Assembly: GCF_000026045.1 (NCBI RefSeq)
Contig: NC_007426.1
Coordinates: forward strand, 1,984,001-2,048,000
Reading direction: 5' to 3'
DNA: 64,000 bases
DNA from: Natronomonas pharaonis DSM 2160
Lineage (GTDB): Archaea > Halobacteriota > Halobacteria > Halobacteriales > Haloarculaceae
Shown here: positions 1 to 64,000 of the stretch, in pieces
Numbering within the stretch: the stretch's first letter is position 1
Layout: every line of letters starts with the position of its first letter
The notes under the pieces: generated by a model
Seen by the model: only the letters and a program-made list of their open reading frames with translations
The model's database searches: none
What the model was told of the DNA's origin: nothing
Position numbers and translations under genes: made by a program

Positions 1-1
1 C

Positions 2-457
2 CTCGCCGAGTTCGTCGTCGAGACCTACGGCGGTGCCGACGGGTTCGACGGGTTCGTTACGGAAGCGCCGCCCGACGAGGTTCGAGAGACGCTGCTCGAA
101 CTGAACGGTGTCGGCCCGAAGACCGCCGACTGCGTGCTCTTGTTTTCGGGTGGTCGTGACGGCGTCTTTCCCGTTGATACTCACGTCCATCGCATCGCCC
201 GGCGAATGGGACTGGCTCCGGCCGATGCCGACCACGAAGCGGTCCGTTCGGCGCTGGAGGCAGACGTTCCCGGTGAGAAGTGCGGCTTCGGCCACACGGC
301 GATGATTCAGTTCGGCCGTGAGTACTGCACGGCCCGCAAGCCGGCGTGTCTCGACGACCCCGAGGCGTGCCCGCTGGCCGACCGCTGCGACCAAGTCGGC
401 GTCTATCCGGAACGCGGCGAGGTCGTCGACCCCGCTGACGCACCCGAAATAGAGTAG
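2..457 (+). CDS. nth: Endonuclease III (partial, 5' end outside window)
   Basis: The window opens inside this gene; about 151 codons are visible. It is a base-excision-repair glycosylase/AP lyase of the HhH-GPD family, expected to act on oxidised pyrimidines in DNA. The helix-hairpin-helix LNGVGPKTAD carries the lysine that forms the Schiff base, and VDTHVHRIARR carries the catalytic Asp. The C-terminal four-cysteine cluster for [4Fe-4S] is spaced C-x6-C-x6-C-x5-C; the textbook spacing has only two residues between the second and third Cys, so the loop is four residues longer here. The identification is firm; only the N-terminus is unseen. Confidence 0.95.
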   Translation, partial: LAEFVVETYGGADGFDGFVTEAPPDEVRETLLELNGVGPKTADCVLLFSGGRDGVFPVDTHVHRIARRMGLAPADADHEAVRSALEADVPGEKCGFGHTAMIQFGREYCTARKPACLDDPEACPLADRCDQVGVYPERGEVVDPADAPEIE

Positions 458-509
458 CCCGACAGGTGGCCGTCGGTGTGTTTTTGTCCGGCGGTCGCCG
501 AGTACAACC

Positions 510-2009
510 GTGCTCACAAAGGAGTTGCTCCGTGTCTCCCGCGCGGGCGGCGGCTACCACCCGCAGTTCACGACAGCGGCCGACGAAGACGTTGCTGCCC
601 GCGTCCTCGGCGTCTATCAGGGCCACGTTGGTGAGCCGCGGGCACAACTGGAGTCGGCACTTACGGACCTCGAACGGGAAACGGGGCAGTTCAAGCTCGT
701 TCGCGGGTTCGCAAAGCTGTTAGAGCGGGAGGCAGCCTTCGAGACGCGGTCGCCAGTGTCACCCCGTCGGGCACGTACCGCCGCCTTCGTGGCTGCCGAG
801 TCGGTCGGCGTCGTCACGGAGGCCGACCGGGATGCCGCACTCGTTGCCGCGGCCGACGACCTCGACACGAGCGCCGATGCCCTTGCGGCGTCGCTGTTTG
901 CCGACCGCGATTGCGAGCAGCGTCTCACGGCGTTCGATGTCGACTACGACCCCGAGAGCTTGTGTACCCAGTATGACCTCTCGCTGGCGCAGACGGCGCT
1001 TTTCGACGCCACGTCGGTCCGAGTGCGAACCGACGACCCCAAGCGGCTCGTCTCGGCGGTAAAGCGGCTCCGGCTACTGTACGAAATCCGACGGGCTGAC
1101 GCCGGCCGTGACGTCGTCGTCACTGGACCTGACGCGCTCTTCAAGCGCTCGCGCCGCTACGGGACGCGGTTTGCCCGTCTGCTTCGGACGGTCGCTGCGA
1201 CGGCCGACTGGCAACTGGAGGCGACTATCGACGACCGCGGCACGGAGCGACGGCTGCGGCTCGAAGCCGGCGATATCGAAGTCCCTGACACCGACCCGGT
1301 CGCGGAGCCAACCTTCGACAGCGCCGTGGAAGCGGACTTCTATAGCCGCTTTTCGTCGCTGGACCTCGATTGGCGGCTGCTCCGAGAACCGGAGCCGCTG
1401 GCCGCCGGCGAACACGTCGTCATCCCGGATTTCGCCTTCGAGTGGAAACACGGCGACTTCCGGGTGTTCTTCGAGATTATGGGGTTTTGGACCCCGGAGT
1501 ACGTCGAAAAGAAGCTCTCCCGCTTCAGCGACCTCGAAGACGTGGCGTTTCTCGTCGCCTACGACGAGAGCCTCGGCGTCGGCGAGGACATCGAGGCGAC
1601 CGGCCAGCGGGCCTTCCCATACACGAAAACAGTCCGGCTGAAGGACGTTCGTGACGCACTGCGGCCATACGAGGAGACGCTCCGGGAGGCAAGCGCCGCC
1701 TCGCTGCCGGACCGGCTCGTTCCGGACGCCGACGTGACGACGCTTGCAGCCGTCGCCGACGACCACGGCGTCTCGGAGGCGGTCGTCGAGTCGGCAACGT
1801 TTCCCGAACACGACCGGGTCGGTCGGACACTGGTACGACCGGCGGTGTGCGACGCTGTCGACGAGGAACTTACCGCCGGGATGTCGCTTGCAGAGGCAGA
1901 GACGGTGCTTTCGGGCCACGGCATCGACGAGACGAGCGCGATGCTTTCGGCGCTCGGCTACCGCGTCGAGTGGGAGGGGCTGGGCGGTGGCACTGTCACG
2001 GAGGCCTGA
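510..2009 (+). CDS. DUF790 nuclease, Bax1-like partner of XPB
   Basis: A 499-residue protein of the DUF790 family. Archaeal members (Bax1) bind the XPB helicase and cut bubble DNA in nucleotide-excision-type repair. The opening LTKELLRVSR is typical of the family. A PD-(D/E)xK-like nuclease core is visible around residues 304-336: VIPDF (Asp 307), FFEIMGFW (Glu 322) and YVEKKL. The start is GTG at 510; no better start lies upstream. Bax1 genes often sit beside the XPB gene, but here the XPB homologue is at 55158-57032. The gene runs convergent to the phosphoesterase at 2033, with 23 bp between stops. Family assignment is strong; partnership with this XPB is inferred. Confidence 0.88.
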   Translation: MLTKELLRVSRAGGGYHPQFTTAADEDVAARVLGVYQGHVGEPRAQLESALTDLERETGQFKLVRGFAKLLEREAAFETRSPVSPRRARTAAFVAAESVGVVTEADRDAALVAAADDLDTSADALAASLFADRDCEQRLTAFDVDYDPESLCTQYDLSLAQTALFDATSVRVRTDDPKRLVSAVKRLRLLYEIRRADAGRDVVVTGPDALFKRSRRYGTRFARLLRTVAATADWQLEATIDDRGTERRLRLEAGDIEVPDTDPVAEPTFDSAVEADFYSRFSSLDLDWRLLREPEPLAAGEHVVIPDFAFEWKHGDFRVFFEIMGFWTPEYVEKKLSRFSDLEDVAFLVAYDESLGVGEDIEATGQRAFPYTKTVRLKDVRDALRPYEETLREASAASLPDRLVPDADVTTLAAVADDHGVSEAVVESATFPEHDRVGRTLVRPAVCDAVDEELTAGMSLAEAETVLSGHGIDETSAMLSALGYRVEWEGLGGGTVTEA

Positions 2010-2032
2010 CAGATGGGCAGGCGGCGAATCTG

Positions 2033-2566
2033 TCAGGGTCGCTTCCGAAGCCGCTGCCGCCGGTCGAGATAGTCGACGAGTTCCTCGACCGCAAGCGGTT
2101 CGTAATCGAGCAGTTCGACGGAGACGTTGATACGGCGGCTGTCGGGGGTAACGAACGGGTATTCGTCGGGCCGCATGTCGTGATGGTGGCCGTGGATGAG
2201 CCAGTCGGTACCGCGGTCGTCGACATCGTCAGGGTCGTGGATACAGCGGAACCGGTAGCCACCGGCCGAGAAGCGATACTCCTGTCTGACATCCAGACCG
2301 TGGCTGCGGTGGAGCCCCGCATCGTGGTCGCCGACGACGAAGGTAATATCGCCTGCGAGACGGCGGACCCAGCGGCGGATGGTCGTCGGCTCGGAGGGGA
2401 TGGCGAAGTCCCCAACGAACACGACCTCGTCGCTGTCGGCAACGGTGGCGTTCCAGCCGTCGACGAGCCGGCGGTTCATCTCTGCGACGGATGCGAAGGG
2501 TCGGTCGGTGTATTCGAGGACCTCCGCGTGGTCAAGATGGAGGTCGGCAATTAGATAGCGGCTCAC
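2033..2566 (-). CDS. Calcineurin-like metallophosphoesterase
   Basis: A 177-residue single-domain phosphoesterase with the metal-binding motifs in order: DLHLDH near residue 8, VGDFA near 51, GDHD near 79 and IHGHHHD near 125. These make a two-metal active site; the substrate is not evident. Its start codon overlaps the stop of the upstream PUA-domain gene by four bases (ATGA), so it is probably the last gene of a three-gene coupled operon with an RNA methyltransferase. That context hints at RNA or nucleotide metabolism, but this is inference. The length is usual for the small YfcE/Mre11-like stand-alone family. Confidence 0.9.
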   Translation of the reverse strand: MSRYLIADLHLDHAEVLEYTDRPFASVAEMNRRLVDGWNATVADSDEVVFVGDFAIPSEPTTIRRWVRRLAGDITFVVGDHDAGLHRSHGLDVRQEYRFSAGGYRFRCIHDPDDVDDRGTDWLIHGHHHDMRPDEYPFVTPDSRRINVSVELLDYEPLAVEELVDYLDRRQRLRKRP

Positions 2567-3069
2567 AGCTCTCGCTGGCGGCCCTTCGGCATCTGTGAGC
2601 GGAACTCGTCGTGGACGTAGAGGCCGACGCCGATGGGTTCGACTGCGCCGGCGATTTCGTGGGCAGCGATGAGGTATCCCCAGTCGCCGTCCCAGCCGGG
2701 GGTGGTCGTCTCACCGCGGAGAAACGCCTGTGCGTCGGCCGCATCGAGAACGACGATGTTTCGCGTCGCATCGGCGCCGAACCGCTGGACGGCGTCGGTT
2801 GTCGGTTTCCAATGCTCCTGCCGCGTTCTGAGAAAGGTCATGCCGAGTCCCTCGACGCGGGCGGGGCTGTCGATGTCGTCGGCAAAGGCCCATATTTTGC
2901 CCGCGCCCTTCTCCCAGAAGGTGTGGTCGGAAAAGTGGTCGGCAGCAAGACCGAACCGCTCGGTCCACCAGTCGATGACCTCGGCTCTGGTTGCCCGGCC
3001 CTCGACCGTTCGTTCGTCGGCCGTCTCCGGGAGGCGGTCGAACCGCTGGCCGTCGTTTTCGGCGCTCAT
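2563..3069 (-). CDS. Stand-alone PUA-like RNA-binding domain, RsmF C-terminal type
   Basis: A 168-residue protein. Its C-terminal half, with GVGLYVHDEF followed by the basic tail SQMPKGRQ, resembles the PUA-like domain that many NOP2/Sun methyltransferases carry at their own C-terminus, where a conserved N-x-LPK-x-RR tail is seen. Here the methyltransferase gene directly upstream (ending at 3066) lacks that domain and overlaps this gene by ATGA, so the two probably form one split enzyme that modifies rRNA or tRNA cytosine. The N-terminal part (WWTERFGLAADHF) is the usual small alpha-beta element of this region. Known haloarchaeal homologues are annotated only as a DUF; the function here is inferred from context and tail. 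Confidence 0.72.
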   Translation of the reverse strand: MSAENDGQRFDRLPETADERTVEGRATRAEVIDWWTERFGLAADHFSDHTFWEKGAGKIWAFADDIDSPARVEGLGMTFLRTRQEHWKPTTDAVQRFGADATRNIVVLDAADAQAFLRGETTTPGWDGDWGYLIAAHEIAGAVEPIGVGLYVHDEFRSQMPKGRQREL

Positions 3070-3977
3070 CGTGCCACCTCCAGTTTCGCACAGAAGAACC
3101 CGCCGGTGTCGTTGTGGTGGGGGTAGATGCGCTGTGCCTTCCGGACGGCGTCGTCGAAGCGTTCGTCCTCCCAGTCGGTGACACCGGGGACCGACTCCAG
3201 CGGCAGGTCAAAATCGACCAGCCGACAGTCGCCGCCGTCGAGCGCGTGCTGGAGGACCGCCTCGTTTTCTTCGGGCGCGAAGGTACACGTCGAGTAGACG
3301 ACGGTGCCGCCGTCGCGAGTTACTTCGATGGCCCGTTCGAGAATCGCCTTCTGGACGCCGGCGATGCCTTCGATATGGTCGAGCGACCACCCGTCGACCG
3401 CGTCCGGGTTCTTTCTGACGGTTCCCTCACACGAGCAGGGAACGTCAACGAGCGTCCGGTCGAACCGCTCGCCACCGAAGGGCTTCAGCGAGAGGTTCCG
3501 AGCGTCCTGCCGGGTGACCGCGATGTTCGTCACGCCGCAGCGCTCGGCGTTCGACCGGAGCGCCGAAAGCCGGCCGAGGTTGTTGTCGTTGCCGACCAAC
3601 AGCCCACGGTCGTCCATCAGTGCCGCCAACTGCGTCGTTTTGCTACCCGGGGCAGCACAGCAGTCCAGCACCCGTTCGCCGGGCTGCGGGGCGAGCGCAA
3701 GCGCCGGCACGGCTGAAACCTCCTCTTGGCCGTAGACCCAGCCGTGGACGAACGGCCAGGAGTTGCCCGGCGACTCCCCCTCACCGAGCCGGAAGAGGCC
3801 GTCGTGCCAATCGACCGGCTCGTAGTCGACACCCGCCTCGTCGAAGGCCTGACGGACGCTCTCGGCGGTGGCCTTGATACGGTTGACGCGGACGACCGAC
3901 GGCAGCGGCCGCTCGCAGGCCTCGTGAAACGCCGCCGGGTCGTCGACGAGCGGGTCGTAGCGCGAAAGCGGCTCCAT
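3066..3977 (-). CDS. NOP2/Sun family RNA cytosine-C5 methyltransferase
   Basis: A SAM-dependent m5C RNA methyltransferase of the NOL1/NOP2/Sun family (RsmB/RsmF/Trm4 type). Motifs: DCCAAPGSKTTQL (SAM site), RQDARN, DVPCSCEG with the PC cysteine, and YSTCTFAPEENE with the catalytic TC cysteine. The open frame runs up to 4238, but homologues begin near MEPLSRYDPLVDDP, so I place the start at ATG 3977 (303 aa). The RNA-binding PUA-like domain is in the next gene, linked by a 4-nt ATGA overlap. The target RNA cannot be told from sequence. Divergently transcribed from the PAC2 gene at 4114. Confidence 0.92.
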   Translation of the reverse strand: MEPLSRYDPLVDDPAAFHEACERPLPSVVRVNRIKATAESVRQAFDEAGVDYEPVDWHDGLFRLGEGESPGNSWPFVHGWVYGQEEVSAVPALALAPQPGERVLDCCAAPGSKTTQLAALMDDRGLLVGNDNNLGRLSALRSNAERCGVTNIAVTRQDARNLSLKPFGGERFDRTLVDVPCSCEGTVRKNPDAVDGWSLDHIEGIAGVQKAILERAIEVTRDGGTVVYSTCTFAPEENEAVLQHALDGGDCRLVDFDLPLESVPGVTDWEDERFDDAVRKAQRIYPHHNDTGGFFCAKLEVAR

Positions 3978-4083
3978 ACCGACCTTCGCGGACGCGACGG
4001 CTTGTCGGTGTCGGTCCGTACCGACAGCAGCGGGTTTCGGGGGTCGAACTCCCAGCGGAAACCGAAACAGGGTTGGCTCAGGG

Positions 4084-4089
4084 TTTAAG
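4084..4089 (+). promoter_or_regulatory. TATA box for the PAC2 gene
   Basis: TTTAAG lies centred 27 nt before ATG 4114, the spacing expected for a leaderless haloarchaeal transcript. It supports ATG 4114 over the GTG at 4102 as the start. Confidence 0.6.
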
Positions 4090-4113
4090 CGGCTGCCGGG
4101 AGTGGCCCCGCGC

Positions 4114-4854
4114 ATGGCAAGCGTCCAGATACACAACGACGATATACAGCTCGAATCGCCGGTGTTCGTCGAAGGGCTCCCGGGGGCGGGGCTCGTCGGC
4201 AAAATCGCCGCCGACCACCTCATCGAGACGTTTGACATGGATTACTATGCGGCGTTCCACTGTGAGGGGCTTCCGCAGGCGGCGGTCTACGAGGCGGAAA
4301 AATCAGTTGTCCGGCCGCCGGTCCGGCTCTACGCCGACAGCGACCGGGATATTGTGGTCCTACAGAGCGACGTTCCCGTCTCGCCGACACAGGCAAGCGA
4401 GTTCGCCGGCTGCGTCACCGGCTGGATTCAGTCCACCGACGCCCTGCCGCTGTATCTCAGCGGGCTTGCGGAGGAAAAAGAAGGCGTTCCGGAGCTGTAT
4501 GGGGTCGCAACGGGCGATGCCGAGCCGGTGCTCGATGACGCCGGCATCGTCCCACCGCGCGGCGGGGGCATGGTGACCGGACCGACTGGAGCGTTGCTCC
4601 ATCGGGCCGCCGAGGAGGCCATCGACGCTGTCGGCCTCATCGTCCAGACGAACCCGCAGTTTCCGGACCCCGAGGCGGCTCGTGTCATTCTCGAACACGG
4701 CGTCGAGCCGATTGCTGGCATCGATGTCGAGACCGACGAACTGGTCGACCGGGCCGACGAGATTCAGCAGGCCCGCGAACAGCTCGCAAAGCGCGTACAA
4801 GAAGCAGCCAACGAGGAGAGTACGGCCGCACAGCCGATTCGCGGGTTCCAGTAG
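4114..4854 (+). CDS. PAC2 family protein (proteasome assembly chaperone-like)
   Basis: A 246-residue protein of the PAC2 (COG2047/DUF75) family, related in sequence to eukaryotic proteasome assembly chaperone 2; archaeal members are inferred to help proteasome assembly. Diagnostic pieces are VEGLPGAGLVGKIAADHL near the N-terminus, the GVATGDAEP segment, and the glycine-rich GGGMVTGPTGALL with an acidic QTNPQFPDPEAA stretch. The last 35 residues are a predicted coiled coil (DEIQQAREQLAKRVQEA). ATG 4114 was chosen because a TATA-like TTTAAG lies 27 nt upstream. No proteasome gene is nearby. Confidence 0.85.
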   Translation: MASVQIHNDDIQLESPVFVEGLPGAGLVGKIAADHLIETFDMDYYAAFHCEGLPQAAVYEAEKSVVRPPVRLYADSDRDIVVLQSDVPVSPTQASEFAGCVTGWIQSTDALPLYLSGLAEEKEGVPELYGVATGDAEPVLDDAGIVPPRGGGMVTGPTGALLHRAAEEAIDAVGLIVQTNPQFPDPEAARVILEHGVEPIAGIDVETDELVDRADEIQQAREQLAKRVQEAANEESTAAQPIRGFQ

Positions 4855-4884
4855 CGCCCGCGGCCTCCGGCAGACGCCAAGACC

Positions 4885-4890
4885 TTTTAC
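4885..4890 (+). promoter_or_regulatory. TATA-like box for the NYN nuclease gene
   Basis: TTTTAC centred about 25 nt before ATG 4912 suggests a leaderless transcript. Confidence 0.45.
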
Positions 4891-4911
4891 CGAGGACGGG
4901 CCACCTCGGGT

Positions 4912-5409
4912 ATGCCGCCGATACACTCGAATCAGCGGGTGGCCGTTCTCGCCGACTCGCAGAACCTCTATCACACCGCCCACAGCTACTACTCGCGGAA
5001 CCCCGACTACACCGAACTGCTCTCGGCTGCGGTGCGGGACCGCGAACTCATCCGCGCTATCGCCTACGTCATCCGCGCAGACCCGCCGACAGAACAGGAG
5101 TTCTTCGAGGCACTACGCGACATCGGCTTCGAGACGAAAATCAAGGACATCAAAACGTTCGCCGACGGCACCCAGAAGGCCAACTGGGACCTCGGAATGT
5201 GTCTCGATGCCGTTACGTTGGCTCCGAAAATCGACACGTTCGTCCTCGCCAGCGGCGACGGCGATTTCGCCCGACTGTGTACGCATCTCCGGCACGAAGG
5301 CGTCCGAACCGAAGTGTTCGGCTTCGGCGACTCGACAGCTGAGGAGCTCATCGATGCCGCCGACTCGTACGTCGACATGAGTGAGGACGAAGACCGCTTC
5401 CTGCTCTGA
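4912..5409 (+). CDS. NYN domain ribonuclease-like protein (LabA/DUF88 type)
   Basis: A 165-residue PIN-fold NYN protein. Conserved acidic residues that would bind Mg2+ are visible: Asp15 in LADSQNLY, Asp93 in KANWDLGMCLDA, and Asp116/Asp118 in LASGDGDFARLC. Family members are RNases or RNase-like regulators, but the target is unknown. Length is normal for a single NYN domain. The acidic tail (MSEDEDRFLL) is typical of halophiles. It ends one base short of the convergent amidohydrolase gene, so the two 3' ends almost touch. Confidence 0.88.
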   Translation: MPPIHSNQRVAVLADSQNLYHTAHSYYSRNPDYTELLSAAVRDRELIRAIAYVIRADPPTEQEFFEALRDIGFETKIKDIKTFADGTQKANWDLGMCLDAVTLAPKIDTFVLASGDGDFARLCTHLRHEGVRTEVFGFGDSTAEELIDAADSYVDMSEDEDRFLL

Positions 5410-5410
5410 G

Positions 5411-6682
5411 CTAGGGCATCGTTTCCGCAGTTGCGGCGATAGCGTCGGCAAGTACATCCACGCCGAGCGACAGCGACGCCTCATCAACATCGAACGTCGC
5501 CGTGTGGTGGCCGCCGGGATGGTCGGTGCCGATGCAGGCGTAGGTCGCCAGCCCGCCGGTGTCCTGTACGCGCTGCATCAGAAACGTCGCGTCCTCGCTG
5601 CCGCCAATTTCGCCCCGGCGGGTCGCTCGCTCGACGTCCGGGTGCCCCCGAGCAGCGTCGGTTACTAACTCGACGAGTTCCGCATCGCTTTCGGCCGAGG
5701 GGGCGTCGCCCTCTATTTCGATGTCGACGGTGCAATCGTGGCTGACGGCGGCGCCCTCAAAGACCTGTTCGGCGCGCTCGAAGGTGTAGTCTCGGACGTC
5801 GGTCGTCTCACCGCGGACCTCGCCGTGGATAAACGCTTCTTCCGGAATGATGTTGGTCGCGGTGCCGCCACCGACGTGGCCGGCGTTGACCCGCGATTCA
5901 CCCTCGCTGTGGCGCTCGATGCCGTAGAGGTTCTGGACGGCCGTCGCCATCGCCTGGACGGCGTTGCGGCCCTCCTCGGGGCGTGCGCCGGCGTGTCCGG
6001 GATGGCCCTCGAAGGTCGTGTAGAACTGCGTGATGGCGAGGAAATCGTCGATGCCGGCGACGACTTCGCCGGTCGGATAATCAAGCCCGACGTGGACGGC
6101 AAACAGGTAGTCGACATCGTCGAGATGACCGGATTCGGCCATCGGCTTGCCGCCGCCGATGACCTCCTCGGCGGGCTGGAAAAATAGTTTCAGCGTTCCG
6201 GAGAAGTCGGTCTCCGTAATGGCCTCGGCGACTCCAAGCCCGAAGGTCATGTGCGCGTCGTGGCCGCAGGCGTGCATCGCGCCAGTCTCCGACCGAAAGC
6301 CCTCGCGGGCGGGGATGTGGTCGTCGGCGGTCGACTCCTCGCGGGGGAGGCCATCGATATCCACCCGGAGGCCGACGGTCGGCCCCTCGCCGCAGTCGAT
6401 AGCGGCGACACAGCCGGTCCAGCCGTCGGCCAGTTCCTCCAGCAGGTCCGGGTCAGCGCCGGCTTCTCGGGCGCGCTCGCGCCACGATGCCAGCTCCTCC
6501 TCATCGGGGACGGCAAGTCGTTCATCGGACAGCGCCTCACGACCGATGTGGAGTTCGTCAACGCCGATGTCACGGAGTTCGGAGACGACCTTCGCGGTCG
6601 TCCAAAACTCCCGCCATGCCGGTTCCGGGTGCTGGTGAAACGCCCGGCGCAACTCGATTAGCCGCTCGCGTGGGACGTACAT
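5411..6682 (-). CDS. M20 family amidohydrolase (AbgA/HipO-like)
   Basis: A 423-residue zinc amidohydrolase/carboxypeptidase of the M20D family, related to aminobenzoyl-glutamate hydrolase subunit A and hippurate hydrolases. Visible: GAMHACGHDAHM (metal His/Asp), QPAEE (general base and metal), GHPGHAGARPEEGRNA at the dimerisation domain, and the C-terminal TDHPGGHHTATFD with the last metal His. It probably cleaves an N-acyl amino acid or similar amide in the cytoplasm, as no signal peptide is seen. A TATA-like element at 6704-6711 sits 26 nt upstream of the ATG. The natural substrate is not determinable by eye. Confidence 0.88.
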   Translation of the reverse strand: MYVPRERLIELRRAFHQHPEPAWREFWTTAKVVSELRDIGVDELHIGREALSDERLAVPDEEELASWRERAREAGADPDLLEELADGWTGCVAAIDCGEGPTVGLRVDIDGLPREESTADDHIPAREGFRSETGAMHACGHDAHMTFGLGVAEAITETDFSGTLKLFFQPAEEVIGGGKPMAESGHLDDVDYLFAVHVGLDYPTGEVVAGIDDFLAITQFYTTFEGHPGHAGARPEEGRNAVQAMATAVQNLYGIERHSEGESRVNAGHVGGGTATNIIPEEAFIHGEVRGETTDVRDYTFERAEQVFEGAAVSHDCTVDIEIEGDAPSAESDAELVELVTDAARGHPDVERATRRGEIGGSEDATFLMQRVQDTGGLATYACIGTDHPGGHHTATFDVDEASLSLGVDVLADAIAATAETMP

Positions 6683-6703
6683 ACCGCCACCTTGGGGCGG
6701 ACG

Positions 6704-6711
6704 CGTATAAC
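6704..6711 (-). promoter_or_regulatory. TATA box for the M20 amidohydrolase
   Basis: Reverse-strand GTTATACG centred about 26 nt before ATG 6682; spacing fits leaderless transcription. Confidence 0.5.
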
Positions 6712-6846
6712 AGTAGCCGGAAACGCGGCAGCGATACCGTACAGGTGCCGTGCGCGGTCGGGGAGGTGGGAGCCGCTGTCAGGAGGGGCTGCGGCTATCT
6801 CCAAACAGCAGGCGACGGTTCGTTGAAACAGAACAGGTCGGCTAGT

Positions 6847-7527
6847 TCAGCTGTACGCGGCGTCGAAAAACGCCGCTTCGAGCGCGACGGTTCGGTCGAA
6901 AATCTCCGCGACCCGCCGTTGCCGTTCCGGCGAGAGCTGTGGGCCGTACGTGTCGAGTTGCGTCCGGAGCCAGTCGACGTAGGCCTCGAACTCCTCGTTG
7001 ACGTGAATCTCGACCCATTCATCGAGATACCAGCGTTCGTGGTCCGCCTCGGCGTGTTCACACCAGTCCAGATACACCCACTCCGCCGGCGCAATCGCCG
7101 CAAGCGTCTCCTCGTAGGTGCCCTCGTTGGCCGCCCGCAGCATGAAGTCGTTGAACGCCGCCGTCGTCGGATGGATTTCCGGACGTTCCCGGTCGGCCCC
7201 AGGAACCGAAAGGGCGTCGAAGGCCCGCTGGAAGTAGTCGTTTTCACCGCCGGTCAGCACGGCCAGCGATTCGGTCAGTTGTCCCATCTCCTCCATCGTG
7301 TGTGCCTGATTCACCGCGAGCGCGGTTACACGCGCCCCGGTCTCGAGGAACTGGTAGTCCTGAACGAGATACTGCTCGAACACGTCGTCGCTGAGGTCGC
7401 CGGTGCGGTACGCCTCGACAAACCGGTGTCTGGTCGCTTCCTCCCAGTCGGACCGGTCACGGAGCCACTCAGTGAACCGGTCGTACTCGGCGGGGTCGTA
7501 CGTGCTATCCGCTGTGCTGCGGCTCAC
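6847..7527 (-). CDS. TenA family protein lacking the catalytic Cys (TenA_E-like)
   Basis: All-helical TenA/thiaminase II family, 226 residues. Family features: YLVQDYQFLETGA, FNDFMLRAANEGTYEE and APAEWVYLDWCEHA. In the last motif the residue aligned with the catalytic Cys of TenA_C enzymes is Ala and is followed by Glu, a TenA_E-like arrangement; such proteins act on pyrimidine breakdown products or are of unknown role in thiamine salvage. The frame is open to 7554, but GTG 7527 overlaps the stop of the upstream tenA as GTGA and gives the natural start. Likely cotranscribed and translationally coupled with the Cys-containing paralogue. Precise reaction not certain. Confidence 0.82.
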   Translation of the reverse strand: MSRSTADSTYDPAEYDRFTEWLRDRSDWEEATRHRFVEAYRTGDLSDDVFEQYLVQDYQFLETGARVTALAVNQAHTMEEMGQLTESLAVLTGGENDYFQRAFDALSVPGADRERPEIHPTTAAFNDFMLRAANEGTYEETLAAIAPAEWVYLDWCEHAEADHERWYLDEWVEIHVNEEFEAYVDWLRTQLDTYGPQLSPERQRRVAEIFDRTVALEAAFFDAAYS

Positions 7528-8183
7528 AGCGACCAACCCTCTTGTGTGTAGCACATCTCCCAGAACTGATGTTCAAGCCGTGCGCTTGTGAGGAACGCCT
7601 CCCGCATCGCCTCGCGTTCGCCCGGATTCTCCTCAGCACACCTGTTGACCAGCGTGCGCATCTGGTCGACGGCGTCGTAGAATTCATCGCTCGTGTATTT
7701 CTCGATAAAGGGCGTGTAGCGGTGTTCCTCCGTGGCTCGCTCCTGCATGTGCTCGGCGACATCGAGGTACCCCTGTCCACAGGGATAGATTGCGGCCATG
7801 ATTTCCGGCAGCGTGCCCTCATAGGCCGTCCGGACGAGGAAGTTCGTGTATCCGATGCAGGTCGGGGCTTTCTGAACCGCTTCCAGCTCTTCGGGGTCGA
7901 TGCCGTACTCGGCCGCAAACTCCCGATGCAGGTCCATCTCGTAGTTGAGCACCGTGTGAGCGACATCGAACAGCCCTGCCATCGTCTCTTCGCGGCGGGC
8001 CTTCGTCCCTGCGAGGGCAAACGTCCGGGCGTAATCGAGGAGATACCGGTAGTCCTGCTTCACCCAATGCTGGAACGCCTCGGGGTCGAGCGTCCCCTCG
8101 GCAAGCTCGGTCACAAACGGGTGCTCGTACTGGGCGTCCCAGATGTGGCTTCCCTCTTCGAGGAGTTCGTCGCTGAAATCCAT
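7524..8183 (-). CDS. tenA: TenA family aminopyrimidine aminohydrolase (thiaminase II)
   Basis: A 219-residue TenA protein that probably hydrolyses aminomethyl-pyrimidine or thiamine breakdown products for thiamine salvage. The catalytic Cys lies in IYPCGQGYLDVAEHM, and the substrate-site Asp/Tyr residues in VKQDYRYLLDYAR are present. The frame is open to 8249, but MDFSDELLEEG at ATG 8183 starts in the right place for the family and lies 26 nt after a strong TATA box (8206-8213). First gene of a two-gene tenA operon. Confidence 0.9.
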   Translation of the reverse strand: MDFSDELLEEGSHIWDAQYEHPFVTELAEGTLDPEAFQHWVKQDYRYLLDYARTFALAGTKARREETMAGLFDVAHTVLNYEMDLHREFAAEYGIDPEELEAVQKAPTCIGYTNFLVRTAYEGTLPEIMAAIYPCGQGYLDVAEHMQERATEEHRYTPFIEKYTSDEFYDAVDQMRTLVNRCAEENPGEREAMREAFLTSARLEHQFWEMCYTQEGWSL

Positions 8184-8205
8184 GGACCATGTTCGTATCG
8201 AATCG

Positions 8206-8213
8206 TAATATAT
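8206..8213 (-). promoter_or_regulatory. TATA box for the tenA pair
   Basis: ATATATTA on the reverse strand, centred 26 nt before ATG 8183; one of the clearest leaderless promoters in the window. Confidence 0.65.
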
Positions 8214-8566
8214 CCGGGTGGTACAATCGTATTGTTGCAGTAGCGGCACCCATCGGACATATCTCGCAGCGGCTTTCTCATCGGACTGTTTTCTCTAGCT
8301 GAAAAACGTCGCCGGTTGTTACTGGCACGCACGTCGGACGGCCACCCATGGGCAGTGACCGACGACAGCAAGGCGTTGAGGTTGTCGGGGCTGTAGACCT
8401 ACACAGCCCGCTCGCTACTGCGGCATATCAGCGCGAGACCGCCCGACGGCGAAGCACGCGGCGCGCGGCCGCGTAGTCCGAAGTGCGTTGGCTGCTCATT
8501 CGGCCGGGACACAATGGGCGTTAACGAGCTTGTAGCATCACGGATAGACCACGCTATAGTAACGCC
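8214..8566. other. Longest gene-free stretch, with perfect hairpins
   Basis: No convincing ORF lies between the tenA promoter and the stop codon at 8567. Three perfect inverted repeats are visible: a 7-bp stem (8388-8394 with 8403-8409, loop 8 nt), another 7-bp stem of alternating C and G (8456-8462 with 8468-8474, loop 5 nt), and an 8-bp repeat (8516-8523 with 8560-8567) flanking the 3' end of the minus-strand gene. I see none of the signature motifs of RNase P RNA or SRP RNA. It could be an uncharacterised structured RNA, the decayed end of an IS200/IS605-like element, or a 3' UTR structure. Confidence 0.5.
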
Positions 8567-8830
8567 CTACACTTCCGGAATACGGCGTTCCATCGCTTCG
8601 ATATACGCCGCAGCGAGTTCGCGGTCGGAGAGTGTCTCCCGTGCAGCCGAACAGCCGAACCGAAGCCGGTCGCGTCGGTCACCGTCCGGAAGCTTGTGTT
8701 CGGCAACCGTCGAGGCGGTATCGAGAAGTGACGCCGCAGTGTCGGTGTCGCCCGCTCGTACCGACTGCCGGGCGTTCGAGAGGAGTTGGCTGAGGCTCGC
8801 GCGGACATCCGCCGGCATATCGTCAGCCAT
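8567..8830 (-). CDS. Small helical hypothetical protein
   Basis: An 87-residue protein rich in Ala, Asp, Arg and Ser, predicted to be two or three helices (SLSQLLSNARQSVRAGD, AASLLDTASTVAEHK, SDRELAAAYIEAMER). I do not recognise a family. ATG 8830 overlaps the last eight bases of the upstream methyltransferase gene, so it is probably translated by coupling with it and may be a partner protein. The frame remains open to 8896, but the overlap start gives a natural N-terminus, MADDMPADVR. Confidence 0.65.
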   Translation of the reverse strand: MADDMPADVRASLSQLLSNARQSVRAGDTDTAASLLDTASTVAEHKLPDGDRRDRLRFGCSAARETLSDRELAAAYIEAMERRIPEV

Positions 8831-9419
8831 GCTGTGCGAAGACGAACTCCGTGCTGCTGCCGAGCGGGTCGGTCGCCGTCTCGGTCCGAAGGTCACTGAA
8901 TCCGGCGGAGCGTAGCGCTGCCAGCGTCCGGTCGCGTCCCGGAGCCGAAAAGAACATCCGCCCGCCCATCCAGTCTCGTCGGACTGTCTCGAAGCGCCCG
9001 CTCGGCAGCGTCATCAACAGCCGGCCGCCGGGGCGAAGGACGCGCGCAAACTCCGTATACACGTGGGAATGCTGTTTCCGTGGAACGTGAAACACCGCGT
9101 GATACGCTGTGATTCCGTCGAAAGCATCGGCTGCGAACGGAAGCGCAGTCATATCGCCGTAGACGAGCAAGGCATGCGGAACCGTCTCCGAAGCGAGCGA
9201 CAGCCCCTGTCGGGAGATATCAAGCCCGACGCTACCGGGCGGGAGGTTCGCAAGCGTCCGGGCACCATCCCCGCACCCCACATCGAGAACATCAGGGTCG
9301 GTTGGGAGAGCCGCAAGCAGGTCATCAATCAGGGCGGCGTCCGAGCCGTCCGGGTCGCGCTGGTCGGCATACGTCTCGGCGACGGCATCCCAAGCGCGCC
9401 GCACGTCGTTGCGGTCCAT
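8823..9419 (-). CDS. Class I SAM-dependent methyltransferase
   Basis: A 198-residue methyltransferase with a complete Rossmann core: DVLDVGCGDGARTL (motif I), GLDISRQGL with the acidic ribose-binding Asp (motif II), GDMTALPFAADAFDGI (post II/III) and VLRPGGRLLMTLP (motif IV-V). It belongs to the Methyltransf_11 (UbiE-like) group; the substrate is not recognisable. The last eight bases overlap the start of a small helical protein gene. Start ATG 9419 fits family length. Confidence 0.87.
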   Translation of the reverse strand: MDRNDVRRAWDAVAETYADQRDPDGSDAALIDDLLAALPTDPDVLDVGCGDGARTLANLPPGSVGLDISRQGLSLASETVPHALLVYGDMTALPFAADAFDGITAYHAVFHVPRKQHSHVYTEFARVLRPGGRLLMTLPSGRFETVRRDWMGGRMFFSAPGRDRTLAALRSAGFSDLRTETATDPLGSSTEFVFAQHG

Positions 9420-9523
9420 ACTGTTGATACGGCGTCGAAGGGCTTCATACCACGGGCGGCTACGCTTCCGCGGTCAGGCTTCTCAATCCGGGTCACCAGC
9501 CAGTCCGGGGTCGATGGCAAATC

Positions 9524-10807
9524 TCACCCGTTGACGAGTTCGACAACATCCGGAACCGCACGCGCTTCGGCGGCGGCCGCGCGAAACCGCAGATAGGCGG
9601 TGTCGCGACGGGAAACCCACGCCTCGTGGTCGTAGGAATTGACGTTATCGAGCAGACGGGTCAGCTGTCGGTCGCCACGGTCTGCGGTGTCGATTGCCTC
9701 GGCGAGCAAGTACCGTCCCAGCGGGTCGACACCAGCCTCGTCAGCCGCTGCGGTGAGTGCCTCGGTGGCGTCCCGCTTTGCGGCGAGCAGGGGCTCGCTG
9801 TCGTCGGTCAGCACGTGCTCCGAACCATCCAACGCCCGGGTAGATGGAAACCCCGCAAGCGAATCAAGCGTGGCTGCAATCATCGCCGTCTGTGCTTGCT
9901 CCCGCACTGCGAGTGCGGGGCGTCCAGCATCGAAATGTGTCTCCGGGGCAGTGCCGGACAGCCTGCGGTCAGTCAAGCGCGCTGCCGCATGGGACCGAAC
10001 GCCATCCTCGTACTCCGAGGTGACGTTCTCAGTGTCGGTGTCGACCCGGTCGGTGAGCCGCTCGAATGCATCAGCGAGGGCCCCTGTCCGGTCCCGGCCG
10101 TCCTGTTCGTCGAACAGCCAGTCAGCATCGTAGACCGTCTGCCGCGCCGTCTCGACGACCTCCCACGTGACCGCATGCGAGTACTCGGAGTCGTCTAAAA
10201 ACCGTTGTGCCCGACTGGCTCGCGAGGCGGCTACAGCGCACATCTCGTCGGCTTCGCCACACTGGACGACAGCCGCCGAAAGCGACGAACCGCGATACTG
10301 GGGCTCGATACCGTCGAGGTCGGCTCGAAGCGCCTCGGATGCGTCGTGGAGGGCCTCGCTTGGCGGGCCGGCGCTACCATCGTGCACTACTGACCGAGCC
10401 CACGCACTGCCTGCGATGGCCAGTCGGTAGGTCGTAAGTATCTCAAGCGGCACCTCGTCGTCTGTCAGTTCTGACGGCCGAGATGCATCGAGGTCTTCGT
10501 GGGCGTCGTCAAGCTGCGCTCGGGCACGACGACTGTGTTGGGTCCCGGATGCGTCAGCCGCCGAATCAAGCAGCGACGCCGTTTCCTCGATGTGGTCGCG
10601 TGCCCTGCTGTAGGAGGCATGGAGGTGGGCGTCGGTGACGGCGACCGATGTCTCGACGGCCGGGGGGTCGATTCCGAGCGCAGCCTCGATGGCATCCGTC
10701 TCGTCTCGCCGACGGAGACGGTGCCGCTGCCAGTAGCCAACGCCGGCACTGAGAGCAGCAGCAGTAGAGCCGACAGCTGCGAGGACAGTACGTCTGCGGG
10801 GACTCAT
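9524..10807 (-). CDS. Exported helical hypothetical protein with Tat-like leader
   Basis: A 427-residue protein opening with MSPRRRTVLAAVG and a hydrophobic stretch to about residue 25, which suits a twin-arginine signal or signal anchor; no lipobox Cys is present. The rest is nearly all helix, rich in Ala, Asp, Arg, Ser and Thr, with repeated segments of the kind DASEALRADLDGIEP and ARQTVYDADWLFDE, so it probably forms an extracytoplasmic helical bundle. I do not recognise a family. ATG 10807 was preferred over GTG 10831 because RRR then starts at residue 4 and a TATA-like AAGTTTTG sits 27 nt upstream. Confidence 0.7.
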   Translation of the reverse strand: MSPRRRTVLAAVGSTAAALSAGVGYWQRHRLRRRDETDAIEAALGIDPPAVETSVAVTDAHLHASYSRARDHIEETASLLDSAADASGTQHSRRARAQLDDAHEDLDASRPSELTDDEVPLEILTTYRLAIAGSAWARSVVHDGSAGPPSEALHDASEALRADLDGIEPQYRGSSLSAAVVQCGEADEMCAVAASRASRAQRFLDDSEYSHAVTWEVVETARQTVYDADWLFDEQDGRDRTGALADAFERLTDRVDTDTENVTSEYEDGVRSHAAARLTDRRLSGTAPETHFDAGRPALAVREQAQTAMIAATLDSLAGFPSTRALDGSEHVLTDDSEPLLAAKRDATEALTAAADEAGVDPLGRYLLAEAIDTADRGDRQLTRLLDNVNSYDHEAWVSRRDTAYLRFRAAAAEARAVPDVVELVNG

Positions 10808-11041
10808 ACACGAAGATGAGCCACCTGACAAAAACTTCTTTTGGATATTCAGCGGTGAAAGCTATACAGCAACGGCGAACGGCCCCCCGAGTAGCTCTTC
10901 ATCCGGACGCCAGCGAGATATCGCACCACGCAGGCGGGCACGACGAGACGGCTGGTCGGCGCTACAAGCGACCGGCATAGACGGGACGTCGACTGGGCCG
11001 ATGGCGAAGGCCGACGCCGCTGAGACACGTGTGAGGGCGGG

Positions 11042-11371
11042 CTAGCGACTTCCGGGTGCTGAGACGCGCTCGACATCGACATCGATGTGGACGCCGTCGG
11101 GGAAGTCACGGCCGGCGACCGACCGGGCGAAGTCGTCGTGGCCGACGATTTCCATGCGGCGCTCGTAGACGGTGTACCGCCAGTGGCTGTAGGAACTGCC
11201 GTTGGCTTCGAGGCGCTTCGACTGTGGGACCGAAACATCGGCTGGCGTCTCCGCGTGCGGCCCGCGGAGTTCGACGCCTTTCCGCTCGGCCCGTTCTTTG
11301 ATATCCCCGACGACGCGTTCGAGGACATCTCGGTCCCCGCTTTGCAGCGTCAGGGTCGTGACGAAAGGCAT
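11042..11371 (-). CDS. uS10 ribosomal protein family paralogue
   Basis: A 109-residue protein related to small-subunit ribosomal protein uS10. It keeps the uS10 pattern: a first strand TLTLQSGD, a helix VVGDIKERAERKGV, the conserved loop before DVSVPQSK, SHWRYTVYERRMEI, and a final strand DGVHIDVDVE. The usual haloarchaeal uS10 lies in the elongation-factor cluster and reads differently (for example ATWEHWEMRVHKRLIDI), so this is a second, divergent copy. It may be an alternative ribosomal protein or a non-ribosomal relative. ATG 11371 gives MPFVTTLTLQ; the frame upstream to 11470 has no family resemblance. Confidence 0.75.
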   Translation of the reverse strand: MPFVTTLTLQSGDRDVLERVVGDIKERAERKGVELRGPHAETPADVSVPQSKRLEANGSSYSHWRYTVYERRMEIVGHDDFARSVAGRDFPDGVHIDVDVERVSAPGSR

Positions 11372-11498
11372 ACCGACGTGTGAACGCTGGAGCGGCAAAA
11401 GCGCACCTATCGGTCGGGAGCCGGGGGACGCGGCGACGGGTTGACCGGTTATCCGCCGTCCGATACCCATTTATCGCATGACCGTTTACGGTGAGGTA

Positions 11499-11948
11499 AT
11501 GATAGAGGCCACGAGCGCGGGAGCCATCCTCTTTCGTGACACGCGTGGCCGGCGCGAATACCTGCTGCTCAAGTCCCGTCCCGGCGATTGGGAGTTCCCC
11601 AAAGGCGGCGTCGAGGGCAACGAGGAGTTACAGCAAACCGCCATCCGCGAAGTGAAAGAGGAGGCCGGAATCGAGGACTTCCGGCTCTTGGACGGCTTCC
11701 GAGAGGATTACGACTACGTGTTCGAGGCGAACGGCAAGACCATCCACAAGACGGTCCACCTGTTCATCGCCAGGTCCTTCGAAGCGTCGGCGGAGCTCTC
11801 CGAAGAGCACCGCGACCTACAGTGGCGAGACTACGAGCAGGCGATAAACACCATCACGCAGGACGGCCCGCGAGAGATTCTGGAGGAGGCCCACGAGTTC
11901 ATCGACGATTACTACGAGGAAGACGACGAGGACGAAAGCAAAGCGTAG
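11499..11948 (+). CDS. NUDIX hydrolase (diadenosine tetraphosphatase-like)
   Basis: A 149-residue NUDIX protein. The NUDIX box is complete, running from GGVEGNEELQQTAIREV into KEEAGI, and is preceded by GDWEFPKG. It resembles asymmetrical Ap4A hydrolases (ATSAGAILFR start, LQWRDYEQA end) and probably cleaves dinucleoside polyphosphates or cleans up nucleotides. Two in-frame ATGs exist, 11478 and 11499; I prefer 11499 because a TTTATC element is 27 nt before it and the homologous N-terminus begins IEATSAGA. The C-terminal tail is highly acidic (EEDDEDES). Confidence 0.88.
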   Translation: MIEATSAGAILFRDTRGRREYLLLKSRPGDWEFPKGGVEGNEELQQTAIREVKEEAGIEDFRLLDGFREDYDYVFEANGKTIHKTVHLFIARSFEASAELSEEHRDLQWRDYEQAINTITQDGPREILEEAHEFIDDYYEEDDEDESKA

Positions 11949-11955
11949 GCGTCGT

Positions 11956-12777
11956 TCAGTTGGCTCGTTTCTCCAGTTCGCCTTTCAGTGCCGCCGCATC
12001 GAAATCGTGGTCGGGACGGAGGGCGACGAAATCGAGGAACTCGCGCGCAGCGAGTAGCTCAGCCGACGAGTACACTGCTGTCGCCGCAGTGACAGCCTCT
12101 CGCGGGCCGACAAGCGGCGACAGCGACGCCAGCGCACACGCGATGTCGTACCCACGGGCGTCTTCGATAGCGCCCTCTGAGACGTGGGTCGCATCAATGA
12201 AGTACAGCGTCTCGATGCCGTCGGCGTCGGGCGCGACGAGGACGTTCTCGGCCCGCAGGTCGCCGTGTGCGAGACCCGCCGCGTGCAGTGTCGCGAGGTT
12301 CTCAAACAGCGTCGGCGCGAACTCGGCTGCCCGGGCCGGCGAAAGCGCATCGAACGTCCGGAAATCCGGCAGGTACTCAAGCACGAGCACGCCGTAGCCG
12401 TCGTGTTCGAAGGCCGCTATCGGCTCCGGGGCAGCAACGCCGAGTTCGCGGGTCCGCTGGGTCGCCGCGAGTTCGTGTTCTGCCATCTCGACCGGCGAGG
12501 CGAACCGTTCGAAGAACCCTTCGGTGCCCGCTGAAAACGCGCCGATGTTTCGGCCCGTTGTCAGCAGGGCGTGCATGAGGGTATGCTGGTCGCCGATGAC
12601 TTTCACAAACCACTGGTCGTCGACGACACAGGGGACAGAAAGCCAGTTGTCAGCCTCCAGCAGTTCTATATCGACCGCCTCCGGGTCGCCACCGTCGAAT
12701 CGGCGGGCAACCTCGGCGGCAATCGCCTCCAGTTGCTCGTGAGGAACGCTCGCTCGCAGGAGGCGTCGGAGGGGCAT
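11956..12777 (-). CDS. RIO1-like protein kinase-fold protein
   Basis: A 273-residue kinase-fold protein resembling haloarchaeal RIO1-like proteins. Visible: ATP-site Lys in WFVKVIGDQ, hinge-like VLVLEYLPD, the catalytic loop HGDLRAENVL (Asp and Asn present), and FIDATH in place of DFG, as in RIO kinases where IDxxQ is seen. It may phosphorylate itself or a ribosome-related target. A strong TATA (12798-12808) lies 26 nt upstream of ATG 12777. Convergent with the NUDIX gene, seven bases between stops. Confidence 0.78.
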   Translation of the reverse strand: MPLRRLLRASVPHEQLEAIAAEVARRFDGGDPEAVDIELLEADNWLSVPCVVDDQWFVKVIGDQHTLMHALLTTGRNIGAFSAGTEGFFERFASPVEMAEHELAATQRTRELGVAAPEPIAAFEHDGYGVLVLEYLPDFRTFDALSPARAAEFAPTLFENLATLHAAGLAHGDLRAENVLVAPDADGIETLYFIDATHVSEGAIEDARGYDIACALASLSPLVGPREAVTAATAVYSSAELLAAREFLDFVALRPDHDFDAAALKGELEKRAN

Positions 12778-12797
12778 ATGGGAGCAGACGGGTGGGG

Positions 12798-12808
12798 ATA
12801 ATATATAT
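12798..12808 (-). promoter_or_regulatory. TATA box for the RIO-like kinase
   Basis: An 11-bp A/T run, ATATATATTAT on the reverse strand, centred 26 nt before ATG 12777, within the 39-bp gap after the ATP-NAD kinase; it implies independent, leaderless transcription. Confidence 0.65.
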
Positions 12809-12816
12809 GCCGCGTC

Positions 12817-13884
12817 TCAGACGACTTTCAGCAACTGCCGTTCGAACTTGCCGACCCGGACGCGCATCCAGCCACGGAGCGCTTCATCGAGTTCGGGGTC
12901 GCCGGTATCGACGCGCAACACGCCGATGTCCTTGAGCTTCTGCTTCGAGGCAACGACCTCGATGTCGGATTGCCTGATGACCGGCGGCGAAATCTGGTCG
13001 TTTCCGCGGCCGAAGATGAACCCCTGCCCACCGATGGGGGAGACGACGATGACGTTCCGTTCACCGAGAGCATCGAGAATGTCCGATTCGCCAGCATCGC
13101 GAGCAACGACCTCGCCGCCGCGCCAGACGTCGACGCCGAGCGGGGAGCCGTTGAAGCCGAGTTCGGTCTTGACCGCATCGACTGTCGAGCCGGGGCCGAG
13201 GACGTAGGTGGTTTCGGGGTCGACCTCCGCGGCGACAGCCTCGGCGAGCGCCTCGACCGTTCCGCCGCCTATCTGCTTCGAGGACTGAATCTCATCGCCG
13301 ACCGGCACCTCCGCCAACGCTTTCAGTTCGGTGTTGACATCGCCGCCGCGGTAGGCGTCCTCGTCGATGTCGTTGACCTCGCGGCGCTCGGTCCGCTCGA
13401 ACGTCGTCGCGATGCGGCCGGCCGCCCGCGGCGTGACAGCAAACACCGACGAATAGACTTTCACACCGCCGGGGACGCCCAAAATCGGCGTTGCATCGTC
13501 GAGTTCGTCGAGTGTTTCTGCGACATCGACGGCGGTGCCATCGCCGCCGACAAAGAGGATGAGGTCGACATCGGCGTCGACAAGCGCCCGGACGGCGGCC
13601 CTGGTGTCGGCCGTACTCGTCTCGTCACCGTCCGGGCGGCCGACGACGGTCGGCTCGAAGCCGGCGGCGACGGCCTCGTCTTCGCCCATCACGCCGCCAT
13701 ACGTGTAGACCGCGACCTCGGTTGACTGTTCTTCGAGGTGTTCAAGCGCCTGTCGGGCACGGTCCGGCGCTCGCGGCTCGGCACCGCGGCGGCGGGCCTC
13801 CTCGACCTTGTTGTCGGTGCCTTTCAAGCCGACGCGGCCCCCCATCCCCGCTATCGGATTGACCACGAGCCCGATGCGTCGCAT
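12817..13884 (-). CDS. ATP-NAD kinase family protein (AcoX-like)
   Basis: A 355-residue protein of the ATP-NAD/AcoX kinase family (COG3199), which in archaea is thought to phosphorylate NAD or a related substrate. Motifs: RRIGLVVNPIAGMGG at the N-terminus, LFVGGDGTAVDV (the GGDGT nucleotide motif, residues about 113-117), GVPGGVKVYSSVFA and YVLGPGSTVDAV. It is longer than ordinary NadK because of the AcoX-type C-terminal region ending ELDEALRGWMRVRVGKFE. The ATG 13884 start is preceded by a TATA-like CTTTTTG at 27 nt. Confidence 0.86.
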   Translation of the reverse strand: MRRIGLVVNPIAGMGGRVGLKGTDNKVEEARRRGAEPRAPDRARQALEHLEEQSTEVAVYTYGGVMGEDEAVAAGFEPTVVGRPDGDETSTADTRAAVRALVDADVDLILFVGGDGTAVDVAETLDELDDATPILGVPGGVKVYSSVFAVTPRAAGRIATTFERTERREVNDIDEDAYRGGDVNTELKALAEVPVGDEIQSSKQIGGGTVEALAEAVAAEVDPETTYVLGPGSTVDAVKTELGFNGSPLGVDVWRGGEVVARDAGESDILDALGERNVIVVSPIGGQGFIFGRGNDQISPPVIRQSDIEVVASKQKLKDIGVLRVDTGDPELDEALRGWMRVRVGKFERQLLKVV

Positions 13885-13957
13885 GGTTGAACGCCGGGGA
13901 CGAACGACAAAAAGCGCCCGGTCTCAGCCGGCCCACGCCGGCGCGAAAAAGGGAATC

Positions 13958-13965
13958 GATTAAGG
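13958..13965 (+). promoter_or_regulatory. TATA box for the 39-residue membrane protein
   Basis: GATTAAGG centred about 28 nt before ATG 13989, consistent with a real, separately transcribed small gene. Confidence 0.5.
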
Positions 13966-13988
13966 GACCCCGGAAGGTACGGGCGTGT

Positions 13989-14108
13989 ATGAACCTCATC
14001 TTACAGGCGTACGAGGAAAGCCCACACATCATCGACATCTCGGGGTGGGTTGTACTGGTTGCGAGCCTCCTCTTGACGGTCGGCTGGCTCTGGTATCTCT
14101 ACCGGTAG
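13989..14108 (+). CDS. 39-residue single-span membrane protein
   Basis: MNLILQAYEESPHIIDISG is followed by one hydrophobic helix (WVVLVASLLLTVGWLWYLYR) to the C-terminus. A TATA-like box at the right spacing and separation from both neighbours support it as genuine. The stop is two bases before the convergent CinA-like gene. I believe similar short proteins occur in other haloarchaea, but function is unknown; single-span micropeptides of this type often regulate a membrane partner. Confidence 0.68.
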   Translation: MNLILQAYEESPHIIDISGWVVLVASLLLTVGWLWYLYR

Positions 14109-14110
14109 TC

Positions 14111-14806
14111 TCAGTCGCTTTCTTCGACCTCAGCCCGGTCCTGTAGCCACGCCATCGCCGCATTGACCGCCGCGGCGTCCGTGCTCTCGATTTTGACTCG
14201 GACGTGCTCGCCGGGATAGCTACCGACGGTGACAGCAAACCGCTCCTGTAGCTCCTGTAGCCGGTCGACAAGCTGGCTTTCGGGCTCGTTGACAGCAACG
14301 TAGCCAACGTGTGGCGGCTCGCCGTCGAAATCATCGGCGACCGACTCGAACATCGCCTTCATCTCCGCGGGGACGCCCGGCAGAACATAGACGTTTTCGA
14401 CCTTGCAGCCGGGAGCGACGCCCTCCGTGTTGTGAAGCGGCTCCGCATCCGCCGGCAGCAGCGTCGTCCCCTCGGTGAGGTCCTCGCGGGCGTAGCCGCC
14501 GGCGGATTCGAGCCACTCCAGCGCCGCCTCGTTGCGGGAGAGCGACCGACCGACGGCCGCGGCTACCCCCTCCATTGTCTTGTCGTCGTGGGTCGGGCCG
14601 ATACCGCCGGTCACGATAACGGCATCGTAATCGGCAGCGTGCTCGTTGACGACGCGAGCGATGTCGGCAACCCGGTCAGGAACGACGGTGACGCGGGCGA
14701 CCGACGCGCCGCGTTCGGTGAGCCGTTCGCCGAGCCACGCCGCGTTCGTGTTGACCGTATCGCCCGAGAGCAGTTCGTCGCCGACAGAGACCAGCGCAAC
14801 GTTCAT
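14111..14806 (-). CDS. Molybdopterin-binding domain protein, CinA N-terminal type
   Basis: A 231-residue protein of the MoCF_biosynth/CinA N-terminal (COG1058) family, which binds molybdopterin-like ligands or, in CinA, hydrolyses ADP-ribose. Motifs: VSVGDELLSGDTVNTNAAWL, VTGGIGPTHDDKT and VLPGVPAEMKAMFE. The C-terminal NMN-deamidase domain of bacterial CinA is absent, as usual in archaea. Function in the cell is uncertain. Divergent start codon neighbours suggest a monocistronic gene. Confidence 0.85.
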   Translation of the reverse strand: MNVALVSVGDELLSGDTVNTNAAWLGERLTERGASVARVTVVPDRVADIARVVNEHAADYDAVIVTGGIGPTHDDKTMEGVAAAVGRSLSRNEAALEWLESAGGYAREDLTEGTTLLPADAEPLHNTEGVAPGCKVENVYVLPGVPAEMKAMFESVADDFDGEPPHVGYVAVNEPESQLVDRLQELQERFAVTVGSYPGEHVRVKIESTDAAAVNAAMAWLQDRAEVEESD

Positions 14807-14878
14807 ACGAGCGGTTGGAGCGGGAACTGAATAAAGGTCAAGAAAGCGCGTGTCGTCCCGAGCGGTGGACGCAGGCCG

Positions 14879-15703
14879 TCACCCCATTCCGGGGGGTGGC
14901 CCGTCGTCGCCGTCATCGTCAATGTCGATATCGAAGCCTTCCTCTTTGCGCGTCTTCTCGGCCTGCTTTATCTGTCGGTAGTAGTAGACCGCGCCGCCGA
15001 CGGCGGCGATAACGGCGATGACGACGAGGCCGCCGAAGAGCCAGAGGTCCCGGTCCAGATACCAGCGGACGACGACTACAGAGGTGTCGACTTCGTCCCA
15101 CTGGAGGTGGACGCGGTCGCCGACCTCCTCGCGGTCGTCGTTGGATGGGCGGACCTGCGACAAAAGCGGGAGTGCTGCGTCGGTATCCGGCGGGAGCGCG
15201 ATTTCATAACTGCCGTGGACGGGCGCATAGACGGCGATTCGCTTCCCCGTCTTCGGCGTCGTGTAGGCGAGTTGGCCGTCTGCCGACGGCAGGTCGACGA
15301 TGGTACGGCGTCGGGTGTTGTCGACGCTGAGGCTGTCTGTCGGCTCAGTCGTGCCGTCCTGATGGATGCGCATCGGCTCGCCCTCAATGTAGCGGATGGT
15401 CGTGCCGTTGTCGTAGCGGAACTGGAGGCCGTAGAGCTCAAGCGGTTGCTCGATTGTCAGGCGGTTGGTCCGCCACAGCTCCATCGTGCCCTCGTCGCCG
15501 GTCGCCGACGCCGACGTGTTGTAGACGGCGGTGTAGTTGTCGCGGTTGACCGTGATGAAGGCGTCGCGGTCGGTGTCGAAGTTGTACTCGGCCTCCTCGG
15601 AGAGCGCCTCGGGGTCGTCGACATCGGCCCCGAAGATGGTCGTACAGCCGGCGAGCCCAAAGAGCACAAACACGGCGACGGCGGCGAGCAGGCGACGGTT
15701 CAT
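14879..15703 (-). CDS. Lipoprotein with C-terminal membrane span (DUF5803-like)
   Basis: A 274-residue protein with a classical lipoprotein leader (LAAVAVFVLFGLAGC, Cys about 20), an extracytoplasmic beta-rich region of about 190 residues, and a transmembrane helix near residues 224-244 (LFGGLVVIAVIAAVGGAVYYY) followed by an acidic cytoplasmic tail. I associate it with a haloarchaeal family (DUF5803) of unknown role. It is four bases downstream of DUF2110 and probably in one operon with tfe. Having both a lipobox and a C-terminal span is unusual. Confidence 0.75.
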   Translation of the reverse strand: MNRRLLAAVAVFVLFGLAGCTTIFGADVDDPEALSEEAEYNFDTDRDAFITVNRDNYTAVYNTSASATGDEGTMELWRTNRLTIEQPLELYGLQFRYDNGTTIRYIEGEPMRIHQDGTTEPTDSLSVDNTRRRTIVDLPSADGQLAYTTPKTGKRIAVYAPVHGSYEIALPPDTDAALPLLSQVRPSNDDREEVGDRVHLQWDEVDTSVVVVRWYLDRDLWLFGGLVVIAVIAAVGGAVYYYRQIKQAEKTRKEEGFDIDIDDDGDDGPPPGMG

Positions 15704-15706
15704 AGG

Positions 15707-16378
15707 TTAGGGAACGACAGCGAGCAGCTCCGCTTCTAGGTATGGCCCGATGTCGGCAAGCAGGCCTGGGGCGTCCGTATCCTCACGGCAGACGACGCTA
15801 CATTCGAGCAGGCCGAGCCGTTCGACGGTGACGATGTCCTGTGCGTGACCGGCGCGGTTGACCGTCGCCCTGAGTTGGGCACGCGTCGTGCTGTTGGCGT
15901 TGACCCGACCGTTGCCGCGGGTCCAGTCGTAGAGCCGGTCCCGTTCGGCATCGGCGAGTCGGGCAGGGTCATCGCCTCCCTCGACGAACCGCAGCGGCAT
16001 GTGCTGGACGAGCCCGAACCGCTTGCGAATCTGGTCCGGCGACCCCTGTCCCAGACCGAGTTCGTCGCCCGGAATCCGTACCGCTTCGCCGGCATCAAGC
16101 ACGAGGCCGTCTTCATCCCACGATTCGAGCGTGCCGACGTAGACGCCGCCCGGTTCTCGGTGGGGGACGATTGCACCCCACTCTTCTTCGAGGAGGTTGC
16201 GGGCGACTGGAGCATCCTCGCCGGTGACGGTGACCGACGGGAAATCATCATCGCGGAGTCCAAGGGTAAACTCAACGTCGAGTCCATCGAGCACGTTGGA
16301 GACGAGGGACTCAAGCGAGTCCATCGCTCGCCGCTGGCTCTCACCCGAGACGTAGAGTTTGGTTGCGAGGACGACCAT
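15707..16378 (-). CDS. DUF2110 family protein
   Basis: A 223-residue archaeal protein of the DUF2110 family, whose role is not known. Sequence features: ATKLYVSGESQRRAMDSL at the N-terminus, VTGEDAPVARNLLEEEWG and a C-terminal VTVERLGLLECSVVCREDTDAPGLL. The start ATG overlaps the stop of tfe by one base (TGATG), so translation is coupled; neighbourhood with a basal transcription factor hints at a transcription- or RNA-related job. No membrane segment. Confidence 0.82.
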   Translation of the reverse strand: MVVLATKLYVSGESQRRAMDSLESLVSNVLDGLDVEFTLGLRDDDFPSVTVTGEDAPVARNLLEEEWGAIVPHREPGGVYVGTLESWDEDGLVLDAGEAVRIPGDELGLGQGSPDQIRKRFGLVQHMPLRFVEGGDDPARLADAERDRLYDWTRGNGRVNANSTTRAQLRATVNRAGHAQDIVTVERLGLLECSVVCREDTDAPGLLADIGPYLEAELLAVVP

Positions 16379-16905
16379 CAGGCTTCCGCCGTTTCGACGT
16401 GTAGTTCATCGCGCAGTGCTTCGATATGTTGCTCCATGGCGTTGACCAGCCGGTCGTTTTCCATCGACTCCAGCCGGCCGCCACACTCCGGACACTCGAA
16501 GCCGAACTCCATGGCCTCGTCGAACTCAAAGCGAAGCTGACACTCCCCACAGAGGTAGAACTCGTTTTCGGATTCGTACTGTCTGCGGTTTTCAAGCGCC
16601 TCCAGCAGCCGGTGCATCTCCTCTTCGAGCTGTTCCGGGATGTTCTCGTACTGGAACGTCCACAGGTAGGTCAGCCAGCCGGAGTCCTCGTCGCGGAGCC
16701 GCCGGTAGGAGGCCAAGTCGTTCTCGTAGAGAATGAAAAGCGCCCGGCGGACGTCGTTGAGTTCGAGCCCGAGCTCCTCCGCGAGTTCCTCGTCGGTAAC
16801 CTCGCCGTCCGGCGGCGCGGCGGCGACGGGCATCCCCGTCGGTCCGACAAGCTCGTGGAGGTACTTCTGAATCACCGGGTCGTTCAGCAGGTCCTCAAAA
16901 GCCAT
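16378..16905 (-). CDS. tfe: Transcription initiation factor TFE (alpha subunit)
   Basis: A 175-residue basal factor that helps promoter opening by archaeal RNA polymerase. The N-terminal extended winged helix (EDLLNDPVIQKYLHEL to YENDLASYRRLRDEDSGW) is followed by a linker and a zinc ribbon with Cys pairs CGEC and CPEC, around residues 119-141. Length matches the family. First gene of an apparent tfe-DUF2110-lipoprotein operon; its promoter TTTTAAA is 29 nt upstream of ATG 16905. Confidence 0.95.
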   Translation of the reverse strand: MAFEDLLNDPVIQKYLHELVGPTGMPVAAAPPDGEVTDEELAEELGLELNDVRRALFILYENDLASYRRLRDEDSGWLTYLWTFQYENIPEQLEEEMHRLLEALENRRQYESENEFYLCGECQLRFEFDEAMEFGFECPECGGRLESMENDRLVNAMEQHIEALRDELHVETAEA

Positions 16906-16928
16906 TACTGTAGAATGGGCCAGCGAGT

Positions 16929-16938
16929 CGTTTAAAAG
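16929..16938 (-). promoter_or_regulatory. TATA box for the tfe operon
   Basis: Reverse-strand GCTTTTAAAC centred about 29 nt before the tfe start; leaderless or near-leaderless spacing. Confidence 0.6.
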
Positions 16939-16959
16939 CTCCGGAAGCGCCGACGCCTA

Positions 16960-16968
16960 CATTTATGC
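16960..16968 (+). promoter_or_regulatory. TATA box for the four-span membrane protein
   Basis: CATTTATGC centred 27 nt before ATG 16991; forms a divergent promoter pair with tfe. Confidence 0.55.
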
Positions 16969-16990
16969 GCCGGTCGCTGCAACGGCCGGT

Positions 16991-17437
16991 ATGGTGTCGT
17001 TTCCCGCCGGCGACACGCTCGCTGCCTACGCCACCGGCGAACGGCCGCGTGCCGCTACCGGCGTCGTTGTCGCCGTTGCCGCCGTCGCTGCCGTTTCGCT
17101 CGCCGCGCTGGGTGCTATGGAAGCCGCTTTCGGTGATGCCCCCAGTGGCGCGGTGTTCATGTTCGTGGTCGGACCGCTGCCGGTTGCCGCCGGGGCAGTC
17201 TGCGGCTGGTTTCGGCTCGGCTTCCCCGCGGCGGCGGTCAGCGGCGTCAGCACCGGTGTCGCCTTCTACGTCGTTGTCGCAGTCGGTGCGGCGGTCGACG
17301 TTGGAGGCTTCGGTGGTGGCGACACGCCGCTTGCGGCGTTTTCGATGGTGCTGGCCTCGACGGGGCTTGTCTGGGCGACCGGCGGCTTCGTCGCCGGCGT
17401 CATCGCGAACCTCGCCACCGGCGGGGCGGAAAGCTGA
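16991..17437 (+). CDS. Small integral membrane protein, four spans
   Basis: A 148-residue hydrophobic protein with four predicted transmembrane helices: about residues 24-44, 53-75, 80-103 and 114-140, rich in Ala, Gly and Val. It resembles haloarchaeal DUF5518-type proteins in size and topology, but I cannot assign the family with certainty. No catalytic motif. Divergent from tfe with its own TATA box. Function unknown. Confidence 0.72.
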   Translation: MVSFPAGDTLAAYATGERPRAATGVVVAVAAVAAVSLAALGAMEAAFGDAPSGAVFMFVVGPLPVAAGAVCGWFRLGFPAAAVSGVSTGVAFYVVVAVGAAVDVGGFGGGDTPLAAFSMVLASTGLVWATGGFVAGVIANLATGGAES

Positions 17438-17527
17438 CCGCAGCGGGCGTGGCAGCGCCTGCTGCCGTGAACGCTCCGCCATGAGGCGGCACGTCGCTGG
17501 GCGACTCGTATCGGCACCTCGCCAAGG

Positions 17528-18070
17528 CTACTCCTCGTCGACCGGCTCGACGCGCTTGCCGGTCTCTTTCGGCACGACGCGTCGGTCGGCGTTCTCCCAC
17601 TCGCGGTCGAGCTGTCGGCCCTCGAAGAGACGGTCGAGAAAGACGGCGAGTCCCGCAACCTCCGAGTGCGGCTGATTCGTCACGCCGACGTTGTAGTCCG
17701 CCTGCTCGTAGACATCGAACGGAACCTTCTCCGCCCCAACGACGATGAGCACCGGCCCGGAGGCGTGCGCCTCGCGGATGTCGGCTTCGACGTCCTGTAT
17801 CCGCTGGCCGTACATCGTCAGGTGGACAACGGTTCCCGCCCAGTCGCGGACCAGCGCGCGCGGCTCCGTGGTCAGTTCGACTTCGAAGGGACCGCCGAAG
17901 CGGTCGGTGATATCCTCGATGGTGGCCTTCGAATCCGACGCCGCGCCGGCGATGGATACTCGGTCGGCACCGAGGGCTCTGGCGGTCAGTCCGACGTGGG
18001 TCGTCATCCGGTTGTCCCGCCCGGGGCGGTGGCCCAGCCGGAGGACAACGACCTCGTTTTCGCCGTGCAT
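17528..18070 (-). CDS. tRNA (cytidine(56)-2'-O)-methyltransferase aTrm56
   Basis: A 180-residue SPOUT-class enzyme that 2'-O-methylates C56 in the T loop of archaeal tRNAs. Typical signatures: VVVLRLGHRPGRDNRMTTHVGLTARALGAD near the start, VVGAEKVPFDVYEQADYNV, and the knotted SAM-binding VTNQPHSEVAGLAVFLDR at the C-terminus. The open frame reaches 18154, but ATG 18070 matches the family start. It is an archaea-specific replacement for C/D-guided methylation. Divergent from the epimerase gene. Confidence 0.92.
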   Translation of the reverse strand: MHGENEVVVLRLGHRPGRDNRMTTHVGLTARALGADRVSIAGAASDSKATIEDITDRFGGPFEVELTTEPRALVRDWAGTVVHLTMYGQRIQDVEADIREAHASGPVLIVVGAEKVPFDVYEQADYNVGVTNQPHSEVAGLAVFLDRLFEGRQLDREWENADRRVVPKETGKRVEPVDEE

Positions 18071-18153
18071 ACCCGCCCTTTCGTCGGGGGCGGTTAGGGG
18101 GTTTCGGTGGCCGTCCCGAAACCGACTTACCGCCGCCGGACCCACCGCCAGCA

Positions 18154-19095
18154 ATGCAACTGGACGGCAAGCGCGTCTGCATCACCGGCGGCGGCGGCTT
18201 TGTCGGCTCGCATCTGGCGGAGCGGCTCGTCGACGCAAACGACGTCGTCGTTGTCGACCGCTTTTCGAACGGGCGTCGCGAGTGGGTGCCCGATGCCGCC
18301 GACATCGTCGCCGGCGACCTTCGGGACCAGACGGTTCGTGCGGCGGCCATCACCGACGACACGGACCTCGTCTTCCATCTCGCCGCCGACAAGGCTGTCG
18401 ACAGCGACGACCCCGACGAGCAGTTCCGGCTGAACACCGACCTGACCGCCGGTGTTCTCGAACGGATGCGGTCGGTCGGCTGCGATGCCATCGCCTTTAC
18501 GTCCTCGTCGACGGTGTATGGCGAGGCTCCACGGCCGACACCCGAGGATTACGCGCCGCTCGAACCGATAAGCATGTACGGGGCCGCAAAGCTCGCTGAG
18601 GAGTCGCTGCTGTCGGTGCACGCACACAGCCACGGAATGGATGCGTGGGTGTTCCGGTTTGCGAACATCGTCGGTCCACGGCTCCAGCCCGGGGCCGTGA
18701 TACCCGACTTCATCGAGAAACTCCGCGAGGACCCGACCACGCTGGAGATACTCGGCGACGGCCGCCAGCGGAAGTCTTACATGCATATCGACGACTGCGT
18801 CGACGCGATGTGCCACATCGTCGAGACGGCTGACGGCGACGGGCTCAACACCTACAACCTCGGCACCCGGACAACCACCGCAGTCCGGCGAATCGCCGAC
18901 ATCGTCGCCGACGAGCTAGGGGCCGACCCGACCTACGAGTACACCGGCGGGGACCGCGGCTGGGTCGGTGATGTCCCGCGAATGCGACTCGCTATCGAGA
19001 AGCTGTCCGCGCTGGGCTGGGACCCATCGCAGTCGTCGGACGAAGCGGTCAGGCAAGCCGCAAGCGAGCTATCGGCAGTCTCGTTCGAGCGCTGA
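18154..19095 (+). CDS. NAD-dependent epimerase/dehydratase (GalE-like)
   Basis: A 313-residue extended SDR. NAD-binding GGGGFVGSHLAERL at the N-terminus, the catalytic Thr/Ser (FTSSSTVYGEA), YGAAKLAEE with Tyr and Lys of the active site, and FRFANIVGPRLQPG and RKSYMHIDDCV of the UDP-sugar epimerase group. It probably interconverts or dehydrates a nucleotide sugar, perhaps for S-layer glycan. The exact sugar is not evident. A TATA-like ACTTACC lies 27 nt upstream of the ATG. Confidence 0.87.
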   Translation: MQLDGKRVCITGGGGFVGSHLAERLVDANDVVVVDRFSNGRREWVPDAADIVAGDLRDQTVRAAAITDDTDLVFHLAADKAVDSDDPDEQFRLNTDLTAGVLERMRSVGCDAIAFTSSSTVYGEAPRPTPEDYAPLEPISMYGAAKLAEESLLSVHAHSHGMDAWVFRFANIVGPRLQPGAVIPDFIEKLREDPTTLEILGDGRQRKSYMHIDDCVDAMCHIVETADGDGLNTYNLGTRTTTAVRRIADIVADELGADPTYEYTGGDRGWVGDVPRMRLAIEKLSALGWDPSQSSDEAVRQAASELSAVSFER

Positions 19096-19129
19096 CACAG
19101 AACGCGGGCCACAGAGCGTAGCCGACAGC

Positions 19130-19456
19130 TCAGACTGAAAACGGCGTCCGAGCCCGAATATCACCTTCGAGCACGCGGAGCGTCGCCTCGGCAGTGTAGT
19201 CGCCGGGCGCTGGGGACGGCCACGACCGCTCGAAGGTTGCTGTCTCCCCGGGCTGGAGGTCGGCCGTCGACGTGGCCTGTGCGAACGCGCGGCCGTCACT
19301 GTACCGCCAGACGACGGTGTCGGCTTCACGGACTTCGATGTCGGCCCTGCAGGCGTCCCGAAACGTCAGTTCGACGGGCGTGTCGCCGGCGTTTGTAACA
19401 GTAAACCGGAAGGAAACACCGTCGCCGACGGTCACTTCGAGGGCCGTATCGAGCAT
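19130..19456 (-). CDS. BsuPI-related proteinase inhibitor domain protein
   Basis: A 108-residue protein that is one beta-sandwich BsuPI domain: LEVTVGDGVSFRFTVTNAG, PVELTFRDACRADIEV, VVWRYSDGRAFAQA and a late LQPGETATFERSW. Family members include intracellular proteinase inhibitors and domains in exported proteins; no signal peptide is seen here. The longer open frame to 19909 lies over the DUF2797 gene and does not look real upstream of ATG 19456. Role unknown. Confidence 0.8.
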   Translation of the reverse strand: MLDTALEVTVGDGVSFRFTVTNAGDTPVELTFRDACRADIEVREADTVVWRYSDGRAFAQATSTADLQPGETATFERSWPSPAPGDYTAEATLRVLEGDIRARTPFSV

Positions 19457-19516
19457 GCAAACGGTAGAGCCCGCACAATCAAAGTCCTGACGACCGTGGT
19501 GGCGAGAAAAACGCCT

Positions 19517-20311
19517 ATGCGGGTCGGCGACGTAGCCTTCGGTGTGCAGGTCGTGGGATACGAGACCGGTGTTGGCGACGACGAGCCGCCGGCGCTGCAG
19601 GTCGCTGTCGACGGCGCTGTCTCCCGGGAGCCGCTGGCCCCCGGCCGGGAACTGGAGTACTCGCTCGGGCAGCGCCGGTGTGCCGGCGTTGTCGACGGCG
19701 ACGACCACGTCGCCTGTGACGCATCGGCCGCCCCGTACTGTCAGGCACACGACTCGACGTGGGTCTGTGCCCGCTGTACGGGAACCTGCCTGAAAGCCGA
19801 AATGGACTGCCATCAGGAGCACGCCATCTATCTGGCGGCGTTCGCACCGTCGACGTTCAAGGTCGGCGTGACGCGCCGGTCGGACCCGAGGGTGCGGCTC
19901 CGCGAGCAAGGAGCCGACCGCGGGGCAATCATCCGCCGGGTTTCGAACGGCCGCATCGCCAGAGAAATCGAAGCCGACATCGCCGCCTCGGAGCCGCTCT
20001 CCGATGTCGTCAGGACTGCTGTGAAGGTGGCGGGGCTCGGAAAGCCCATCGACGAGACGGCGTGGAAGCGGCTACTCAGCCGCTTCGAGGTTTCTGCTCG
20101 ACATTCGTTCGACTACGGACTCGGCCTTGATGCGACCCCTGTCGCCGAGACGCTCGCGGCGGGAACGGTGCGCGGAACGAAGGGACGGATTCTCGTGCTC
20201 GACCGCGGAGACGATACCTTTGCGGTCGATATGCGGGCGCTCGTCGGCTACGAGGTACGCTCGGAGCCGCCCTCGCGGCGGTTACAGTCGAGCCTCGGCC
20301 GGTTCGAGTAG
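19517..20311 (+). CDS. DUF2797 family, zinc and GIY-YIG-like protein
   Basis: A 264-residue DUF2797 protein. The N-terminal half has a Cys/His cluster likely to bind zinc (RRCAG, VACDAS, YCQAH, CARCTGTC, DCHQEH). It is followed by YLAAFAPSTFKVGVTRRSDPRVRLREQGAD, which has the spacing of a GIY-YIG nuclease core (aromatic strand, KVG, Arg, EQGA). The C-terminal part is less conserved. Nuclease activity is inferred, not shown. ATG 19517 is preferred to GTG 19496, as homologues begin RVGDVAF. Confidence 0.8.
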   Translation: MRVGDVAFGVQVVGYETGVGDDEPPALQVAVDGAVSREPLAPGRELEYSLGQRRCAGVVDGDDHVACDASAAPYCQAHDSTWVCARCTGTCLKAEMDCHQEHAIYLAAFAPSTFKVGVTRRSDPRVRLREQGADRGAIIRRVSNGRIAREIEADIAASEPLSDVVRTAVKVAGLGKPIDETAWKRLLSRFEVSARHSFDYGLGLDATPVAETLAAGTVRGTKGRILVLDRGDDTFAVDMRALVGYEVRSEPPSRRLQSSLGRFE

Positions 20312-20449
20312 CCCAGGCCAGCAAGCAGTCACCGTCGGGGCGAAGCCGAGGGGCTGATTGTTTTCGTATTGTGTACGCGTCGCTTCGTCGGTAACCATCA
20401 AAAGTCGTCACGAGAGACCTTCATGCAGCGGGTCGTCTCGCTCGTCAGT

Positions 20450-20788
20450 TCACCGGTCGACGAGTTCTCGGAGTCGGTCCTCGCTCTGTGCGCCGACGAC
20501 CTGTTCTGCGACCTCACCGTCGACGAAGACGACAAGCGTGGGGACACCCTGTACACCGAACTCGGCGGCGAGGTCCTGGTTGGCGTCGACATCGACCTTG
20601 ATGACGGCCGCGTCGGTCGACTCGGCGACAGACTCGACCGCGGGTTCCATCATCTGGCAGGGGCCGCACCAATCGGCGTAGAAATCAACCAGTACAGTAT
20701 CGTACTCCGAGGTGACGGCATCGAGGCCGTTCGTCTCTTCGATGGGAATCGGTTCGGACGGCGATGTGGACGCACTCTCTGATGACAT
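20450..20788 (-). CDS. Thioredoxin
   Basis: A 112-residue single-domain thioredoxin with the active site DFYADWCGPC and the cis-Pro region GVPTLVVFVDG; the first 20 residues are an acidic, Ser/Pro-rich halophile extension. It would act as a cytoplasmic disulfide reductant. Divergent from the methyltransferase at 20917. The partner reductase is not in the window. Confidence 0.95.
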   Translation of the reverse strand: MSSESASTSPSEPIPIEETNGLDAVTSEYDTVLVDFYADWCGPCQMMEPAVESVAESTDAAVIKVDVDANQDLAAEFGVQGVPTLVVFVDGEVAEQVVGAQSEDRLRELVDR

Positions 20789-20916
20789 TATCGAACTGTA
20801 GGGTCCACGGACGGATAACGGTTGTGGAGGTGAAGGACAATATTGCCCGGAGCGGTCGTGTACGAAGACCGCATCGTGTCGGGGTGGTTATCACGGCAGG
20901 GCAGATAGAAGCGTTT

Positions 20917-21477
20917 GTGGGACATCACACATTCGACAGCGACCGCGCGGCACAGCTTGAGGAAGCAGGGCGGCGGTATCGGTATCTCTCCAGGGACGAG
21001 CTGCTGGGGGCACTCGCCCCCGACGGCGACGAGGTGGTTGCCGACCTCGGCAGCGGGACCGGATTCTACACTGACGACATCGCACCACACGTCGGCGGTG
21101 TCCACGCCGTCGACATCCAAGAGCAGATGCACGAATTCTACCGCGAGAAGGGCGTCCCAGAGAACGTGAGCCTCGTCACGAGCGGTATTGCGGACCTTCC
21201 GTTCGAACCCGGAGCCCTCGATGCCGCCGTCTCGACGATGACCTACCACGAGTTCGCCAGCGACGAAGCGCTCGCAGAGCTAACGCGAGTGCTCGCCGAC
21301 GGCGGCCGCTTCGTCGTTGCCGACTGGCGAGCCGGTGGGAACGGCGAGGCGGGGCCACCGCTCGACGAACGGTACTCGGCGACAGCAGCGGCAGATGCAC
21401 TGGCTGCGGCAGGGTTTGAGCGACGACGCGAGGAGACCAGACCGGAGACATTCCTACTCGTTGTGCAGGCTCGGTAA
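20917..21477 (+). CDS. Class I SAM-dependent methyltransferase
   Basis: A 186-residue methyltransferase of the UbiE/Methyltransf_11 group. It opens with GHHTFDSDRAAQLEEAGRRY and has VADLGSGTGFYTDDI (motif I), GVHAVDIQEQM (motif II) and LTRVLADGGRFVVADW (motif IV). Substrate unknown; some haloarchaeal homologues lie near metal or quinone genes, but this one has no informative neighbour. GTG 20917 was chosen because haloarchaeal relatives begin xxHHTFDS; the upstream open frame to 20764 looks like a shadow of the thioredoxin promoter region. Confidence 0.82.
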   Translation: MGHHTFDSDRAAQLEEAGRRYRYLSRDELLGALAPDGDEVVADLGSGTGFYTDDIAPHVGGVHAVDIQEQMHEFYREKGVPENVSLVTSGIADLPFEPGALDAAVSTMTYHEFASDEALAELTRVLADGGRFVVADWRAGGNGEAGPPLDERYSATAAADALAAAGFERRREETRPETFLLVVQAR

Positions 21478-21579
21478 CTCGTGTGGGGCATTATCGTCAA
21501 TCGAAACCCGTAGAAAACACCGTAGTGTAGTTCGATTCCGCCCGCTCAGAGAACGCAGAGAGCGACGAACCCGACAGCG

Positions 21580-21984
21580 TCAGTTCTCGGCGACCGCCGC
21601 CTGCTCGGCGGGGTCGTCATACTTTTCGCGGAACTCGCCGATGAGATTGCCCATCTTGGCGTACCAGTCGTTGAGCATCCGCTGCATGTCGTCGGCGATT
21701 TCGTCGGGGTCGGTCGGCCGGAAAACGTGATAGTAGCCGCCCTGGTCGTAGTTGACCTGCTCTTTCTGGACGAAGCCACTCTGGACGAGTCGCTGGACCG
21801 AGCGGTAGGCCGTCGAGCGCTCGCGGTCGACGGCGTCGGCGATTTCATCGACCGTCATCGGCTCGGCGGTTTCGGTGAGAAGTTGGAAGATTTCCTTGTC
21901 GAGTTCCTTGAGACCGTGGATACACTCAAGCAGCCCCTCACACTCCATATCCTGCTTGAGGTATTCGCTCATCGAGTTCGCCAT
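21580..21984 (-). CDS. Winged helix-turn-helix transcriptional regulator
   Basis: A 134-residue TrmB-like/MarR-like DNA-binding protein. The HTH is PMTVDEIADAVDRERSTAYRSVQRLVQSGFVQ (about residues 42-73), then YDQGGYYHVFRPTDP, the beta wing, and a C-terminal dimerisation helix (ADDMQRMLNDWYAKMGNLI). The N-terminus has two cysteines in ECEGLLEC, a possible redox or metal switch. Two starts are possible, ATG 21984 and ATG 21972; the A/T box at 21992-22002 is 25 nt before 21972 and TTATGTAC at 22011-22018 is 30 nt before 21984. Target genes unknown. Confidence 0.84.
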   Translation of the reverse strand: MANSMSEYLKQDMECEGLLECIHGLKELDKEIFQLLTETAEPMTVDEIADAVDRERSTAYRSVQRLVQSGFVQKEQVNYDQGGYYHVFRPTDPDEIADDMQRMLNDWYAKMGNLIGEFREKYDDPAEQAAVAEN

Positions 21985-22117
21985 TTCACATACATATATT
22001 TTCCGCTCGTACATAAGTGTTTTGCGAGTGTAGTACAATACTGCCCGCTCGGCAGTAACAGGACAGTCCCGTCGACGAATCCGAACCGTAAAAACCGCAG
22101 ACGGCACTGGGGCACGT

Positions 22118-23026
22118 ATGGAGGTACTCGTCCGGCTGCTGGGGCTGTTGGTGCTTTTGCTCGCCGGCACCGGCCTGCGGGCCTCCGGAGTGCTCAACGC
22201 GAGCCGAACCGACCGGCTGAATGCGTTGGCCTACTACGTCGCGCTGCCAGCACTGGTCTTTGTCTCTACCTACACGCGGTCGCTCGTTGAGCTGCTCTCG
22301 GGAGCGCTATTTGTCGGCCTGCTCGCGGTGTTTTTTGCGACAGCCGGGCTAGCATGGGTCATCCATCGTGGACGGGAGGCAAACGAGCGCTGGAGTGTTG
22401 CCGTCATCCAGTCGTACCACTCGAATCTCGGCTACCTCGGGTTGCCGCTCGTCGCGGCGACCTTCGGCGGCGACGTGACCGCCATCGCCAGCGTCGTTCT
22501 CGGCGTCGTCTCGCTGATGCAGATTATGCTCACTGTCGTCATTCTCTCGACGGTCAACGGCGCGTCGACAACCGTCGGCCGCGAGCTTTCGCGGCTCCTG
22601 AAGAACCCGGTGTTGGCAGCCCTAGTGGCTGGCATCGCTGTTGGCACCGCCGGAGTACCGATTCCTGCTCCGGCTGCGACCGGCCTAGAGTACCTCGGCA
22701 GCCTCGCACTACCCATCGCGCTGCTGTGTGTCGGCGCGTCGCTCCGGGTCGAACTCGGTGATGCGGATTTCGTGGCGACAGCGGCCATCGTCGCGCTGAA
22801 GCTCGGCTGTATGCCGGCGCTCGCGTGGGTCGTCTTCACCGGGCTCGCAGTCGAGCCGGCGACGCTTACGGCAACGGTCGTGATGTTCGGCACGCCGACA
22901 GCCGTCTCGACGTACGTCTTCGCGAGCGAACTTGGCGGCGACGAGCAGTTCGCCTCGCTCAACGTCTTTTTGACGACGCTGCTTTCCATCGGAACGCTCT
23001 TTATTCTCATTGAAGCGGTCGGATGA
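22118..23026 (+). CDS. AEC family transporter (auxin efflux carrier type)
   Basis: A 302-residue membrane protein with about ten transmembrane helices in two five-helix halves, as in AEC (PF03547) transporters. Characteristic pieces: RLNALAYYVALPALVF, SNLGYLGLPLVAATFG and MFGTPTAVSTYVFASELGG. Family members export small organic anions; substrate not evident. TATA-like GTAAAAAC is 27 nt upstream of the ATG. Divergent from the winged-helix regulator, which may control it. Confidence 0.87.
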   Translation: MEVLVRLLGLLVLLLAGTGLRASGVLNASRTDRLNALAYYVALPALVFVSTYTRSLVELLSGALFVGLLAVFFATAGLAWVIHRGREANERWSVAVIQSYHSNLGYLGLPLVAATFGGDVTAIASVVLGVVSLMQIMLTVVILSTVNGASTTVGRELSRLLKNPVLAALVAGIAVGTAGVPIPAPAATGLEYLGSLALPIALLCVGASLRVELGDADFVATAAIVALKLGCMPALAWVVFTGLAVEPATLTATVVMFGTPTAVSTYVFASELGGDEQFASLNVFLTTLLSIGTLFILIEAVG

Positions 23027-23072
23027 ACAGCCCGCGATAGGCGCTGCTGCGAGCTTTGAACTGAAGGAAAGG

Positions 23073-23146
23073 AGCCAGGGGTGGGATTTGAACCCACGAA
23101 CTCCCGATTACAAGTCGGGTGCTTGGACCACCCAAGCTCCCCTGGC
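23073..23146 (-). tRNA. tRNA-Thr (anticodon UGU)
   Basis: All arms pair perfectly: acceptor GCCAGGG with CCCTGGC, D arm GCTT/AAGC, anticodon arm CCCGA-CTTGTAA-TCGGG with anticodon TGT, and T arm GTGGG-TTCAAAT-CCCAC. The discriminator base is U, as in archaeal tRNA-Thr. There is no encoded CCA. The gene has no intron. It follows the GNAT gene on the same strand after 11 bases. Confidence 0.98.
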
Positions 23147-23157
23147 ACAGATGTCTA

Positions 23158-23664
23158 TCAGCCGTCGTCGGTTTTGAGCGTGTCGGTTCGGATAGCCTTT
23201 TCGAGTTCCACTCGATGGGGTGTGTACCCGTGGTCGCGATAGAAGGACCGGGCGGCCTCGTTGTCGGCCATCGCCTGCAGACCGACGGCGTCCGCCCCGT
23301 CAGCATCGAGTTCGGCCTCAGCAGCCGCAAGCAGCGCGCTGCCGATGCCCTCACCGCGGTGGTCGGGTGTAACGTAGAGGTTGTACACGATGCCCCGAGT
23401 CACGTCCTGCTCGTACGCGTCGGTCTCAACACCGTACGTGACAAAACCGACGACTGCGCCCGCACGCCGGGCAACGAGCGCCGTGTCGGCGACGGCGTGC
23501 TGGAGCATCGATTCGTGAATCCGAGACCGGTTTTCCTCGGGGCGGAGGTGGGAGCCATGTCGTCGCTGGTCGGTTGCGAGGTCGACCCACATATCCGCGA
23601 TGCGGTCGGCGTCGTCGGCGTCGGCCGGCTCGATATCGACATCGACGGGTGGCTCCCCGGACAC
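23158..23664 (-). CDS. GNAT family N-acetyltransferase
   Basis: A 168-residue GNAT fold enzyme. Acetyl-CoA loop motif A is VTPDHRGEGIGSALL (R/Q-x-x-G-x-G/A), followed by the beta bulge GLQAMADNEAARSFYRDHGY. Substrate unknown. The start lies three bases after the pgk stop, so it is probably cotranscribed with pgk, with tRNA-Thr next downstream. Confidence 0.9.
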   Translation of the reverse strand: MSGEPPVDVDIEPADADDADRIADMWVDLATDQRRHGSHLRPEENRSRIHESMLQHAVADTALVARRAGAVVGFVTYGVETDAYEQDVTRGIVYNLYVTPDHRGEGIGSALLAAAEAELDADGADAVGLQAMADNEAARSFYRDHGYTPHRVELEKAIRTDTLKTDDG

Positions 23665-23667
23665 GAA

Positions 23668-24858
23668 TTACTCCCTGAGCGCCTCAACACCGACAAGCGT
23701 CTCGCCGGTCAGCATGTTCAGCGCCGCACCGCCGCCCGTCGAGACGTGGTCGAAGTCCTCAAGAATACCGAGCTTCCGGAGCGCGGAGGCCGTATCCCCA
23801 CCGCCGACGATACTCTGTTCGGCGCGGGTCGCGGATTTGTAGAGTTCGAGCGTCCCGGTTTCGAAGCGGTCGTCCTCGAAGACCCCGGCGGGGCCGTTCA
23901 GGATGGCCGTTCCGGCGTCATCGAGGATATTGGCGTAGGCGGCGACGGTTCGAGCGCCGATGTCCATCGCGGGCGTCGACGCCGGCAGGTCCTCGAGGTC
24001 GTGCTCGACGCGCTCGCCGGCGTCGTTTTCGACGGCCACGTCGCGCGGCATGTAGATACGGTGGCTGAAGTCATCGAGCAGGTCGCCGGCCTGCTTGACG
24101 GCCTCGTGGCTGCGCTCGTTGACGACAGCCGCGGATGCGGCACCAAGCGAGACGCCGTCGGCGAGCAAGAAGGCGTTGCCGACGATGCCGGCGGTGAGAA
24201 CGGAATCAGCGAGGCCGCGTTCGAGGACCGAGCGGGCGACTGCTATCGAGTCGTCGACCTTCGCGCCGCCGAGCACGTAGACGCGGGGCTCCGGACTGGA
24301 CTCGATGTTGCCGAGGACATCGAGTTCCCGTTCCATTACGCGCCCGGCGTATGCGGGCAATCGTTCCGGAAAGCCGACGACCGACGGCTGGCTCCGGTGG
24401 GCAGTCGCGAAGGCGTCGTTGACGTAGGCGTCCAAGGCCGGCGCGAGCCGGGACACGAGATACGTCTCGGCAGCCGCCGACGGCTCGAAGGACATGTACT
24501 CCTCGGAGTAAAAGCGCGTGTTCTCGAGCAGCACCGCTCGTCCGGGGTCGAGCTCGTCGATGCGGGTTCGTGCTTCCGCGGAGAACGTCGAATCGCAGTA
24601 CTCGACCGGCGCATCGAGCAGTTCATCGAGGCGTTCGGCGTGTCGTTCGAGGTCGGAGAACTCGTCGCCCCCCGGCCGACCCTGGTGTGCTAAGAGGGCG
24701 ACACGAGCGTCACGCCGACATAGTTCCTCTACGGTGTCGACGTGGGCCCGCAGCCGGGCGTCGTCAGCCAGCCCGTCCGACGAAAGCGGACTGTTGATGT
24801 CGATGCGGACCCCGAGCGCCGTCCCGTCGGCTTCGAGGTCGTCCAGCGTCCGTATCAT
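23668..24858 (-). CDS. pgk: Phosphoglycerate kinase
   Basis: A 396-residue glycolytic/gluconeogenic enzyme that interconverts 1,3-bisphosphoglycerate and 3-phosphoglycerate with ADP/ATP. Motifs: RIDINSPL (substrate), LLAHQGRPGG (the DQGRPG equivalent), LLENTRFYSEE, YVNDAFATAHRSQPS, LGGAKVDDSI and the nucleotide loop IVGGGDTASALRKLG near TGGGAALNMLTG. The open frame extends to 24927 but ATG 24858 (MIRTLDDLE) fits the archaeal family. No other glycolytic gene nearby. Confidence 0.96.
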   Translation of the reverse strand: MIRTLDDLEADGTALGVRIDINSPLSSDGLADDARLRAHVDTVEELCRRDARVALLAHQGRPGGDEFSDLERHAERLDELLDAPVEYCDSTFSAEARTRIDELDPGRAVLLENTRFYSEEYMSFEPSAAAETYLVSRLAPALDAYVNDAFATAHRSQPSVVGFPERLPAYAGRVMERELDVLGNIESSPEPRVYVLGGAKVDDSIAVARSVLERGLADSVLTAGIVGNAFLLADGVSLGAASAAVVNERSHEAVKQAGDLLDDFSHRIYMPRDVAVENDAGERVEHDLEDLPASTPAMDIGARTVAAYANILDDAGTAILNGPAGVFEDDRFETGTLELYKSATRAEQSIVGGGDTASALRKLGILEDFDHVSTGGGAALNMLTGETLVGVEALRE

Positions 24859-24959
24859 GCCCGGGACTCCCGGCGGGCCGAGCAAAGACCTTTCCGTTCG
24901 CTGTCGTGGGGCTGCCCGCGACAGCATCGACGGCCCGCAAGGAGCGTACTAACAAAGCA

Positions 24960-24968
24960 TTATTTATG
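24960..24968 (+). promoter_or_regulatory. TATA box for the livHMGF operon
   Basis: TTATTTATG on the plus strand; start of transcription expected near 24990, giving a leader of about 14 nt before ATG 25004. Confidence 0.55.
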
Positions 24969-25003
24969 GTCCGGACCGCGAACCTACCCAGTGAATCGTA
25001 TCC

Positions 25004-26125
25004 ATGGACGTAGCTAACTCAACGCTGGCCGCTTCGATACGGGAGCGACCGGGCACCGCCCTCGTTGGACTGTTCGGTGTCCTGCTCGCTGTCGACCTCG
25101 TCGCGAAGCTGGCCGGCGTACAGCTCGGGCCGATAGGCGGCCGGCTCTCTGTTGGCCGCTTTACCAGCGGTCTCACACAGGGCATCGTCATCGGCGTCAT
25201 CATCGGACTTGCCGGCATCGGCCTGTCGATGACGTACAGCATTCTGAACTTCGCGAACTTCTCGCACGGTGACCTCATCACCGTGGGCGCTTTCAGTGGC
25301 TGGGGCGTCGCGTATCTGATTTTGGGCTGGGGCATCGTCGCGACCGACCCCGAGTACGGAATCGGAACGCTGCTTCTCGTCCGCCGCCCCGGCGTCGGCT
25401 TTACTGAACTGGGCGCGAGCGTCCTGCTGTCACCGTGGGCCATCCTCGGCGGGCTCGTGGCAGCGGCAGTGATTACGGCGCTGCTCGCGCTCGCCATCGA
25501 CCGTGTTGTCTACAAGCCGATGCGAGACCGGAGCGGCATCTCCCTGCTCATCGTCTCTATCGGTGTGGCGCTCGTGCTCCGCTACGGCATCCAGTTCATC
25601 TACGGTCCCGGCACCCGACCGGTCACCTCCAGCGAACGGACGCTCGAACTGGGCGTTGCGTCCATCGACACCCACCTCGCAACCATCGTCGTCGTCGGCG
25701 TCGGGCTCATCATCGGAACGCACTACCTGCTCCAGCAGACGAAACTCGGGACGGCGATGCGGGCCATGTCCGACAACAAGGACCTCGCGCTCGTGACTGG
25801 CATCCCGACCGAGCGAACGATAACGTGGACGTGGCTCATCGGCGGCGGGCTGGCCGGCGCGAGTGGCTTCCTCTACATCCTGATTCAGACGCTGCAGTTC
25901 GACCGGGGCTGGCTGCTGTTGCTGCTCATCTTCGCTGCGGTTATCCTCGGTGGCATCGGCTCGATATACGGAGCCATCGCGGGCGGGCTCGTCATCGGTC
26001 TCGTCTTCCAGCTGTCGCCGATATGGGTCGGCAGCGACTTCAACTACGTCGCCGCCTACGCGATTATGATACTCGTGTTGCTGCTCCGGCCTGAAGGGCT
26101 GTTCAAGGGGGTGTCAACAGCATGA
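25004..26125 (+). CDS. livH: Branched-chain amino acid-type ABC transporter permease
   Basis: A 373-residue LivH-family permease with about eight to nine transmembrane helices. Signature pieces: GLAGIGLSMTYSILNFANFSHGDLITVGAF near the N-terminus and GLAGASGFLY and VILGGIGSIYGAIAGGLVIG near the C-terminus, the coupling loop region. It forms half of the membrane channel with LivM. Overlaps livM by ATGA. Substrate could be branched-chain amino acids, urea or amides; the family name alone does not settle this. Confidence 0.93.
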   Translation: MDVANSTLAASIRERPGTALVGLFGVLLAVDLVAKLAGVQLGPIGGRLSVGRFTSGLTQGIVIGVIIGLAGIGLSMTYSILNFANFSHGDLITVGAFSGWGVAYLILGWGIVATDPEYGIGTLLLVRRPGVGFTELGASVLLSPWAILGGLVAAAVITALLALAIDRVVYKPMRDRSGISLLIVSIGVALVLRYGIQFIYGPGTRPVTSSERTLELGVASIDTHLATIVVVGVGLIIGTHYLLQQTKLGTAMRAMSDNKDLALVTGIPTERTITWTWLIGGGLAGASGFLYILIQTLQFDRGWLLLLLIFAAVILGGIGSIYGAIAGGLVIGLVFQLSPIWVGSDFNYVAAYAIMILVLLLRPEGLFKGVSTA

Positions 26126-27429
26126 GCGACTCACTGCTCGGACGAATCGGCGGTGCGCTCGAAGAGCGGGACCTGCTGTTGGTCCTGTTGACGCTTGGAC
26201 TTGTCTACGTGCTGTTTGCGCTGTCGGTTCTCGACCAAGGGCTCGGAAGCATTGTCTCGACGCTGGCCCGAGTGACGTTCCTCTCGCTTTCCTTTGCGCT
26301 CGTCGCGCTGGCGCTGAATCTCCACTGGGGTTACACCGGCCTGTTCAACATCGGTGTCGTCGCGTTCATGATGGTCGGCGTCTACACGATGGCGATGCTG
26401 ACCCGGCCGCCGGACCCGGCCTTCGGCGCACCCGGTCTGGGGCTGCCGCTGTGGGTCGGCATCCTCGCCGGTGTCGCCGTAGCGGCTATCCTCGGCTTGC
26501 TCACCGCCCTGCCGGCGCTTCGGCTTCGGGCCGACTATCTCGCCATCGTCACGCTGGGGCTTTCCGAAATCGTCCGACTGACCATCGCGTCCGGTGACTT
26601 CAACGAGTGGCTCATCGAGAACGTCGGTGCCGGTACCGGCAGCGCGACGAGCCTGACCTTCACGGTCAGCCCACAGACGCCGATACGGGGGCTCTATTTC
26701 ACCGATGCCGGCGACCCGACGGCGCTTGGGACGGCCGTGTTCGGGGTCACAGACGACCTCGGCATCAGCCAGTCGGCGGTCGTCGACTGGACGTACATCC
26801 TGGCGCTGGCGGTGGTGCTCATCGCCGTCTATCTCTTCTTGGAGCGGCTCGGCCGCTCACCGTTTGGCCGGATTCTAAAAGCCATCAGAGAAGACGAGGT
26901 GGTCGCCAGCTCCCTCGGCAAGGATATCCGAATGGCGAAAATCAAGGTGTTTGTCATCGGCTGTGCGCTGATGGGGCTTGGCGGCATCCTCTGGTACGGA
27001 GCCGAGGGGGCGGCCAACCCACAGGCGATGACGTACTCGCCGCTGTACACCTTCTACATCTTCATCGCCGTCATCGTCGGCGGGGCCGGCTCCAACACCG
27101 GCAGCGTGCTTGGCGGCATCGTCTTTGCCAGCTTCCTCTTCGAGGGGCCACGTCGCGCTGGAGGGTTCGTCAGAGACCGTATCGCGGCTGATGTCGACAC
27201 GCCGGAGAACTTCGCTGAAGCGGTCGCACCGTTCAGCTCGCTCGATTTCACGCCGTTTATCGCCTACGCAACGGACGAGATTGCGGCGCTGCAGTTCGTG
27301 TTGCTCGGCCTCGTACTGATTTTCATCATGCACCGACGCCCGGACGGCCTCCTTGGCCACCGTGTCGAAACAGCATCGGCGGTTGACCTCTCAGAACGCC
27401 CCGAGACGGGGGGTGACGACAATGAGTGA
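26122..27429 (+). CDS. livM: Branched-chain amino acid-type ABC transporter permease
   Basis: A 435-residue LivM-family permease, the second membrane subunit. ALNLHWGYTGLFNIGVVAFMMVG, LRADYLAIVTLGLSEIVRL and GRILKAIREDEVVASSLGKD are typical. A large extra segment (NVGAGTGSATSLTFTVSPQTP, about residues 168-210) between helices lies outside, and the C-terminal region is extended and acidic. Start overlaps livH stop (ATGA); the end overlaps livG by eight bases. Confidence 0.93.
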   Translation: MSDSLLGRIGGALEERDLLLVLLTLGLVYVLFALSVLDQGLGSIVSTLARVTFLSLSFALVALALNLHWGYTGLFNIGVVAFMMVGVYTMAMLTRPPDPAFGAPGLGLPLWVGILAGVAVAAILGLLTALPALRLRADYLAIVTLGLSEIVRLTIASGDFNEWLIENVGAGTGSATSLTFTVSPQTPIRGLYFTDAGDPTALGTAVFGVTDDLGISQSAVVDWTYILALAVVLIAVYLFLERLGRSPFGRILKAIREDEVVASSLGKDIRMAKIKVFVIGCALMGLGGILWYGAEGAANPQAMTYSPLYTFYIFIAVIVGGAGSNTGSVLGGIVFASFLFEGPRRAGGFVRDRIAADVDTPENFAEAVAPFSSLDFTPFIAYATDEIAALQFVLLGLVLIFIMHRRPDGLLGHRVETASAVDLSERPETGGDDNE

Positions 27430-28279
27430 CGCACCGACTGCAGCCCCGCCGGAAGAACTCGGCGAAGTCGAAGACTCACCGACAGAACAGGCCGCCCAAG
27501 AGACGCCGCCGGGACTGCCGCTTCGGGTCAACAACCTCAAAAAAGAGTTCGGCGGTATCACCGCTGTGGACGGTGCCAGTTTCCAGGTTGAGGAGGGGAC
27601 ACTGACCGGCCTCATCGGTCCGAACGGGGCCGGCAAATCGACGACGTTCAACTGCATCACCGGCGTCCACAAGGCGACGAGTGGGCACATCCACTTCAAA
27701 GACGAGGAGATTACCGGCCTCGAACCGTACGAGATCGCTCAAAAAGGCCTCGTCAGGACGTTCCAGATAGCCAGAGAGCTCGAAGAGATGACCGTCCTCG
27801 AAAACCTCATGCTCGCGCCGAAAAACCAGCGTGGCGAGGCCATTTGGCGGTCGGTGACCCCCGGCGCGCGACGCGGCGTCATCGCGGAGGAAAAGGACGT
27901 CCGAAAGCGGGCCTGGGAGACGCTGGAGTTCTTCGAGATCGACCATCTTGCCCACGAGTACGCTGGTGGGCTTTCGGGCGGCCAACGGAAGCTGCTGGAG
28001 ATGGCACGGGCGCTGATGACCGACCCCGAGATGGTGCTGCTCGACGAACCGCTCGCCGGTGTCAATCCGACGCTCGAAGAGAAAATTCTCGACCGCATCC
28101 ACGAGCTCCGAGAGCAGGGCCAGACCTTCCTGCTCGTCGAACACGATATGGACGTTATCATGAACAACTGCGAGCACATCATCGTCATGCACCAAGGACA
28201 GGTCCTCGCTGAGGGGACAGCAGAGGACATCCGAGACAACGACCAGGTAATCGAGGCCTACTTGGGGGAGGACATATGA
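27422..28279 (+). CDS. livG: ABC transporter ATP-binding protein, LivG type
   Basis: A 285-residue ATPase. Walker A GPNGAGKSTT, Q-loop region, signature LSGGQRKLLEMARAL, Walker B MVLLDEPLAGVNP, and the H-loop VEHDMDVIMN. The start at ATG 27422 overlaps the livM stop by eight bases; the N-terminal 30 residues are an acidic Pro-rich extension before LRVNNLKKEFGG. An inserted, positively charged segment GEAIWRSVTPGARRGVI near residues 137-154 is normal for LivG. Stop overlaps livF (ATGA). Confidence 0.94.
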   Translation: MSDAPTAAPPEELGEVEDSPTEQAAQETPPGLPLRVNNLKKEFGGITAVDGASFQVEEGTLTGLIGPNGAGKSTTFNCITGVHKATSGHIHFKDEEITGLEPYEIAQKGLVRTFQIARELEEMTVLENLMLAPKNQRGEAIWRSVTPGARRGVIAEEKDVRKRAWETLEFFEIDHLAHEYAGGLSGGQRKLLEMARALMTDPEMVLLDEPLAGVNPTLEEKILDRIHELREQGQTFLLVEHDMDVIMNNCEHIIVMHQGQVLAEGTAEDIRDNDQVIEAYLGEDI

Positions 28280-29139
28280 GCGACGACGCGACCGTCGGCA
28301 CGGAGACGATGACGACCGAAGGCGAGAGCATCCTCGAAATTCGCTCGCTGGATGCCGGCTACGGCGACCTGCAGATTCTGAGTGATGTCGACCTCGATGT
28401 CGACGACGGCGAATACGTCACGATTGTCGGCCCGAACGGGGCCGGCAAGTCGACGGTGATGAAATCCGTTTTCGGCCTGACAACGCACATGGGCGGGACC
28501 GTCACCTTCGACGACGAAGAGATACAGGACCACTCGCCGGAGCGCATCATTCGGACCGGCATCGGGTTCGTTCCACAGACCGACAACGTCTTCGGCGGGC
28601 TGACGGTCCGGGAAAACCTCGAGATGGGTGCGTACATCCTCGAAGCAACACCCGCCGACCTCGCCGAGCAGTATCCCCGAACGGCCGGGCAGCTCTCGCA
28701 GTCGTCGCTGGAGTCGCTGTGCCGATGGGTACCGCTACATCGCGTGCTTGGCGACTCGGTCCCACAGGACCGCATCGACACCATCTACGACCGGTTCCCG
28801 ATACTCGAAGAGCGAAAGCACCAGAAGGCCGGAACACTCTCCGGCGGCCAGCGGCAGATGGTCGCGATGGGGCGGGCGCTGATGCTCGACCCCGACCTGC
28901 TGTTACTTGACGAGCCGTCGGCGGGGCTGGCCCCCGACCTCGTTGAGGACATGTTCGACCGCATCGACCGCATCAACGACGCCGGAACAGCCATTCTGAT
29001 GGTCGAGCAGAACGCCAAGGAGGCGCTGCGGCGCTGTGACCGCGGATACGTGCTTGTTGACGGGCAGAACCGCTACATGGACAGCGGCGACGCGCTGCTG
29101 GCGGACGACCAAGTCAGACAGGACTTCCTCGGCGGGTAA
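28276..29139 (+). CDS. livF: ABC transporter ATP-binding protein, LivF type with insertion
   Basis: A 287-residue ATPase. Walker A GPNGAGKSTV, signature LSGGQRQMVAMGRAL, Walker B LLLLDEPSAGLAP, H-loop VEQNAKEAL. Compared with ordinary LivF, where GAY is soon followed by the helix leading to YERFPRL, there are about 40 extra residues at about 124-164 (from ATPADLAEQYPRTAGQ to RVLGDSVPQ). The insertion is in the helical region that faces the permeases. Last gene of livHMGF, ended by a run of A's at 29138 that on the opposite strand serves as a T-rich terminator. Confidence 0.92.
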   Translation: MSDDATVGTETMTTEGESILEIRSLDAGYGDLQILSDVDLDVDDGEYVTIVGPNGAGKSTVMKSVFGLTTHMGGTVTFDDEEIQDHSPERIIRTGIGFVPQTDNVFGGLTVRENLEMGAYILEATPADLAEQYPRTAGQLSQSSLESLCRWVPLHRVLGDSVPQDRIDTIYDRFPILEERKHQKAGTLSGGQRQMVAMGRALMLDPDLLLLDEPSAGLAPDLVEDMFDRIDRINDAGTAILMVEQNAKEALRRCDRGYVLVDGQNRYMDSGDALLADDQVRQDFLGG

Positions 29140-29150
29140 AAAAGCAAAAA
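29138..29150 (-). terminator. T-rich terminator for the livJ-like gene
   Basis: On the minus strand the bases just after the livJ-like stop read TTTTTGCTTTTTT, a typical archaeal U-tract terminator. It overlaps the last codon of livF, so the two convergent genes share this 28-bp border. Confidence 0.6.
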
Positions 29151-29166
29151 CGGATTTTGTGACGCG

Positions 29167-30471
29167 TTACGTGTCGAGGACTTCAGCCCACTGGCTGGAG
29201 TAGGACGGCTGTTCCGGCTCGAAGGAGACCTGCTGGAAGACCTCACCGCCGAGGTCCTCAAAGCCGTTGACGTAGCTTGCTTCGAGCGCCTGCCCGTACT
29301 CGTCGTTGAGATACAGCGTCGCCGTGTTGTCGTGGCCGAGTCGGTCCATGACGACCTCCGCCATCACCGGACCCTGCAGGGCGTCGGAGGGTGCTGTTCG
29401 GAAGATGTAGCCGTCGTCATCAAGCTCGGTGACGCCAGGAGCCGTCGAAGCCGGCGAGATGCCGACCACGGAGTTGGGTACGTAGACCTCCGTGGAGACA
29501 GGGAAGTTCTGGTCGGAACCGGCCGGGCCGACGACCGCCGGGTAGCCGGCGTTGACGAGCGACTCCGCGCTGGAGATAGCCGCCGTTGGGTCGGTCTGTG
29601 TATCCTCGACGGACGTGTCAACAGACACGTTGAGGTCGGCATCGTTGATTTGTGTGGCAGCCAGCAGGGCACCGTCACGAATCGGGCCACCGAGCGGCCC
29701 GAGGTCTCCGGTCTCGGGCATCAACACGCCGACCATCGCCTCGAACTCATCGACACCAACCGGGTCCTCGGCAGTGACATCACCGATTTCGCCGGCCTCA
29801 AGTTCGAGGCTGTCGACGACTTCGAGTTGCCCGCCTTGGAAATCGACGATATCGTAGGCCGCAGAGACGATGTCGCCGTTTTCGTCGAAGTCAACGCTGG
29901 AGGACGCGCCCTGGTAGTTGATCGAGTCGCCGGCTGCGACCGTCTCGACGGCTTCGGGAAGTTCAGCCGGGCCGAACTCCTCGCCGTTGGGGTTGGCAAC
30001 GGTCGCCATTCGGTCCCGGATGGCCTCGCCGTCGTTTTCGCCGGCCGCAACCGCAGCCAGTACCGAAACGGCCATGGCGTCGTAGGCGTGGCTGGTGAAC
30101 ACGCTCGGTGCCTCGCCGTATTCGTCCTCGTAGCTGTCGGCGAAAAAGTCCGCTCCCGGACCGTCAGCCGCCGGCTCGGTGCCGATGACGTTGTCCATGT
30201 CGTTGTCGACATCGCCCGGGAGGTCGCTGTCGATGAGCCCATCCGGAACGATGATGTCAACATCGTAGTCGTCGGCGAACTCGCCGTAGTAGTCGCGGAA
30301 CAACTGGATGCCGGACTGTGGGAAGCCGACAACCATCACCGAGTCGGGCGTCTGAGCGACACCATCCCCGTTTCCGTTCCCGTTCCCGTTGCCGTTACAG
30401 CCAGCCAGCGCGACCATGCTCGCTGCGCCGGCGGCTTTCAATACGTTGCGTCGGTTGATGTGACGTGTCAT
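29167..30471 (-). CDS. Liv-type substrate-binding lipoprotein, circularly permuted
   Basis: A 434-residue lipoprotein: Tat-like RRNVLKAAG, lipobox VALAGC (Cys25), then a GN-rich spacer to about residue 37. What follows is out of order. Residues about 39-229 (SVMVVGFPQSGIQLFRDYY to FDENGDIVSAAYDI) are what normally form the second half of a type I binding protein and include the usual C-terminal end. Residues about 245-434 (VGVLMPETGDLGPLGGPIRDG to SSQWAEVLDT) are the normal N-terminal half and stop right where the first half would continue (AQTPDS). The reading frame is intact. It faces livHMGF, its likely transporter; the ligand is unknown. Confidence 0.9.
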   Translation of the reverse strand: MTRHINRRNVLKAAGAASMVALAGCNGNGNGNGNGDGVAQTPDSVMVVGFPQSGIQLFRDYYGEFADDYDVDIIVPDGLIDSDLPGDVDNDMDNVIGTEPAADGPGADFFADSYEDEYGEAPSVFTSHAYDAMAVSVLAAVAAGENDGEAIRDRMATVANPNGEEFGPAELPEAVETVAAGDSINYQGASSSVDFDENGDIVSAAYDIVDFQGGQLEVVDSLELEAGEIGDVTAEDPVGVDEFEAMVGVLMPETGDLGPLGGPIRDGALLAATQINDADLNVSVDTSVEDTQTDPTAAISSAESLVNAGYPAVVGPAGSDQNFPVSTEVYVPNSVVGISPASTAPGVTELDDDGYIFRTAPSDALQGPVMAEVVMDRLGHDNTATLYLNDEYGQALEASYVNGFEDLGGEVFQQVSFEPEQPSYSSQWAEVLDT

Positions 30472-30497
30472 ACTGGAGAATCATAACAAGGCCCCCT

Positions 30498-30506
30498 GTA
30501 TAAAGG
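30498..30506 (-). promoter_or_regulatory. TATA box for the livJ-like gene
   Basis: Reverse-strand CTTTATACA centred about 30 nt before ATG 30471; indicates a separate, near-leaderless transcript convergent with livHMGF. Confidence 0.6.
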
Positions 30507-30556
30507 TATCCACAGCCACAAAAGTACCGGCCGCAATGTTCGTGGCGGCTACCGTA

Positions 30557-31318
30557 CTACCGGGCGAACTCGACGTCGGTGTTTTCCTCACGACACGTCT
30601 CAAGCGCATGCTTTGCTGCCATCCCGGCGGCCTGAGCGGTTCGGTCGAGGCCGACACCGACTTTCAGCTCGACGCCGACGGTTTCGTTGACGTGCTCGAT
30701 GGCGTCGAGATATGCTGCCTCGTCGATACCGTCACAGACTGCGATGATATTGTCGCCGCCGACGAAGAACGACAGCGAGTCGTTCTCGTGGCGCATATAC
30801 CGCATCAACTCGGCGTAGCCCTGTTCGATGTTGATAAACGAGTCGAACTCGTTGAGCTGGTCTGTATACTTGCCCGTCGCATCGTTGACATCGAAATGAG
30901 CGATTTGTACGTCGGTGTCGGTCCGCTCGGACGGCTGAATCGGGTCGCCACGAAGGATTTCAGTGCGGCCCTTGTCCTGTGCGCTGCCGGCATCCTGTAG
31001 CTGGTCGGTCGCGGTGCCGAGCGCCGCGGCTGGCGACGAATCAACGCCGATGCTCAGGCTCACCGTCACGGGGTACCGGTTGCCAACGGATTCCTGAATC
31101 AGCGCGTGAGCGTCGGCATCGAGGCCGTTCGTAACCGCCACCATATTGTCGAAACGGGTAAAGAAAACATAGCCCATCCGGTTGCCGATAAGCTGAGAGA
31201 GGTCGGCGTAGAGCCGCGATTGCAGGGTCTGTAAGTCGACTTCGCGGCGCGGTTCGGGGGTGACAGTCCACGGACCGTAGTTGTCTATCTGAACGAGCGT
31301 TACCTGTGTGTTCGTCAC
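30557..31318 (-). CDS. GTP cyclohydrolase III (arCH3 type)
   Basis: A 253-residue enzyme that opens the GTP ring to a formamidopyrimidine, an early step of archaeal flavin (riboflavin/F420) synthesis. It has two related halves with cyclase-like cores, MGYVFFTRFDNMVAVTNG and NDSLSFFVGGDNIIAVCDG, and VTVSLSIGVDSSP / VELKVGVGLDRTAQ. The frame is open upstream to 31486, but GTG 31318 gives the family start TNTQVTLVQIDNYGPWT, with a TATA-like box at 31341-31348, 26 nt upstream. Confidence 0.93.
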   Translation of the reverse strand: MTNTQVTLVQIDNYGPWTVTPEPRREVDLQTLQSRLYADLSQLIGNRMGYVFFTRFDNMVAVTNGLDADAHALIQESVGNRYPVTVSLSIGVDSSPAAALGTATDQLQDAGSAQDKGRTEILRGDPIQPSERTDTDVQIAHFDVNDATGKYTDQLNEFDSFINIEQGYAELMRYMRHENDSLSFFVGGDNIIAVCDGIDEAAYLDAIEHVNETVGVELKVGVGLDRTAQAAGMAAKHALETCREENTDVEFAR

Positions 31319-31340
31319 ATGCCATACTCCGGTCGGGGTA

Positions 31341-31348
31341 GATATTTG
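31341..31348 (-). promoter_or_regulatory. TATA box for GTP cyclohydrolase III
   Basis: Reverse-strand AAATATC centred 26 nt before GTG 31318, supporting that start. Confidence 0.55.
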
Positions 31349-31397
31349 TCTTATCATCCCCGAACGTGCATCACAAAAACGAGACGGAAACCGCGGG

Positions 31398-31700
31398 CTA
31401 CGCGTGTTTCTCGACGTCGACTTCCCACATGTCGGCGTTCCGCATCGCTTGGCCGACCGCCTTGTGGAAGGAGACAATGTCGTCAAACTCCGATTGGTCG
31501 ACGTGCTCGAAGATATCGGCGACGCTTACGACCTCGCTGTGGTTGAGCCGAACCGGCTCGTCACCGTGCTCGTCAACGAAGTCGGAGGCCGAAAGCGGGA
31601 AGTCTCCCTCTTCGTCGAGTTTCTTTGCGAGTATCGCCTGCCCGTACTTCCGTTTCCCCTCGGAGCCTTCTTCGCCGTCGGGGTCGTGGGGCCAGTCCAT
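31398..31700 (-). CDS. Conserved haloarchaeal protein, DUF5785-like
   Basis: A 100-residue acidic protein. It begins DWPHDPDGEEGSEGKRKYG and has RLNHSEVVSVADIFEHVDQSEFDDIVSFHKAVGQAM. I associate it with a haloarchaeal-only family (DUF5785); function unknown. ATG 31700 was preferred to ATG 31721, since the homologous start is DWPHDPDG. It lies 79 bases upstream of the GTP cyclohydrolase III start on the same strand. Confidence 0.75.
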   Translation of the reverse strand: MDWPHDPDGEEGSEGKRKYGQAILAKKLDEEGDFPLSASDFVDEHGDEPVRLNHSEVVSVADIFEHVDQSEFDDIVSFHKAVGQAMRNADMWEVDVEKHA

Positions 31701-31890
31701 ACCAGTGTGTGGAGCAGCCACTATGAAAGCGTTTCCGCTCTCGGTCCGTCGTCGGCGGCGAGCGCGGCAGTATCCACGCGTGAAACGCTCGCAGTATTAA
31801 GTAGGCGGCGCGCTAATCTGTCGGTAACGTCAGCCGCCGTGGCCGTCGGCGACCGCCAGCGACGGCGACCACGGGGCCGACCTCAGAACC

Positions 31891-32373
31891 ATGTCCGAGG
31901 ACCAACCGCAGACGACCGAGACGAAGCAGGTACTTGAGTTTCGTCTCGGCGACGAGACCTACTGTGTGAGCATCGACTTCGTGACCGAAATCGTCGACAT
32001 GGGGGAGCTGACCCCCATTCCGAACTCCCCGCCGCACGTCGAGGGGGTCATCGACCTCCGTGGAAACACGACCTCGATCATCGACCCGAAAGTCGGACTC
32101 GACATCGAAGGCGAACTCGGCGAGCGCATCGTCATCTTCGATTCCGAAATCTTCGACGACGAGCGGTCGGTCGGGTGGGCCGTCGACAGCGTCGAGGAGG
32201 TGTCCGATATCGACCTCGAAGAGGTCGACGACTCGCCGGTCGAACAGGAGCACATCTATGGCCTCATCAAGCGCGAGGAGGATTTCGTCGTCTGGATAGA
32301 CCCCAAAACGATGGACAACGAGTTCGCCGCGGGCGAGGAGCTGGCGACGCCGGACGCGGTCTCGGAAAGCTAA
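31891..32373 (+). CDS. cheW: Chemotaxis coupling protein CheW
   Basis: A 160-residue CheW domain protein that would couple chemoreceptors to the CheA kinase. Features: LEFRLGDETYCVSIDFVTEIVDM at the start of the beta-barrel, PNSPPHVEGVIDLRGNTTSIIDPK (the core CheW signature) and GWAVDSVEEVSDID. No cheA, cheY or receptor gene is near, so this is either a remote copy or a member of an alternative pathway. Confidence 0.93.
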   Translation: MSEDQPQTTETKQVLEFRLGDETYCVSIDFVTEIVDMGELTPIPNSPPHVEGVIDLRGNTTSIIDPKVGLDIEGELGERIVIFDSEIFDDERSVGWAVDSVEEVSDIDLEEVDDSPVEQEHIYGLIKREEDFVVWIDPKTMDNEFAAGEELATPDAVSES

Positions 32374-32447
32374 GCCGCCAGGCAGGGTGACGGAGGCATC
32401 GACCGCAGAGAAAACACCTATCGGGACGCCTCCGGTAGGTGGCGGTG

Positions 32448-33011
32448 ATGAAGCTACGCGCGTGGACCCGCGAACACGTACTCGGCATCACCGTTGTCCT
32501 CTCCGTTGTCTCGCTTACGCTCGTCTTCGGCGCGGCTCTGCAGGCAGTCCCGACCGACCCGCTGCCGAAGCCGCAGCCGCTTCTCGACGCGATTCCGCAC
32601 GCCAACGCCGTCATTAGTCTCGCTGCTATCGGGACAATTCTCGGTGGCGTTTACGAGATTCGGCGCGGAAACGTCGACCGCCACCGACTGCTGATGGTCG
32701 CCAGCTTCCTGCTTTTCGCCGGCTTTCTCGTACTGTACCTCTACCGAGTCGCCATTGTTGGGCCAAGTGCGTTCCCCGGCGGAGAAACCGTCAGAACGTT
32801 CGTTTACCTGCCGTTCCTCGCAGTCCATATCGTGCTGGCGGTCGCCTGTGTCCCGTTCGTGTTCTATGCGCTCCTCGTCGCGGGGACCCGCCCAGTCGAA
32901 GAAATCTACCGGACGAACCACCGCACAGCGGGCCGAATCGCGGCCGCCCTGTGGTTGATTTCGTTCTCGATGGGGATTGTCATCTACCTGATGCTATATC
33001 ACATCTACTGA
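32448..33011 (+). CDS. DUF420 membrane protein
   Basis: A 187-residue protein with five predicted transmembrane helices. DUF420 members often sit near cytochrome oxidase or heme-biosynthesis genes; here no such gene is adjacent. Features: LQAVPTDPLPKPQPLLDAIPHANAV after the first helix, histidines in several spans (HAN, NRH-like DRHRLLM, YLPFLAVHI, NHRTAGR), which could bind metal or heme. ATG 32448 was taken over GTG 32439. Confidence 0.85.
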   Translation: MKLRAWTREHVLGITVVLSVVSLTLVFGAALQAVPTDPLPKPQPLLDAIPHANAVISLAAIGTILGGVYEIRRGNVDRHRLLMVASFLLFAGFLVLYLYRVAIVGPSAFPGGETVRTFVYLPFLAVHIVLAVACVPFVFYALLVAGTRPVEEIYRTNHRTAGRIAAALWLISFSMGIVIYLMLYHIY

Positions 33012-33044
33012 GTACCCAAGCCGTGGTATGCTTTCGCAGCCGAC

Positions 33045-33050
33045 AAAAAA
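33045..33050 (-). terminator. T-rich terminator after the acyl-CoA synthetase
   Basis: Six A's on the plus strand give TTTTTT 36-41 bases past the stop at 33086 on the minus strand, a likely archaeal terminator. Confidence 0.4.
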
Positions 33051-33085
33051 GAGACTACGTTCTGTAGGAACCGCCGTAGACCGCC

Positions 33086-34735
<1,650 letters not shown>

Positions 34736-34808
34736 ACGCTACACCACTACGAGTAACCACAACTTGATTCTTGGCACAAACTGTTGTAGCGTGTTAACTG
34801 AAAGAATC

Positions 34809-35471
34809 TCAAGGCCGCTGGATGCGGCGGCTGACAGCCAGCCCCTCACCGAGCGGTAGCAGCGTCGTCTCGAAGCTACTGGCGTCGTCAAGATGGTCGA
34901 GGTACGCTGCGATGCCGCCCGCAGGGCCGCCGTCGTCGGTTCGATTCCCGATGACGAGGTCGGCTATCTCGTCGAACTCGAACGGACCGGCGGTCATGTT
35001 ATCGGCGACGACGACGCCGCCGGGGGGCACCTTCGGTGCAACAGCCTCGAAGGCTTCGACGTAGCGTCGCTTTTCGTTGTCGATGAGGACCACGTCGAAC
35101 GGCCCCTCATATTTGCGGACAATCTCGATTGCGTCGCCGACCTCGAAGGTAGCGCGGTCGGCGACCCCGCCCCGTTCGAAATAGGCTCGGGCGTCGTCGA
35201 GCTCTTCGGCGTCGATTTCGGTGAGCACTACCTCACCGTCCTCGGAGAGCGCCCGCGCGAACCAGTACGCCGAGTAGCCGAAGCCAGAGCCGAACTCGAA
35301 GACCCGGCGTGCCTCAACAAGGCCAGCGAGTTGCTGGAGCCAGCCGCCGACAGCAGGACCGACCGTTGGAAACCCGGTCTCGTCGGCGCGGGCGTCCATT
35401 TCTTCGAGCACCGCATCCGGTTCGGGGCCGATTGCGGCGGCGAACGCACCGAGGTCGTCCGGAACAGTCAT
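34809..35471 (-). CDS. O-methyltransferase (class I, COMT-like)
   Basis: A 220-residue SAM-dependent O-methyltransferase of the catechol-O-methyltransferase-like (Methyltransf_3) type. Motifs: RVFEFGSGFGYSAYWFAR (I), LTEIDAEELDDAR (II), FDVVLIDNEKRRYVEAFEA and GGVVVADNMTAGP (metal-binding Asp-Asn). The start ATG 35471 overlaps the upstream AhpC-type gene by four bases (ATGA) and is preferred to GTG 35480. Substrate unknown. Confidence 0.88.
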   Translation of the reverse strand: MTVPDDLGAFAAAIGPEPDAVLEEMDARADETGFPTVGPAVGGWLQQLAGLVEARRVFEFGSGFGYSAYWFARALSEDGEVVLTEIDAEELDDARAYFERGGVADRATFEVGDAIEIVRKYEGPFDVVLIDNEKRRYVEAFEAVAPKVPPGGVVVADNMTAGPFEFDEIADLVIGNRTDDGGPAGGIAAYLDHLDDASSFETTLLPLGEGLAVSRRIQRP

Positions 35472-36037
35472 TCCAACCACTTAATCGAGCAGCCCCGGGA
35501 GGGGCCGGGAGCCGGCTCCGGCTCCGCACCGTTCAGGACAGCCTCAATAGCCGCTCGCATCTCGAAGCCAGGAGCCTCAGACGGCTCGTCGTCGGGGGCA
35601 AGCGCGTCGTCGAAGCGCCCGTGGTAGACGAGTCGGAACGCCCCGCCGTCGTTGTGAAACAGGAAGGGGTCGGGCGTACAGACTGCCCCGTATGCCTCAG
35701 CGGTCGACTGCGGCTCGTCTCTGAGGTAGGCCGTGATGTCGATGTCACCGCGGTCTGCGTACTCGACCATCGTCTCGAAGCTATCCTCCGGGTACTCGTC
35801 GGCGTCGTTGGGATTGATGCCGACGACAGCGAGGTCGTCGTAGTCGTCAGCAAGCCGGTTCATCGTCTCGAACTTCGCCTGCACGTATGGGCAGTGGTTG
35901 CACATGAAAACGACCAGCAGCGCGTCGTAGCCACCGAAGTCATCGAGGCTGTGCTGGTCGCCATCGACTCCCGGAAGTTCGAAGGCCGGGGCCGGGTCGC
36001 CGACATCGAGTTCGTCCGACGCTGATTCGAGTGCCAT
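35468..36037 (-). CDS. Thioredoxin-fold AhpC/TSA-type redoxin
   Basis: A 189-residue redoxin with the CxxC active site FMCNHCPYVQAKFE, GDPAPAFELPGVDG in front and LFHNDGGAFRLVYHG behind. It is closer to the TlpA/AhpC redoxin group than to true thioredoxin; no signal peptide, so it acts in the cytoplasm. Overlaps the O-methyltransferase downstream by ATGA, so they are probably one operon. Confidence 0.9.
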   Translation of the reverse strand: MALESASDELDVGDPAPAFELPGVDGDQHSLDDFGGYDALLVVFMCNHCPYVQAKFETMNRLADDYDDLAVVGINPNDADEYPEDSFETMVEYADRGDIDITAYLRDEPQSTAEAYGAVCTPDPFLFHNDGGAFRLVYHGRFDDALAPDDEPSEAPGFEMRAAIEAVLNGAEPEPAPGPSRGCSIKWLE

Positions 36038-36061
36038 ACCGGGGCGTTAGACCGGAACCGA

Positions 36062-36066
36062 CAAAA
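36062..36066 (-). terminator. T-rich terminator after the EamA protein
   Basis: A run of five T's on the minus strand immediately after the stop at 36068. Confidence 0.3.
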
Positions 36067-36067
36067 A

Positions 36068-36487
36068 TCACCCCTCGAAGGTCGTCAAGAAGACCGCCAC
36101 GACCGCGAGGACGATACCGGTCGCCTTCCGGAGGGTAAGCGCCTCATCGAGAAACAGGATGCCGATGACGGAGCTAGCGACCAAAAAGAGTCCGAAGATA
36201 GGAACCACGACGCTGACCGGCCCGGCCGCAAGCGCCCGGTAGTAGGCGATAATGCCGACCGCGAGGCAGACGCCGGCAGCGTACATATACGGCGCGTGTT
36301 CGTGGGTCAGCGCCGAGAGTATCGGTCGGTCAGTCGCGACAACAAGCCCAAAGGCAGCAACGACGAGCATGCCGTTGGTCACCATCGCGACCGTGTCGGC
36401 CGGCAGTTCCTGCGTAGCGAGTTTCGTCAGCGGCGCAACGAGCGCGTAGGCGGCGAGGGCGACAAGCGCATACCAGATGTACTGCAT
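36068..36487 (-). CDS. Single EamA-domain membrane protein
   Basis: A 139-residue protein with one EamA unit (about four to five spans) beginning MQYIWYALVALAAYALVAPLTKLA and ending IGILFLDEALTLRKATGIVLAVVAVFL. Typical EamA drug/metabolite transporters have two such units, so this either dimerises or belongs to the small EMR-like half-transporters. ATG 36487 was chosen; the frame to 36595 has no homologous look. Substrate unknown. Confidence 0.85.
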   Translation of the reverse strand: MQYIWYALVALAAYALVAPLTKLATQELPADTVAMVTNGMLVVAAFGLVVATDRPILSALTHEHAPYMYAAGVCLAVGIIAYYRALAAGPVSVVVPIFGLFLVASSVIGILFLDEALTLRKATGIVLAVVAVFLTTFEG

Positions 36488-36600
36488 GGGCGGAGTCAGC
36501 GGTCCGGCGGACAAGTCCCCACCGGAAGCGGTCGGATAGAGGGGTTGGCTGACGCCTCCGAAACCGTGAAACCCGGACGCCGTCAACACCCACACAACAG

Positions 36601-37416
36601 ATGGCGCTCACCAAACGTATCATCCCCTGCATCGACGTTGACCTAAACGAAGACGGGGAGGCGGCCGTCTACACCGGTGTCAACTTCGAGGACCTCGAAT
36701 ACACCGGCGACCCGGTCGAACTCGCCAAAAAGTACAACGAGGCCGGTGCCGACGAGTTCGTCTTCCTCGACATTACCGCCTCGGCGGAGGGCCGAGAGAC
36801 GATGCTCGATACCGTCTCAGCGGTCGCCGACGAGTGTTTCATCCCCCTCACCGTGGGCGGTGGCATCCGAACCCGAGACGACATCAAAGAGACCCTGCGA
36901 GCCGGCGCGGACAAGGTTTCTATCAACACCGGCGCGCTCCAGCGGCCCGAACTCATCGGCGAGGGTGCGGAGGCGTTCGGCAGCCAATGTATCGTTATCT
37001 CCGTCGACGCCCGGCGGCGATTCGACGAGGCAGGCGAACACTACGTCGAGGTCGACGGCGAGTCCTGTTGGTTCGAGTGTACAATCAAAGGTGGCCGCGA
37101 GGGCACCGGCACCGACGTCGTCGAGTGGGCCGGTGAGGCCGCCGACCGCGGGGCCGGCGAGCTGTTCGTCAACTCCATCGACGCCGACGGTACAAAGGAC
37201 GGCTATGACATCCCGCTGACGAAGGCGGTCTGTGACAACGTTCCGACGCCGGTCATCGCCTCCTCCGGCTGTGGGTCGCCGGAGCATATGGCCGAAGTGT
37301 TCGAGGATGCCGATGCCGATGCGGCGCTTGCGGCGTCTATCTTCCACTTCGAGGAGTACAGCATCGAAGAAACGAAACGCTCTCTCGACGAGCAGGGGAT
37401 TCCCGTTCGGTTGTAG
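36601..37416 (+). CDS. hisF: Imidazole glycerol phosphate synthase subunit HisF
   Basis: A 271-residue TIM-barrel cyclase that, with HisH, makes IGP and AICAR in histidine synthesis. Catalytic Asp residues lie in PCIDVD (Asp11) and VISVDARRRF (about Asp134). Phosphate-binding GGGIRTRDDIKE and SSGCGSPEHM are complete. It is the only histidine gene here, so the pathway is scattered. No TATA-like element of note. Confidence 0.96.
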   Translation: MALTKRIIPCIDVDLNEDGEAAVYTGVNFEDLEYTGDPVELAKKYNEAGADEFVFLDITASAEGRETMLDTVSAVADECFIPLTVGGGIRTRDDIKETLRAGADKVSINTGALQRPELIGEGAEAFGSQCIVISVDARRRFDEAGEHYVEVDGESCWFECTIKGGREGTGTDVVEWAGEAADRGAGELFVNSIDADGTKDGYDIPLTKAVCDNVPTPVIASSGCGSPEHMAEVFEDADADAALAASIFHFEEYSIEETKRSLDEQGIPVRL

Positions 37417-37496
37417 CCGCCGCGCAAGCGCGGCTGAGTCACGGTCAAACATCCCCGAACGGAACGCTTTCGTCGTCCGGTCCCGTTTAGAAAAGC

Positions 37497-38312
37497 GTGC
37501 AATGGCGGTGTGAGTGGTGCGGACGGAACTATGAGAGCGACGAGCCACCGGCAACGTGTGAGACGTGTGGTCGCGAATCCTTCGAAGCGGATACCGACGA
37601 CGACCCGTTCGAGAGCGAACAAATCGTGTGGGCGTGTGCCGACTGCGGCCGCGAACACGTCAAGCATTCGCCGCCGTGTGCCCGCTGTGGAGGGCACAAC
37701 CTCGAACGACAACGGGTCACGGTTGATGTCGACGAAGACGTCTCAGCGCCCGGCTACCTCTCGGTCGGGGCGCCGTATCTGCTTGGAGCGCTCGTTGTGG
37801 TCGTCATCGTCGGCCTCGCGCTGGTCGGCGTCATCCCAGTGCCCGGGCTCTCGGGGCCGCCGGCTCCACCGGACGCTCCGGCCGACGAAGAACGGACAGC
37901 ATCGCTTTCGCTTGCGGAGGTTGAGGCGAACCTCCACGACCGCTTCGAGACCGAACGCGACAGCGAGGGCGTCCAGTCACGGACGCTTGATGGCGGTGAC
38001 ACCGGTGCGTTCGTGACGTATCTCACGCGCCATACTGTCGCAGAGCGGTACGACGACGGCTACGACGGCGACGGCCCCGACCCGAGCGCGTTCGATATCC
38101 GGTGTCAGCGCCAGCCGGCTGTTGGCGTCTTTGAGACTGCTGTCGATGCGGACGCCTTCAACAGCGAGTCGGCGCTTGCGGACGAACTCGCGACGGCGAT
38201 GCTAGACGTGACAGAGTATCGGAGCGCGATACGCAACGACGCACAGCGGGAAGGAATCAGCGTGCATGTCGCCCCCGACGGGACGGTCTTTGTCGGCTAT
38301 CTCAGCTGTTGA
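37497..38312 (+). CDS. Zinc-ribbon, single-span protein with CAP-like C-terminus
   Basis: A 271-residue protein: two Cys pairs CEWC and CETC (about 5-24), a second set CADC and CARC (about 47-64), one transmembrane helix near 95-117 (YLLGALVVVVIVGLALVGV), then a roughly 150-residue extracytoplasmic domain. The region VEANLHDRFETERDSEGV, TRHTVAERYDDGYDGDG and the late VHVAPDGTVFVGYLSC weakly recall the CAP/SCP fold (HN-x-R and D-type positions), but the canonical His/Glu pattern is incomplete. Start GTG 37497; nearest neighbours unrelated. Fold assignment is tentative. Confidence 0.65.
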   Translation: MQWRCEWCGRNYESDEPPATCETCGRESFEADTDDDPFESEQIVWACADCGREHVKHSPPCARCGGHNLERQRVTVDVDEDVSAPGYLSVGAPYLLGALVVVVIVGLALVGVIPVPGLSGPPAPPDAPADEERTASLSLAEVEANLHDRFETERDSEGVQSRTLDGGDTGAFVTYLTRHTVAERYDDGYDGDGPDPSAFDIRCQRQPAVGVFETAVDADAFNSESALADELATAMLDVTEYRSAIRNDAQREGISVHVAPDGTVFVGYLSC

Positions 38313-38318
38313 GCGGCT

Positions 38319-38603
38319 TCAGGCGGCCGCCTCAAAGGCTTCTTCGAAAGCGTCTGTCTTGTCTCTGACCCGGCTGGCGCCTTGTTCGAGCGCGTCGAGG
38401 GGGTCGATGCTGCCGTCGGTCTTGATGGTGACGATGGGCTCGGTCTGGCCGCCTGACTGTTCGGGGTTGACGTCGTATGTGGCCGCGGTGACGCCGTCGA
38501 GTTCCAGCAGCGCACCCTTCAGGACGTTCATGAACGTGTGGTCTTCACCCTCGATTTCGATAGCCAGTTCCGTCTCCAGATTCTCGATGACGCGGAGGTC
38601 CAT
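38319..38603 (-). CDS. rpoL: DNA-directed RNA polymerase subunit L (Rpo11)
   Basis: A 94-residue subunit that pairs with subunit D to start polymerase assembly. Features: [18 protein letters not shown] and [17 protein letters not shown], as in Rpo11/Rpb11 and AC19. Length matches the family. Stop is seven bases from the preceding convergent gene. Confidence 0.93.
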
Positions 38604-38668
38604 TGGCGACGGATACGGTCATCCGCCGTATGAGCGTTACGGAGCCGGCTGGTGGCGCAGCGGCTGGC

Positions 38669-40192
38669 CTACAGCGAGCCGTCGGCGAGCGGCAACTCCA
38701 GCGTCGAGCCGTCGTTGTGGACCGTTGCCGACCCGTACTCGTCGAGATAGAAGGGGTCCTCGGCGGCGATTTCAAGCCGCAGCGTCTCGCCGTCCGGGAC
38801 CGACCGCTGGAGCGGCTCCAACTCCAAAGCGACCGTCTGCGTGCCATCTTCGATACGGACGGCGGTCACCTGGTCGTCGATTTGCTCGCTTCGGCCCCAC
38901 CGGTCGACGTGGGAGAAGCTGACAAAGAGGTTCAACACGTCGTTGTCGGTTTCGACTGTCAGCGTCAGTTCGGGCGTCCCGAACACCTCGAACGCTCCGT
39001 CGGAGCCGATGTCGTAGTCCGCCGTCCGGCTCGCCCACAGGGGAGCCTGCCGGACCGTCGAGCGGTCGTCCGCAAGCGAATCAAGCGACACCGCTACCGG
39101 CTCGGCGCCGTCGCCGAAGCCCTCGAACGTCCGCCATGTCTCCTGCTGTTCGTCGTACAGCGATACCTCGGGGATGTCGGGGTCGCCGTCGCCACGAACG
39201 TGTGCGTTCATCCATTCGAGCGCCGCCTCGTGCATGTAGGTCTGCTGGTCGTCGCCGACGCCCAACTCGGCGATGTTATGACCGCCGTTGTAGATGACGA
39301 GTCGTGCATCGACGCCCACGGCGGATGCCTGTCGGTAGTTCGCAACCGCCTCACTCGGTGGAAAGAGCGTATCCTTCCAGCCGGAAACGACGAGCGTCGG
39401 CGCATCGAGGTCGTCGAGATACGTCGCCGGCGAACGCGCTTCGAAGTACGATTCGGCATCCGCCGGCAAGGCGTTTGCTTCGAGTGCTTCCCCGTACCAT
39501 TCCGGAAGGCGCTCGTCGAGCGTCTGCTCGATGTTGCCGGTAAACCGCGAGGTCACCGCTCCGGAGCCGACGAGCGCGCCGAGCCAGCCGGACTTGATGG
39601 TTTCGTTCGGCGCGCCCGAGTAGACGAGGTCGTTCCACGCGATGCGCGGAACGATAGCGTCAATGCGGTCGTCCTGTGCGGCCGCCAGAAGCTGGATACC
39701 ACCGCCATAGGAGCCGCCGTCCATACCAACCGCCGGGTTGTCACCATCAGCGCGCACTTCATCATAGTCTGCGAGCCAATCGAGCAGCGCCGACACGTCT
39801 CGTACTTCATTTGGCCCGTTGACCTGTACCTCACCGTCGGAATCACCGAATCCACGGGAGTCGTAGGCGAGAACAACGTAGCCGTGGCTGGCGTACATCT
39901 GTGCGGTACACCGCATGAGGTCCTTGTTGAGTCCCCAGCCGTGGGTCGTAAGCACCGACGGATGGGGACCAGCGGTGTCCGGCTCATACACCGTCGCAGC
40001 CAGTTCCGTTCCGTCGAAGGACGCAATTGTTACGTCGCGGCTCGTCACATCGCCGCTCGGCTCAAAAAGCTCCCCCGAGAGCGCACAGTCGAGTTCGATT
40101 GCCGAGGCCTGTCCCACCGCTGTCGTGGTGCCGGCCGCCGCCACCCCACCGGCAGCGAGCGTCCTGAGCACCGTACGTCTGGTAACCCCCAT
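38669..40192 (-). CDS. S15-family exported hydrolase (X-Pro/CocE-like)
   Basis: A 507-residue alpha/beta hydrolase with a Tat signal (TRRTVLRTLAAGGVAAAG). The nucleophile Ser lies in DGGSYGGGIQLLAA, the catalytic His in YNGGHNIAELG, and the acid in the LVVSGWKDTLFP region. The second half (about residues 350-507) is the jelly-roll domain found in X-prolyl dipeptidyl-peptidase C (LTLTVETDNDVLNLFVSFSHVD). It is expected outside the cell and cleaves an ester or peptide bond; the substrate is open. ATG 40192 puts the RR near the start. Confidence 0.87.
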   Translation of the reverse strand: MGVTRRTVLRTLAAGGVAAAGTTTAVGQASAIELDCALSGELFEPSGDVTSRDVTIASFDGTELAATVYEPDTAGPHPSVLTTHGWGLNKDLMRCTAQMYASHGYVVLAYDSRGFGDSDGEVQVNGPNEVRDVSALLDWLADYDEVRADGDNPAVGMDGGSYGGGIQLLAAAQDDRIDAIVPRIAWNDLVYSGAPNETIKSGWLGALVGSGAVTSRFTGNIEQTLDERLPEWYGEALEANALPADAESYFEARSPATYLDDLDAPTLVVSGWKDTLFPPSEAVANYRQASAVGVDARLVIYNGGHNIAELGVGDDQQTYMHEAALEWMNAHVRGDGDPDIPEVSLYDEQQETWRTFEGFGDGAEPVAVSLDSLADDRSTVRQAPLWASRTADYDIGSDGAFEVFGTPELTLTVETDNDVLNLFVSFSHVDRWGRSEQIDDQVTAVRIEDGTQTVALELEPLQRSVPDGETLRLEIAAEDPFYLDEYGSATVHNDGSTLELPLADGSL

Positions 40193-40329
40193 TCGTGTTA
40201 CCGTGTGTCTCGGCACCGTCTATTAACGGTTTTTAATCTTCAAACTAGTTCATGCATGTTTCTATCACGGTCCACGACTAGCGGTAGCAAGGGGTAGGCT
40301 TTTGCGCTCTGCTGGGTTTACTCGTGGAC

Positions 40330-41085
40330 ATGGAGCTTGACCTCTCAGGCAAGACCGCCGTCGTTACCGGTGGCTCGCGTGGCATCGGTCGTGCAATCTC
40401 TCTCGGGTTCGCCGCTGCCGGCGCAGACGTTGTCCCGCTCTCCCGGACGGAATCTGACGTGGAGGCTGTTGTCGAAGATATCGAGTCCCACGGCGTTGAG
40501 AGCCGCGTTGAGACACTCGACGTCGCCGACAGTGACGCCGTCGAAGCCTGTTTTGAGCGGATTGACGATGCCCTCGGCATCGATGTCGTGGTCAACAACG
40601 CCGGCATTAATCCTGACGCGGCGCTCGGCACGCCGGAGTCAGTCCCCGATGAAGGGTTCGACAGCGTTCTCGATGTCAACCTCGGCGGTGCCTTCGCCTG
40701 TGCTCGCGCCGCAGAGCCAACACTGAGAGACAACGGCGGCTCGCTAATCAACGTCGCCAGCGTCGGCGGACTGGTTGGGCTCCCGCGGCAGCACCCCTAC
40801 GTCGCCTCCAAGCACGGCCTCGTCGGGCTGACAAAAAGCCTCGCGCTCGATTGGGCACCGGACGTACGCGTCAACTGTCTCGCGCCGGGCTACGTTGCTA
40901 CGGACCTCACAGATGACTTACAGGAAAACGAGGACCTCAGGCGTTCCATCGAGCGTCGAACGCCGCTTGACCGCTTCGCCGAACCGGAGGAAATCGCCGG
41001 ACCGGCGGTGTTTCTTGCCAGCGACCTCGCCTCGTATGCGACCGGCGAAGTCTTCGCCGTCGACGGCGGGTGGACCGCTCGGTAA
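40330..41085 (+). CDS. SDR family oxidoreductase (3-oxoacyl reductase-like)
   Basis: A 251-residue classical SDR. VTGGSRGIGRAISLGFA (dinucleotide motif), NNAGINPDAA, active-site Ser in NVASVGG, YVASKHG (Tyr and Lys) and LAPGYVATDL. Ends with the FabG-type FLASDLASYATGEVFAVDGG. May reduce 3-oxoacyl or hydroxyacyl substrates, in keeping with the acyl-CoA genes around it. ATG 40330 used; GTG 40324 lies just upstream. Confidence 0.9.
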   Translation: MELDLSGKTAVVTGGSRGIGRAISLGFAAAGADVVPLSRTESDVEAVVEDIESHGVESRVETLDVADSDAVEACFERIDDALGIDVVVNNAGINPDAALGTPESVPDEGFDSVLDVNLGGAFACARAAEPTLRDNGGSLINVASVGGLVGLPRQHPYVASKHGLVGLTKSLALDWAPDVRVNCLAPGYVATDLTDDLQENEDLRRSIERRTPLDRFAEPEEIAGPAVFLASDLASYATGEVFAVDGGWTAR

Positions 41086-41157
41086 CCGGGAGGAACGGGA
41101 CAGGCCAGCGCCGCCTGTTCGTAAAGAGTTTTGCCGCCCCGGCGTCGAAACGTTGCC

Positions 41158-42528
41158 ATGACCACCTTCGAGTACGACGTCGCCATCGTTGGAGCCGGCA
41201 CCGCCGGCTGTTACGCCGGCGCGACTATCGCTGACGCGGGCTACGACGTCGTCATCGTCGACCGAAAGGACGCCGAGGAGGCCGGACACATCGCCTGTGG
41301 GGATGCGCTGAAGGGTGCCGATACGTTCCCCGAGGCGATTCCGAAATCCGAAATCGAATCGTCGTTCACAAACACCGATGTCGACCACGGGCAGTTCGAA
41401 ATCCCACAGGAGGACGTCTCGCTCGACATCCCGATTCCGGGCGAACTCGCCGTTATCGACCGCTGGGAGTACGGCCGCCAGCTTATCGATGCGGCCGAAG
41501 ACGCCGGCACTGAGTTCCACTACGACACCGTCGTTCAGGATGTCCTGCAGGACGATGACGGCCGCGTCTACGGCTTCTCAGCCATCAAGAAGGGCGACCC
41601 ACGAACCTACGAGGCCGAAATCGTCCTCGACGGGGCGGGAGCGCTATCGATTCTACAGGACAAGGCCGACTTCGAGGATGCGACCTTCGATACGAACGTC
41701 CAGTACTCGCAGTTCTCCTCGGCCTACCGGGAGGTTATCGAGGTCGACGAGCCCGTCGAGTGGGACGACGCGCTCGTGTTCAAGCCGACGAAGCGCTCGG
41801 CAGGATATCTCTGGTACTTCCCGCGGACGCCGACCGAAATCAACGTCGGGCTCGGCTTCCAGATGAACGAGGAGCCGATGAAACTCGTCGACGACCTTCG
41901 GGAGGATATCAGCCGTCGGCCGGAGCTGAAAGGCGCCACTGTCAAAGACAAACTCGGCGCGGCGCTGCCGACTCGCCGACCGTACGACTCGGCAACCGCG
42001 CCGGGCTATATGGCCATCGGCGACGCCGCGGCCCACGTCAACCCCATCAGCGGCGGCGGCATCGCCGGCGCGGCCTACGCCGGCCAGTACGCCGGGGAAG
42101 CCGCAATCGGTGCCATCGAGGACGGCGATGTCAGCGAGGCGAACCTCTGGGAGTACAACGAGCGCGTGATGGACCACTACGGCGGTCGGTATGCGGCCCT
42201 CGATGTGTACAACATCTTCTCGACGGCCTGTGACCTCGACGAGCTACTGGGGCTACTGGCGGCGATGCCCGCCGAAAAGCTCTCGGATGCGCTGTACTCC
42301 GGGTCCGCGGAGGTCGGGCTACCGCTCAAGCTCCGCGTGCTGGTCAAGAGCTTCGGCCATTGGAAGACGCTCAAGGAGCTTTTCGACACTAAACAACTCG
42401 CCGACCGGCTGTTGGAGCATTACGAGACGTATCCGTCCAGTCCCGAGGGACTCGACGCCTGGCAGGAAACGAGAGACGAGATTATGGACGACATCTACGC
42501 ACAGACCGGCGCGGAACCGAAGTACTAG
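41158..42528 (+). CDS. Geranylgeranyl reductase family FAD protein
   Basis: A 456-residue flavoprotein of the digeranylgeranylglycerophospholipid reductase family. FAD-binding YDVAIVGAGTAGCYAGATIADAGYD, the CGDALKGAD insert typical of GGR, and GYMAIGDAAAHVNPISGGGIAGA, which contacts FAD. It would saturate prenyl chains of archaeal lipids or quinones. Start ATG 41158 chosen; the frame is open to 41131. Confidence 0.9.
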   Translation: MTTFEYDVAIVGAGTAGCYAGATIADAGYDVVIVDRKDAEEAGHIACGDALKGADTFPEAIPKSEIESSFTNTDVDHGQFEIPQEDVSLDIPIPGELAVIDRWEYGRQLIDAAEDAGTEFHYDTVVQDVLQDDDGRVYGFSAIKKGDPRTYEAEIVLDGAGALSILQDKADFEDATFDTNVQYSQFSSAYREVIEVDEPVEWDDALVFKPTKRSAGYLWYFPRTPTEINVGLGFQMNEEPMKLVDDLREDISRRPELKGATVKDKLGAALPTRRPYDSATAPGYMAIGDAAAHVNPISGGGIAGAAYAGQYAGEAAIGAIEDGDVSEANLWEYNERVMDHYGGRYAALDVYNIFSTACDLDELLGLLAAMPAEKLSDALYSGSAEVGLPLKLRVLVKSFGHWKTLKELFDTKQLADRLLEHYETYPSSPEGLDAWQETRDEIMDDIYAQTGAEPKY

Positions 42529-42559
42529 CGGCGTCGCCGTCCGACAGCGGCAGCGGATG

Positions 42560-43171
42560 TTACGACCGCCGGACGACTTCCGCAACCGATTCGTCGAGCG
42601 GCTCGTTGACACGCCACAGATAGAGACTCGCGTAGCTCCGGTACGGAGCCCAGCGTTCGGCCGCTTCAGTCATCGCCGCGCGGTCGAGGTCCTCGTCGAG
42701 AAGCGCCCGCATACCTTTCCGGATTCCGAGGTCTCCAACCGGGAAGACGTCTTCTCTGCCCAGCGAGAACAGCAGTTGCATGTTCGCCGTCCACTCGCCG
42801 ACGCCGGTGATATCAGTAAGCTCTGCCCGCACCGCCTCGTCGTCCATCGGCTCGAAGTAGGCCCTGTCGTAGCCGTGGTCTTCGAATGCCGCCGCAATGT
42901 TGTGGAGATAGGTGGCCTTCTGCCGGGAGAGGCCGGCCTCACGGAACGTCTCTGTGTCGGCGGCCAGCACTGCTGTCGGCGTCGGCTCGACGGCATCGAA
43001 GAGCCGCTTTTTCGTGGCCTCGGCCGACGCCATCGACACCTGCTGGCGGAGCACCGAGACGAGCAGTCGGCGGAACAGGTCGTCGGCCGGCTCGATTGTC
43101 AGCGCGCCGTGGCGTTCGATGAGCGGTTCGAGGACCGGGTCGGCACGGAGGGTGTCGTGCGGAGCGGTCAC
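42560..43171 (-). CDS. DNA-3-methyladenine glycosylase II-like (AlkA)
   Basis: A 203-residue HhH-GPD alkylation-repair glycosylase. Features: LLVSVLRQQVSMASAEATKKRLFD, the hairpin ITGVGEWTANMQLLF, and the catalytic Asp in FPVGDLGIRKGM. No iron-sulfur cluster, as expected for AlkA. GTG 43171 gives the family-length protein; the open frame extends to 43498 but shows no homology. It is the window's second HhH glycosylase, besides endonuclease III. Confidence 0.9.
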   Translation of the reverse strand: MTAPHDTLRADPVLEPLIERHGALTIEPADDLFRRLLVSVLRQQVSMASAEATKKRLFDAVEPTPTAVLAADTETFREAGLSRQKATYLHNIAAAFEDHGYDRAYFEPMDDEAVRAELTDITGVGEWTANMQLLFSLGREDVFPVGDLGIRKGMRALLDEDLDRAAMTEAAERWAPYRSYASLYLWRVNEPLDESVAEVVRRS

Positions 43172-43211
43172 AGGCTTCTGTAGGGCTGGCGGACAGTTAT
43201 GTCTCTCGGGC

Positions 43212-43781
43212 CTATGCCGGCCCATCAACCCGCTCGCTGCCGGTGCCGTCGACCGGCTCGGCGGGAGAGCCAGCGACAGTCTGGCCGGGAGCGACATCCT
43301 CGACGACAACGCTGCCAGCGCCGACCGTCGCCGATTCGCCGACGGTAATGTCGCCGATAAGGGTCGCGTTTGCGCCGACAGTAGCGCCGTCCGCAAGCGT
43401 CGGGTGGCGCTTCTCCCGGCGCATCGAGTCACCGCCGAGGGTGACACCGTGGTACAGCAGCACGTCATCGCCGATTTCGGCTGTCTCGCCGACGACAACG
43501 GCCGCGCCGTGGTCGATGAACAGTCGCCGGCCGATATCGGCGGCGGGATGGATTTCGACGCCAGTCAGGAGGCGGATACACTGCGACAGCGCTCGGGCGG
43601 CGAACGTGTGGCCACGCTCCCAGAGCGCGTGTGCGATGCGGTAGCCCCAGACGGCGTGGAGCCCCGGATACAACAGCGCGACAGAGAGCGCGCTCGTCGC
43701 GGCCGGGTCCTTTGCGAGGGCGGTCCGGATGTCCTCTCTGAGATGGCGACGTATCGTTCGGATGAGATTGTGGAGTGACAT
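43212..43781 (-). CDS. cysE: Serine O-acetyltransferase CysE
   Basis: A 189-residue left-handed beta-helix enzyme that acetylates L-serine for cysteine synthesis. N-terminal [31 protein letters not shown], the active-site [30 protein letters not shown] and [20 protein letters not shown], then hexapeptide repeats to the end. Slightly short of the bacterial enzymes at the N-terminus. ATG 43781 used. Confidence 0.93.
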
Positions 43782-43915
43782 TGATATATTCGGAGCCATG
43801 CCGGTACCGACAGGAGAACAACGCGGCCGCCGATACCGCGTCGCTGCCGGACGAGACCGGAAAGTACCGACTACTCGGACGACGACATCATAAAAAGTGT
43901 CGGTGCGGGACGGCG

Positions 43916-45871
43916 CTACTTGTTGTAGTCGTCGCCGTAGATATCCTGGACCTGCTCTTCGAACTGCTCCATGACGTTCCGCCGCTTGATTTTCATCGAC
44001 GGCGTCAGCAGGTCGTTGTCGGCCGTCCACTCGATGGGGACGAGCCGGAACTCTTTGATTTTCTCCGACTTCGAGAGCGTCTTGTTGACCTCTTCGACTT
44101 CCTCGTTGACGTACTCGCGGACGCGACTGTCTGCACAGATCGCCTCGGAGTCGTCGGGAAGGTCGATGCCCTCCTTGTCGGCCCACCGCTCGACGGCTTC
44201 GAGGTTCGGGACAAAGAGCGCGGCGATGAACTTCTGGTTGTCGCCGATGACCATCGCCTGGTCGATGCGCTCGGAGGTCGCAAACTCGTCTTCGATGGGC
44301 TGTGGGGCGATGTTTTTGCCCGTGTCGAGGACGATGAGCTGTTTCAGTCGGTCGTGGTAGATGAGGTAGTCATCGTCGGTCTGTTCGATGATGTCTCCGG
44401 TGCGGAACCAGCCGTCCTGAGTGAACGCTTCCTCGGTGGCCCCGGGTCGGTTCCAGTACCCCTCGGTGACGTTGGGACCTTTGACGTGGAGTTCGCCGAT
44501 GTCGCCGTCGGCGTTGGCCTTCTGGTCGTCGGAAACGACCGTCTCGTCGAGTCGAACCTCGACGTTGGAAAGCGGCGGGCCGAGCGTCCCGGAGCGGTAG
44601 TCTTCCGGCGGGTTCACAGAGACGACAGGCGAGGTTTCAGTCAGCCCATAGCCTTCGAGAATCGGAATGCCCATCCCGTCGAAGAGCTCGGCGAGCTGCT
44701 TGGAGAGGCTGCCGCCGCCGCTGACGAAGAACTCGATGTTGCCACCCATCTGCTCCCGTACCGACGAGTAGACGAGCTTGTCCATGAGCTTGTACTTGAG
44801 CTTCAGCCCAAGACCCGGGCTCTCGGTGTTTGCCCACTGGCGGGCGATGGGCACCGCGCGGTTGAACACGGCCTCGGGAGCCTCGTCGCGGAGGCTATCG
44901 TAGATGCGTTCGTAGACTCGCGGCACCGACGACGCGCCAGTCGGCTTGACAATCTGAATGTCGTCGGCGACCGTGTCGGTCGACTCGGCGTATGAGACAG
45001 TCGCGCCGGAGCCGAACATCAGGAAGTGGCCGGCGACGCGTTCGAAGACGTGGGCCAGCGGCAGGAACGAGAGGACGCGGTCGCGCTCATCGATTGCGGG
45101 CAGGTCCTCGTCTTTGTCTGGGCGGGGTGCAAAGCGCTTTCGGAGCCCGTTGACGTTCGACCGGAAGTTTCGGTGAGTGAGTTGGACGCCCTTCGGTTTG
45201 CCGGTCGTCCCCGAGGTGTAGATGAGCGAGGCCAGGTCGTCGAGGTCACGTTCGGCGAGCCGTGACTCGTAGGCGTCCTGGTCGAAGTGCTCGTCGCCGA
45301 GGTCGTGGACCTCGGCCAGCGAGAGGATGTCATCGCGGTCGTCGTGGCCGTCGAAGTCGTCGATAACGACGATAAACGAGAGGTCGAGTTCGTCTTCGAC
45401 CTCGAGTACCCGTTCGAGCAGTTCCCCGTTCTCGACGACGACGCCGTCGGCATTCGGGTCATCGAGAAGGTACTGGACCTGATTGGGCGACGACTCAGTG
45501 TAGACAGTCGTCACGACGCCACCGGCTGCAAGGATGGCGAAGTCTGACTGTGCCCACTCCATCCGGGTGTTGGCAAAGATGCCGACCCGTGTGTCGTTTT
45601 CGACGCCGAGTTCCCGAAAGCCGGCACTGAGGTTCCGGACGATTTCCTGCATCGTCTCGTATGTCAGTGATTCGAACTCGCCGGAGGGGGCCGCCGGGAG
45701 AACGTCCGGTGTCAGCGAGCGCTCGTAGACGCCCCCCTTGTACCACTGGGCATCTCGATCCGCGTGCCGCGAGGCGCTCTGCTCGAACAGCCTCGGAATC
45801 GTGTTCTCCCCAACCACCTCGTCCTCGAACTCCGCTTCGGCCTGTTTCCAGGCTGCCGTGCTGCTAGACAT
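43916..45871 (-). CDS. Long-chain acyl-CoA synthetase (AMP-forming, FadD15-like)
   Basis: A 651-residue AMP-binding ligase of the long-chain acyl-CoA synthetase group. P-loop [48 protein letters not shown] (A5), [14 protein letters not shown] (A7) and the C-terminal region around Lys in [14 protein letters not shown]. Distinct from the 549-residue synthetase at 33086; together they suggest broad fatty-acid activation. Preceded by a 220-bp A/T-rich gap. Confidence 0.9.
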
Positions 45872-46091
45872 GGTCTGCTATAGGCATACTCACAATCCTC
45901 CCATATTAATGCAAGCACTTTCGGCGAAGTTTGCTTTCCATCCGAAATATTAGAACAGAAAATAATACAAGCACGACCGGGAATCGGGTGAACAGGTAAA
46001 AACCAATTAACAGTTTTAAACAGCAAAGCAATGTCGCGCCACGAGAGGCAAAACGGAACCACCTTGTCGGAGGGGCCGAATACCGGAAATC
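45872..46091. other. A/T-rich intergenic region, no gene
   Basis: No ORF. Unusually A/T-rich for this genome, with ATATTAAT near 45903-45910 (possible box for the synthetase) and CAGTTTTAAACAG near 46009-46021 (possible box for the decarboxylase). I see nothing else in it. Confidence 0.4.
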
Positions 46092-46694
46092 GTGTTCCCA
46101 TCGATACCGTCGGTCGCTCCGGGGACCTGGCGATACGCTCGATTTCCACTGGTGGCAGCAGTCGTGTTCGCCGTTCTTTGGCCGCCGCTTGCGCTTGCGT
46201 GTCTCGCGGCCACCGTCGGCGTCTACTGGTTCCACCGCGACCCGGAGCGGTCACCACCGCCGACAGGCGTCGTTTCACCTGCCGACGGTCGCGTGTCCGT
46301 CGTCCGGACCGAGGGCCAACGGGTCCGGGTTGCGGTCTTCATGAACGTCACGGACGTGCATATCAACCGCGCGCCAGCCGCCGGCACCGTCACCTCAGTC
46401 GAGCATACGCCCGGCGGCCACCTGCCAGCGTTCAGCAAAAAATCCGACCGGAACGAGCGCGTGACAGTCGAGTTCGAGGAATACGAGCTCACGCTCATCG
46501 CCGGGACCGTCGCTCGACGGGTGTATCCCTACGTTGCGGCCGGTGACGAACTCGACCGCGGCGAACGCCTCGGTCACATCTCGTTTAGCTCTCGGGCCGA
46601 CGTGTTACTCCCACCTGAATACGACCGGAGCGACATTCGGGTCGAGGAAGGCCAGCACGTCCGGGCCGGCGAAACCGTCATTGCCGCTCGTTGA
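46092..46694 (+). CDS. asd: Phosphatidylserine/archaetidylserine decarboxylase (PSD family)
   Basis: A 200-residue proenzyme of the PSD family, short archaeal type, making phosphatidyl- or archaetidylethanolamine. Two N-terminal hydrophobic spans (about 19-45), FHRDPERSPPPTG, PADGRVSV (Asp65), FMNVTDVHINRAP (His90) and the C-terminal GHISFSSRADVLLPPEYD. The self-cleavage site that normally reads Gly-Ser (FGS, or LGST in bacteria) is FSS here: the Gly is Ser165-region residue 166, with Ser167 as the expected pyruvoyl precursor. The start is GTG 46092; activity is likely but not certain given that change. Confidence 0.88.
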   Translation: MFPSIPSVAPGTWRYARFPLVAAVVFAVLWPPLALACLAATVGVYWFHRDPERSPPPTGVVSPADGRVSVVRTEGQRVRVAVFMNVTDVHINRAPAAGTVTSVEHTPGGHLPAFSKKSDRNERVTVEFEEYELTLIAGTVARRVYPYVAAGDELDRGERLGHISFSSRADVLLPPEYDRSDIRVEEGQHVRAGETVIAAR

Positions 46695-46713
46695 TACGGG
46701 CTGTTGTGGCGGC

Positions 46714-46905
46714 TCACCGAGCGAGATACGTCACGTCGTGTTCGACCTCGTAGCCCTTCGGGACGCCGACTGCTTCGAGACACTCCTCACAGAGCGGCTT
46801 TTCCATGTCCTTGTTGTGCGTCCGTTCGAGCACCGAAACCTCCGAAAGCGGAAAGATTTCTTCACACCGGCTGCACTCGGTCTTGTCGCCGTCGATGATG
46901 TTCAT
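46714..46905 (-). CDS. 63-residue CxxC zinc-finger protein
   Basis: A small protein with two Cys pairs, CSRC (about 11-14) and CEEC (about 39-42), that should bind one zinc, in a charged background (NIIDGDKTE, SVLERTHNKDMEKP). Haloarchaea carry many such CPxCG-related small zinc-finger proteins, mostly of unknown function. The open frame runs to 47604 over other genes; ATG 46905 gives the self-contained small protein. Confidence 0.75.
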   Translation of the reverse strand: MNIIDGDKTECSRCEEIFPLSEVSVLERTHNKDMEKPLCEECLEAVGVPKGYEVEHDVTYLAR

Positions 46906-47012
46906 CCTCGGCGGCGTTTGAACGACAACGAACCTATGTACTTCGGGTGTTTCGTCTCGTGAACCGAAACGGCTATATTCACCGACAGCACCGAAGGTGC
47001 TCGACCGTCCCC

Positions 47013-47021
47013 CTTTTATTG
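47013..47021 (+). promoter_or_regulatory. TATA box for DUF5796 gene
   Basis: CTTTTATTG centred about 27 nt before ATG 47044. Confidence 0.55.
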
Positions 47022-47043
47022 ACAGCCCCCCAACGCGCCGTCG

Positions 47044-47481
47044 ATGACCAGCCGAAGCGACATCGCCCCGGAGACGCTGACAGTCTCGCTTGAATCCGAG
47101 GGCGTCGAAGTGGAGTACCTCGATGGCCGCTCGGTGTTCTATCATGGTGTCCCGGAAAAGAAAGCGGGAGCGGTTCACTGCCCGCCGGGCAAGGATGTCC
47201 ACGTGCTCGTGACGGCACCGGACGAAACGCAGGGTGTGATGGTGTACGTCAACGACCGCAACACGCACGACGACATCCTCGAATCGACTGGCGTCGGCCG
47301 CGTCATCATTGAGGGAGGCGAGACAGCGTCGCTGTTCCCTGGGGTTGCGGCCGAAAGCACCGGCTACCGGGTTGAGGTTAGCGCGGACTTCGATGTCGCC
47401 GACGGGCGCGTGTTCGTCTTTGCGGAAGACCAGATGGGCGAGTTCAGCTACGAACTCGTTCCGGAGTCGGAGGTGGCGTGA
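47044..47481 (+). CDS. Conserved haloarchaeal protein, DUF5796-like
   Basis: A 145-residue acidic protein. EVEYLDGRSVFYHGVPEKKAGAVHCPPGKDVHVLVT, ESTGVGRVIIEGGETASLFPGVAAES and FVFAEDQMGEFSYEL fit a haloarchaeal-only family (DUF5796) with predicted all-beta fold. Function unknown. Its stop overlaps the next gene by one base (TGATG), so the two are coupled. Confidence 0.78.
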   Translation: MTSRSDIAPETLTVSLESEGVEVEYLDGRSVFYHGVPEKKAGAVHCPPGKDVHVLVTAPDETQGVMVYVNDRNTHDDILESTGVGRVIIEGGETASLFPGVAAESTGYRVEVSADFDVADGRVFVFAEDQMGEFSYELVPESEVA

Positions 47482-47729
47482 TGCCGCTGCAGAAGCCGTG
47501 GCAGCCGCTTGAGCGGTCGACCATAGGTGGCGTGCCGGACCGCTACGGTGTCTACGAACTCGGCGATGGTAACGGAACGGTGCTGGCCGTAGAGCACGGC
47601 CCACTCCGGGATGAACTCAAGGAAGCGCTGGCCTACGGGGACGGCTCGAAGGTTCGGTGGAAAGAAACACAGACCCGCGAACAGGCCGTCGAGATAGCCG
47701 ACACACACAGAGAGCGGCTGGGCGAGTGA
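47481..47729 (+). CDS. Small protein resembling degenerate GIY-YIG domain
   Basis: An 82-residue protein. PDRYGVYELGDGNGTVLAVEHGPLRDELKEAL has the outline of a GIY-YIG core (first strand GVYEL, second strand VLAV, then helix), but without the conserved Tyr/Arg catalytic set, so it is probably not a nuclease. Translationally coupled to the DUF5796 gene. A DUF family exists in haloarchaea; I am not sure of its number. Confidence 0.65.
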   Translation: MPLQKPWQPLERSTIGGVPDRYGVYELGDGNGTVLAVEHGPLRDELKEALAYGDGSKVRWKETQTREQAVEIADTHRERLGE

Positions 47730-47745
47730 CGGGACTGACGGCGGC

Positions 47746-47880
47746 TTACTGGATGTAGCTCGGTTCCTCAGCGTCACAGGACGCCTCGTGCTGTGTGGCG
47801 TCCTCGCGGTTGTCGAAGAGCATCCCGCACTTCTCGCACTTGTACCACGTCGTCCCGTCTTTCTCTGTGGTTTCGACCAT
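47746..47880 (-). CDS. 44-residue C2H2-type zinc-finger protein
   Basis: Too short for most gene finders. It reads MVETTEKDGTTWYKCEKCG, then MLFDNREDATQHEASCD and ends PSYIQ. Cys pair CEKC with a later His and Cys (QHEASC) makes a one-zinc finger (C2HC). Start ATG 47880, stop TAA 47746. Such small haloarchaeal zinc-finger proteins are conserved but of unknown function. Convergent with the DUF pair. Confidence 0.72.
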   Translation of the reverse strand: MVETTEKDGTTWYKCEKCGMLFDNREDATQHEASCDAEEPSYIQ

Positions 47881-47997
47881 GTCTGGAACTGTGACACGTG
47901 GGCGTATAACGGTTACCCCGCTACCAACCCGGACGACGACGGGGCGGTCGCTGCCGTCGTCGGAACGGTAAAGCGGCCGGCGGCCCGATGGCTACGC

Positions 47998-50106
47998 ATG
48001 GACCGGCAGGTTACGCTCACGGTGAAAGGTGCCGAAAAGCGGGACGCGGGACGCGGGGTGGCCCGCCTGCCGGAAGCAGCGCGGCAGCAGTTAGGCGTGC
48101 TGAGCGGCGACACCGTCGTCATCGACGGCGAGTCGCCGACAGTCGCAAAGGTCTGGCCGGGCACGGGCGGCGGGGAGACGGTTCGCATCGACGCCGAAAC
48201 CCGCGCCAATGCAGGTGTCACTATCGGTGACACCGTCACCGTTGAGCCGGTATCGATTGCTGACGCCGACCGCGTCGTCGTCGAACTCCCGGTAAGCGCC
48301 GACGATGACCTCCTCGAAGCGGTCGCGACCGACCTGCAAGACCGGCCGCTACGGGACGGCGAAGCGGTTCGGCTCGAACGGCCGGGGGTCAGAGCCCGCG
48401 TCGTCGAAACCGACCCGGGCGGGACCGTTCGGGTCACCGGTGAGACGACGATTCGCGTTCGCGAAAGCCCCGACGCGTCCGACGGAATCACGGACAGCGC
48501 CCCGGAACAGACCGAGACAGCCGAGCGTGCGGCTCCGGAGCCGACGCCCGACGCAACCTACGAGGACATCGGCGGTCTCGACGAGGAACTGGAACAGGTC
48601 AGAGAGATGATAGAGCTGCCGCTTTCGGAGCCGGAGCTGTTCCGCAAACTTGGCATCGAGCCGCCGTCGGGCGTCCTGTTGTACGGCCCGCCGGGAACTG
48701 GGAAAACGCTCATCGCCAAGGCCGTCGCCAACGAGGTCGACGCCCACTTCGAGGTCATCGACGGCCCGGAAATCGTCTCTAAGTACAAGGGCGAGAGCGA
48801 AGAACGGCTCCGGGAGACCTTCGAACGCGCGGTCGACAACCAGCCGGCCGTGGTCTTCATCGACGAAATCGACTCCATCGCCGGCACTCGCGACGAGGAC
48901 GCCGACATGGAAAACCGGGTTGTCGCCCAGCTTTTGACGCTGATGGACGGCCTCGAAAACCACGGCCGCCTCATCGTCATCGGCGCGACCAACCGCGTCG
49001 ACGCCATCGACCCCGCGCTCCGGCGCGGCGGCCGCTTCGACCGTGAAATCGAAATCGGCGCACCCGACGAGGGGGGCCGCAGGGAAATTCTCGATGTTCA
49101 CACGCGTGGAATGCCGTTGAGCGAGGATGTCGACATCGACTATCTGGCGGCGCGAACGCACGGCTTCGTCGGCGCTGACATCCACTCGCTGGCGACGGAG
49201 GCGGCCATGGAGGCGCTTCGGAGCCGCGACGAGCGCGGCGAGCTTCGGGTCACCGCCGGGGACTTCGAGGCGGCACTGACCGCTACCGACCCCTCTGCGA
49301 TGCGGGAATACGTCGCTGAGACCCCCGAGGCGGCGTTCGAGGATGTCGGTGGGCTCGACGCAGCCAAGCAGCGGCTGACCGAGGCAGTCGAGTGGCCGCT
49401 GTCGTATGGCCCGCTGTTCGAGGAGACGAACACCGACCCGCCGACCGGTATCCTGCTGTATGGGCCGCCCGGGACCGGAAAAACGCTCCTCGCGCGGGCG
49501 CTGGCCGGCGAAAGCGACGTGAATTTCGTTTCCGTAGCCGGGCCTGAGCTCCTTGACAAGTACGTCGGCGAGTCCGAGAAGGCCGTCCGGGAAGTCTTCG
49601 ACCGGGCGAGACAGGCCGCGCCGGCAATCGTCTTCTTCGACGAAATCGATGCCCTCGCCGGTGTTCGCGGCGATGCCAGCGAGGCGACAGAACGGGTCGT
49701 CTCACAGCTGCTTGCGGAGCTCGACGGGCTGGCGGACAACCCGAATATGGTCGTGTTGGCGGCGACAAACCGAAAAGCGGCGCTCGACCCGGCGCTGCTT
49801 CGACCGGGGCGGCTTGAGACCCACGTCGAAGTTCCGGACCCCGGGGAAACAGCCCGCAAGGAGATTCTCGATGTTCACACGCGTGGCAAGCCGCTCGGCG
49901 AGGATGTCGACCTCGACGAGGTCGCCGCCGAGACGGCAGGCCGGTCGGGAGCAGAGCTCGAAGCCGTCGTTCGAGACGCCTCGATGCGGGCGATTCGGGA
50001 GCTGGCAACGGAACTTGGACCGGAGGCGGCCGCCGACCGCGCCGACGAGGTGACAATCGAGCGGCGACACTTCGAGGCGGCGCTGGATGCCATCGAAACG
50101 GCCTAA
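47998..50106 (+). CDS. CDC48/VAT-type AAA+ ATPase
   Basis: A 702-residue double-ring AAA ATPase of the CDC48/p97/VAT family that unfolds protein targets. N-terminal substrate domain (QVTLTVKGAEKRDAGRGVARLPE to about residue 180), then D1 with GPPGTGKTLIAKAVANEV (Walker A), FIDEIDSIAG (B) and RRGGRFDREI (Arg finger), and D2 with GPPGTGKTLLARALAGES, FFDEIDALAG and RPGRLETH. ATG 47998 was preferred to the open frame from 47788. Haloarchaea carry several paralogues; this is one, perhaps not the main one. Confidence 0.92.
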   Translation: MDRQVTLTVKGAEKRDAGRGVARLPEAARQQLGVLSGDTVVIDGESPTVAKVWPGTGGGETVRIDAETRANAGVTIGDTVTVEPVSIADADRVVVELPVSADDDLLEAVATDLQDRPLRDGEAVRLERPGVRARVVETDPGGTVRVTGETTIRVRESPDASDGITDSAPEQTETAERAAPEPTPDATYEDIGGLDEELEQVREMIELPLSEPELFRKLGIEPPSGVLLYGPPGTGKTLIAKAVANEVDAHFEVIDGPEIVSKYKGESEERLRETFERAVDNQPAVVFIDEIDSIAGTRDEDADMENRVVAQLLTLMDGLENHGRLIVIGATNRVDAIDPALRRGGRFDREIEIGAPDEGGRREILDVHTRGMPLSEDVDIDYLAARTHGFVGADIHSLATEAAMEALRSRDERGELRVTAGDFEAALTATDPSAMREYVAETPEAAFEDVGGLDAAKQRLTEAVEWPLSYGPLFEETNTDPPTGILLYGPPGTGKTLLARALAGESDVNFVSVAGPELLDKYVGESEKAVREVFDRARQAAPAIVFFDEIDALAGVRGDASEATERVVSQLLAELDGLADNPNMVVLAATNRKAALDPALLRPGRLETHVEVPDPGETARKEILDVHTRGKPLGEDVDLDEVAAETAGRSGAELEAVVRDASMRAIRELATELGPEAAADRADEVTIERRHFEAALDAIETA

Positions 50107-50109
50107 CAG

Positions 50110-50373
50110 CTACTCGTCTGCCGGTTCGACATCACTGACGGTGCCGGCCGGCGTCCACCCGTCGTCGGTTTGTTCGCCGGCGACGAGCGGGTCGTCCCCA
50201 CCGTCGGTGACGAACCGGTAGACCGTCCCGTCGTCTGCGACACCTTCGGCCTGAAAGGCTTCCTGAAAGAACTCCGCAGAACGGGGTTCGACAACGACCG
50301 AAGAGCCGTCTTCGAAGGTTACCAGTATCCGGTCGGGGGTGATGTTGTGAAACCGCTTTGCGAGCGTATGCAT
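50110..50373 (-). CDS. Conserved hypothetical, 87 residues
   Basis: HTLAKRFHNITPDRILVTFEDGSSVVVEP is followed by AEFFQEAFQAEGVADDGTVYRFVTD and an acidic tail. Predicted all-beta plus one helix; I do not recognise a named family. ATG 50373 taken over GTG/ATG 50400 because the former starts the conserved-looking segment. It converges with the AAA ATPase gene (four bases between stops). Confidence 0.62.
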   Translation of the reverse strand: MHTLAKRFHNITPDRILVTFEDGSSVVVEPRSAEFFQEAFQAEGVADDGTVYRFVTDGGDDPLVAGEQTDDGWTPAGTVSDVEPADE

Positions 50374-50438
50374 ACGTGGAGTCAGTCTACCGACCGACAA
50401 ATCGGTGCCGCTTTTTCGCCCGACGCCACAGGGCTCGT

Positions 50439-51242
50439 ATGGACGAACGCGCCGACTGTGCCCGTCGGGCGGCCGAGGCCGGGGCCGATATCGCCGCGGC
50501 GGCGTTTCGGGACGGCATCGATTCGGAAACCAAGGGCGAAAAAACCGACGTAGTGACGCAGGCCGACCGAGACGCCCAGCGGCGCGTCGTTGGCGTCATC
50601 CGTGAGCGGTATCCGGATGAGCCGATTGTCGGAGAGGAAAGCGATGGCGAAACCGAAGCGACGGCTGATGAACTCCCGGCAGAGGGTGCGGCGTGGGTCG
50701 TCGACCCCATCGACGGGACGAACAACTTCGTTCATGGGCTCCGTGAGTGGGCCACAAGCGTCGTCGCCGTCGTCGATGGGGCCGCCGTCGCCGGAGCGAC
50801 CGTCGCGCCGGCGCTTGGGGAGACATTCCTGCTGACGCCGGATGGGGCGTTTCTGAACGGGGACCCACTCGCCGTCAGCGACCGGTCGGACCCCGAGACG
50901 TTTACCGTGGTGCCGACCGTCTGGTGGGGGTTCGACCGCCGCGACGAGTACGCCGCGACGTGTGAGGCTATCGTTCAGCAGTTCGGCGATATGCGCCGCT
51001 TCGGGTCGGCGCAACTGGAACTCGGATACTGTGCCGCTGGGGCCGTTGAGGCGGTCGTGACAAACATCGACCCCGAGCCGTGGGACACCGTCCTCGGCGC
51101 GGCGCTCGTGCGGGCCGCCGGCGGGACCGTCACCGACATCCACGGCGAGCCGTGGCGACACGACAGCACGGGACTCGTCGCCTCGAACGGCCGCGCACAC
51201 GACGCCGTTCTTGAGGCGGCTCGGAAGCCGGAGCGACAGTAG
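50439..51242 (+). CDS. Inositol monophosphatase family protein
   Basis: A 267-residue Mg2+-dependent phosphatase. Features: KTDVVTQADRDAQ, GEESDGE (metal Glu), VDPIDGTNNFVHGL (the WVDPIDGT signature), EPWDTVLGAALVRAAGG with the third-metal Asp. Archaeal relatives include fructose-1,6-bisphosphatase and myo-inositol-1-phosphatase; the physiological substrate cannot be called. ATG 50439 chosen; the frame to 50358 lacks homology. Confidence 0.9.
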   Translation: MDERADCARRAAEAGADIAAAAFRDGIDSETKGEKTDVVTQADRDAQRRVVGVIRERYPDEPIVGEESDGETEATADELPAEGAAWVVDPIDGTNNFVHGLREWATSVVAVVDGAAVAGATVAPALGETFLLTPDGAFLNGDPLAVSDRSDPETFTVVPTVWWGFDRRDEYAATCEAIVQQFGDMRRFGSAQLELGYCAAGAVEAVVTNIDPEPWDTVLGAALVRAAGGTVTDIHGEPWRHDSTGLVASNGRAHDAVLEAARKPERQ

Positions 51243-51343
51243 CCGGCCGCTCAGCGAACGCGGAAGCGACAGCCGCGCCACGGCGATAGTTGCGGTCGGT
51301 ACGGACCGGAAACGTGAAACCGCCGTGGGACACGACTGTCGGT

Positions 51344-52471
51344 ATGGACTCTTCCGACTTCGACCTCGCCCGGATGTGGCTCGCGGTGTTCGTCGGGGGC
51401 ATCGTCGCCATCGTCGCCGCGGCGGCTGCGTTCCCGCGGCGGGTCTATAACGGGTTCCTCTGGCAGTACTTCTGGGGTCCGGTCGATGCAGACGCCCACG
51501 GCGCTGTCTGTGCGGTCCGTTCAGGGGGTACGACGGAGCGACTCTACAGTCGGGCGGCCTGTTCCGGGGCTGAAGGTTTCGTCGCCGAGCCGGGCTATAC
51601 GACCGTCTCGACGGTTAGCTACGCCGTCGTTCTCGTCTTCATGCTCATCGGCGTGCTCTTCTTGCTGCGTCGGTTGGACATTGAAATGTCTCCGGCGTTC
51701 TACTTCGCGCTGTTTCCCTACATGCTTCTTGGCGGGGCGCTCCGGACAGTCGAGGACGTCAACGTCGCGTTCCGAGGCGAAGCGGTCGGGATGCTGATTC
51801 CGTATCCGGCTGTTGCGCTCATCATCAGCCCCTTCATTTATTTCGTGATGTTCGGGTTTACGCTGGCGGCGCTTGTCGGCGGCGTCTGGCTCGAAGGCCG
51901 GGGGACGCTCTCCCGTAGCGAGACGTTCCTCGGCGGTATCGGAACCGCCGCCGTTGTCGCCGTCGTTGGCTGGCTGCTCTATGTCGCCGGTACCACCGAC
52001 ATCGTCGAGTTCTACCTACTCGTTCCAACAATCGTGCTCGGCGGTGCGACGCTGACCACGCTGGTGTTTTGGTGGGTGACAGAGCGGTTCGTGCCGGGTA
52101 TCAACGAGGGCACCGGGGCGATGGGTGCCTTGGTCGTTTGGGGACACGCCGTCGACGGCGTTGCCAACGTGCTGAGCCTCGACTGGGGTGAACAGCTCGT
52201 GGGCGTCCCCTACGGCTCCAAGCACGTCATCAACGAAGCGACCGTCCGGATAACCGGGGCTATCCAGCCGCAGTGGCTCACCGACGCAGTCGGCAGCGCA
52301 TGGCCGTTCTTTTTCATCAAGGTCATCGCCGCTGTCGTGGTCGTTTGGGTATTCAACGAGGAGATATTCGAAGAGAGCCCGCGATACGCCTACCTGCTTT
52401 TCATCGCGGTGCTTGCGGTCGGGCTCGGCCCGGGGACCCGTGATATGCTGCGGGCGACGCTCGCCATCTGA
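51344..52471 (+). CDS. DUF63 family membrane protein
   Basis: A 375-residue archaeal membrane protein with about eight to nine spans, DUF63 family. Conserved features: YNGFLWQYFWGPVDADAH, YNT-like, GALRTVEDVNVAF, IPYPAVALIISPFIYF, and WGHAVDGVANVLSLDWGEQLVGVPYGSKHVINEAT. Function is unknown. Start ATG 51344 (MDSSDFDLARMW), downstream of the longer open frame. Confidence 0.87.
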   Translation: MDSSDFDLARMWLAVFVGGIVAIVAAAAAFPRRVYNGFLWQYFWGPVDADAHGAVCAVRSGGTTERLYSRAACSGAEGFVAEPGYTTVSTVSYAVVLVFMLIGVLFLLRRLDIEMSPAFYFALFPYMLLGGALRTVEDVNVAFRGEAVGMLIPYPAVALIISPFIYFVMFGFTLAALVGGVWLEGRGTLSRSETFLGGIGTAAVVAVVGWLLYVAGTTDIVEFYLLVPTIVLGGATLTTLVFWWVTERFVPGINEGTGAMGALVVWGHAVDGVANVLSLDWGEQLVGVPYGSKHVINEATVRITGAIQPQWLTDAVGSAWPFFFIKVIAAVVVVWVFNEEIFEESPRYAYLLFIAVLAVGLGPGTRDMLRATLAI

Positions 52472-52593
52472 GACCACTGACGGCCGCCTCTGCTTTTAAA
52501 TACGCATTTATTACAGCGTAACTTGGTAAGTACTGCAGATATTATACAACCATAGTAAACTTACTTCCGGGTTTTAGTTTCCACTGTCGAATC

Positions 52594-52603
52594 ATTTTTA
52601 TGG
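52594..52603 (+). promoter_or_regulatory. TATA box for the MTH865-like gene
   Basis: ATTTTTATGG in an A/T-rich 150-bp gap, centred about 32 nt before ATG 52630; predicts a leader of about 6 nt. Confidence 0.55.
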
Positions 52604-52629
52604 TGGGTCCGTCATAGTGTGAGTGTACT

Positions 52630-52881
52630 ATGGCAGACAAAGACGACCTCCGCGAGCAGATGATCGACGCCTTCGAAGGTGCAGACTACCCCATCAACAG
52701 CCCGATGGACCTCGTGCCTGCGCTCCCGCAGGGGCCCGGTACGAAGTTCGAATCCGGCGACTTCTCGATGACCGCAATGGAGCTCAACACGAAGCTCGGC
52801 GGCGGCGAATTCCCCTACGACTCGGCGGAAGCGTTCGTCGACGACGTCATCGAGCAGCTCGAAGACCAGGACCTCATCTGA
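52630..52881 (+). CDS. MTH865-like small conserved protein
   Basis: An 83-residue acidic helical protein resembling the MTH865 family (a four-helix fold known from Methanothermobacter). LREQMIDAFEGADYPINSPMDLVPALPQGP, then FSMTAMELNTKLGGGEFPYDSAEAFVDDVI. Function unknown; a strong promoter upstream suggests it is abundant. Independent of its neighbours. Confidence 0.85.
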   Translation: MADKDDLREQMIDAFEGADYPINSPMDLVPALPQGPGTKFESGDFSMTAMELNTKLGGGEFPYDSAEAFVDDVIEQLEDQDLI

Positions 52882-52996
52882 GGTTTCCCTGTTTTCCGCT
52901 CACCGACCACACAGAGCGGCAGCGCCGTTCGTCGACCGTCAGACATGCGGCTGACGCTCCCAAACACTTTTTCTGTCCGGCACCGACACTCCCCCG

Positions 52997-53800
52997 ATGA
53001 GCGAACTCAGCGACCTGCTGGACGATATCGTTGCCGACGTCGATGGTGTGTTTCTGTTTTCCCCGAGCGGGTCGTTCTACGAGCGGTTCGGCGAGTCCGA
53101 CCCCGTCGTCGTCGCCCCGGAAAACGACGTGGGGGCGGACCGATACGTCGAGTTGCCGCTGGCGTTCAAAGACGTCAGCGAGCGGATTCGGTTCGGTATC
53201 GAAGGGGGGCTCGAACACGAGTTCGTCGCCGAAGGCGACCAAGTCGCCTGTGCGGTGGCGCTTTTTGACGATGACATCGACACGGTCACGCGGGTTCGTG
53301 CCGGCGATTTCGACCAATCGGGCGTCTACGACCTCTTTGTGAACAGCCGCGCCGAGCCGGAGGTCATCCGGAACGTCTTCGAAGTCGCCATCGAGCTGGG
53401 CAAGAAGGGCCAAAAAGGAAAGCGAGTCGGCGCGCTGTTCGTCGTCGGTGACGCTGGCAAGGTGATGAACAAATCCCGGCCGCTGAGCTACAACCCCTTC
53501 GAAAAGAGCCACGTCCACGTCGGCGACCCCATCGTCGATGTGATGCTCAAGGAGTTCTCCCGGCTTGACGGGGCCTTCGTCATCAGCGATTCGGGGAAAA
53601 TCGTCTCCGCCTACCGGTATCTCGAACCGTCCGCGGAGGGCGTCGACATCCCGAAGGGACTCGGCGCGCGACATATGGCCGCCGGGGCAATCACCCGCGA
53701 TACGAACGCCGTTGCGGTCGTCCTCTCGGAGTCGGACGGGCTGGTCCGGGCCTTTTCGGGCGGAGAAATCATTCTGGAGTTGGATCCGGAGGAGTACTGA
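52997..53800 (+). CDS. dacZ: Cyclic di-AMP synthase (diadenylate cyclase) DacZ
   Basis: A 267-residue DisA_N domain enzyme that condenses two ATP into c-di-AMP. Catalytic motifs DGAFVISDSGKIVSAYRYL (DGA, residues 191-193) and GLGARHMAAGA (RHxAA, residues 225-229, the RHR-equivalent) are intact. An N-terminal regulatory region of about 130 residues is typical of DacZ. Haloarchaeal DacZ is linked to osmotic balance. Stop TGA overlaps the ATG of the next, MscS-like gene (TGATG). Confidence 0.94.
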   Translation: MSELSDLLDDIVADVDGVFLFSPSGSFYERFGESDPVVVAPENDVGADRYVELPLAFKDVSERIRFGIEGGLEHEFVAEGDQVACAVALFDDDIDTVTRVRAGDFDQSGVYDLFVNSRAEPEVIRNVFEVAIELGKKGQKGKRVGALFVVGDAGKVMNKSRPLSYNPFEKSHVHVGDPIVDVMLKEFSRLDGAFVISDSGKIVSAYRYLEPSAEGVDIPKGLGARHMAAGAITRDTNAVAVVLSESDGLVRAFSGGEIILELDPEEY

Positions 53801-54594
53801 TGGTCGACCTCCCGCTCCGAAGCTGGTTCGAAGGGCTGCCGACACCGGGGCAAAACCTGCTCGTCGCCGCCGGCGTCCTCGTGGCCGGACTCGTCGCCGG
53901 TGCGCTGACCGCCTATCTCGTCAGCCGTGCGCTGCGGGCCTTCGGTGTCGATGACGCTGTCGAAGGAACGCCGTTCGAGCGGACGGCGAGACAGCTCGGC
54001 ACCTCCACAGTACGCCTGCTGGCCCGGCTCTGTGGGCTGTTCGTCTTCGTCGTTGCGGCACTGTACGCCGGGCAGGTACTCGAAGTCATGCCGGAGGAGG
54101 CGGCACTGGAACGGATTAGCGCCTTCCTCCCGCAGCTTTTTGTCGCAGTGCTTGTCATTCTCGTCGGCCTCATCGCCGCCGACAAGGCCGAACTCGTCGT
54201 CAGCGAACGACTCAAGAGCATTAAGCTGCCGGAGGTGACGCTCATTCCGACACTTGTCAAGGTCTCGATTCTCTACGTCGCCGCGCTGATTGCCCTCTCA
54301 CAGCTCGGCGTTGCGACGGGCGCGCTGCTGATTCTCCTTGCGGCCTATGCCTTCGGCGTCTTCTTTCTCGGCGGGTTGGCGTTCAAGGACCTCCTGTCGT
54401 CGGCCGCGGCCGGCATTTACGTGCTGATGACTGAGCCGTACAGTATCGGCGACGAGGTCGCAATCGACGGCTGTCGGGGCATCGTCCAAGAGGTCGACGT
54501 GTTCGTCACCTACGTCGAAGCGGAAGGCGAAGAGTACATGATACCAAACCGAAAAGTTCTCCGTGAGGGGGCGATGCGGGTCCGGTCGGGCTAG
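53800..54594 (+). CDS. MscS-family mechanosensitive channel
   Basis: A 264-residue protein with about four transmembrane helices (18-43, 70-92, 109-128, 141-185) and the MscS pore/vestibule core GLAFKDLLSSAAAGIYVLMTEPYSIGDEVAIDGCRG, followed by the beta domain VDVFVTYVEAEGEEYMIPNRKVL. It is short at the C-terminus relative to E. coli MscS. Translationally coupled to dacZ by a 1-nt overlap, so c-di-AMP and a channel are made together. Its last four bases overlap the convergent acyltransferase gene. Confidence 0.9.
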   Translation: MVDLPLRSWFEGLPTPGQNLLVAAGVLVAGLVAGALTAYLVSRALRAFGVDDAVEGTPFERTARQLGTSTVRLLARLCGLFVFVVAALYAGQVLEVMPEEAALERISAFLPQLFVAVLVILVGLIAADKAELVVSERLKSIKLPEVTLIPTLVKVSILYVAALIALSQLGVATGALLILLAAYAFGVFFLGGLAFKDLLSSAAAGIYVLMTEPYSIGDEVAIDGCRGIVQEVDVFVTYVEAEGEEYMIPNRKVLREGAMRVRSG

Positions 54595-55127
54595 CTTCGG
54601 TTGACCGGTTCGGCCGGCACACCCGCCCACGTCTCGCCGGGCGGAACGTCCTCCGTTACGAGTGAGTTCGCTGCGACCTGTGCGCCGTCGCCGATTTCGA
54701 CCCCCGGGAGGACGATTGTGCCGGCACCGACCATCGCCCGCCGGCCGATGCGGACCTGGCCGGTCCGGTATTCGTCCTGCAGAAACTCATGGCAAAGCAG
54801 CGTCGTATCATAGCCGATAACCGCGTCGTCGTCGACGGTGACAAGCTCCGGCCAGAAGACATCTGGCGTCGATTCAAGCCCCCACGAGACACCAGTACCG
54901 ACGGTGACGCCGATTCGTCGGAGCAGCCAGTTCTTCAGGCGGAGGCTCGGCGAATGGCGGGCGAGGACGATGACGACGTAGTTGAGCGCGACCCGAAGCG
55001 GATGCTTCGCCTCGGGCCACGACCAAAGTGAGTTCCGGGGGCCGGGCGTCGCATGGCGGCGGAGGCGGTCATGGCGTCGCTCGCCGGCCGTGTCGTCGTC
55101 TGCGGGGCTGTCGGCAGCGTCGGTCAC
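54591..55127 (-). CDS. Left-handed beta-helix acyltransferase
   Basis: A 178-residue hexapeptide-repeat transferase (maltose/galactoside O-acetyltransferase-like). The repeats run from RRIGVTVGTGVSWGLESTPDVF through GQVRIGRRAMVGAGTIVLPGVEIGDGAQVAANSLVTEDVPPGE, and the ending WAGVPAEPV is typical. About 60 extra N-terminal residues include HPLRVALNYVVIVLARHSP, a possible membrane-associated helix. Probably acetylates a sugar or glycan. Ends with a 4-nt overlap with the mscS 3' end. Confidence 0.88.
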   Translation of the reverse strand: MTDAADSPADDDTAGERRHDRLRRHATPGPRNSLWSWPEAKHPLRVALNYVVIVLARHSPSLRLKNWLLRRIGVTVGTGVSWGLESTPDVFWPELVTVDDDAVIGYDTTLLCHEFLQDEYRTGQVRIGRRAMVGAGTIVLPGVEIGDGAQVAANSLVTEDVPPGETWAGVPAEPVNRS

Positions 55128-55157
55128 GAGAGGTGCGTCGGCGGCGACCGTGTTAAG

Positions 55158-57032
55158 TCATTCTTCGTCGGCGACGCGGCCGTCGCCGAAGGCGAGCGGC
55201 TCGGCCTCTTGGACGCGAACCCCGCGAGCGGCTAAGTGCTTGGTTCGCTTGCGGGCGAAGTCCTCCTCGCGGGACCCCCGCGTTGCGAGGACGTACATCC
55301 GTGCTTTCCCGACGGGGCGCATCGTCCGACCGGCTCGCTGTGCGCCCTGCCTGCGGGAGCCGCCGAGTCCGGAGGCGGCAATGGCGACCTCAGTGTCCGG
55401 CAGGTCGATGCCCTCATCGCCGACCCGGGAGACGACAATCGTATCGAGTTGGCCGCCGCGGAACCGGCCAAAGAGCTTGCTCCGACGGGCATGAGGCGTC
55501 TCACCGCTGATGAACGGGACGCCGAGCGCTTCGGCGATTTGGTCGCCCTGCTCGATGTATTCGACGAAGACGATGGCTTTCGAGCCCCGGTTCTCGTGCA
55601 GGATGGCGGATATCTCCCGTATCTTCGCCGGGTTCGTTGCCGCCAACTGTCGTTTCTCGTGGCCGGTCGCCGAGCCGTACTCGTTGCGGTGAGTCTCGGA
55701 CGCCCACGGCAGAAACCGGATTTCGACCTCCGGCTCGGCGACGTAGCCGGCCTCGAACAGCGCCTCCCAGTTGGTTCCGATGGGCTGGCCGACGAGGGTG
55801 TATATCTGCTGTTGGTCGTCTGTTTCCCGAACCGGCGTCGCCGTCAGCCCAAGCCGGTGTTTGGTCTGGAGTTGGGCGCTCCGGCGATGGACGGGGCTGG
55901 GGATGTGGTGGACCTCGTCGTAGACGATGAGCCCCCACTTCCGCGAATCGAAGAGGCTCCGATGGCGGTCCATCCCGGCGGTCTGGTAGGTCGCTATCGT
56001 TACCGGGCGGATTTCCTTGCTGCCGCCGTGGTACTCGCCGACCTGTTCCGGCGACAGTGTTGTCTCGTTGAGGAGATTCTCCCGCCACTGGGCGGCCAGC
56101 TCTCGGGACGGAACCAGAATGAGCGTCTCGCCCTCGATGTCGGCCATGATGCCGAGCGCGGCGACGGTTTTGCCGGACCCCGGCGGGCCGACGAGCACGC
56201 CGGACCCGGCGTCGGCGAACCGAGCGATCCAGTCGCTCTGATACGGCCGCAGCTCAAGTGTAAGGTCCATCGGCAGCGGGTCGCCGGTGTCGAGATTCCG
56301 GTGGTCTTGGACCGGATAGCCGGCCTCGTAGAGGGTCTGTTTGAGGTCGGCGGTCCGTTCTTCGGCGACCCATGCCGTCTCGTCGTCAAGCCGGGCACGG
56401 AGGACGCCGTCGTCGAGCCGCGGTTCAGCGACGTTCCCCAGCAGGTCAGCGCTCTTTGCTTCGAGCACCACGTAGCCGTCCTCGTGAGTCGTAAGCCGGA
56501 ACTTGTGGGCCCGCTCCCATTGGCCTTCGACCCACGATTCGAGCGCCTCGTGGTGGCCGCCGAGCGCGGACCGAATCGTCGCCAGCAGCTCCGGCAGCGA
56601 CTCGTAGGGGGCGTTCCAGATGTCCTCTTCCCGAACGGCGTAAATGTAGCCCGACTCGCTGTTCGTCTCTTCGAGGTGGGCAAACTGCGTCAAAAGTGCC
56701 CGCGTGTACTGTTCGGGTTCATCGACGACAATGTCGCGACGCTCAGGAAAGACAGTGACCCGCTCTGTGGCCCCGGCTGTTCGCTCGGGAGCCCAGACCG
56801 CCGACTCGTCGTCGACATCAAGCCGTTGGACCTCGCTTTCGTCAGCGAGGGCGGCAAGCGCCTCGTTAGCGACCTCGACGGTACAGCCGGCTGTCGTGGC
56901 GAGGTCCTCGGCGGTGACGACCGGGCGGCGCGCGGCGGCCAGTGCGTCGTAGAACGTCTCGATGTCGATGTCGGCGTCGGCGTCAGCAGACGCGATGTCA
57001 GGGTCGGCTGTCACTACACACCGGTTGGACAT
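55158..57032 (-). CDS. XPB-type DNA repair helicase
   Basis: A 624-residue 3'-5' SF2 helicase of the XPB/Rad25/Ssl2 family, expected in excision repair with Bax1. Walker A GPPGSGKTVAALGI, DEVHHIPSP (DExH), LTATPVRETDD (the RED motif is RET), FISGETPHARR, and QRAGRTMRPVGKA (motif VI). The N-terminal damage-recognition domain spans about residues 1-230 (SGYIYAVREEDIWNAPYE, HEDGYVVLEAKSAD). ATG 57032 used; the frame is open much further upstream. Bax1 is at 510-2009, not adjacent. Confidence 0.92.
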   Translation of the reverse strand: MSNRCVVTADPDIASADADADIDIETFYDALAAARRPVVTAEDLATTAGCTVEVANEALAALADESEVQRLDVDDESAVWAPERTAGATERVTVFPERRDIVVDEPEQYTRALLTQFAHLEETNSESGYIYAVREEDIWNAPYESLPELLATIRSALGGHHEALESWVEGQWERAHKFRLTTHEDGYVVLEAKSADLLGNVAEPRLDDGVLRARLDDETAWVAEERTADLKQTLYEAGYPVQDHRNLDTGDPLPMDLTLELRPYQSDWIARFADAGSGVLVGPPGSGKTVAALGIMADIEGETLILVPSRELAAQWRENLLNETTLSPEQVGEYHGGSKEIRPVTIATYQTAGMDRHRSLFDSRKWGLIVYDEVHHIPSPVHRRSAQLQTKHRLGLTATPVRETDDQQQIYTLVGQPIGTNWEALFEAGYVAEPEVEIRFLPWASETHRNEYGSATGHEKRQLAATNPAKIREISAILHENRGSKAIVFVEYIEQGDQIAEALGVPFISGETPHARRSKLFGRFRGGQLDTIVVSRVGDEGIDLPDTEVAIAASGLGGSRRQGAQRAGRTMRPVGKARMYVLATRGSREEDFARKRTKHLAARGVRVQEAEPLAFGDGRVADEE

Positions 57033-57118
57033 CGGCGGTAAAAAGCGACTCGCGTCGGTGCCACGGGGCGACCGCCGACAGCCGGCAGGCTTTTTCTGTC
57101 GGACGCTGTGGCTCCGGT

Positions 57119-57409
57119 ATGGGCGATTCAGACCTCGATTTGCAGACCGCGGAAGACGAGCTGGACGACCTCGACACCGGCGGCGATGTCGTACTCGGCG
57201 TGCTTGACGGGACGACTGACCCCGACGAGTGGGTGGCACACGTCGAAAACGACGACGTGCTCGTGTTGAATATCGAGGGGGACCTAAGCGAGTTGGCAGC
57301 AGGGTTCGCCCGCGACATCCGAGAGCTCGGCGGCGAGCTGATGCATTTCCGTGACTTTCTCGTTATCTCGCCGCCGGGGCGGGACATCGACACCGACCGA
57401 CTGAGCTAG
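57119..57409 (+). CDS. Conserved haloarchaeal protein, DUF5779-like
   Basis: A 96-residue protein: DLDLQTAEDELDDLDTGGDVVLGVLDG, NDDVLVLNIEGDLSELAAGFARDIRELGGELMHFRDFLVISPPG. It resembles a haloarchaeal family (DUF5779) with a mixed alpha/beta fold and no known function. Divergent from the XPB gene, with a TATA-like CTTTTTCTG 26 nt before the ATG. Its 3' end overlaps the convergent VOC gene by four bases. Confidence 0.75.
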   Translation: MGDSDLDLQTAEDELDDLDTGGDVVLGVLDGTTDPDEWVAHVENDDVLVLNIEGDLSELAAGFARDIRELGGELMHFRDFLVISPPGRDIDTDRLS

Positions 57410-58116
57410 CGCTCCGACCGGACGAACGTCAGATAGTGGCCGTCCGGGTCCCTGATTCGGACGGCACCGTCGTCGAGCTGTTCGCGTTTCGTGACCCGTT
57501 CTGCGACGTTGTCGGCGACCGCCGCGGGGGATTCGGCGTTGATACCGACATCGACGTGGACGCCACCGCGGGCGTCGGCAAGGCCGAGCTGTGGCTCCCA
57601 CAGCTCGATGTCGAGCGGCCCGTTAGTAAGACGAGTCCGCGTTCTGTTCTCGCCCCTGTCGACGACCTCGAAGCCGAGGGCCGTATAAAACTGCTCGGAC
57701 GCAGGCAGGTCCGCAACCTCGAAGACGACCTCGAAAATGCCCGAAAGCGTCCGGCCAGCGGTCCCGCTCGGCTCGTCCGCGCCGGCGATTTCGACGCAGT
57801 TGCCCGCCGGGTCGTAGAGATACAGCGACCGCATGCTGCCGAAATCAACCTCCTGCAAGTCGAAGTCGGCATCGAGACGGTCCCACCACGCGTCGTAGGC
57901 GTCGGCCGGACAGGAGAAAGCATAATGCGTATGCAGACCGCCACGGGGAACCGCCGTCGGCCGTCGGAGCCGAAGCTCCGAGCTACCGCCGGCATCGAAA
58001 CGGTACTGTCGGTCGGTCGCCTCGATGAGCGGCAGTGATAACCGCTCGCGGTAGAACGGAGCGACCGAGTCGAGGGACGTGACCTCCAGCGTGAGCCACC
58101 GGCAGTCGCCGAGCAT
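57406..58116 (-). CDS. Tandem VOC (glyoxalase-fold) protein
   Basis: A 236-residue protein with two VOC modules: the first LEVTSLDSVAPFYRERLSLPLI to YLYDPAGNCVEI, the second VVFEVADLPASEQFYTALGFEV to RIRDPDGHYLTFV. Metal-ligand positions (His/Glu) are partly retained (Glu109 in NCVEI). Such proteins isomerise or open rings of small molecules, or give antibiotic resistance; the role here is open. TATA-like CTTTATC sits 27 nt before ATG 58116. Confidence 0.85.
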   Translation of the reverse strand: MLGDCRWLTLEVTSLDSVAPFYRERLSLPLIEATDRQYRFDAGGSSELRLRRPTAVPRGGLHTHYAFSCPADAYDAWWDRLDADFDLQEVDFGSMRSLYLYDPAGNCVEIAGADEPSGTAGRTLSGIFEVVFEVADLPASEQFYTALGFEVVDRGENRTRTRLTNGPLDIELWEPQLGLADARGGVHVDVGINAESPAAVADNVAERVTKREQLDDGAVRIRDPDGHYLTFVRSER

Positions 58117-58190
58117 ACACGGGCTAGGGACCTGCGGCGATAAAGTTCCGGGGGCTCGCGGCGGGTTGGCAGGGGCTGCCGGCAGTTCGG

Positions 58191-58199
58191 GATATATAC
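58191..58199 (+). promoter_or_regulatory. TATA box for the MBL-like gene
   Basis: GATATATAC centred about 28 nt before ATG 58223, which fixes that ATG as the start over ATG 58229. Confidence 0.6.
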
Positions 58200-58222
58200 G
58201 TCCCGGGGTCGTACGTACATTT

Positions 58223-58891
58223 ATGCCGATGAAAGGCTCCGGCGAGGGCGAATTGACGGTCATCGACGAGTTTGACGGCGGCGTCGGCTGGATCGCGTAT
58301 CCCGACGAGACGATGCGGCGGGCTTCCCATGCCGTCGAAAGCGACGGCGAGCTGTGGGTGCTCGACCCGGTCGATGTCGACGGCCTCGACGACCTGCTCG
58401 CGGAGTATGCGCCGGTCGGCGGCGTCGCCGTCCTGCTCGACCGCCACAAGCGCGACGCGGCAGCCATCGCCGAACGCCACGGTGTCTCGGTGTTCGTTCC
58501 GGAATGGATGGGTGGTGTCGTCGACGACATCGACGCGCCGACAGAGCGGTTCAGCGACGAGCTGGCCGGCTTCTCGGTGCGGCGGCTTGTCGACAACCCG
58601 TTCTGGCAGGAGGCGGCGCTGTTCGACGGCGAGACGCTCGTCGTTCCGGAGGCGCTCGGGACGGTCGATTACTTCCGGACGGCAAGCGAGGACCTCGGCG
58701 TCCATCCGATGTTGCGGCCGGTGCCGCCGAAGTGCCTCAAAGAATACGACCCCGAGCGGCTGCTCGTCGGCCACGGCGAGGGTGTCCTTGATGCGCCCGC
58801 GGCGGCAATCCAGGCAGCCGTCGACGGCGCGCGCAAGGGAACGCTGCCGCTGTACGCGAAGAACCTCGCCGGATTGGTCGGGCTGCGGTAG
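58223..58891 (+). CDS. Degenerate metallo-beta-lactamase-fold protein
   Basis: A 222-residue protein with the outline of an MBL fold: IDEFDGGVGWIAYPDE, GELWVLDPVDVDGLDDLLAEY, VAVLLDRHKRDAAAIAERHGVSVFVPEW, and GHGEGVLDAPAAAIQAAV. In true MBL enzymes the middle motif is HxHxDH; here it reads D-R-H-K-R-D-A, so most metal ligands are lost and catalysis by zinc is unlikely. Function unknown. Start ATG 58223 fits the TATA at 58191. Confidence 0.75.
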   Translation: MPMKGSGEGELTVIDEFDGGVGWIAYPDETMRRASHAVESDGELWVLDPVDVDGLDDLLAEYAPVGGVAVLLDRHKRDAAAIAERHGVSVFVPEWMGGVVDDIDAPTERFSDELAGFSVRRLVDNPFWQEAALFDGETLVVPEALGTVDYFRTASEDLGVHPMLRPVPPKCLKEYDPERLLVGHGEGVLDAPAAAIQAAVDGARKGTLPLYAKNLAGLVGLR

Positions 58892-58912
58892 TCGCGGGAC
58901 CAGCGAGACAAA

Positions 58913-58920
58913 TTTTATAC
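58913..58920 (+). promoter_or_regulatory. TATA box for the 79-residue membrane protein
   Basis: TTTTATAC centred about 28 nt before ATG 58944. Confidence 0.6.
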
Positions 58921-58943
58921 GCAGTCGGCTGTTCCGCCCCCGT

Positions 58944-59183
58944 ATGCGGCTTCCCCGTCCAGCGCCGGCAACGTATCTGGAGACTGTCCTCATCTTCGTC
59001 GGGCTGCTCGCCGGGGTCCAGTATACGGGCCTGTTTTTCGGGTCCGGCGGGTCGCTAGATATTCCGTATCTCGTCGGTTCCGCGCTCGTCTTTCTCGTTG
59101 CTGCGTATCTGCTCTCGGTCGTTGCAGCGAACACGCCATTGCTCTCCGAGTGGGAGCGGCTGTCCCGCGACAGCGGCGAGTGA
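58944..59183 (+). CDS. Small two-span membrane protein
   Basis: A 79-residue protein with two predicted transmembrane helices (about 13-31 and 40-62) and a charged C-terminus (SEWERLSRDSGE). Its own TATA box, ATG start and clean stop support it. No family recognised; function unknown. Confidence 0.7.
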   Translation: MRLPRPAPATYLETVLIFVGLLAGVQYTGLFFGSGGSLDIPYLVGSALVFLVAAYLLSVVAANTPLLSEWERLSRDSGE

Positions 59184-59229
59184 ACGCGGGCAGCGGTGAA
59201 CTTTTGCGCGCCCCCGCCGCAGGAGTGGT

Positions 59230-60003
59230 ATGGACGTGCTGCTCACCAACGACGACGGCATCGACGCGGTCGGTATCCGGGCGCTGTATGATGCGCTCGC
59301 AGAAGTCGCCGACGTGACTGCCGTCGCGCCGGCCGACGACCAAAGCGCCGTCGGCCGACAGCTCTCGCGGACCGTCGAGTTACACGACCACGAACTCGGC
59401 TACGCCGTCGAGGGGACGCCGGCCGACTGCGTCATCGCTGGGCTGGGGGCGCTCGACCTCGACCCCGATATCGTCGTTGCCGGCTGCAACGAGGGGGCCA
59501 ACCTCGGCGAGTACGTGCTCGGGCGGTCCGGCACCGTCTCGGCGGCCGTCGAGGCGGCCTTCTTCGGCGTGCCCGCCATCGCTGCGTCGGTGTACTTCCC
59601 GGCCGGCGATGTCACCATCGAGGAGTTCGACCCGGACAAGACGGATTTCGCTGAAGCGTCTCGCGCGGTCCGGTATCTGGTCGACAACGCCATCGGTGCG
59701 GGCGTTTTCGACGCCGCCGACTATCTCAACGTCAACGCGCCGCTACCACCTGAAACAGGCCACGCCCCGATGGAGATTACTGAACCGTCCCACGTCTACG
59801 AGATGGACGGCGAACGGGACGGCGAAACCGTCCGCATTCAGGACCACATCTGGGAGCGAATGGCCGAGGGGACGATTCCCGACCCGCCGGGAACCGACCG
59901 CCGCGCGGTCGTCGAAGGCCGCGTCAGTGTCTCGCCGCTGACCGCACCGCATCCGACGACCGGCCACGAGGGACTGGCAGGGCTGGCCGAAAAATACCAG
60001 TAG
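59230..60003 (+). CDS. surE: 5'/3'-nucleotidase SurE
   Basis: A 257-residue metal-dependent phosphatase for nucleoside monophosphates. NDDGIDAVGIRALYDAL (metal-binding Asp-Asp), PADDQSAVGRQLSR, GCNEGANLGEYVLGRSGTVSAAVEAAFFGVPAIAAS, and later DYLNVNAPLP. A TATA-like ACTTTTG is 27 nt upstream. Stand-alone; the family is conserved in archaea. Confidence 0.94.
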   Translation: MDVLLTNDDGIDAVGIRALYDALAEVADVTAVAPADDQSAVGRQLSRTVELHDHELGYAVEGTPADCVIAGLGALDLDPDIVVAGCNEGANLGEYVLGRSGTVSAAVEAAFFGVPAIAASVYFPAGDVTIEEFDPDKTDFAEASRAVRYLVDNAIGAGVFDAADYLNVNAPLPPETGHAPMEITEPSHVYEMDGERDGETVRIQDHIWERMAEGTIPDPPGTDRRAVVEGRVSVSPLTAPHPTTGHEGLAGLAEKYQ

Positions 60004-60017
60004 TTCCCGTAGCGCAC

Positions 60018-61193
60018 CTACCGCACAACGCCGTCGTCGTTGAGCCGCGCCCGCTTTTCGTCGCTGAGCCCCGCTGCCGCCAGCAGCGTATCGGTGTGCT
60101 CGCCGTGTCCCGGAACGTCTCCCTCGGCGGCTCCGCCGGTTGGGACAGCCGACCCCCGGAGGGGAAAGCCCACCCGCGGCTGGCCGTCAGCGGGGCGGTC
60201 GATGTAGCCCCGGGCCTCGATTTGTGGGTGTTCAAGCGCCTCATCGGGCGTGTAGACCGCCTCGACGGCAGCATCAACGTCATCGAGTGCCGCTATCCAC
60301 TCCTCGCGAGTCTTCGAGCCGAAGATGTCCGCCAGCGTCTCCCGAAGCGCCGCCCGCTCGGCGTCGTCATCTGTCATATGCGCTTCGACGAGGTCGGGAC
60401 GGTCGACAGCATCACAGAAGGCCTCCCAGAACTGCGGTTCGAGCGCCCCGAGTGTCACGTACCGGCCGTCGGCCGTCTCGTAGACGTCGTACCACGGATA
60501 CGCACCCGCCAGCGGCGTCTCGCCGGGACGTGGGTCCTCACCGGCTAGTGCCTCGGGGGCGAGCGCCTGCGAGAAGGAAACGACGGCATCAGTCAGCGCT
60601 ACATCGAGGTATTCCCCGTCCGTGTTGCCGAGTTCGCGCGACAGGAGCGCCGATACGATGCCGAACGCGGCCAACAGCCCGCCAGCCATGTCGGCGACCT
60701 GATAGCCGGGGACGCGGGGGGCTTCGTCGGTGCCGCGGCGGGTCATATCCAGCAGCCCGGCGATACCGACGTAGTTGAGGTCGTGGCCCGCCCGGTCGGC
60801 GTACGGCCCGGACTGTCCGTAGCCGGTCAGCGAGCAGTAGACGAGGTCCGGCTGGCGCTCGGAGAGCGTCCCGTAGTCGACGCCGAGCCGTTCGGCGACG
60901 CCGGGGCGGAAGCTCTCGATGACAACGTCGGCGTCATCGACGAGCGCGTAGAAGGCTTCGCGGCCGGCATCAGTTTTCAGGTCAATGGCGACGCTCCGCT
61001 TGCCGCGATTGACCGCGTCGAAGACCGCACCGACGCCGTCGTCAGTCAGCGGCGGCATGTGTCTGGCGTAGTCGCCAGCGTCGGTGTCTTCGACTTTGAC
61101 GACATCGGCACCGGCGTCGGCGAGAAGTTGGGTTGCGTACGGTCCGGGGAGCAGCCGCGTGAGGTCGAGTACGCGGACACCGTCGAGTCGCAT
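60018..61193 (-). CDS. CaiB/BaiF family CoA-transferase
   Basis: A 391-residue family III CoA-transferase, alpha-methylacyl-CoA racemase-like. VRVLDLTRLLPGPYATQLLADAGADVVKVED, RGKRSVAIDLKTDAGR, SLTGYGQSGPYADRAGHDLNYVG (the catalytic Asp in RAGHD), and YPWYDVYETADGRYVTLGALE. It could serve branched-chain or carnitine-like acyl-CoA metabolism. ATG 61193 is preferred to the open frame up to 61349, as a TATA-like TTATATC (61215-61224) lies 26 nt upstream. Confidence 0.9.
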   Translation of the reverse strand: MRLDGVRVLDLTRLLPGPYATQLLADAGADVVKVEDTDAGDYARHMPPLTDDGVGAVFDAVNRGKRSVAIDLKTDAGREAFYALVDDADVVIESFRPGVAERLGVDYGTLSERQPDLVYCSLTGYGQSGPYADRAGHDLNYVGIAGLLDMTRRGTDEAPRVPGYQVADMAGGLLAAFGIVSALLSRELGNTDGEYLDVALTDAVVSFSQALAPEALAGEDPRPGETPLAGAYPWYDVYETADGRYVTLGALEPQFWEAFCDAVDRPDLVEAHMTDDDAERAALRETLADIFGSKTREEWIAALDDVDAAVEAVYTPDEALEHPQIEARGYIDRPADGQPRVGFPLRGSAVPTGGAAEGDVPGHGEHTDTLLAAAGLSDEKRARLNDDGVVR

Positions 61194-61214
61194 GGGGTCC
61201 GGTGCGCCGGCCAC

Positions 61215-61224
61215 GATATAAGCG
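61215..61224 (-). promoter_or_regulatory. TATA box for the CoA-transferase
   Basis: Reverse-strand GCTTATATCG centred about 26 nt before ATG 61193; one arm of a divergent promoter region with the amidase. Confidence 0.6.
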
Positions 61225-61351
61225 TGCTGCAGGGAGAAGAAGCTACATTCAGACATATATTCAGCGTTTATCCGGAAGATATTCATGCTACGGGGAAAGT
61301 GAACTATCGTATATATTCTTCTGACGCCACTAGAAGCACATCCACACAAAA

Positions 61352-61359
61352 TCTATATG
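61352..61359 (+). promoter_or_regulatory. TATA box for the aliphatic amidase
   Basis: TCTATATG centred about 30 nt before ATG 61385. The intergenic region 61194-61384 is markedly A/T-rich. Confidence 0.55.
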
Positions 61360-61384
61360 TCGTGTCAAAGTGGGTGTGTCCGTA

Positions 61385-62437
61385 ATGCGACACGGAGATA
61401 TCTCGTCGTCGGGCGACACCGTCGGCGTCGCGGTCCATCAGACCGCCGCCCCGAGCCCGGAGACAAAAGACGAAGTACTCGAACAGTGTGAGAACATCGC
61501 CTCGAAAATCGAGGGCATCAAAACCGGCGCGCCCGGTGTCGACCTCGTCATTTTCCCGGAGTATTCGACGCAGGGAATTACGTACGACGAGGAGCTGATG
61601 ATGGAGCTTGCGACCGAAGTCCCGGGACCGGAAACGGAAATCTTCTCCCGAGCGTGCGACGAACACGACGTGTGGGGTGTGTTTTCTATCACCGGTGAGA
61701 AACACGAGGACCATCCCGAACGGAACCCCTACAACACGCTCATTCTCATCGACGACGAGGGCGAAATACGACAGACCTACCGGAAAATCATCCCGTGGTG
61801 TCCGATAGAAGGGTGGACCGCCGGCGACCAGACCTACGTCACCGAGGGGCCGAAGGGGCTGAACATCAGCCTCATCATCTGCGACGACGGTAACTACCCT
61901 GAAATATGGCGCGACTGTGCCTACAAGGGGGCCGAACTCATCGTCCGCTGTCAGGGATACATGTATCCCGCCGCCGAGCAACAGGAACTGGTCGCCCGCC
62001 ATGCGGCGTGGGCCAACAACGCCTACGTCGCCGTCTCGAATCTCGCCGGGAGCGACGAGGTGTACTCATTTTTCGGCAACTCGAACATCGTCGGCTTCGA
62101 CGGCCGGGTGCTCGGCTCCTGTGGCAGCGACGAGAACGTCTGGCAGTACGCCGAGCTCTCGGTGTCGGCCATACGGGACGCCAGAGCCAACTGGCAGAGC
62201 CAAAACCACCTCTACAAGCTGCTCCACCGCGGCTACACCTCAACGGAGGATGCGGGACTCGGCGACGGTGAAGCAGAAAACCCCTTCGACTTCTACGACG
62301 ACTGGGTCGAGAACCCGGAGAAAGCGGCCGAGCAGATAGAATCGATAACCCGTTCGACCCCCGGTGTCGAAGAAGCCCCCGTCGAAGGTGTCCCCACAGA
62401 GACAGCGGAACCGCCCGAAGCGGCCGGCGACGACTGA
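61385..62437 (+). CDS. amiE: Aliphatic amidase (acylamide amidohydrolase)
   Basis: A 350-residue nitrilase-superfamily enzyme that releases ammonia from short aliphatic amides. It opens [17 protein letters not shown], like Pseudomonas AmiE, and keeps Glu59 (FPEYS), Lys134 (YRKIIPW), Glu142 and Cys166 ([13 protein letters not shown]), numbered exactly as in the bacterial protein. Sequence following ([24 protein letters not shown]) is also bacterial-like. The C-terminal tail is acidic and halophile-adapted. ATG 61385 chosen from the shared N-terminus and TATA box. High similarity to bacteria suggests acquisition by transfer. Confidence 0.93.
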
Positions 62438-62497
62438 CGGCGCTGTTCCACAAACAACCGTCGGTGCGTTCAAGGGGGAGGCGAAGTATGTGGTGGT

Positions 62498-63718
62498 ATG
62501 TCACCACATGGGGCAGTCTCCGGGGTGAGCTTCGAAACCGACGAGGAAACGTCGCTCGTGCTGTCGAGCCTTGATGAGTTCATCGAGCAGGAAGTCAAGC
62601 CGCTCGAAGCCGACCTCGGGGAGAGGTGGTCGAACCCGCGAAAGCGCCACGAGGACGACGGTCGATTCGTCCCAGACGTGCTGGAAGCCATCGAGACGGT
62701 GCGGAAGAAAAGCGCCGAGGCGGGGTTCTACGCGATGAACCTCCCGCCGGAGGTCGGCGGCGACGGCGTTTCGAACGTCACGTGGTATCGGGCGATGCGA
62801 CACGTCGCATCGAACGGCCCTGGGCTGACAGAACACGTGCTCGCCGGGCCGGAGGGACCGAAGCCACTGTTGGCACAGGCGGAAGGCGAGCAGGCAGAGC
62901 GGTATCTCAAGCCGTGCGTCCGCGGCGAGAAGTCGACGGCTTTCGCACAGACCGAACCCGGCGCCGGCTCCGATTCGCCGAACATGGAGACGACCGCTGA
63001 GAAGGACGGCGACGAGTGGGTCCTCGACGGCCGCAAGCAGTGGATAACGAACGGCCCCTACGCCGACTTCGTGCAGGTGTTCGCCCGAACGACGCCACAG
63101 GAGGAGTTGGGCCGCTACGGCGGCATCACCTGCTTTCTCGTCGAGGACGACGAATACGAGGTCAGCACGCTGAACAACGCTGTCGGCATGGTCGGAATGC
63201 AGGCCGAACTCGTCTTCGATGCGGTTCGACTGCCCGAAAACAGGGTGCTCGGAACCGTCGACGGGGCGTTTTACGATGCGATGGAGTTCCTCTCGCTGGG
63301 CCGACTCGAAATCGGCGCGCGGGCGCTCGGCCACGCCGAGTTCCTTCTCGACCGCGGCGTCGAATACGCCGGCGACCGCGAGGCGTTCGGCCGTCCCATC
63401 GGAGCGTTCCAAGGGATTTCGCATACGCTCGCACGCGGGCGAGCCAGAACGTTCGCCGCCGACGCGGCTGGCCTCCGGCTGGCGTGGCTGCTAGACCGCG
63501 GCGAGCAGGCCATCGAGGAGTCGTCCATTGTCAAATATCTCGCGACGAACGTCCTCTTCGATGTTGCCGACGGTGTCGTCGGCGTCCACGGCGGCAACGG
63601 CGTCGCCGAGGACAATCCGTTCATGAACGAACTCCAGACAGCCAGAATCCTCCGTATCGTCGAAGGAACCGACGAGATACAGCTAAACACCATTGCGAAG
63701 GAACTCGGTGTCCGGTAG
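62498..63718 (+). CDS. Acyl-CoA dehydrogenase
   Basis: A 406-residue FAD enzyme for the first step of fatty-acyl-CoA beta-oxidation. Features: FAQTEPGAGSDSPNMET, GRKQWITNGPYADFV (FAD/substrate site), SLGRLEIGARALGHAEFLLDRGVEYAGDREAFGRPIGAFQ, VHGGNGVAEDNPFMNELQTARILRIVEGTDEIQ, with the catalytic Glu in VEGT. Consistent with the two acyl-CoA synthetases, SDR and CoA-transferase in the window. Confidence 0.93.
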   Translation: MSPHGAVSGVSFETDEETSLVLSSLDEFIEQEVKPLEADLGERWSNPRKRHEDDGRFVPDVLEAIETVRKKSAEAGFYAMNLPPEVGGDGVSNVTWYRAMRHVASNGPGLTEHVLAGPEGPKPLLAQAEGEQAERYLKPCVRGEKSTAFAQTEPGAGSDSPNMETTAEKDGDEWVLDGRKQWITNGPYADFVQVFARTTPQEELGRYGGITCFLVEDDEYEVSTLNNAVGMVGMQAELVFDAVRLPENRVLGTVDGAFYDAMEFLSLGRLEIGARALGHAEFLLDRGVEYAGDREAFGRPIGAFQGISHTLARGRARTFAADAAGLRLAWLLDRGEQAIEESSIVKYLATNVLFDVADGVVGVHGGNGVAEDNPFMNELQTARILRIVEGTDEIQLNTIAKELGVR

Positions 63719-63764
63719 GTTGGGCGCCCCCGGCGTTCGTATCGCATCTCGAAGCCGAGCGTAG

Positions 63765-63773
63765 CGTTAATGG
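63765..63773 (+). promoter_or_regulatory. TATA box for the terminal lipoprotein gene
   Basis: CGTTAATGG centred 27 nt before ATG 63796. Confidence 0.5.
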
Positions 63774-63795
63774 GCTTCGTCTGAAACGGACGTGT

Positions 63796-64000
63796 ATGCC
63801 GAGTCGACGGGAACTGCTCCGTCTCGGAGGCGCGACGCTCGCAGCAGCGTCAGCCGCCGGTATCGCCGGCTGCAGCGAGGAGGCGTTCGAGGGGCCGGCT
63901 GACGAGATTACCGGCGACGACCTCGCGCTGCCGGGCGACAGAGCAGTCCCGGCGGAGGACCCGGACGAAGAGGACCCGGACGAGGACACAGCAGACGAAA
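63796..64000 (+). CDS. Lipoprotein (partial, 3' end outside window)
   Basis: The frame is open to the window edge (68 codons seen). A Tat-type leader PSRRELLRLGG with a hydrophobic stretch ends in a lipobox IAGC (Cys26), so the protein is exported and lipid-anchored. The mature part begins SEEAFEGPADEITGDDLALPGD and turns into a very acidic linker (EDPDEEDPDEDTADE). Domain beyond the edge unknown. Confidence 0.8.
   Translation, partial: MPSRRELLRLGGATLAAASAAGIAGCSEEAFEGPADEITGDDLALPGDRAVPAEDPDEEDPDEDTADE

Follow-up and report, generated by a model that had tools for sequence, protein, structure and literature searches.

A Liv-type binding lipoprotein of Natronomonas pharaonis with its halves in swapped order, a circular permutation that apparently recurred in haloarchaea

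How does a binding lipoprotein come to carry its two halves in the reverse of their usual order, and did this happen only once? We examined this question in a window of 64,000 nucleotides from Natronomonas pharaonis DSM 2160 (by the window we mean the whole stretch of DNA that was analysed), in which an intact frame at 29167-30471, on the minus strand, encodes a lipoprotein of 434 aa with a Tat signal and a lipobox. Our answer is that this is a Liv-type, lipid-anchored binding protein, a natural permutant of a kind that has arisen at least three times independently, a reading to which we give a probability of roughly 0.86. The swapped order, its conservation, the synteny, the polyphyly and the purifying selection are observed in it, and the fold, the binding function and the duplication route are inferred. 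The parts of the protein, in the order in which they are read, are the following:

30397..30471, minus strand: Tat-type signal peptide and lipobox, residues 1-25, LAGC with Cys25 (sequence)
30349..30396, minus strand: flexible stem, Gly/Asn-rich, residues 26-41 (sequence comparison; pLDDT <50 for residues 1-34)
29797..30348, minus strand: half A, the old C-terminal half of a Liv-type binding protein, residues 42-225, now first (Pfam, PDB, half-specific HMMs, model)
29746..29796, minus strand: closing linker from the old C-terminus to the old N-terminus, residues 226-242, AGEIGDVTAEDPVGVDE (sequence comparison)
29170..29745, minus strand: half B, the old N-terminal half, residues 243-434, now last (Pfam, PDB, half-specific HMMs, model)

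The match of PF10518 (TAT_signal) to residues 4-24 of the leader is weak and stays under the cut-off of that family. In this protein the stem is followed by the old C-terminal half, and in ordinary homologues by the old N-terminal half. The closing linker is directly followed by FEAMVGVLM, which resembles MSFEAKVGVLM in the ordinary stem of the homologue L018, and the chain ends two residues past the helix SSQWAEVL, the end of half B.

The order of the halves can be read from the PF13458 profile. In the Pfam search, the protein scored 118.9 bits for a cut-off of 31.7, in two stretches, the better of which aligns residues 247-431 with profile positions 4-186 (E 5e-34). In a profile search of its own genome, positions 188-311 come first in the window gene, on the N-terminal side, and positions 4-186 come second, in one frame and with both pieces above the cut-off, while each of the other seven PF13458 genes gives a single ordinary stretch. 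The collinear N- to C-terminal order of the family is not met by the window protein. The same is found with the PDB structure 3td9, in which residues 247-428 align with 19-197 of the chain and residues 100-165 with 264-329, that is, in swapped order, whereas our control L018, an ordinary haloarchaeal homologue, aligns in one stretch (71-385 with 17-329). The swapped match to 3td9, the straight passage of L018 through it and the profile order in the genome therefore make the swap real. The protein has what defines a natural circular permutant, namely homologous but swapped segments, old ends that are joined and new ends that lie elsewhere, and the view that it is one, with signal peptide and lipobox kept, is supported. 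The first-pass annotation, made from the sequence alone, had proposed the intact frame, the Tat/lipobox leader with Cys25 and the swapped mature halves, and all of this holds; the boundaries it had drawn (39-229, ~230-244 for the linker, and 245-434) lie within a few residues of ours.

From 49 permuted rows, AlphaFold2 predicted one confident fold (mean pLDDT 86.8, pTM 0.84) with disorder only at residues 1-34. In this model, the new N-terminus lies ahead of strand 44-48, the new C-terminus comes after helix 425-432, and the linker 226-242 runs between strands 215-225 and 243-251. The two-lobed alpha/beta fold is met, although as a prediction only. Foldseek aligned the model with LivJ/LivK-type structures over ~190 residues only (~2 A, TM-score ~0.5 by target length); since Foldseek keeps the chain order, such a half-only alignment is expected for a permutant.

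An assembly or cloning artefact would give a swapped order as well. No evidence in support of it was found, and it is hardly credible, already refuted by the many independent assemblies, single-contig chromosomes among them, that have the same order. Indeed, a full-length collinear (permuted) protein is present in 17 of 60 related genomes, the window's own included, and in a scan of one genome per species (84,980 species) the best 80 loci are all haloarchaeal and all permuted. Within the order, the permuted form is found in about 159 of 392 genomes (table rows with E <1e-90) and the ordinary-order protein in 115 of the 392 (E <1e-115 to L018), some genomes having both. We sorted 174 non-redundant proteins with half-specific HMMs into three layouts: P1 (stem-A-linker-B, the window type; 117 proteins), ordinary (stem-B-A; 53) and P2 (stem-B2-A-linker-B1; 4). 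With 117 non-redundant P1 sequences, the swapped order is therefore no product of chance. Permuted and ordinary orthologues are 50-65% identical. The first-pass annotation had named a structure prediction and a search for the same order in relatives as checks, and it passes both, the halves making one closed (predicted) fold and permuted homologues being found at full length in many haloarchaea; none of the outcomes that it had set beforehand as refuting (ordinary-order homologues throughout, an artefact, an unclosed fold) occurred.

The permuted genes are under purifying selection, with a median dN/dS of 0.20 in the window clade and of 0.16 in the other permuted genes. Five residues are invariant among the permuted proteins, S319, T343, D363 and Y392 in half B and D77 in half A, and, to judge from the alignment of the ordinary form, the segments around them correspond to those that contact the ligand in solved homologues; their equivalents in E. 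coli LivJ have a ligand role. The selection, these residues in both halves and the conserved pairing with livFGMH all speak against decay or a new role in which the protein would have ceased to serve the Liv transporter. Such a loss is very improbable, even if function is inferred only and the lipobox cysteine is absent from three P1 proteins of clade II (see below), L008, L059 and L065. These three (in L065, the second copy) keep a Tat-like leader without the cysteine, and their anchoring may be different or absent.

The neighbours of the gene in the window are the following:

25004..26125, plus strand: livH-type permease gene, in the facing operon (PF02653; synteny)
26122..27429, plus strand: livM-type permease gene (PF02653)
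27422..28279, plus strand: livG-type ATPase gene, start codon uncertain (PF00005, PF12399)
28276..29139, plus strand: livF-type ATPase gene (PF00005)
30557..31318, minus strand: GTP cyclohydrolase III gene, start codon inferred (PF05165; synteny)

A gap of 27 bases separates the end of the livF-type gene from the convergent binding-protein gene, and in other haloarchaea, as in the window, the permuted gene usually faces a livHMGF operon. GTP cyclohydrolase III is conserved as the neighbour upstream at permuted and ordinary loci alike (L039, L065, L216-L218, L221, L223 and others), and the arrangement of the window is matched exactly in L216, which is ordinary in order and sister to the window clade. 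All three layouts, ordinary, P1 and P2, occupy one locus, facing livFGMH and often with GTP cyclohydrolase III upstream; thus, the permutation happened in situ. We infer, without any binding or transport data, that the window protein is the lipid-anchored substrate-binding protein of the facing LivHMGF importer for branched-chain or related amino acids. Separately, the LivF-type ATPase of the window (28276-29139, plus strand) has an apparent insertion of ~40 residues around EATPADLAEQYPRTAGQLSQSSLESLCRWVPLHRVLGDSVPQD, judged against the usual LivF sequence.

More distant ordinary homologues place the root of the family in the ordinary order, and the question becomes how often this order was changed. 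In a binding-protein tree built from re-ordered proteins, clade I, which comprises the window, Halorubrum and others, has the ordinary L018 as its sister (100/97) and lies within ordinary forms; clade II (most genera, P2 included) is sister to the ordinary L147/L150; and clades III (Haloarcula and its kin) and IV (Actinarchaeum) are placed elsewhere. The permuted forms are united in 0 of 200 bootstrap trees, and the AU test on this tree rejects a single branch that would set them all apart (p 9.2e-6) as well as the union of clades I and II (p 1.5e-4). A separate tree of the LivF, LivG, LivM and LivH proteins, which is an independent data set, shows the same polyphyly, and here the AU test rejects all permuted loci together (p 3.4e-11) and again I+II, but not III+IV. 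The AU tests also reject I+III+IV, and II+III+IV (p 8e-4). All sub-groupings other than that of all permuted forms were picked after the tree was seen. The scattered clades and the AU rejections therefore call for at least three independent changes of order, and we conclude that there were at least three in situ permutations, in the window/Halorubrum clade, in the large mixed clade, and in Haloarcula and its relatives; clades III and IV may have one origin. A single clade of permuted forms was considered and is ruled out by the AU tests on both trees.

The polyphyly would be only apparent if a single early haloarchaeal permutation had been followed by a return to the old order, or by gene conversion from ordinary paralogues. 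The same loop is cut in all P1 clades, and this identity does count against multiple origins, being simpler under one. We nevertheless find a single permutation improbable: the linked transporter genes, which a binding-protein paralogue cannot convert, show the same polyphyly; half A alone and half B alone each put clade I with the ordinary L018; the linkers are clade-specific, and that of the window clade retains a motif of its ordinary sister; and a reversion would amount to a repeated exact re-permutation. The conversion of one half only is ruled out by the agreement of both halves on the placement of clade I.

The P1 cut always falls in a short helix-strand loop of three residues (..VL / PD..), and the linker differs by clade: ..DPVGVDSF.. 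in I, NPDGAGPSAD..PGG in II, IPQPEPNGSGS in III and GGSDGGGGSDSIPGS in IV. The clade I linker runs into SFEA-VGVLMPETGDLG, which is also the stem end of the ordinary L018 and thus a fossil of the old N-terminus. P2 is a second circular permutation, found at this locus in the same gene, and its opening follows helix 1 of the first lobe. Its members (L020/L212, L023/L214, L024/L213 and L025) belong to three relatives of the window's genus and to one further family member. The A-linker-B1 part of P2 is ~70% identical to the P1 proteins of clade II, with which it shares the linker motif NPxGxGPSAD...PG...GR; on this ground, P2 is the same closed ring as in clade II, opened at another place. The recurrence of one loop in P1 may mean that the tether is tolerated in few loops, or that an anchor on the second lobe is favoured by selection. 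Permutation may even be easy and recurrent in haloarchaea, with at least four events at one loop and a re-permutation besides, all driven by selection on the tether site (lobe 2 and not lobe 1), but this is a tentative idea. Microhomology between the stem DNA and the cut-site loop was tried as a source of the recurrent cut and showed no enrichment (mean percentile 0.56 in 43 ordinary genes).

In our preferred reading, that of at least three independent permutations, a linker came to connect the old ends of an ordinary chain (stem, half B, half A), and the ring so formed was opened in the second lobe, at the loop that follows the last helix of half B and precedes the first strand of half A. The ligand cleft and the two-lobed fold are predicted to be kept, and the membrane tether now enters the second lobe. 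In terms of DNA, the gene would have been duplicated in tandem, fused in frame across the old ends and then stripped of its redundant outer halves. We infer that this duplication route is likely the one that fits best, because there are tandem unfused P1 copies, old-stem residues in the linker, and two openings that share a linker. Permutation by duplication is known from saposin/swaposin and DNA methyltransferases (review PMC3320104). The haloarchaeal case is like these in its closed and reopened chain, its tandem gene copies and its two cuts with one linker, but it is unlike them in that no fused intermediate has been seen and that orthologues at one conserved locus were repeatedly cut at the same place. 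No fused A-B-A or B-A-B dimer was found among the loci scanned with half-specific HMMs, and the fused tandem intermediate that would establish the route is missing, with only unfused tandem copies at hand. In Haladaptatus (L065, L072, L081, L086, L089), two diverged permuted genes stand in tandem at the livFGMH locus.

The other main route, according to the same review (PMC3320104), is fission and fusion, in which the ordinary gene is split into adjacent half-genes that are later joined in the other order. The halves are compact enough for this, and a distant paralogue in G038 (C1:79363-80460) looks split, with a B half and an A half in separate frames (250 + 179 aa; a frameshift is not excluded). 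However, separate halves occur in no close relative seen, residues of the old N-terminal stem persist in the linker, and P2, which combines the clade II linker with a different cut, follows more readily from a tandem fused dimer, which leaves fission and fusion unlikely, though not to be dismissed.

The kind of protein is already known. For Tp0684 (TpMglB-2) of Treponema pallidum, a type I binding lipoprotein, crystallography has proven the circular permutation, and the group to which it belongs has been named 'Type Ic / Cluster Bc' ligand-binding proteins (PMC4990184). It is like the window protein in being a type I (cluster B) two-lobed permuted lipoprotein with a tethered N-terminus and homologues of the same order, but it belongs to the sugar-binding MglB family, its permuted part is just 13% identical to the ordinary form, and only the first three N-lobe strands were moved, with a fourth hinge crossing added (PMC4990184). 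The window protein does not have the Type Ic / Cluster Bc cut; it is cut in the second lobe, where half B (profile 4-186) meets half A (188-311). Thus cut, family and taxa differ, and in haloarchaea, unlike Treponema, the identity to ordinary orthologues is 50-65%, either form can be found at the one locus, and the change is recurrent. With LivJ/LivK and HAAT-type proteins (3td9, 4gnr, 4n0q, 2liv; PF13458), the window protein shares the homology of both halves, the same predicted fold and the liv operon context; what differs is the order of the halves, the new linker and the anchor on the other lobe. Our literature search, which left out most subscription papers, found no description of a permuted haloarchaeal binding protein or of a recurrent permutation of orthologues. 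The novelty that the first-pass annotation had claimed stands for haloarchaea in this sense; the rarity does not, as the form is common there, and TpMglB-2 came earlier. The main novelty is the recurrent, independent permutation of an orthologous gene. BLAST, Pfam and sequential structure search give only partial matches to such proteins, so more permutants may be hidden.

Natural circular permutations are usually inferred from isolated, ancient pairs. In the present case, the ordinary and the permuted order alternate among orthologues of a single locus with preserved neighbours, and this makes the origin, the mechanism and the consequence of a permutation directly open to study, the recurrent reshuffling being a natural experiment on the re-wiring of a protein without loss of function. 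The authors of the TpMglB-2 work saw in permutation a possible way of fitting tethered binding proteins to their anchor (PMC4990184), and the repeated move of the anchor between lobes in haloarchaea makes this idea testable.

What the first reader, a model, noticed from the sequence alone, without database searches (positions are those of the whole stretch)
46092..46694. PSD-family decarboxylase with altered self-cleavage motif
These enzymes cut themselves between a Gly and a Ser to make pyruvoyl. Here the Gly is Ser (FSSR instead of FGSR). All other signature residues (PADG, VTDVHINR, LLPPEY) are intact. Cleavage might shift or slow.
Basis: partly seen in the sequence, partly recalled or inferred. 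Interest (0 to 1): 0.5.

Follow-up and report, generated by a model that had tools for sequence, protein, structure and literature searches.

The report
Lipid decarboxylase with Ser-Ser cut site
A haloarchaeal enzyme that must cut itself to become active has a serine where nearly all its relatives have a glycine beside the cut; the same swap has arisen several times among salt-loving archaea, so the enzyme is probably working, perhaps maturing slowly, and not broken.

Summary
The gene at 46092-46694 (+) encodes PssD/Asd, the archaetidylserine decarboxylase of the archaeosortase lipid-anchoring pathway, the only PF02666 gene found in its genome. Residue 166, before the pyruvoyl-forming Ser167, is Ser (AGC), not Gly.

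It is rare: of 391 class genomes, 338 have PssD and 12 of these carry FSSR. Two DNA patterns (which fit 188 of 197 genes in hand) found no other non-Gly residue. It is not unique: 14 species in six genera have it. Parsimony needs 5-6 changes, and an AU test rejects one clade of all FSSR rows; window + g6 alone is not rejected (p 0.092). The 18 other PssD genes found in the window's genus have Gly.

His90, Asp65 and Ser167 are kept in all 14, and dN/dS between the closest FSSR pairs is about 0.1, so sequencing error or a dead gene is unlikely. The E. coli PSD structural match pairs residue 165 with 252, hence S166 with Gly253. E. coli G253A matures slowly but does mature; Ser-Ser is the cut pair of a histidine decarboxylase.

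Best reading: cleavage at S166|S167, possibly slower. A modest, testable variant. Maturation was not observed.

The parts
46092..46694 (+). pssD/asd: archaetidylserine decarboxylase proenzyme (PF02666; NCBIfam NF038088 anchor_synt_D)
   Evidence: NF038088 312 bits against cut-off 240; PF02666 E 8.9e-36; the only PF02666 match in the genome
46125..46232 (+). two N-terminal helices, residues 12-29 and 31-47 (membrane association inferred)
   Evidence: DSSP on the AlphaFold2 model, mean pLDDT 91.9
46284..46286 (+). Asp65 of PADG (counterpart of E. coli Asp90, by motif)
   Evidence: invariant in the 45-row alignment A1; 177 of 183 Gly rows; all 14 FSSR rows once L256 is read from its own ORF
46353..46361 (+). 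Asp88-Val89-His90 (counterparts of E. coli Asp142/His144, by motif)
   Evidence: His90 in 14 of 14 FSSR rows and 183 of 183 Gly rows; Asp88 only in 11 of 14 and 115 of 183
46509..46511 (+). Val140, Phe in most relatives; candidate permissive change for Ser166
   Evidence: Val in 13 of 14 FSSR rows and 15 of 183 Gly rows; cannot reach significance after correction for kinship
46587..46589 (+). Ser166 (AGC), residue before the scissile bond; Gly in nearly all relatives
46590..46592 (+). Ser167 (TCT), inferred nucleophile and pyruvoyl precursor
   Evidence: Ser in 14 of 14 FSSR rows and 183 of 183 Gly rows
46092..46589 (+). predicted beta subunit, residues 1-166
   Evidence: inferred from the E. 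coli PSD cut and the structural register
46590..46691 (+). predicted alpha subunit, residues 167-200, pyruvoyl at its N terminus
   Evidence: inferred, as above

Best explanation
This is a working PssD (archaetidylserine decarboxylase). It is made as a proenzyme and cuts itself between Ser166 and Ser167. As in E. coli PSD, His90 helped by an Asp (Asp65 or Asp88) would activate the Ser167 hydroxyl. That hydroxyl attacks the carbonyl of residue 166, and the ester intermediate eliminates to leave a pyruvoyl on the alpha subunit. The Gly-to-Ser swap leaves the nucleophile and the cut position unchanged; it may slow or re-tune maturation a little. The swap was probably acquired separately in this lineage and has recurred several times in haloarchaea, always to Ser as far as seen. 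Shown here: family, rarity, recurrence, conserved catalytic residues, purifying selection in FSSR relatives, structural register. Inferred: that cleavage happens, its site and its rate.
For: Family. Recurrence and restriction to Ser. Fewest changes 6 (FastTree, 223 rows) and 5 (IQ-TREE, 102 rows); AU test rejects one clade of all 14 FSSR rows, p 1.67e-6. The window falls in a 9-row Natronomonas set with support 99/99. His90 and Ser167 in 14 of 14 FSSR rows; dN/dS 0.09-0.42 among seven g6 FSSR genes. E. coli PSD (7cnz_A, Z 11.5) aligned to model residues 12-165, last pair 165 with 252. E. coli G253A about 70% cleaved in the purified form (PMC7952604). Ser81-Ser82 is the autocleavage pair of Lactobacillus histidine decarboxylase (PMC8465708). 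ArtA and PssA are in the same genome.
Against: No processed FSSR protein was observed. Gly is the commonest residue in this place (PMC3689656), and E. coli G253A matures badly and G253P not at all. PssD is absent from 37 of 77 genomes of the family, so a slow decline is conceivable. The AU test for window + g6 as one clade gave p 0.092, so the independence of those two rests on branch support and on the codon type of Ser167. Asp88 is not Asp in 3 of 14 FSSR rows, though it varies among Gly rows too.
Confidence: 0.8

Rival explanations
1. The Ser166 enzyme is a dead or dying decarboxylase: the proenzyme no longer cleaves and is kept for another role or is being lost.
For: E. coli G253P is not cleaved and G253A is strongly slowed. 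PssD is absent from 37 of 77 genomes of the family while ArtA and PssA mostly stay, so the step can be lost.
Against: Ser167, His90 and Asp65 intact in 14 of 14 FSSR rows. dN/dS about 0.1 between the closest g6 genes and 0.15 for the g13 pair. Shared by 7 of 8 species of g6. The window gene's end branch is 0.21, within the 0-0.25 of its Natronomonas neighbours, though above the tree's median of 0.15.
Confidence: 0.1
2. Cleavage is shifted by one residue to Phe165|Ser166, with Ser166 as the pyruvoyl precursor.
For: Ser166 carries a hydroxyl that could in principle attack the carbonyl of residue 165.
Against: If so, Ser167 would be free to drift, yet it is Ser in 14 of 14 FSSR rows. The last aligned pair with E. 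coli PSD is 165 with 252, which puts Ser167 on the pyruvoyl position 254. Ser166 lies between the strands 159-164 and 167-172.
Confidence: 0.04
3. The AGC codon is a sequencing or assembly error.
For: No second record of the same species was compared here.
Against: Thirteen other species in five other genera have Ser at the same place, by TCC as well as AGC codons.
Confidence: 0.03
4. A milder form of the best reading: the enzyme works, and the swap is neutral and kinetically silent because the loop accepts Ser as well as Gly, mostly in a Val140 background.
For: The swap recurs, and 13 of 14 FSSR rows have Val140 against 15 of 183 Gly rows.
Against: The g3 case has Phe140. The kinship-corrected comparison had at most two informative pairs. 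No Ala, Thr or Cys was found at this place by the patterns in 391 genomes, which hints at more than free drift.
Confidence: 0.4

Closest known systems
Haloferax volcanii PssD (HVO_0146, Asd)
   Same: H. volcanii is among the control genomes that match NF038088; its PssD is needed for ArtA-dependent processing (passages of PMC7157517)
   Different: H. volcanii's own sequence was not read here; the 11 named Haloferax records that were read all have FGSR. Self-cleavage was not discussed in the passages seen
E. coli phosphatidylserine decarboxylase (LGST)
   Same: Structural alignment and cut position match; Asp-His-Ser processing residues recognisable by motif
   Different: LGST, not FSSR; longer N-terminal part; substrate phosphatidylserine; G253A slows maturation
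Pyruvoyl-dependent histidine decarboxylase (Lactobacillus 30a)
   Same: Cuts between two serines, Ser81-Ser82 (passage of PMC8465708)
   Different: Other fold and substrate (recalled); an analogy of chemistry only
Pyruvoyl-dependent arginine decarboxylase (Methanocaldococcus, Chlamydia)
   Same: The Chlamydia pneumoniae enzyme self-cleaves at Ser53 (PMC2720952); a Ser52-Ser53 pair in the Methanocaldococcus enzyme is recalled, not from a call
   Different: Other fold; amino-acid decarboxylase (recalled)

Membership tests
NF038088 anchor_synt_D / PssD | score over the curated cut-off | tested here: met
   312 bits against 240
PSD family PF02666 | domain score over gathering cut-off | tested here: met
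   123.9 bits against 22
PSD family PF02666 | typical, but not part of the curated definition: Gly immediately before the nucleophilic Ser | tested here: not met
   Ser166, codon AGC. The family is defined by the whole-protein models above, and 14 full-length members share the swap, so membership stands while the textbook (L/F)GS motif does not
PSD family PF02666 | nucleophilic Ser, and the His and an Asp of the processing triad | tested here: met
   Ser167, His90 and Asp65 present and conserved; Asp88 present here but variable among relatives; roles transferred from E. coli by motif
PSD family PF02666 | PSD fold | tested here: met
   model pLDDT 91.9; E. coli PSD 7cnz_A Z 11.5, rmsd 3.0, 140 residues. 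IIA-Glc proteins score alike (Z up to 11.6), so the score alone is not specific; Foldseek had no match at E <= 0.001
PSD family PF02666 | self-cleavage into alpha/beta with a pyruvoyl group | not testable with these tools
   needs protein chemistry
Archaetidylserine decarboxylase of the ArtA pathway | ArtA and PssA in the same genome | tested here: met
   ArtA TIGR04125 E 1.4e-98 at G000:C1:908524; PssA NF038086 E 4.3e-93 at G000:C1:1560144
Archaetidylserine decarboxylase of the ArtA pathway | decarboxylates archaetidylserine | not testable with these tools
   no assay; in the passages seen it is a supported hypothesis for HvPssD, not a direct assay

The most novel reading that the evidence does not exclude
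Haloarchaea have repeatedly re-tuned the self-activation of PssD by swapping the scissile-bond Gly for Ser and for nothing else, mostly in proteins that had already exchanged Phe140 for Val. The added hydroxyl would make a slow 'Ser-Ser' activation timer that sets when archaetidylethanolamine becomes available for anchoring the surface layer, and the Val140 background would be a permissive epistatic step.
Probability: 0.15. Interest if true: 0.55.

Novelty: new variant of a known kind. Interest (0 to 1): 0.36.

Why it matters
Gly before the nucleophile belongs to the usual PSD motif, and its mutation harms the E. coli enzyme. A natural, repeated replacement, only by Ser as far as seen, gives a ready set of orthologues for measuring how the scissile residue controls pyruvoyl formation. 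The family models score the protein as an ordinary PssD, so annotation alone would not show it (inference). It also bears on the archaeosortase pathway, where PssD supplies the proposed lipid anchor and where this family of haloarchaea often lacks PssD.

Tried and rejected
Sequencing error was considered and set aside because 13 other species have Ser. Pseudogene status was considered and set aside on conserved residues and dN/dS.

A Ser166-Val140 association was tested by independent pairs. Of 4 pairs at most two were informative, and those went the same way, so it cannot reach significance; it is kept as a lead only. The distance between 140 and 166 was not measured because no model coordinates were laid in the Python box.

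A single origin of the window and g6 swaps was tested: p 0.092, not rejected. A single origin of all FSSR was rejected (p 1.67e-6). Whether Ser is derived or ancestral at the base of the haloarchaea is open: g80 (a long branch) and g76, both FSSR, branch deepest.

An apparent loss of Asp65 in one FSSR row (L256) was an alignment artefact of the query-anchored rows; the ORF reads AADG.

Sequence searches of the PDB gave nothing useful: phmmer no hit, the profile only weak hits up to E 1. Paper searches for a PSD VGSS mutant and for a Ser-Ser pyruvoyl site gave no paper. Of the listings only papers whose calls are named in this report were opened, plus PMC5413845 (Trypanosoma PSD, WGSS site; passages) and PMC8305020 (passages), which did not change the reading. 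The residue before the nucleophile was not surveyed in bacterial or eukaryotic PSDs.

Rows left out: L202 had no tblastn match to the window protein; rows with more than 90 of 200 positions empty and identical rows were dropped before the trees; the 102-row tree holds all FSSR rows, 4 of 26 outgroup rows and a sample of the Gly rows by genus. One search kept the best 80 of 152 relatives. The structure model used the window and 44 of those 80 loci.

Full report
WHAT IS THERE. The ORF at 46092-46694 (+) encodes a 200-residue protein. NCBIfam names it protein sorting system archaetidylserine decarboxylase (NF038088, 312 bits, cut-off 240), and Pfam gives PS_Dcarbxylase. It is the only PF02666 match in the genome of 2,749,696 bases. 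The records titled Natronomonas are at 67-73% identity. The total size matches Natronomonas pharaonis DSM 2160 as I recall it; no call names the organism. The residue before Ser167 is Ser166 (AGC, 46587-46589), where the family has Gly.

HOW RARE. In the 207 haloarchaeal loci (some genes more than once) the column was Gly in 195 and Ser in 12; by distinct gene sequence FGSR 174, YGSR 2, FSSR 8 of 184. In 223 distinct rows it was Gly 209, Ser 14. The 26 outgroup rows among them, best-scoring matches from genomes of other lineages of the phylum (30 loci read of 279 matching genomes; three of the 30 proved haloarchaeal and one gave no alignment), all have Gly. For a wider count I searched 391 genomes of the class with two patterns. 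One search (codon not starting with G) gave 18 matches in 17 genomes. Twelve lie in PssD and all encode Ser; the other six (in G215, G267, G065, G102, G034 and a second one in G058) show no PssD similarity. One search (codons for Ala, Val, Asp, Glu) gave 3 matches, none in PssD. The flanking pattern with any codon in the middle recognises 188 of the 197 distinct haloarchaeal genes in hand; the nine it misses all have Gly. So 12 of the 338 genomes with PssD have Ser there by this count and none another non-Gly residue, with perhaps 5% of genes unseen.

WHO HAS IT. Fourteen genomes, one per species: the window's (AGC); 7 of 8 species of genus g6 (six TCC, one AGC; the eighth is FGSR); G198 and G397 of g13 (AGC); G300 of g3 (TCC); G285 of g80 (AGC); G238 and G265 of g76 (AGC). 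In the window's genus 19 of 20 genomes have a match, and the 18 besides the window's are FGSR. Gly to Ser from GGC is one transition to AGC; the TCC forms need a further change of serine codon family.

ONE OR MANY ORIGINS. With the motif columns left out of the tree, the fewest changes are 6 (FastTree, 223 rows) or 5 (IQ-TREE, 102 rows). Forcing all 14 FSSR rows into one clade is rejected (p-AU 1.67e-6). Forcing only the window with g6 is not rejected at 0.05 (p 0.092). Against that union, the window falls in a 9-row Natronomonas set with support 99/99. Its Ser167 codon is TCN, as in the g1 and Natronomonas loci read (27 and 6), while the 18 g6 loci have AGY (loci, with repeats). G300 groups with g11 (100/100), whose rows are FGSR and share the following Phe169. 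The direction of change at the two deepest haloarchaeal branches, g80 and g76, is open.

IS IT ALIVE. In all 14 FSSR rows His90, Arg93, Ser167, Arg168 and Asp170 are kept. Asp65 is kept in all once one alignment artefact is corrected. Asp88 is Asp in only 11 of 14, but also in only 115 of 183 Gly rows. Among seven g6 FSSR genes dN/dS runs from 0.09 to 0.42, about 0.1 for the closest pairs; the g13 pair gives dN 0.062, dS 0.424 and the g76 pair 0.145 and 0.527. The larger ratios come with distant pairs, so they are rough. The window gene's end branch is 0.21, against a tree median of 0.15 and 0-0.25 for its Natronomonas neighbours: not clearly faster.

STRUCTURE. AlphaFold2 gives pLDDT 91.9, with strands 159-164 and 167-172 and residues 165-166 between them. 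Foldseek against the PDB had no match at E <= 0.001; the best was human chemotaxin 2 (2.3e-3), then the tryptophan decarboxylase PsiD (3.9e-3). VIA-align put E. coli PSD at Z 11.5 (7cnz_A, rmsd 3.0, 140 residues, model 12-165 to chain 23-252), tied with IIA-Glc proteins (Z up to 11.6), so the score alone is not specific. The useful point is the register. In all five E. coli PSD rows the last aligned pair is model residue 165 with chain residue 252. The E. coli beta chain holds Gly253 and the alpha chain begins with pyruvoyl 254, so Ser166 matches Gly253 and Ser167 the pyruvoyl.

WHAT IS KNOWN OF THE CHEMISTRY. From passages of Cho et al. 2021 (PMC7952604): E. coli PSD matures mainly through Asp90/Asp142-His144-Ser254. 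G253A showed no product after 4 h of induction but about 70% in the purified form; G253P stayed uncleaved. From passages of PMC3689656: Gly is the commonest residue before the nucleophile. From a passage of PMC8465708: Ser81-Ser82 is the autocleavage pair of Lactobacillus histidine decarboxylase. So Ser before the cut is chemically workable, but a small side chain there can slow a PSD.

A POSSIBLE PERMISSIVE STEP. Residue 140 is Val in 13 of 14 FSSR rows; in Gly rows it is Phe in 166, Val in 15 and Ile in 2 of 183. Most Natronomonas rows and the FGSR member of g6 also have Val, so Val140 may have come first. The g3 case has Phe. The kinship-corrected test had 4 independent pairs and at most two informative ones, all in the same direction, so this is only a lead.

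PATHWAY. In H. volcanii, PssA and PssD are needed for ArtA-dependent processing (passages of PMC7157517). ArtA and PssA are both in this genome. In 77 genomes of the family PssD is found in 40, ArtA in 74 and PssA in 76, of which 73 over the cut-off. Among 62 good genomes the counts are 32, 62 and 61. So 30 good genomes keep ArtA without PssD.

VERDICT. A real, rare, recurrent variant of a known enzyme. It most likely cuts at the usual place, perhaps slowly. No maturation was observed here, and the slow-timer idea is speculation.

Noticed in passing
family f1 genomes (G000 and 76 relatives): PssD (PF02666) is missing from 37 of 77 genomes (30 of 62 good ones) while ArtA is in 62 of 62 good ones and PssA in 61 of 62. 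Either the proposed archaetidylethanolamine anchor is not needed there or another enzyme replaces PssD. A passage of PMC7157517 says archaetidylethanolamine was reported absent from Haloarcula marismortui, and from Halobacterium salinarum too.
   Followed up: partly
L265 / L243 (G300, genus g3): G300 is the only g3 genome's table of matches; its FSSR PssD groups with genus g11: a survivor or a transferred gene.
   Followed up: partly
L214 (G724, genus g6): The only FGSR member of genus g6; its place relative to the FSSR members is unresolved in the tree.
   Followed up: no
window 43916-45868 (-): A divergently read AMP-binding acyl-CoA ligase (650 aa) lies beside pssD; a relative lies within the 4 kb flank in 5 of 80 named loci, three titled Natronomonas and two Halobacteriales MAGs.
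   Followed up: partly
window 46714-46905 (-) and 47044-47478 (+): A small four-cysteine protein (probably zinc-binding, inferred) and a DUF5796 protein lie downstream of pssD; at E <= 1e-10 they have relatives in 10 and 4 of 80 named loci.
   Followed up: no
L049, L053, L271 (genera g88, g9, g88): YGSR in place of FGSR, a second variation next to the cut site.
   Followed up: no
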